A stretch of 12,813 nt of DNA, taken from assembly GCA_002731295.1 (NCBI GenBank), contig PCBE01000015.1:24865-37677 (forward strand), read 5' to 3'. This DNA is from Acidiferrobacteraceae bacterium. GTDB taxonomy: Bacteria > Pseudomonadota > Gammaproteobacteria > Arenicellales > UBA868. Position 1 is the stretch's first letter. Each line of letters begins with the position of its first letter. The position numbers were made by a program, and so were the translations under genes. Shown here in pieces: positions 1 through 12,813 of the stretch. The notes under the pieces are model-generated. The model was not told the origin of the DNA, searched no databases, and worked only from the letters and a program-made list of their open reading frames with translations.

Positions 1-53
1 CCAATCCCAGAGGTTCCACCCAACACAATTGCCGTTTTCCCTGTCACGTCCAT
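1..53 (-). CDS. Short-chain dehydrogenase/reductase, N-terminal fragment (runs off left edge)
   Basis: Only the first 17 codons plus two bases of the next are in the window. They read M-D-V-T-G-K-T-A-I-V-L-G-G-T-S-G-I-(G). The G-G-T-S-G-I pattern straight after a short beta strand is the start of the TGxxxGxG nucleotide-binding motif of classical NAD(P)-dependent short-chain dehydrogenases. The ATG is preceded by a G-rich stretch (positions 58-63 on the plus strand, read as GGGGGG on the minus strand) at a spacing suited to a ribosome-binding site, which supports this start. The gene lies about 137 bp downstream of the E1-type gene on the same strand and may share its transcript. Substrate cannot be inferred. 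SDRs of the 3-hydroxyacyl-CoA dehydrogenase type 2 class often begin this way and would suit the surrounding CoA metabolism, but this is a guess. Confidence 0.8.
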   Translation of the reverse strand, partial: MDVTGKTAIVLGGTSGI

Positions 54-190
54 TTTTACCCCCCATTGTTATTTACCAGACAATCAGAACAATCCTTCCG
101 CCGTGTCGATGATTGGTTCCAAAATATCATTGACCCGCTCACAGGATCAACCTACCGTATTGTCGAAATCCCAGCAACACACCGTGCGTA
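54..190. other. Intergenic leader between the E1-type gene and the SDR gene; no gene supported
   Basis: This 137-bp stretch separates two genes read leftwards. It holds the G-rich ribosome-binding site of the SDR gene next to its start. I see no hairpin followed by a T-run on the minus strand, so read-through from the E1-type gene into the SDR gene is plausible. Short open frames exist on both strands, but none has a credible start with a Shine-Dalgarno sequence. Confidence 0.4.
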
Positions 191-2599
191 TTACGAGCTC
201 CGACAAGCCGAAAGAATCGATTTTGCATCGAGCTGGTAAGCCTGGTAAAGCTCGGTGAGCGTACCCGATTCTCCATATCGATCGACCCCCAGCCCGTACA
301 CACGGTGCCCTGCCACAGCCCCTAACCAGGTCAGTACCGATGGATGTCCGTCCGTAACCGTCACGATGCGGACATTCGAGTCAATCGCACCAAGAAGTTT
401 TTCGATCTGTGCAGAACACTTTTCTAATCCGCGGTACCGTATCCGCTGTGCTTCCATCCAGCCGCGATGAAGACGATCAGCCGAAGTAATGGCAAGCACC
501 GCAGTCGAGTCAGGAGAGCCATGGTTGAGTTCGTCACAACTCTCGATCACCTGGGGCGCAACTGCGCCGATATATGCTATCACAACAGAACAGGAAGATT
601 GCGGAGGTACCAACCAGTATCCGCCATCTATAATCTCAGCCGTTAGCGTATCGTCAATCTCTCGATCGAGCTGCTCTATGCGACGTGTCGTAAGGCGCAA
701 GTAGACAGATCCACCGCGTCGATCACCGAGCAAATCAGCGCCTATAGCAATATCTTGGCCCTCCGTCTCCTCATGTTGTAGATACGAAAACGCAAAACTC
801 ATGATCGCTGAAAGTTCATCGGTAAACGCTGGCTCGAATGATGCCAAGCCCGGCTTGCTCATTCCGATCAGAGGCGTCCCAATAGACTGATGAGCACCGC
901 CTTCTGGCGCCAATGAGATACCTGAAGGTGTAGCGACCAGCAAAAAACGTGCATCCTGGTAACAAGCATAATTCAATGCATCCAGGCCCCTTTCGACAAA
1001 CGGATCGTAGATTGTGCCCACGGGTAACAGGCGTTCTCCGAAGATCGAATGAGAAAGGCCCGCCGCCGCCAAGAGCAGAAAAAGGTTGTTTTCAGCAATG
1101 CCCAGTTCAATATGCTGTCCAGTTGGCGATGCTCGCCACCTATGCATCGTTTGTAGCTCCTCAACGGTAAACATGTCTGTCTGGCCATTGACATGGAACA
1201 GTCCACGCTGGTTTACCCAGCCACTTAGATTTGTTGACACAGTCACGTCGGGCGATACAGTAATGATCCTTTGAGCGAGTTCAGTATCCTGCCTGGCTAA
1301 ACTCGCCAGTACTCGACCAAATGCTTCCTGGGTTGACATTTGATGCCCGTCCGGTTTTGGAAAAGGATAAGGCACCGCGACCACAGGTGAATTTTTTCGC
1401 CTCTGGCTCGCTGTACAAAAAGGTGCGCTGTGTAAGAACGAACGCAATTCCGACTCTGGCACACCTGTGCCCGCTGACGGCAACCACTCCTCTCCATCAC
1501 TGATATTATGTTCAGACTTCAGTCGTTGGATCTGCTCAGACGTCAACATTCCGGCGTGATTGTCTTTGTGGCCAGCCAGCGGCAGTCCAAACCCTTTAAT
1601 GGTATAGGCGAAAAAACAGGTGGGCTTGTCATCGCCTATGCTTTCAAATGCCTCCAGCATGCTTTCGATACAGTGCCCACCAAGGTTAGTCATCAAGGCA
1701 TTCAGTGCACGGTCGTCATACCGTGCCAATAATTCCGACACGCTGGAACGGGATCCCATATCCGCCTGGAGCGCTTCACGCCAAGCTTCACCGCCTTTGT
1801 ACACCAAGGCGGAGTATTTTGAATTAGGGCAGGAGTCTATCCATTGCCGTAAAGCATCCCCACCGGGTTGCTCAAATGCTTTGTGTAGGAGTTTTCCATA
1901 CTTGATCGTTACCACCTCCCATCCCATACTCACAAACAACCGGTGGAAACGTGTTAACAAGCGATCTGAAATGATCGCATCCAGACTCTGACGGTTATAG
2001 TCGACGATCCACCACAGATCCCGCACACTGTGCTTCCAACCTTCAAGCAACGCTTCATAGATGTTGCCCTCATCAAGTTCAGCATCGCCCAACACACAAA
2101 CCATTCTGCTCCTGGAGCTTCGCCATGAATGCGCCTCAAGGTAGTCCTGAATGAGCGCAGCGAAACTTGTCATCGCCACACCCAGTCCAACCGAGCCCGT
2201 CGAAAAGTCCACGTCATCGATATCTTTTGTGCGTGATGGGTAGGACTGCGCGCCCCCAAGCGCCCTGAACTTGGAAAGATGATCTTTATCCTGTTTTCCA
2301 AACAGATACTGAATGGCATGAAAAACAGGACTACCGTGGGGCTTAACTGCGACGCGATCTTCTGGCTTCAAGACTGCAAAGTAAAGAGCAGTCATGATCG
2401 TCACCATGGATGCACAGGACGCCTGATGGCCGCCTACCTTTAGTTCGCCATCGCCCTCCCGAATATGATTCGCATGGTGAATCATCCAGGTGGACAACCA
2501 CAGCACCTTTTTCTCGAGGATCTTGAGAAAATGCAGTTGGTTCGGCGTGTTGCCAGTTGGAGGTGGTTCGTCGTCCGGGTCGAAAGAGATCACTTGCAT
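191..2599 (-). CDS. Thiamine-diphosphate-dependent 2-oxoacid dehydrogenase E1 component, homodimeric (AceE/MdeB-like)
   Basis: This 802-residue protein has the three-part layout of homodimeric pyruvate dehydrogenase E1 and transketolases. An N-terminal TPP domain (about 30-370) holds G-G-H (56-58), P-H-G-S-P (87-91) and the TPP/Mg motif G-D-A-E-L-D-E (171-177) with Asn202. A pyrimidine domain (about 425-610) holds G-I-A-E-N-N (500-505), whose Glu503 is the likely cofactor-activating residue. A C-terminal domain follows (about 665-800). The predicted reaction is decarboxylation of a short 2-oxoacid, then acyl transfer to a lipoyl E2. E. coli AceE is 887 residues, so this one is shorter, and the usual G-D-G is G-D-A here. 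No E2 or E3 gene is visible. A stand-alone E1 divergent from an Lrp-type regulator resembles mdeB/mdeR of Pseudomonas putida, suggesting 2-oxobutyrate or a related oxoacid; this is inference. Start: ATG at 2599 is preferred; an in-frame TTG at 2608 is possible, and neither has a clear Shine-Dalgarno sequence. Confidence 0.85.
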   Translation of the reverse strand: MQVISFDPDDEPPPTGNTPNQLHFLKILEKKVLWLSTWMIHHANHIREGDGELKVGGHQASCASMVTIMTALYFAVLKPEDRVAVKPHGSPVFHAIQYLFGKQDKDHLSKFRALGGAQSYPSRTKDIDDVDFSTGSVGLGVAMTSFAALIQDYLEAHSWRSSRSRMVCVLGDAELDEGNIYEALLEGWKHSVRDLWWIVDYNRQSLDAIISDRLLTRFHRLFVSMGWEVVTIKYGKLLHKAFEQPGGDALRQWIDSCPNSKYSALVYKGGEAWREALQADMGSRSSVSELLARYDDRALNALMTNLGGHCIESMLEAFESIGDDKPTCFFAYTIKGFGLPLAGHKDNHAGMLTSEQIQRLKSEHNISDGEEWLPSAGTGVPESELRSFLHSAPFCTASQRRKNSPVVAVPYPFPKPDGHQMSTQEAFGRVLASLARQDTELAQRIITVSPDVTVSTNLSGWVNQRGLFHVNGQTDMFTVEELQTMHRWRASPTGQHIELGIAENNLFLLLAAAGLSHSIFGERLLPVGTIYDPFVERGLDALNYACYQDARFLLVATPSGISLAPEGGAHQSIGTPLIGMSKPGLASFEPAFTDELSAIMSFAFSYLQHEETEGQDIAIGADLLGDRRGGSVYLRLTTRRIEQLDREIDDTLTAEIIDGGYWLVPPQSSCSVVIAYIGAVAPQVIESCDELNHGSPDSTAVLAITSADRLHRGWMEAQRIRYRGLEKCSAQIEKLLGAIDSNVRIVTVTDGHPSVLTWLGAVAGHRVYGLGVDRYGESGTLTELYQAYQLDAKSILSACRSS

Positions 2600-2644
2600 G
2601 TGGATCAAACAGGATGCTGGGGTATCGGGTCAATATATTGCTTT

Positions 2645-2665
2645 TAATTAGAATTTATCTACTTA
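2645..2665. promoter_or_regulatory. 21-bp dyad, candidate operator for the Lrp-family regulator
   Basis: Arms TAATTAGA (2645-2652) and TCTACTTA (2658-2665) are inverted copies with 7 of 8 pairs matching around a 5-bp AT-only centre. The core TAG-N7-CTA resembles the YAG...CTR half-site pattern known for Lrp-family proteins, though with a spacer of 7 rather than 9. It lies between the divergent E1-type and Lrp-type genes, just upstream of a candidate -10 element, where bound protein would affect the regulator's own promoter. The dyad is directly visible; its role as an operator is inference. Confidence 0.4.
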
Positions 2666-2671
2666 TTTTCC

Positions 2672-2680
2672 TGCTATATT
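2672..2680 (+). promoter_or_regulatory. Candidate extended -10 promoter of the Lrp-family regulator gene
   Basis: The bases TGCTATATT form an extended -10 element (TG, one base, then TATATT, matching five of six consensus bases). No good -35 hexamer lies 16-18 bp upstream, which is usual for extended -10 promoters. The implied transcript would start near 2687 and give a leader of about 42 nt before the ATG at 2729. The dyad at 2645-2665 covers the expected -35 zone, as in an autoregulated promoter. Confidence 0.35.
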
Positions 2681-2695
2681 TGGACTTTAAGCATT

Positions 2696-2704
2696 TTTAT
2701 ATCA
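2696..2704 (-). promoter_or_regulatory. Weak candidate -10 promoter for the E1-type gene
   Basis: On the minus strand these bases read TGATATAAA, which fits an extended -10 (TG, one base, TATAAA). No convincing -35 is visible. If used, transcription would start near 2689 and give a leader of about 90 nt, so the two divergent transcripts would begin within a few bases of each other and the promoters would compete. The region is so AT-rich that such matches arise readily by chance. Confidence 0.2.
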
Positions 2705-2728
2705 AATTTATTCGAACAGAGAAATAAT

Positions 2729-3199
2729 ATGCCTTATAGCTTCGACAGCACGGATCGCCGGATTCTTCAGGTCATTCAGGAGAATGCACGAATTTCGAAT
2801 ACCGAACTGGCGGATCGTATTGGGCTTTCCCCGTCACCCTGCTGGCGACGGGTGCGTACGCTCGAGGATAATGGCGTCATTGAACGGTACGTGACCCTGG
2901 TCAATGCGAAAGCTGTTGGTCTGCCGATCACTGTATTTGCGACTGTCGCTCTCGAAAAACAGGTCGAGCCCGCATTAGAGTCATTCGAGAAGGCGGTGAT
3001 GGAACGACCTGAAGTTATGGAGTGCAATCTCATGACCGGCGAGTTCGACTATCTGCTTCGAGTAGTAGTACCCGACCTTGTTGCTTACGAACGCTTCCTG
3101 ATGGATCATTTAACACGTATTAAAGGAATCGCCAGTATCAAGTCGAGTTTTTCACTCAAACAGGTCAGCTATAAGACAGCGCTGCCACTACCCAGTTGA
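2729..3199 (+). CDS. Lrp/AsnC-family transcriptional regulator
   Basis: This 156-residue protein has the usual length and layout of the Lrp/AsnC family. Residues 5-50 form the winged helix-turn-helix: the opening F-D-S-T-D-R-R-I-L is typical, and the recognition helix [11 protein letters not shown] falls at 33-43. Residues about 66-146 form the RAM ligand-binding and oligomerisation domain, including [10 protein letters not shown] (104-113) and the late I-K-S-S-F-S-L-K segment. Such proteins bind DNA as dimers to octamers and usually sense an amino acid or a small metabolite. A weak AGAGA ribosome-binding site precedes the ATG. It is divergent from the E1-type gene and 46 bp upstream of the thiolase-like gene on the same strand, so it may control both directions and itself. 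Its position resembles mdeR, or bkdR for branched-chain oxoacid dehydrogenase; the effector is unknown. Confidence 0.93.
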
Positions 3200-3245
3200 T
3201 CCGAATCAATCTGAACACTTCCCCCGAACATAAGGCGATTCAACT

Positions 3246-4751
3246 GTGAAACTACGAGAGCCTGTAATTGTCGGTGTTGCACAGGTTTCACAACGAGAAG
3301 ATGACCCTTTAGCAGCCCGATCACCGCTGGATCTCATGGTCGATGCTGTATCCCAGGCAGCGCTAGATAGCGGCAATCCTGAGATTCTAAAATCCACAAA
3401 CTCTATCCGGGTGGTCCGGGGTATGTGGGGCTACCAGAACCCAGCGCAGTCCATAGCCGAGAAGCTCCACTTAACACAGATCGAAACCGGACTTACATCA
3501 CTCGGCGGCAACTATGTGCAGACACTGGCAAATCAAAGCTTTCTGGATATCCAATCGGGACACTCGGATATCATTGTGCTCACCGGAGCTGAATGTGGAC
3601 GGACGCAATCACGTGCACGATCGGCCGGCTTGACCCTCGACTGGAACCCTGTTTCTGCTACCCCCGGACAAGACCCAATCGGTAGAGCTCAGGGGATCAC
3701 GCAACCCGATGTATTTATTGGCAGCCAACGCAATACCCGTCACCAGGCTGAACTTCAACGCGGGATTCGACACCCCATCCAGTACTATCCTCTGTTTGAA
3801 ATTGCTTTACGGTCTGCTTCAGGCGAAACGGTGTCGAACCACTTCGAAAGAATCGCCAGACTTTGGTCCGGTTTCAGCACCGTAGCAAAAAACAACCCAG
3901 ACGCCTGGATTCAACGTGAGTATTCAGCACAAGAGATCGCCACTGTTACTCAATTTAATCGGCCGGTATCACTGCCCTACCCCAAGTTGATGAATTCAAA
4001 CAACAGCGTTGATCAGGGTGCCGCCCTCATCGTGACATCGTCAACGAAAGCTAAACAACTCGGTATTCCTCGCGACCGATGGATCTACCCGCATGCCTCG
4101 ACGGAAGCCTGGGATCACCTTCATGTGTCTGAACGAGATAACCTGTATTCGTCGCCGGCCATCCGCCTTGCAGCTGCGCGACTACTTGAATTGACCAACC
4201 TCGATTCGAGAAGTTTCGACTATGTCGACCTTTACAGTTGCTTTCCATCCGCAGTCCAAATCGCTGCAAACGAAATTGGCCTGTCCCTGAACCAGCCACT
4301 AACCGTAACCGGCGGCCTGACATTTGCCGGCGGTCCTTGGAACAATTATGTCATGCACGCAATCGCACGTACCGCTATTCTGCTGCGATCAAATCCCGCC
4401 GCGCTTGCCTTGGTTACAGCCAATGGCGGATTGCTGACCAAACACGCGTTGTGTATCTATTCCGGCACGCCACCCCAACAACCATTCGCCTGGGCCAGCC
4501 TCCAAAAAGATGTAGACAACCTGTACCGACGCCCTGTCAAAGCCAGTCACGAAGGGGAAGCAGCGATAGAGACCTACACCGTCATGTATGAAAACCAGGC
4601 GCCAAGCGTCGCATATGCTGCGTGCCTTCTGGACGACGGACAGAGAACGTGGGCAAATATCCTGGATCCAGACATCATTGCCAGTATGATCACAGAGGAA
4701 TTTTGTGGCCGCTCTGGGAAAATAGATGCCAATGGCCACTTTATCCCATAG
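3246..4751 (+). CDS. Thiolase-like protein type 1 (TLP1) with extra C-terminal domain and degenerate active site
   Basis: This 501-residue protein carries the thiolase fold, followed from about residue 405 by the additional C-terminal domain of type 1 thiolase-like proteins. It is often labelled acetyl-CoA acetyltransferase, but the catalytic motifs are altered. The nucleophile-cysteine region reads G-G-N-Y-V-Q-T-L-A-N-Q (87-97) with no cysteine. The HDCF-type motif reads Y-S-C-F (330-333). The GHP motif is G-G-P (362-364). The CxG region reads T-A-N-G-G (391-395). Ordinary thiolysis therefore looks unlikely; CoA-ester binding or a non-thiolase reaction is more plausible. The GTG start at 3246 is supported by AAGGCG at 3232-3237, 8 bp upstream. 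It is the first enzyme gene after the Lrp-type regulator, and only 15 bp separate it from the next gene, so co-transcription is likely. Confidence 0.85.
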   Translation: MKLREPVIVGVAQVSQREDDPLAARSPLDLMVDAVSQAALDSGNPEILKSTNSIRVVRGMWGYQNPAQSIAEKLHLTQIETGLTSLGGNYVQTLANQSFLDIQSGHSDIIVLTGAECGRTQSRARSAGLTLDWNPVSATPGQDPIGRAQGITQPDVFIGSQRNTRHQAELQRGIRHPIQYYPLFEIALRSASGETVSNHFERIARLWSGFSTVAKNNPDAWIQREYSAQEIATVTQFNRPVSLPYPKLMNSNNSVDQGAALIVTSSTKAKQLGIPRDRWIYPHASTEAWDHLHVSERDNLYSSPAIRLAAARLLELTNLDSRSFDYVDLYSCFPSAVQIAANEIGLSLNQPLTVTGGLTFAGGPWNNYVMHAIARTAILLRSNPAALALVTANGGLLTKHALCIYSGTPPQQPFAWASLQKDVDNLYRRPVKASHEGEAAIETYTVMYENQAPSVAYAACLLDDGQRTWANILDPDIIASMITEEFCGRSGKIDANGHFIP

Positions 4752-4766
4752 AGCTAACTTAGTATT

Positions 4767-5744
4767 GTGACCGCTTGTGTAACTCATATTCCCTGTGACC
4801 AGGTCACTTATCTAGGCCAGGGGCTCGTACGGCCCGAATGTGTTCTAGCGACCCGCAAAGGCGACATCTATGCCAGCCACGGTGAGGGCGGCATCACACA
4901 TATAACTCCCACGGATGACGTTACAATCTATTTCGCCAACAACAGTGAGAAGCCCGCTGATTTTTTGCCGAATGGCTTCTCTCTCCGGCCAGATGGCTCT
5001 TTTCTTGTCGCTAACCTCGGTCAGTCGGGTGGTGTCTACGTGCTTGAGCGAGACGGTTCATTGCAACTCTTAATCAATGAAATCGACGGGTTGGCACTAC
5101 CGGCAACCAATTTTGCTAATCTCGATCGAGAGGGTCGGATCTGGATCTCTGTAAGCACAACTGCAATTGACCGAGAAAAATCGTTTAACAAATCTATAGC
5201 AGACGGATTTATCGCGCTCGTTGACCACTCAGGCGCTCGAATTGTCGCGGATGGAATCGGCTTCACTAATGAAAACAAGGTTGATCCCTCCGGCCACTGG
5301 TTGTACGTCCATGAAACAATGGGTCGATCGTTGTTGCGATTCCCGATACGAGCAAATGGTGACCTCGGCCCACGTGAAACGGTTACCGACTACGGTTCGG
5401 GAGTTTATCCCGACGGGTTTGAGTTCGACAGTGAAGGTGGTGTCTGGTGTACCAGTGTACTTAGCAATCGAATTATTCGGTTGGATCCAGATGGTGTTCA
5501 GCAGATAATCATCGATGCCGGTAACCCTGATCTAGTCGAGCGTGCCGAGTTAGCCTATCGGACTAATACGTTTTCCCGTTCATTGATCAACGAGGGTCTG
5601 CATAGCCCACTTGGAAACTGCGCTAGCTTGTGTTTTGGCGGCAACGACCTTAAGACCGTATACATCGGCAGCCTTCATCTGGACAAAATAGCCTGTTTTC
5701 GTTCACCCGTGGCGGGAACACCCCCGTCCCACTGGCTGTTCTAG
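4767..5744 (+). CDS. SMP-30/gluconolactonase family hydrolase (probable lactonase)
   Basis: This 325-residue protein spans the six-bladed beta-propeller of the SMP-30/gluconolactonase/LRE family. Residues matching the family's metal and substrate ligands are visible: Glu24 in R-P-E-C, Asn115 in A-T-N-F-A-N, Asn168 in F-T-N-E-N and Asp216 in Y-P-D-G-F-E-F-D. The ending R-S-P-V-A-G-T-P-P-S-H-W fits the family C-terminus, so the TAG stop looks genuine. There is no signal peptide, so it should act in the cytoplasm. Family members use a divalent metal to hydrolyse lactones, and some act as organophosphatases or hydratases. The GTG start lies 15 bp after the thiolase-like gene and has only a weak ribosome-binding site, so translational coupling is possible. 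With a Baeyer-Villiger monooxygenase in the same cluster, opening the resulting lactone is an attractive role, inferred from context only. Confidence 0.87.
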   Translation: MTACVTHIPCDQVTYLGQGLVRPECVLATRKGDIYASHGEGGITHITPTDDVTIYFANNSEKPADFLPNGFSLRPDGSFLVANLGQSGGVYVLERDGSLQLLINEIDGLALPATNFANLDREGRIWISVSTTAIDREKSFNKSIADGFIALVDHSGARIVADGIGFTNENKVDPSGHWLYVHETMGRSLLRFPIRANGDLGPRETVTDYGSGVYPDGFEFDSEGGVWCTSVLSNRIIRLDPDGVQQIIIDAGNPDLVERAELAYRTNTFSRSLINEGLHSPLGNCASLCFGGNDLKTVYIGSLHLDKIACFRSPVAGTPPSHWLF

Positions 5745-5753
5745 ACCCCGTTT

Positions 5754-5837
5754 ATGGCTGAGTATCAAGACACTCCTTGCAGCCCGACAGAACGCATGGT
5801 AGAAATGATTCGCATGAATAATGGAGTATATTTCTAA
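5754..5837 (+). CDS. Possible 27-residue leader ORF overlapping the HMG-CoA lyase start
   Basis: The gap before the lyase gene contains ATG, 26 further codons and TAA, with the TAA sharing its last base with the lyase ATG (TAATG). The peptide begins M-A-E-Y-Q-D-T-P-C and ends R-M-N-N-G-V-Y-F. It is in frame with the preceding SMP-30-type gene and starts three codons after that gene's TAG. No clear Shine-Dalgarno precedes its ATG, although ribosomes finishing the upstream gene could restart there. The lyase's own GGAG site (5823-5826) lies inside this frame. It could be a coupling peptide, a remnant, or chance; I do not recognise the peptide. Confidence 0.3.
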   Translation: MAEYQDTPCSPTERMVEMIRMNNGVYF

Positions 5838-6775
5838 TGACAAGACCGACAAAAGTCGAAGTGACCGAAGTAGGCCCACGTGATGGCTTGCAGGCAGAGC
5901 CCAGGTTTGTCGAGACCGAAATAAAGATCCAACTCGTCAACGATCTGATTGATGCAGGTGTCCCTCGCATAGAGTTCTCGTCCTTTGTTTCACCTCGTGC
6001 AGTTCCCCAACTCGCTGATGTTGCTGAAGTGTTTGAGGGTATCGACAGATCCGGTTCCACTGTACTTGCTGCTCTGGTACCAAACGCTAAAGGTGCAGTG
6101 CGCGCGGTCGATGCGGGTGTTCACGAAATCATCGTTTTCCTGTCCGCCTCAGAAAGTCATAACAAAAAAAATGTCAATCGGTCTGTCGAGGAATCCTTAG
6201 TTGGGTTTGAGGAGGTCGCACGAATCGCAGCTGAGTCGAGTATTCCAGTCCAAGGGGTCATCGCGACCGCGTTTGGGTGCCCTTTTGAAGGCGACGTACC
6301 GATCGAGCAACTTGGACGTATCGCGCAACACTACAGCAAACTCGGATTTAAAGGTATCGGACTAGGGGATACCACCGGTATGGCCACACCACCAATCGTA
6401 AGGCGCGCGGTCAAGTATCTTCAAGATACGCTGCCAGAACTCCCTATTGGACTTCACTTTCACAACACTCGGGGTCTGGGATTGGTCAATGTGATGGCTG
6501 GGCTAGATGAAGGCATAGACCAGTTCGACGCCTCATTTGGTGGAATCGGGGGCTGCCCCTTCGCTCCCAAAGCGACCGGCAATATCTGTACCGAAGATTT
6601 GGTCTACATGCTGCACGAAATGAATATCGATACGGGTGTTAATCTACAAGCGCTGATAACTATCGCCACACAGGTAGAAACAATCGTAGGGCACAATCTG
6701 CCCGGTCAGGTCATGAAAGCCGGACCCCGTCTTGACTTGCACTCGATGACTTCTGTTGCGACCGCACAAGGCTGA
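5837..6775 (+). CDS. mvaB: Hydroxymethylglutaryl-CoA lyase family enzyme
   Basis: This 312-residue TIM-barrel protein carries the main marks of HMG-CoA lyases. These are V-G-P-R-D-G-L-Q (12-19, with Arg15 and Asp16 matching catalytic Arg41/Asp42 of the human enzyme), F-V-S-P-R (50-54), the metal-binding H-F-H (207-209), and the signature G-G-C-P-F-A (238-243) with loop Cys240, followed by T-G-N (247-249). The family splits 3-hydroxy-3-methylglutaryl-CoA into acetoacetate and acetyl-CoA, the last step of leucine and acyclic-terpene breakdown. GGAG at 5823-5826 lies 10 bp before the ATG. The class III CoA-transferase follows after 19 bp. No methylcrotonyl-CoA carboxylase or methylglutaconyl-CoA hydratase gene is present, so the substrate may be a related 3-hydroxy-3-methylacyl-CoA rather than HMG-CoA from leucine. 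The family is secure, the exact substrate less so. Confidence 0.92.
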   Translation: MTRPTKVEVTEVGPRDGLQAEPRFVETEIKIQLVNDLIDAGVPRIEFSSFVSPRAVPQLADVAEVFEGIDRSGSTVLAALVPNAKGAVRAVDAGVHEIIVFLSASESHNKKNVNRSVEESLVGFEEVARIAAESSIPVQGVIATAFGCPFEGDVPIEQLGRIAQHYSKLGFKGIGLGDTTGMATPPIVRRAVKYLQDTLPELPIGLHFHNTRGLGLVNVMAGLDEGIDQFDASFGGIGGCPFAPKATGNICTEDLVYMLHEMNIDTGVNLQALITIATQVETIVGHNLPGQVMKAGPRLDLHSMTSVATAQG

Positions 6776-6794
6776 CCAACCGCAGTGACTCTCT

Positions 6795-7937
6795 GTGCCA
6801 CTTAAAGGTTTACGGGTTGTCGATCTTACTCGGATCCTCGCAGGTCCTTTCTGTACCCAACTTCTTGCGGACCTGGGCGCCGAAATTATCAAAATTGAAG
6901 GACCCGATGGAGATCCCGTCCGTCAACAGGGGGCCATTGTAAATGGGCTGAGTTGGTACTTCGCCCAGTTCAATCGAAACAAAAAATCCGTGGTACTGAA
7001 CCTGTACGACGACGATGACAAAAGCACACTGTCGCATCTTCTAGAAACAGCCGACGTTCTGGTTGAGAATTTCCGCCCAGGAATTCTTTCCGATATGGGT
7101 TTCGGACCACGGGAACTAGAGCGCCTCAACCCGAGGCTGATTCACGCCAGCGTAAACGGTTACGGCACTGTCGGGCCTTATGCCGATCGTCCTTCATTTG
7201 ACTTTATTGCCCAGGCCATGAGTGGCTTTATGAGCGTGAATGGACCCCCCGACGGCGAACCGCAGCGCGCTGCTCCGCCGTTAAGCGATCTCATTGCCGG
7301 GTTGTACTGTGCATTTGGGATTCTGGCCGCGCTGCACGAGCGAGGAAACAGCGGGATCGGCCAACAGGTTGAAACCAGCTTGACTGGTGGCCTTGTCAGC
7401 ATGTTGGCTTATCTCTCTGCTGAATATTTTGCAACTGGCGAGATACCCAAACGAACCGGCAATGATCATCCTATCGTATCGCCGTATGGATTATTCCGTG
7501 CCAAAGATGGAATGATTGCTGTCGCACCGTCAACTGATGTTTATGTCGAACGATTCTTGGAAGTGCTCGATCTCGAAGACCTACTGGCAGATCCACGCTA
7601 CAGCACCAATTCTGAAAGACTCCTGCACCGAAATACACTCTCACAGTGTATCAACGATGTGACCTGTCTACGGTCGGTTGCACACTGGATCACGGCCATC
7701 AACAATGCAGGCTGCCCTTGCGGAAGAGTGATGGATCTCGGTGAAGTGTTTGAGGACCCTCAAATCCTGGCACAGGAAATGGTTATCGACGTCCCCCATC
7801 CAGGTCACGGTAGCGTCAGGATGACCGGATTCCCGGTTAAGCTCTCACGAACACCCGCTGGTATTCAACGCCCGGCGCCGGACCTGGGTGCAGATACCGA
7901 AGACATACTCAGTAATCTCGACCAGCACCCACTCTAG
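6795..7937 (+). CDS. Class III (CaiB/BaiF) CoA-transferase
   Basis: This 380-residue protein matches the usual length and motifs of family III CoA-transferases. The N-terminal L-R-V-V-D-L-T-R-I-L-A-G-P-F-C (6-20) is followed by L-A-D-L-G-A-E-I-I-K-I-E (24-35). The N-R-N-K-K-S (60-65) and V-E-N-F-R-P-G (90-96) segments follow, and Asp165 in L-S-D-L-I-A-G is the likely catalytic aspartate that forms the acyl-enzyme anhydride. The enzyme moves CoA from a donor such as succinyl-CoA or acetyl-CoA to a free acid. The start is GTG, 19 bp after the lyase stop, with little Shine-Dalgarno character, consistent with coupling. Beside the lyase it could activate HMG or a similar dicarboxylate (the human family member SUGCT accepts glutarate and HMG); it could equally activate the acid released by the monooxygenase/lactonase pair. 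Substrate unproven. Confidence 0.92.
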   Translation: MPLKGLRVVDLTRILAGPFCTQLLADLGAEIIKIEGPDGDPVRQQGAIVNGLSWYFAQFNRNKKSVVLNLYDDDDKSTLSHLLETADVLVENFRPGILSDMGFGPRELERLNPRLIHASVNGYGTVGPYADRPSFDFIAQAMSGFMSVNGPPDGEPQRAAPPLSDLIAGLYCAFGILAALHERGNSGIGQQVETSLTGGLVSMLAYLSAEYFATGEIPKRTGNDHPIVSPYGLFRAKDGMIAVAPSTDVYVERFLEVLDLEDLLADPRYSTNSERLLHRNTLSQCINDVTCLRSVAHWITAINNAGCPCGRVMDLGEVFEDPQILAQEMVIDVPHPGHGSVRMTGFPVKLSRTPAGIQRPAPDLGADTEDILSNLDQHPL

Positions 7938-7959
7938 CGTGGGCAGCGCCATAGCTAGA
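7933..7959 (+). repeat. Interrupted hairpin at the CoA-transferase stop codon
   Basis: TCTAGC (7933-7938) pairs with GCTAGA (7954-7959), and inside it TGG (7940-7942) pairs with CCA (7949-7951) around a 6-base loop, leaving small bulges. The left arm contains the TAG stop. No T-run follows, so it is not a standard intrinsic terminator. It could protect the upstream mRNA from 3' exonucleases or lower expression of the following monooxygenase gene. The rest of the 76-bp gap (7938-8013) shows no promoter I can defend. Confidence 0.35.
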
Positions 7960-8013
7960 AACAACACTCCACAATACATCATCCGCCAAGCCTTTAGCAG
8001 CTGAATACCAAAC

Positions 8014-9945
8014 GTGTCGAAACGATCTCATACGACCTACGATCAGGCAGCTTTGTCAGCCGCAATTCGTGATGCCGACCTCAGGGTATTACTGATGAGC
8101 CTCGTACATCAGACGGGGGATACGCACTGGCTGGAAGCACCGTACACACCATGTCGTGACGTACGCCTGATTGCTGATCCCTCCGCTGGCTTGCCTGAGG
8201 CTGTGCAGTCGGATCTACGCGCACGCGCCATAGAGGTTTTTTCGCAATCCAGCTCTGGACCAGCCCTGACAAATCCAGATGATCACTTGATGATTAGAAT
8301 GATGAGTGCCTGCCTGGGTGAAGCAGTACCGCCAGAGTATGCACCGGCCATGCGTGATGAACTTGGCTTTACTGACCGGGATATTCACTGGTCTAAACCT
8401 CCAGAACAATCCGAGCTTGCCGGCCGGGATGTGTTGATCGTGGGAGCCGGCGTAAACGGTATTGTGCTGGGTGCCAAATTGGGTCAACTCGGTATCCGAT
8501 ATACCATAGTCGAGAAGAACAAGGGTGTGGGTGGGACCTGGCTGGAAAATTCTTATCCGGGTTGTGGAGTCGACACGCCCAATCACGCCTACTCACTCTC
8601 ATTCGGCCGACGGTACCGCTGGAGTCGATATTTTTCGCTGCGCGATGAAATTCAGGACTATCTGGAGTGTTGCGCCACTGAATTCGGCGTTCGAAGCCAT
8701 ATTCGTTTTCAAACAACCGTGAGGGGCGCCCAATGGATCGAGTCTGACCGCTGCTGGGAAACTGAGCTTGAAGGACCTGGTGGCAAGGAGCGTTTTCGCA
8801 GTGGGTTTCTGGTCAGCGCAATCGGCCAGTTCAATCAGTCCCGGAAGCCAACGATCCCCGGTTGTGAATCTTTTCAGGGAGAAGCATTTCACAGTGCACA
8901 CTGGCCACCAGAGTTAGATGTAACCAATCAGCGTGTCAGCATTATTGGTACCGGCGCTTCGGCAATGCAGATCGTGCCGTCAATTGCGAATCAGGTGAAG
9001 AGTCTGACGATCTACCAGCGTACGCCACAGTGGGTCCGGCCCATACCGGGTTATGGTGAATCAATCCCACAGGGCGCACAGTGGTTGCTGGAACAACTTC
9101 CCTACTATGTCGAGTGGTTTCGATTCACGATGTTATGGCGCTATGGAGATGGCTTATTGCCATATCTACGCAAAGATCCCGACTGGCCCCATCCAGAACG
9201 CGCGCTTAACCGGGTTAACGACAGACATCGACAGGAAATGGTTGACTTTATGTCGGACCAACTCCAAGACCACCCGGATCTCGCGGCTCACTGTCTTCCT
9301 GACTATCCAGCCTACGGCAAACGAATACTGCTGGATAATGGCTGGTATCACGCACTGACGCTGCCCCAGGTTCACCTCATTACTGACCCCATTAGTCGGA
9401 TTACAGAATCAGGAATCTTAACAACAGACGACGTCCATCGAAGCGCCGATGTCCTGATTTACGCGATTGGCTTTGAGATGATGCAGATGGCTTCACGCCT
9501 GAACATACAAGGCCGGGGTGGTATTGATCTTAAGGACACCTGGGACGGTGACAACCCAACAGCCTATTTAGGGATGACAGTTCCGGGGTACCCCAACTTT
9601 TTTTGCCTACTGGGTCCGAACACCGGCCTAGGCCATGGCGGCAGTGCTATGTTTCAGGCTGAGTGCCAGACTCGCTATGTCACTGCCTGCCTGGTCCGAA
9701 TGATTGAAGAGAACCTCGCCTCACTAGAAGTACGTCGTGACGCGCACGACAACTATGTTGAGCGAGTCGACAAAGAACATCAGCAAATGATCTGGTCGCA
9801 TCCTGGCATGACAACCTATTACCGTAATGCCCGAGGCCGAGTCGTAACTGTGATGCCCTGGAGGCTGGTTGACTACTGGGAGATGACACACGAGGCAGAT
9901 CTGTCCAATTACCACGTTGAACGCCGAACACGCGCTAGCCGTTAA
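8014..9945 (+). CDS. Type I Baeyer-Villiger flavin monooxygenase, 4-hydroxyacetophenone monooxygenase-like
   Basis: This 643-residue protein has an N-terminal extension of about 135 residues, then an FAD Rossmann motif G-A-G-V-N-G (144-149). Next comes the second BVMO fingerprint G-G-T-W-L-E-N-S-Y-P-G-C-G-V-D (173-187). The classical fingerprint F-x-G-x-x-x-H-x-x-x-W-P is intact at 287-298 (Phe287, Gly289, His293, Trp297), and an NADPH motif G-T-G-A-S-A (312-317) is followed by Arg336 in Y-Q-R-T-P. These mark an FAD- and NADPH-dependent monooxygenase that inserts oxygen next to a carbonyl. The long N-terminal extension and total length match the 4-hydroxyacetophenone monooxygenase type (about 640 residues) rather than the 540-residue cyclohexanone monooxygenases. 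The GTG start at 8014 has a poor ribosome-binding site. It is the last gene of the plus-strand run, 76 bp after the CoA-transferase. The ketone substrate is unknown; alicyclic or branched ketones suit the context. Confidence 0.92.
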   Translation: MSKRSHTTYDQAALSAAIRDADLRVLLMSLVHQTGDTHWLEAPYTPCRDVRLIADPSAGLPEAVQSDLRARAIEVFSQSSSGPALTNPDDHLMIRMMSACLGEAVPPEYAPAMRDELGFTDRDIHWSKPPEQSELAGRDVLIVGAGVNGIVLGAKLGQLGIRYTIVEKNKGVGGTWLENSYPGCGVDTPNHAYSLSFGRRYRWSRYFSLRDEIQDYLECCATEFGVRSHIRFQTTVRGAQWIESDRCWETELEGPGGKERFRSGFLVSAIGQFNQSRKPTIPGCESFQGEAFHSAHWPPELDVTNQRVSIIGTGASAMQIVPSIANQVKSLTIYQRTPQWVRPIPGYGESIPQGAQWLLEQLPYYVEWFRFTMLWRYGDGLLPYLRKDPDWPHPERALNRVNDRHRQEMVDFMSDQLQDHPDLAAHCLPDYPAYGKRILLDNGWYHALTLPQVHLITDPISRITESGILTTDDVHRSADVLIYAIGFEMMQMASRLNIQGRGGIDLKDTWDGDNPTAYLGMTVPGYPNFFCLLGPNTGLGHGGSAMFQAECQTRYVTACLVRMIEENLASLEVRRDAHDNYVERVDKEHQQMIWSHPGMTTYYRNARGRVVTVMPWRLVDYWEMTHEADLSNYHVERRTRASR

Positions 9946-9970
9946 CCATTACCCGCCTGCAACTGGTTAA
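9942..9970. terminator. Weak inverted repeat between convergent genes, possible shared transcript end
   Basis: TTAACCA (9942-9948) and TGGTTAA (9964-9970) form a 7-bp perfect inverted repeat with a 15-base loop, spanning the stop of the monooxygenase gene and most of the 31-bp gap to the convergent gene. It lacks a GC-rich stem and a T-run, so it is not a convincing intrinsic terminator. Its location is the only support. Confidence 0.2.
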
Positions 9971-9976
9971 ACACAG

Positions 9977-10948
9977 TTACTGAGGCATATCTGGCCAGCC
10001 ATCCTCATTCGGGGGGAACCAGAACTCATCGAGAGCTCTCTGAATTTCTACAAGGCAACGGTCGCGACGACGCTCAAACTCTTTGATCGATCGACCAGCC
10101 TGAATCTCTTCACAACCGACTGCGGTAGCATTCACCAGCTTCTCCGTAAAGTCCGGTGCTGGCAAATGTGTCCAACGGTTCGCCACCTCCGGCGCCCAAT
10201 GCGCCATTGAATGTCGAATTCCCCCTTCACCCCCGGCCAGATGAAACGTCAACATGGGCCCCAAAAATGCCCAACGCAAGCCAGGCCCACCAGTGATTGC
10301 AGCATCGATCTGTGCTGGAGTACAGATCCCCGCATCTATCATGTACAGCGCCTCGTGGAAAAGTACCTGCTGCAACCGGTCCGAGATATAACCGTCGATT
10401 TCAACCGGCGCCAAAAGCGGTCGCATTGCAAGTGATCGATAGAACGCAGCACCTGCTCGCAGGGCATCCTCATCGGTTGCCTGGCCCCCGACTATTTCCA
10501 CCAAAGGCAGTAAATAGACAGGATTGAAAGGATGCCCAATCATGACTCTTTGCGGATACTGCGTTTTTTCCTGCAGCAGAGTTGGCCGAATGCCAGACGA
10601 ACTGGACGCAATGACGACATCAGGCGGAAGGAGTTGGTCAGCTTGGTTAAGCAACCGGATTTTAAGCGCCTCGTCATCCGGTGCATTTTCCTGAACATAA
10701 TCTGCAACCGACAACGCAGTCTCTAAGGAGGTTTCAAACTTCAGCCGACTTCGATCTGCACCGGACTGCAGGCCAACCTCTTCCAAAATAGGCCACGCAT
10801 TATCCACGTTGGCAAACAGCGTGGCCTCAGCCGAGGGATCCGGGTCCCATGCAACCACATCCAGGCCGTGAGCAAGACACCGAGCAGCCCAGCCGCTGCC
10901 AATCAGTCCAGCACCCAGGAGCACCACCGTATTAACCGGGTCACGCAT
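9977..10948 (-). CDS. L-carnitine dehydrogenase-like 3-hydroxyacid/3-hydroxyacyl-CoA dehydrogenase
   Basis: This 323-residue protein is a 3-hydroxyacyl-CoA dehydrogenase fold enzyme. It has the NAD motif G-A-G-L-I-G (12-17), Asp35 selecting NAD over NADP, E-N-A-P-D-D (87-92), S-S-S-S-G-I (115-120), and the catalytic His139 in G-H-P-F-N-P. Residues 225-246 (R-W-A-F-L-G-P then H-L-A-G-G-E-G-G-I-R-H) and the length of about 320 are typical of carnitine 3-dehydrogenase, which oxidises L-carnitine to 3-dehydrocarnitine. No partner genes of carnitine breakdown (3-dehydrocarnitine cleavage enzyme, betainyl-CoA thioesterase, glycine betaine demethylation) are in view, so another 3-hydroxy acid or acyl-CoA is possible. 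AGGGA lies about 7 bp before the ATG, which fixes the start. It is the last gene of the minus-strand run, 36 bp after the acyl-CoA dehydrogenase. Confidence 0.88.
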   Translation of the reverse strand: MRDPVNTVVLLGAGLIGSGWAARCLAHGLDVVAWDPDPSAEATLFANVDNAWPILEEVGLQSGADRSRLKFETSLETALSVADYVQENAPDDEALKIRLLNQADQLLPPDVVIASSSSGIRPTLLQEKTQYPQRVMIGHPFNPVYLLPLVEIVGGQATDEDALRAGAAFYRSLAMRPLLAPVEIDGYISDRLQQVLFHEALYMIDAGICTPAQIDAAITGGPGLRWAFLGPMLTFHLAGGEGGIRHSMAHWAPEVANRWTHLPAPDFTEKLVNATAVGCEEIQAGRSIKEFERRRDRCLVEIQRALDEFWFPPNEDGWPDMPQ

Positions 10949-10984
10949 TATCTTTCCCTGTGACTTTTTTTGAATCAGCGGGGT

Positions 10985-12184
10985 TCAGTGCGGTTTCAGC
11001 TCCAGCCGAGCAATCTGATTTCGATGAACCTCATCCGGCCCGTCGGCTAAACGGAGCAAACGTGCAGTTGCATAAGCATGTCCGAGACCAAAGTCATCGG
11101 AGACACCACCACCACCGTGCGCTTGAATCGCCCAGTCGATAACCTGACAGGCCATATTGGGCGCTGCCACTTTAATCATCGCGATTTCTTTGCGCGCCTC
11201 TTTGTTACCATACTGGTCCATCTTGTGGGCGGTATACAGTGTCAGTAATCGATTCTGATCTATCATAATCCGAGCTTCGGCGATTCGTTCCTGAGTCACG
11301 GTCTGTTCAGCAACAGGTCGGCCAAATGCTACGCGGGATTTCACCCGGCGGCACATAGCCTCGAGCGCACGTTCTGCTAAGCCGATCAAACGCATACAGT
11401 GATGAATGCGGCCCGGGCCAAGGCGGCCCTGAGCTATCTCAAAACCCCGGCCTTCTCCAAGCAACATATTCGACGCGGGCACTCGAACATTCTCAAATAA
11501 CACCTCGGCATGACCGTGAGGTGCATCATCAAAACCCAGCACGGGGAGATGCCGGAGCACCTTGACACCGGGCGCTGACATTGGAATGAGAATCATCGAC
11601 TGCTGTCGGTAGCGATCCTCGTTATCGGGGTCTGTCTTACCCATAAATATCAGAACCTTACAGCGGGGGTCGTTGGCACCTGAGGTCCACCATTTATGTC
11701 CGCTGACCACATACTCCGCCCCATCTCTGCGAATTTCAGACTGAATGTTAGTCGCGTCGGACGAGGCGACATCGGGCTCGGTCATCGCGAATGCAGAACG
11801 TATTTCTCCAGCCAGCAAAGGTGTCAGCCATTCATCCTGTTGCTCCGGGGAGCCATAACGTGACAACACTTCCATGTTTCCAGTATCGGGCGCGGAACAG
11901 TTGAATACCTCAGGCGCATAGGGGGAGCGCCCCATCACTTCACATAACGGTGCATACTCGTAATTACTCAGGCCAGCGCCCAGTTCACTTTCCGGCAAAA
12001 AGAGATTCCACAGGCCAACCTCCCTCGCTTTGGTCTTCAATCCCTCTACGATCTCAGAAGGCTGCCAACGATCTCCTGTTGATAACTCTTCCTTAATTGG
12101 GGTTTCATTAGGATAAATATGTTCATCCATGAATTCTGACAACTGTCTGTGGAGTTCCGCACTCCGCTGCGATGTTTCTATCAT
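10985..12184 (-). CDS. Acyl-CoA dehydrogenase, ACAD10/11 type
   Basis: This 399-residue flavoprotein has the all-helical N-terminal domain and then the FAD/substrate strand [12 protein letters not shown] (132-143). S-G-H-K-W-W-T-S-G (161-169) follows, and the helical C-terminal domain carries Q-A-H-G-G-G-G-V-S (354-362). It desaturates an acyl-CoA at the alpha-beta position and passes electrons to electron-transfer flavoprotein. The late motif A-D-G-P-D-E-V-H-R (380-388), together with the [10 protein letters not shown] segment (253-262), points to the ACAD10/11 branch. There the Tyr-Glu-Gly-Thr motif bearing the usual catalytic Glu of medium-chain enzymes is replaced by a D-G-P-D type sequence. 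Branch members often take long or substituted chains. GGGGGT lies about 9 bp upstream of the ATG. It sits between the FadB-like and carnitine dehydrogenase-like genes, with 59- and 36-bp gaps, so probably one operon. Confidence 0.93.
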
Positions 12185-12243
12185 GATTGACTACCCCCAG
12201 TCAGATTAGGCGATAAATATTTTCAAAACTTCAGCAAACAGAA

Positions 12244-12813
12244 TTATGCGCCTTTTGAATGATTTCCAGCATCATAGGATTCGAAAGACTCACCATCTTC
12301 GGACAACTTCTCCAGTAACCGCGACAGTTTCCAGTGATCAAGATCAGATCTATCTGAATAGCGCCGGACACCGTCAGCCACAACATCAAGTCCAACCGCA
12401 CCGGCCCAGTGCATAGGCCCACCACGCCAAACCGGGAAGCCGTAACCATTCAAATAGACCAGGTCAATATCACTTGCCCGAAGTGCAATACCTTCCTCAA
12501 GAATAGTAGCGCCAATATTAATCAGGGGATACAGGCAACGTTCTAGAATCTCCTGGTCATCAAAATCGCGTGGCCCATCACCAAATTGGCGTGCGGCCTG
12601 CTCCGCCAAGTCCTTTACTTCCGGATCCGGCACTGGGACTCTGCTGCCCTTCTCATACAGGTAGTAGCCTCTGCGCGTTTTCTGGCCATATCGACCTAAT
12701 TCACAAAGTCTGTTGGCTACAAATGAACCGGGGACATCAGCAGCAACACCATGTCCAGCAGCTTTTCGTTTTGCCCATCCAATATCCAGGCCAGCCAGAT
12801 CCGATACCGCAAG
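12244..12813 (-). CDS. FadB-like 3-hydroxyacyl-CoA dehydrogenase, C-terminal part (runs off right edge)
   Basis: The frame is open from the right edge of the window to the TAA at 12244-12246 and gives 189 residues of a larger protein. Both helical 3-hydroxyacyl-CoA dehydrogenase C-terminal repeats are recognisable. The first has A-V-S-D-L-A-G-L-D-I-G-W at the very edge, then R-L-C-E-L-G-R-Y-G-Q-K-T and Y-Y-L-Y-E-K-G-S-R. The second has I-N-I-G-A-T-I-L-E-E-G-I-A, then V-Y-L-N-G-Y-G-F-P-V-W-R-G-G-P-M. This is the pattern of bifunctional enoyl-CoA hydratase/3-hydroxyacyl-CoA dehydrogenases (FadB/FadJ type, around 700 residues). The hydratase and NAD-binding domains lie outside the window. A GTG at 12633 falls inside the conserved first repeat and is not the start. 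It is the upstream member of the minus-strand run and would supply the hydration and oxidation steps of beta-oxidation. Confidence 0.92.
   Translation of the reverse strand, partial: LAVSDLAGLDIGWAKRKAAGHGVAADVPGSFVANRLCELGRYGQKTRRGYYLYEKGSRVPVPDPEVKDLAEQAARQFGDGPRDFDDQEILERCLYPLINIGATILEEGIALRASDIDLVYLNGYGFPVWRGGPMHWAGAVGLDVVADGVRRYSDRSDLDHWKLSRLLEKLSEDGESFESYDAGNHSKGA

What the first reader, a model, noticed from the sequence alone, without database searches (positions are those of the whole stretch)
3246..12813. Candidate undescribed pathway: Baeyer-Villiger oxidation feeding CoA-dependent breakdown of a branched ketone
One compact region combines a BVMO, a lactonase-family hydrolase, a class III CoA-transferase, an HMG-CoA lyase homologue and a degenerate thiolase. 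Facing them are an acyl-CoA dehydrogenase, a FadB-like enzyme and a carnitine dehydrogenase-like enzyme. Families are read from motifs; the joint route (ketone to lactone to hydroxy acid to acyl-CoA, then lyase cleavage at a methyl-branched carbon) is inference. I know of no named pathway with exactly this set.
Basis: partly seen in the sequence, partly recalled or inferred. Interest (0 to 1): 0.7.

Follow-up and report, generated by a model that had tools for sequence, protein, structure and literature searches.

The report
Composite ketone and acyl-CoA degradation island
A probably marine bacterium carries a cluster of real breakdown genes around a ketone-oxidising enzyme, but comparison with relatives suggests several portable modules side by side rather than one demonstrated new pathway; two of its enzymes were under-described and point to testable chemistry.

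Summary
In detail: the window encodes a TLP1-type thiolase-like protein, an SMP-30/lactonase-family protein, an HMG-CoA lyase homologue, a class III CoA-transferase and a type I BVMO, facing a carnitine-dehydrogenase-like enzyme, an acyl-CoA dehydrogenase and FadB. One linear route is only partly supported. Both blocks stay together in 3 of 3 genomes where both can be read, but gene order is conserved there anyway (control region: 7 of 8 genes collinear). Elsewhere the parts separate: lactonase-lyase-CoA-transferase stands without BVMO in three genus-g6 genomes, the lyase-transferase pair in three more, and the G007 island lacks the lactonase. Corrections: the dehydrogenase is of ACAD10/11-LvaC type (4-hydroxyacyl-CoA chemistry; the kinase is encoded elsewhere). 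The "degenerate thiolase" belongs to a published family without thiolase activity; its invariant Tyr-Ser-Cys-Phe motif falls on catalytic positions of the aldolase Sal, and its C-terminal domain resembles DUF35, so it may be a ketone-releasing aldolase. The island continues beyond the window with kynurenine-pathway genes and an Opp-type importer. Best reading: a composite catabolic island; new variant of a known kind.

The parts
3246..4751 (+). TLP1 (thiolase-like protein type 1), 501 aa; thiolase nucleophile Cys replaced by Gly, Y330-S-C332-F motif, C-terminal OB-like domain; possible acyl-CoA retro-aldolase
   Evidence: PF18313 42 bits over cut-off 26.1; PDB 4egv E=2.5e-52; motif in 90 of 90 rows; models and fold comparison
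4767..5744 (+). SMP-30/gluconolactonase-family protein (SGL), 325 aa; absent from the G007 island
   Evidence: PF08450 E=4e-25; orthologues 60-61% in L205-L207; no hit in L003
5837..6775 (+). HMG-CoA lyase-type retro-Claisen lyase, 312 aa, catalytic motifs kept; a second lyase, 45% identical, lies at G000:C83
   Evidence: NF004283 351 bits, cut-off 246; alignment to four solved lyases; paralogue
6795..7937 (+). Class III CoA-transferase, 380 aa, 19 bp after the lyase
   Evidence: PF02515 E=3.6e-129; best PDB hits YfdE (4hl6) and a succinate-hydroxymethylglutarate CoA-transferase (9br7)
8014..9945 (+). Type I BVMO with about 138-residue N-terminal extension (4-hydroxyacetophenone-monooxygenase-like), 643 aa
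   Evidence: OTEMO best PDB match; named relatives
9977..10948 (-). Carnitine-dehydrogenase-like 3HCDH-fold dehydrogenase (CDH), 323 aa
   Evidence: PF02737/PF00725; NF005471 350.5 bits below cut-off 414; best PDB 4om8; relatives >=63% only in G000, G003, G007 of 100 genomes, a 49-56% paralogue being widespread
10985..12184 (-). ACAD10/11-LvaC-type acyl-CoA dehydrogenase, 399 aa, no kinase domain
   Evidence: residues as in PMC12440821; paralogue next to a kinase at G000:C60
12244..12813 (-). C-terminal 189 aa of a 706-aa FadB-type multifunctional beta-oxidation enzyme, continues outside the window
   Evidence: 3HCDH; FadB models; full frame
2729..3199 (+). Lrp/AsnC-family regulator, 46 bp before TLP1; forms a divergent pair with the E1-like gene, also in other genomes
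191..2608 (-). Transketolase/pyruvate-dehydrogenase-E1-like protein, 805 aa, divergent from Lrp
   Evidence: homologues beside Lrp elsewhere

Best explanation
This is a composite catabolic island of a (probably marine) gammaproteobacterium, not one demonstrated linear pathway. Three functional units lie side by side. (i) A portable cassette SGL - HMGL - class III CoA-transferase: the CoA-transferase activates a free 3-hydroxy-3-methylglutarate-like acid (possibly from a lactone or ester opened by SGL) and the lyase cleaves it to acetyl-CoA and a keto acid. (ii) TLP1 and BVMO in the same run of genes: BVMO turns a ketone into an ester or lactone. (iii) A facing set Opp permease genes - FadB - LvaC-type dehydrogenase - carnitine-DH-like enzyme that takes imported or BVMO-derived hydroxy acids, as 4-hydroxyacyl-CoA, into beta-oxidation, using a kinase encoded elsewhere. 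Shown here: gene content, families, active-site residues, synteny, modularity. Inferred: substrates, order of steps, co-expression.
For: SGL-HMGL-CoAT stands with 60-61/73-74/73% identity and without BVMO in the fetched stretches of G012, G008, G014; HMGL-CoAT likewise in G379 (71/67%), G185 (53/56%), G337 (54/57%): 6 of 6 lyase relatives found at >=52% outside the TLP1-bearing genomes have the transferase next door. The second-best PDB hit of the CoA-transferase is a succinate-hydroxymethylglutarate CoA-transferase. Lyase active-site motifs kept. ACAD keeps the four residues named for 4-phosphoacyl-CoA chemistry; a paralogue beside an APH kinase is in the same genome. At least one Opp permease gene follows FadB on the same strand in G000, G003, G007, and a binding protein in G003, the only one whose contig reaches that far. 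In G014 and G008 the LvaC-like gene, the BVMO and the lyase cassette lie on different contigs. Opp-type genes (35-53% to the island's) also lie within the fetched stretch of the g6 cassette, 3 of 3.
Against: The two blocks do stay together across two genera, which a single pathway would also predict. No substrate is known for any member. The 4-hydroxyacyl-CoA inference is family-level; the kinase is not in the cluster. g6 genomes are fragmented MAGs, so 'different contigs' does not prove distance. Absence of BVMO beside the cassette is judged on stretches of at most 20 kb.
Confidence: 0.5

Rival explanations
1. One reading: an imported branched or cyclic ketone is oxidised by BVMO to a lactone, opened by SGL, activated by the CoA-transferase or ligase, carried through LvaC-type dehydrogenase, FadB and CDH, and cleaved by the HMGL-type lyase at a methyl-branched carbon.
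For: Blocks together in 3 of 3 readable genomes; LvaC-type dehydrogenase implies a hydroxyacyl-CoA such as a lactone yields; G007 has an acyl-CoA ligase between CDH and ACAD. A BVMO-lactone-lactonase scheme has been proposed for SAR202 (PMC5395668, passages).
Against: SGL missing in G007; SGL-HMGL-CoAT and HMGL-CoAT occur without BVMO nearby; collinearity is the norm between these genomes.
Confidence: 0.18
2. Aldolase-first route: TLP1 is an acyl-CoA retro-aldolase that cleaves a 3-hydroxyacyl-CoA with a branched carbinol to acyl-CoA plus a ketone; BVMO then oxidises that ketone; the ester or lactone is opened and the acid re-enters beta-oxidation.
Against: Other OB folds tie within 1 Z unit; the full-length model is as close to DUF35-partnered thiolases as to aldolases; Asp of YDCY is Ser here; Sal itself was not aligned to TLP1 residue by residue. 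TLP1 has a BVMO hit in 0 of 77 other loci, mostly titled Actinobacteria and many of them short, and in 1 of 9 f10 genomes.
Confidence: 0.15
3. Neighbours without functional link: amino-acid (kynurenine, E1/Lrp), HMG-type acid and beta-oxidation genes that share a site and are kept by slow gene-order change.
For: General collinearity G000-G007 and G000-G003; flanking genes that read like gcvP, lipA and a sulfur-amino-acid lyase (names from reading the sequences) are collinear too; E1-Lrp pair and lyase cassette are portable.
Against: Tight spacing within each strand run, and importer genes following FadB on one strand, suggest operons at least within each block.
Confidence: 0.17

Closest known systems
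P. putida lva (levulinate) operon and mammalian ACAD10/11
   Same: The window dehydrogenase belongs to the LvaC/ACAD10/11 group and keeps its catalytic Asp and Arg/His/Arg pocket
   Different: No LvaA-type kinase in the cluster; a kinase-linked paralogue sits at another locus
4-hydroxyacetophenone monooxygenase-type BVMOs
   Same: N-terminal extension, length and source-named relatives at 56-60% identity among the 120 listed of 4531 hits
   Different: Substrate untested; surrounded by acyl-CoA genes rather than a hydroquinone pathway (hydroquinone pathway recalled)
MsTLP1 (4egv), thiolase-like protein type 1
   Same: Gly for the nucleophile, YSCF fingerprint, extra C-terminal barrel
   Different: MsTLP1 is of unknown function; here TLP1 shares a strand run with BVMO
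Steroid side-chain aldolases Sal and Ltp2 with DUF35
   Same: Tyr and Cys of the Sal motif at the matching place; DUF35-like C-terminal domain
   Different: Single chain instead of two proteins; YSCF not YDCY/YDHF; I recognised no steroid genes beside it
Succinate-hydroxymethylglutarate CoA-transferase plus HMG-CoA lyase
   Same: Class III CoA-transferase next to an HMG-CoA lyase
   Different: Scores far below the curated CoA-transferase equivalogs; a lactonase-family gene precedes the lyase in six genomes (G000, G002, G003, G008, G012, G014)
SAR202 BVMO-lactone scheme for alicyclic DOM (PMC5395668, passages)
   Same: Idea of ketone to lactone to acid in marine bacteria
   Different: SAR202 enzymes are FMN/F420 type II BVMOs; this one is an FAD-type (type I) BVMO

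Membership tests
Type I BVMO | FMO-like FAD/NADPH fold with two Rossmann motifs and F-x-G-x3-H-x3-W fingerprint (motif recalled) | tested here: met
   Pfam hits; GAGVNG, GTGASA and FQGEAFHSAHW in the translation; OTEMO E=2.1e-67
Type I BVMO | Converts a ketone to an ester or lactone | not testable with these tools
   needs enzyme assay
HMG-CoA lyase | Curated score and catalytic motifs (PRDG, HxH, GGCP) | tested here: met
   351 bits over 246; alignment with 6nds, 1ydo, 2ftp, 2cw6; residue roles recalled
HMG-CoA lyase | Cleaves HMG-CoA itself | not testable with these tools
   the genome has a second lyase, 45% identical, which may serve leucine breakdown (duty inferred)
Succinate-glutarate CoA-transferase (NF052585) | NCBIfam equivalog cut-off | tested here: not met
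   308.3 of 750 bits; member of CoA_transf_3 only
L-carnitine dehydrogenase (NF005471) | Curated cut-off 414 bits | tested here: not met
   350.5 bits
LvaC/ACAD10/11 dehydrogenases | Catalytic Asp and Arg/His/Arg pocket named in PMC12440821 as particular to this group | tested here: met
   all four identical to ACAD11 (chain positions 625, 633, 636, 752 = paper numbers minus 1); also kept in 4hr3, so family-level
lva operon | LvaA-type kinase encoded with LvaC | tested here: not met
   no APH hit on C21; APH next to the paralogue on C60
Canonical thiolase | Nucleophilic Cys in CxS | tested here: not met
   residues 87-89 read GGN in 89 and GGH in 1 of 90 rows; MsTLP1 has Gly at that place
TLP1 | PF18313 domain and YSCF fingerprint | tested here: met
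Sal/Ltp2-type acyl-CoA aldolase | Catalytic Tyr (and Cys in Sal) of the Y-x-C/H-F/Y motif | tested here: met
   Y330 and C332 at the motif, placed through thiolase alignments, not by aligning Sal itself
Sal/Ltp2-type acyl-CoA aldolase | DUF35 partner domain | tested here: inconclusive
Sal/Ltp2-type acyl-CoA aldolase | Retro-aldol activity on 3-hydroxyacyl-CoA | not testable with these tools
   needs enzyme assay

The most novel reading that the evidence does not exclude
TLP1, an orphan thiolase-like family found here mostly in Actinobacteria and in some Proteobacteria, is an acyl-CoA retro-aldolase with a built-in DUF35-like domain. In this operon it releases a ketone from a branched 3-hydroxyacyl-CoA, and the neighbouring BVMO oxidises that ketone so that the remaining chain can re-enter beta-oxidation through 4-hydroxyacyl-CoA: an aldolase-then-Baeyer-Villiger bypass of a methyl branch. 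I saw no such proposal for TLP1 in the held library; the same logic was published for the trypanosomal SLP (PMC12329534, passages).
Probability: 0.18. Interest if true: 0.75.

Novelty: new variant of a known kind. Interest (0 to 1): 0.42.

Why it matters
If the blocks act together, they would show how uncultured, probably marine bacteria dismantle branched or cyclic ketones, a plausible part of slowly degraded dissolved organic matter. Independently of that, the TLP1 observation gives an orphan family with a solved structure a concrete, cheap test (retro-aldolase activity), and the LvaC-type dehydrogenase narrows the chemistry of this cluster to hydroxyacyl-CoA intermediates.

Tried and rejected
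Rejected: 'acyl-CoA dehydrogenase = ordinary beta-oxidation'. Rejected as proof: conserved neighbourhood in G003/G007, because an unrelated region is equally collinear. Considered and dropped: Lrp as the regulator of the BVMO run; it forms a divergent pair with the E1-like gene in 8 of 8 contigs fetched for that gene outside the TLP1-bearing genomes (G004, G008, G012, G015, G021, G026, G043, G072; Lrp cut by the contig end in G012; two further E1-like places, G026:C121 and G008:C94, were not fetched), so it may belong to that gene. Considered: kynurenine-type ketones as BVMO substrate; no evidence. Considered: TLP1-BVMO as a general pair; a BVMO hit lies in 0 of 77 other TLP1 loci (mostly titled Actinobacteria, many short) and in 1 of 9 f10 genomes, so not general. 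G001 (same genus, 86% complete) has the kynurenine genes up to a contig end, but no TLP1, lyase, E1-like or ACAD hit at the thresholds used and only a 37% partial BVMO hit; whether the rest was lost or not assembled cannot be told. Naive ORF calling in GC-rich loci missed genes; tblastn was used instead. Fold comparison of full-length TLP1 did not separate aldolases from DUF35-partnered thiolases.

Literature: searched for BVMO with CoA-transferase, CoA lyase or HMG-CoA lyase, HMG with CoA-transferase, and 4-hydroxyacetophenone monooxygenase with acyl-CoA synthetase. None of the papers that I looked at describes this gene set; one search listed 12 of 26 papers and only one held all three terms (PMC7888143). 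Most listings were not opened, among them the Parvibaculum genome paper and the KynR papers. PMC7888143 and PMC8084838 (passages) report HMG-CoA-lyase-like proteins abundant in acetone-grown sulfate reducers, another ketone route without BVMO.
Full report
What the window is. It is G000:C21:24865-37677, a 2.5-Mb, 126-contig genome, 82% complete. The nearest named relatives of its TLP1 gene are MAGs REDSEA-S15_B12 (Gammaproteobacteria, 94%) and SP340 (64%); 'marine' is my inference from such names and from a 'marine metagenome' BVMO relative. The SP340 contig has the length of G007's contig C22 and the REDSEA contig that of G002's C27. No tRNA, and no Rfam family at gathering threshold, was found.

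Gene check. Spacing is tight: TLP1-SGL 15 bp, SGL-HMGL 92, HMGL-CoAT 19, CoAT-BVMO 76, then convergent 31 bp to CDH; CDH-ACAD 36, ACAD-FadB 59 (with the listed first start codons). FadB continues outside the window to 706 aa.

Wider island. Comparing G000, G003 (same genus) and G007 (another genus of the family) shows this order: Opp-type ATPase, alpha/beta hydrolase, kynureninase (308.9 bits, cut-off 246.4), indoleamine 2,3-dioxygenase (PF01231, E=2.8e-92), HisC-like aminotransferase, SDR, a mandelate-racemase-family enzyme (called in G003 and G007 only), E1-like protein, Lrp, then the TLP1-SGL-HMGL-CoAT-BVMO run, facing CDH, (acyl-CoA ligase in G007 only), ACAD, FadB and Opp permease genes. 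Both permeases and an Opp binding protein are complete in G003; the contigs of G000 and G007 end within the permease genes. The dioxygenase is also present in G000 at C21:21959-23047.

Does the pair of blocks stay together? Among the 33 genomes of the family searched (own genome included) TLP1 occurs in 4: G000, G002, G003, G007. G002's contig ends inside the lyase. In the other three the two blocks face each other in the same order. However, an unrelated region around the paralogous dehydrogenase is just as collinear: of 8 genes called on G000:C60, 7 have reciprocal best hits in G007 and 8 in G003, in the same order. Flanking genes that read like gcvP, lipA and a sulfur-amino-acid lyase are collinear too. 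Staying together is therefore weak evidence for a joint function.

Modules. The lyase orthologue (73-74%) outside the TLP1-bearing genomes occurs in G012, G008 and G014 of genus g6. In all three it sits in the order SGL-HMGL-CoAT (60-61/73-74/73%) and no BVMO or TLP1 is in the fetched stretch; Opp-type genes are. A phylum-wide sample of 299 genomes gave three more lyases at 52-71%, each directly followed by the CoA-transferase (56-67%), none with BVMO in the stretch; one lies next to a membrane protein that reads like a tripartite tricarboxylate transporter subunit (my reading of the sequence). The G007 island lacks SGL. The BVMO has full-length relatives at 42-44% in three g6 genomes and at 55-56% in 9 of 398 phylum genomes, all of one genus (named relatives of that level include Bradyrhizobium). 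Of 21 fetched neighbourhoods of full-length relatives, 15 have an acyl-CoA ligase hit in the stretch: 7 of 8 (of the 9 genomes just named one, G210, was not fetched), 1 of 3 at 39-40%, 3 of 3 in g6, 3 of 6 in family f10, 1 of 1 in G007; the G000 and G003 islands have none between CDH and FadB. In g6 the ligase converges on the BVMO in 3 of 3, with a 3-hydroxyacyl-CoA dehydrogenase behind it in 2 of 3, the third being cut by the contig end (27% to CDH; PF02737 169 bits for the one scanned). The E1-like/Lrp pair stands alone in other genera (8 of 8 contigs fetched).

Chemistry of the dehydrogenase. The window ACAD scores 484 bits with 4hr3 and 471 with ACAD11, and 147 with the next, ordinary ACAD. 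Residues that PMC12440821 names for ACAD11 and LvaC (R626, H634, R637 and catalytic D753; passages) all match in the alignment, with chain numbering one lower; 8v3v carries Asn at the D753 place, presumably its inactive variant. 4hr3 keeps them too, so this is a family-level trait. PMC11342911 (passages) describes the kinase plus LvaC reaction from 4-hydroxyacyl-CoA to enoyl-CoA. A 55% paralogue at G000:C60:2656-3819 has an APH-family kinase beside it, also in G002, G003 and G007, and one gene away in G015; in G014 a 68% relative of the window enzyme is followed by an APH kinase and an SDR. So the window enzyme most likely handles 4-hydroxyacyl-CoA after phosphorylation by a kinase encoded elsewhere (inference).

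Lyase and transferase. PRDG, HxH and GGCP motifs are kept (roles recalled). The CoA-transferase is closest in the PDB to YfdE and a succinate-hydroxymethylglutarate CoA-transferase but below every curated equivalog cut-off listed. The simplest job for the pair is activation and cleavage of a 3-hydroxy-3-methylglutarate-like acid.

Verdict. Observation confirmed; interpretation partly supported. The set is an unusual combination that I did not find in print (listings mostly unopened), but relatives show it to be built of portable parts, so a single 'branched ketone' route is one of several readings. The two useful corrections are the LvaC-type dehydrogenase and the aldolase-like active site of TLP1.

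Noticed in passing
L095 and L097 (left of the window); G000:C21:21959-23047: A kynurenine-type set (alpha/beta hydrolase, kynureninase, indoleamine 2,3-dioxygenase, HisC-like aminotransferase) lies in the same island; dioxygenase hits of >=64% occur only in G000, G001, G002, G003, G007 of 100 genomes.
   Followed up: partly
window 191-3199: An E1/transketolase-like gene divergent from an Lrp regulator is a recurring pair in three families; in G043 a protein that reads like a lipoyl-domain acyltransferase follows it, suggesting a 2-oxoacid dehydrogenase E1.
   Followed up: partly
L004:4343-6755: The E1-like gene is read in two pieces that meet in different frames in the REDSEA-S15_B12 contig, a frameshift or assembly error.
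   Followed up: no
L122, L123, L124: In genus g6 the BVMO homologue lies with a Meth_synt_2 protein, an arginase-family protein, an Amidohydro_3 protein, an acyl-CoA ligase and a 3-hydroxyacyl-CoA dehydrogenase (families scanned for L122 only): another unassigned set around this BVMO subfamily.
   Followed up: partly
L205, L206, L207: Opp-type binding-protein and permease genes (35-51% to the island's) lie a few kb from the free-standing SGL-HMGL-CoAT cassette of g6; the importer may go with that cassette.
   Followed up: partly
L008, L012, L022, L023, L059: Contigs titled Bifidobacterium breve carry TLP1 genes like those of other actinobacterial MAGs (the C-terminal parts of L008 and L012 nearly match L007); the organism names look wrong.
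   Followed up: no
L223-L226, L228-L230: In the f60/g139 genomes the BVMO forms an acyl-CoA ligase - short regulator-like gene - BVMO row, with ABC transporter genes nearby.
   Followed up: partly
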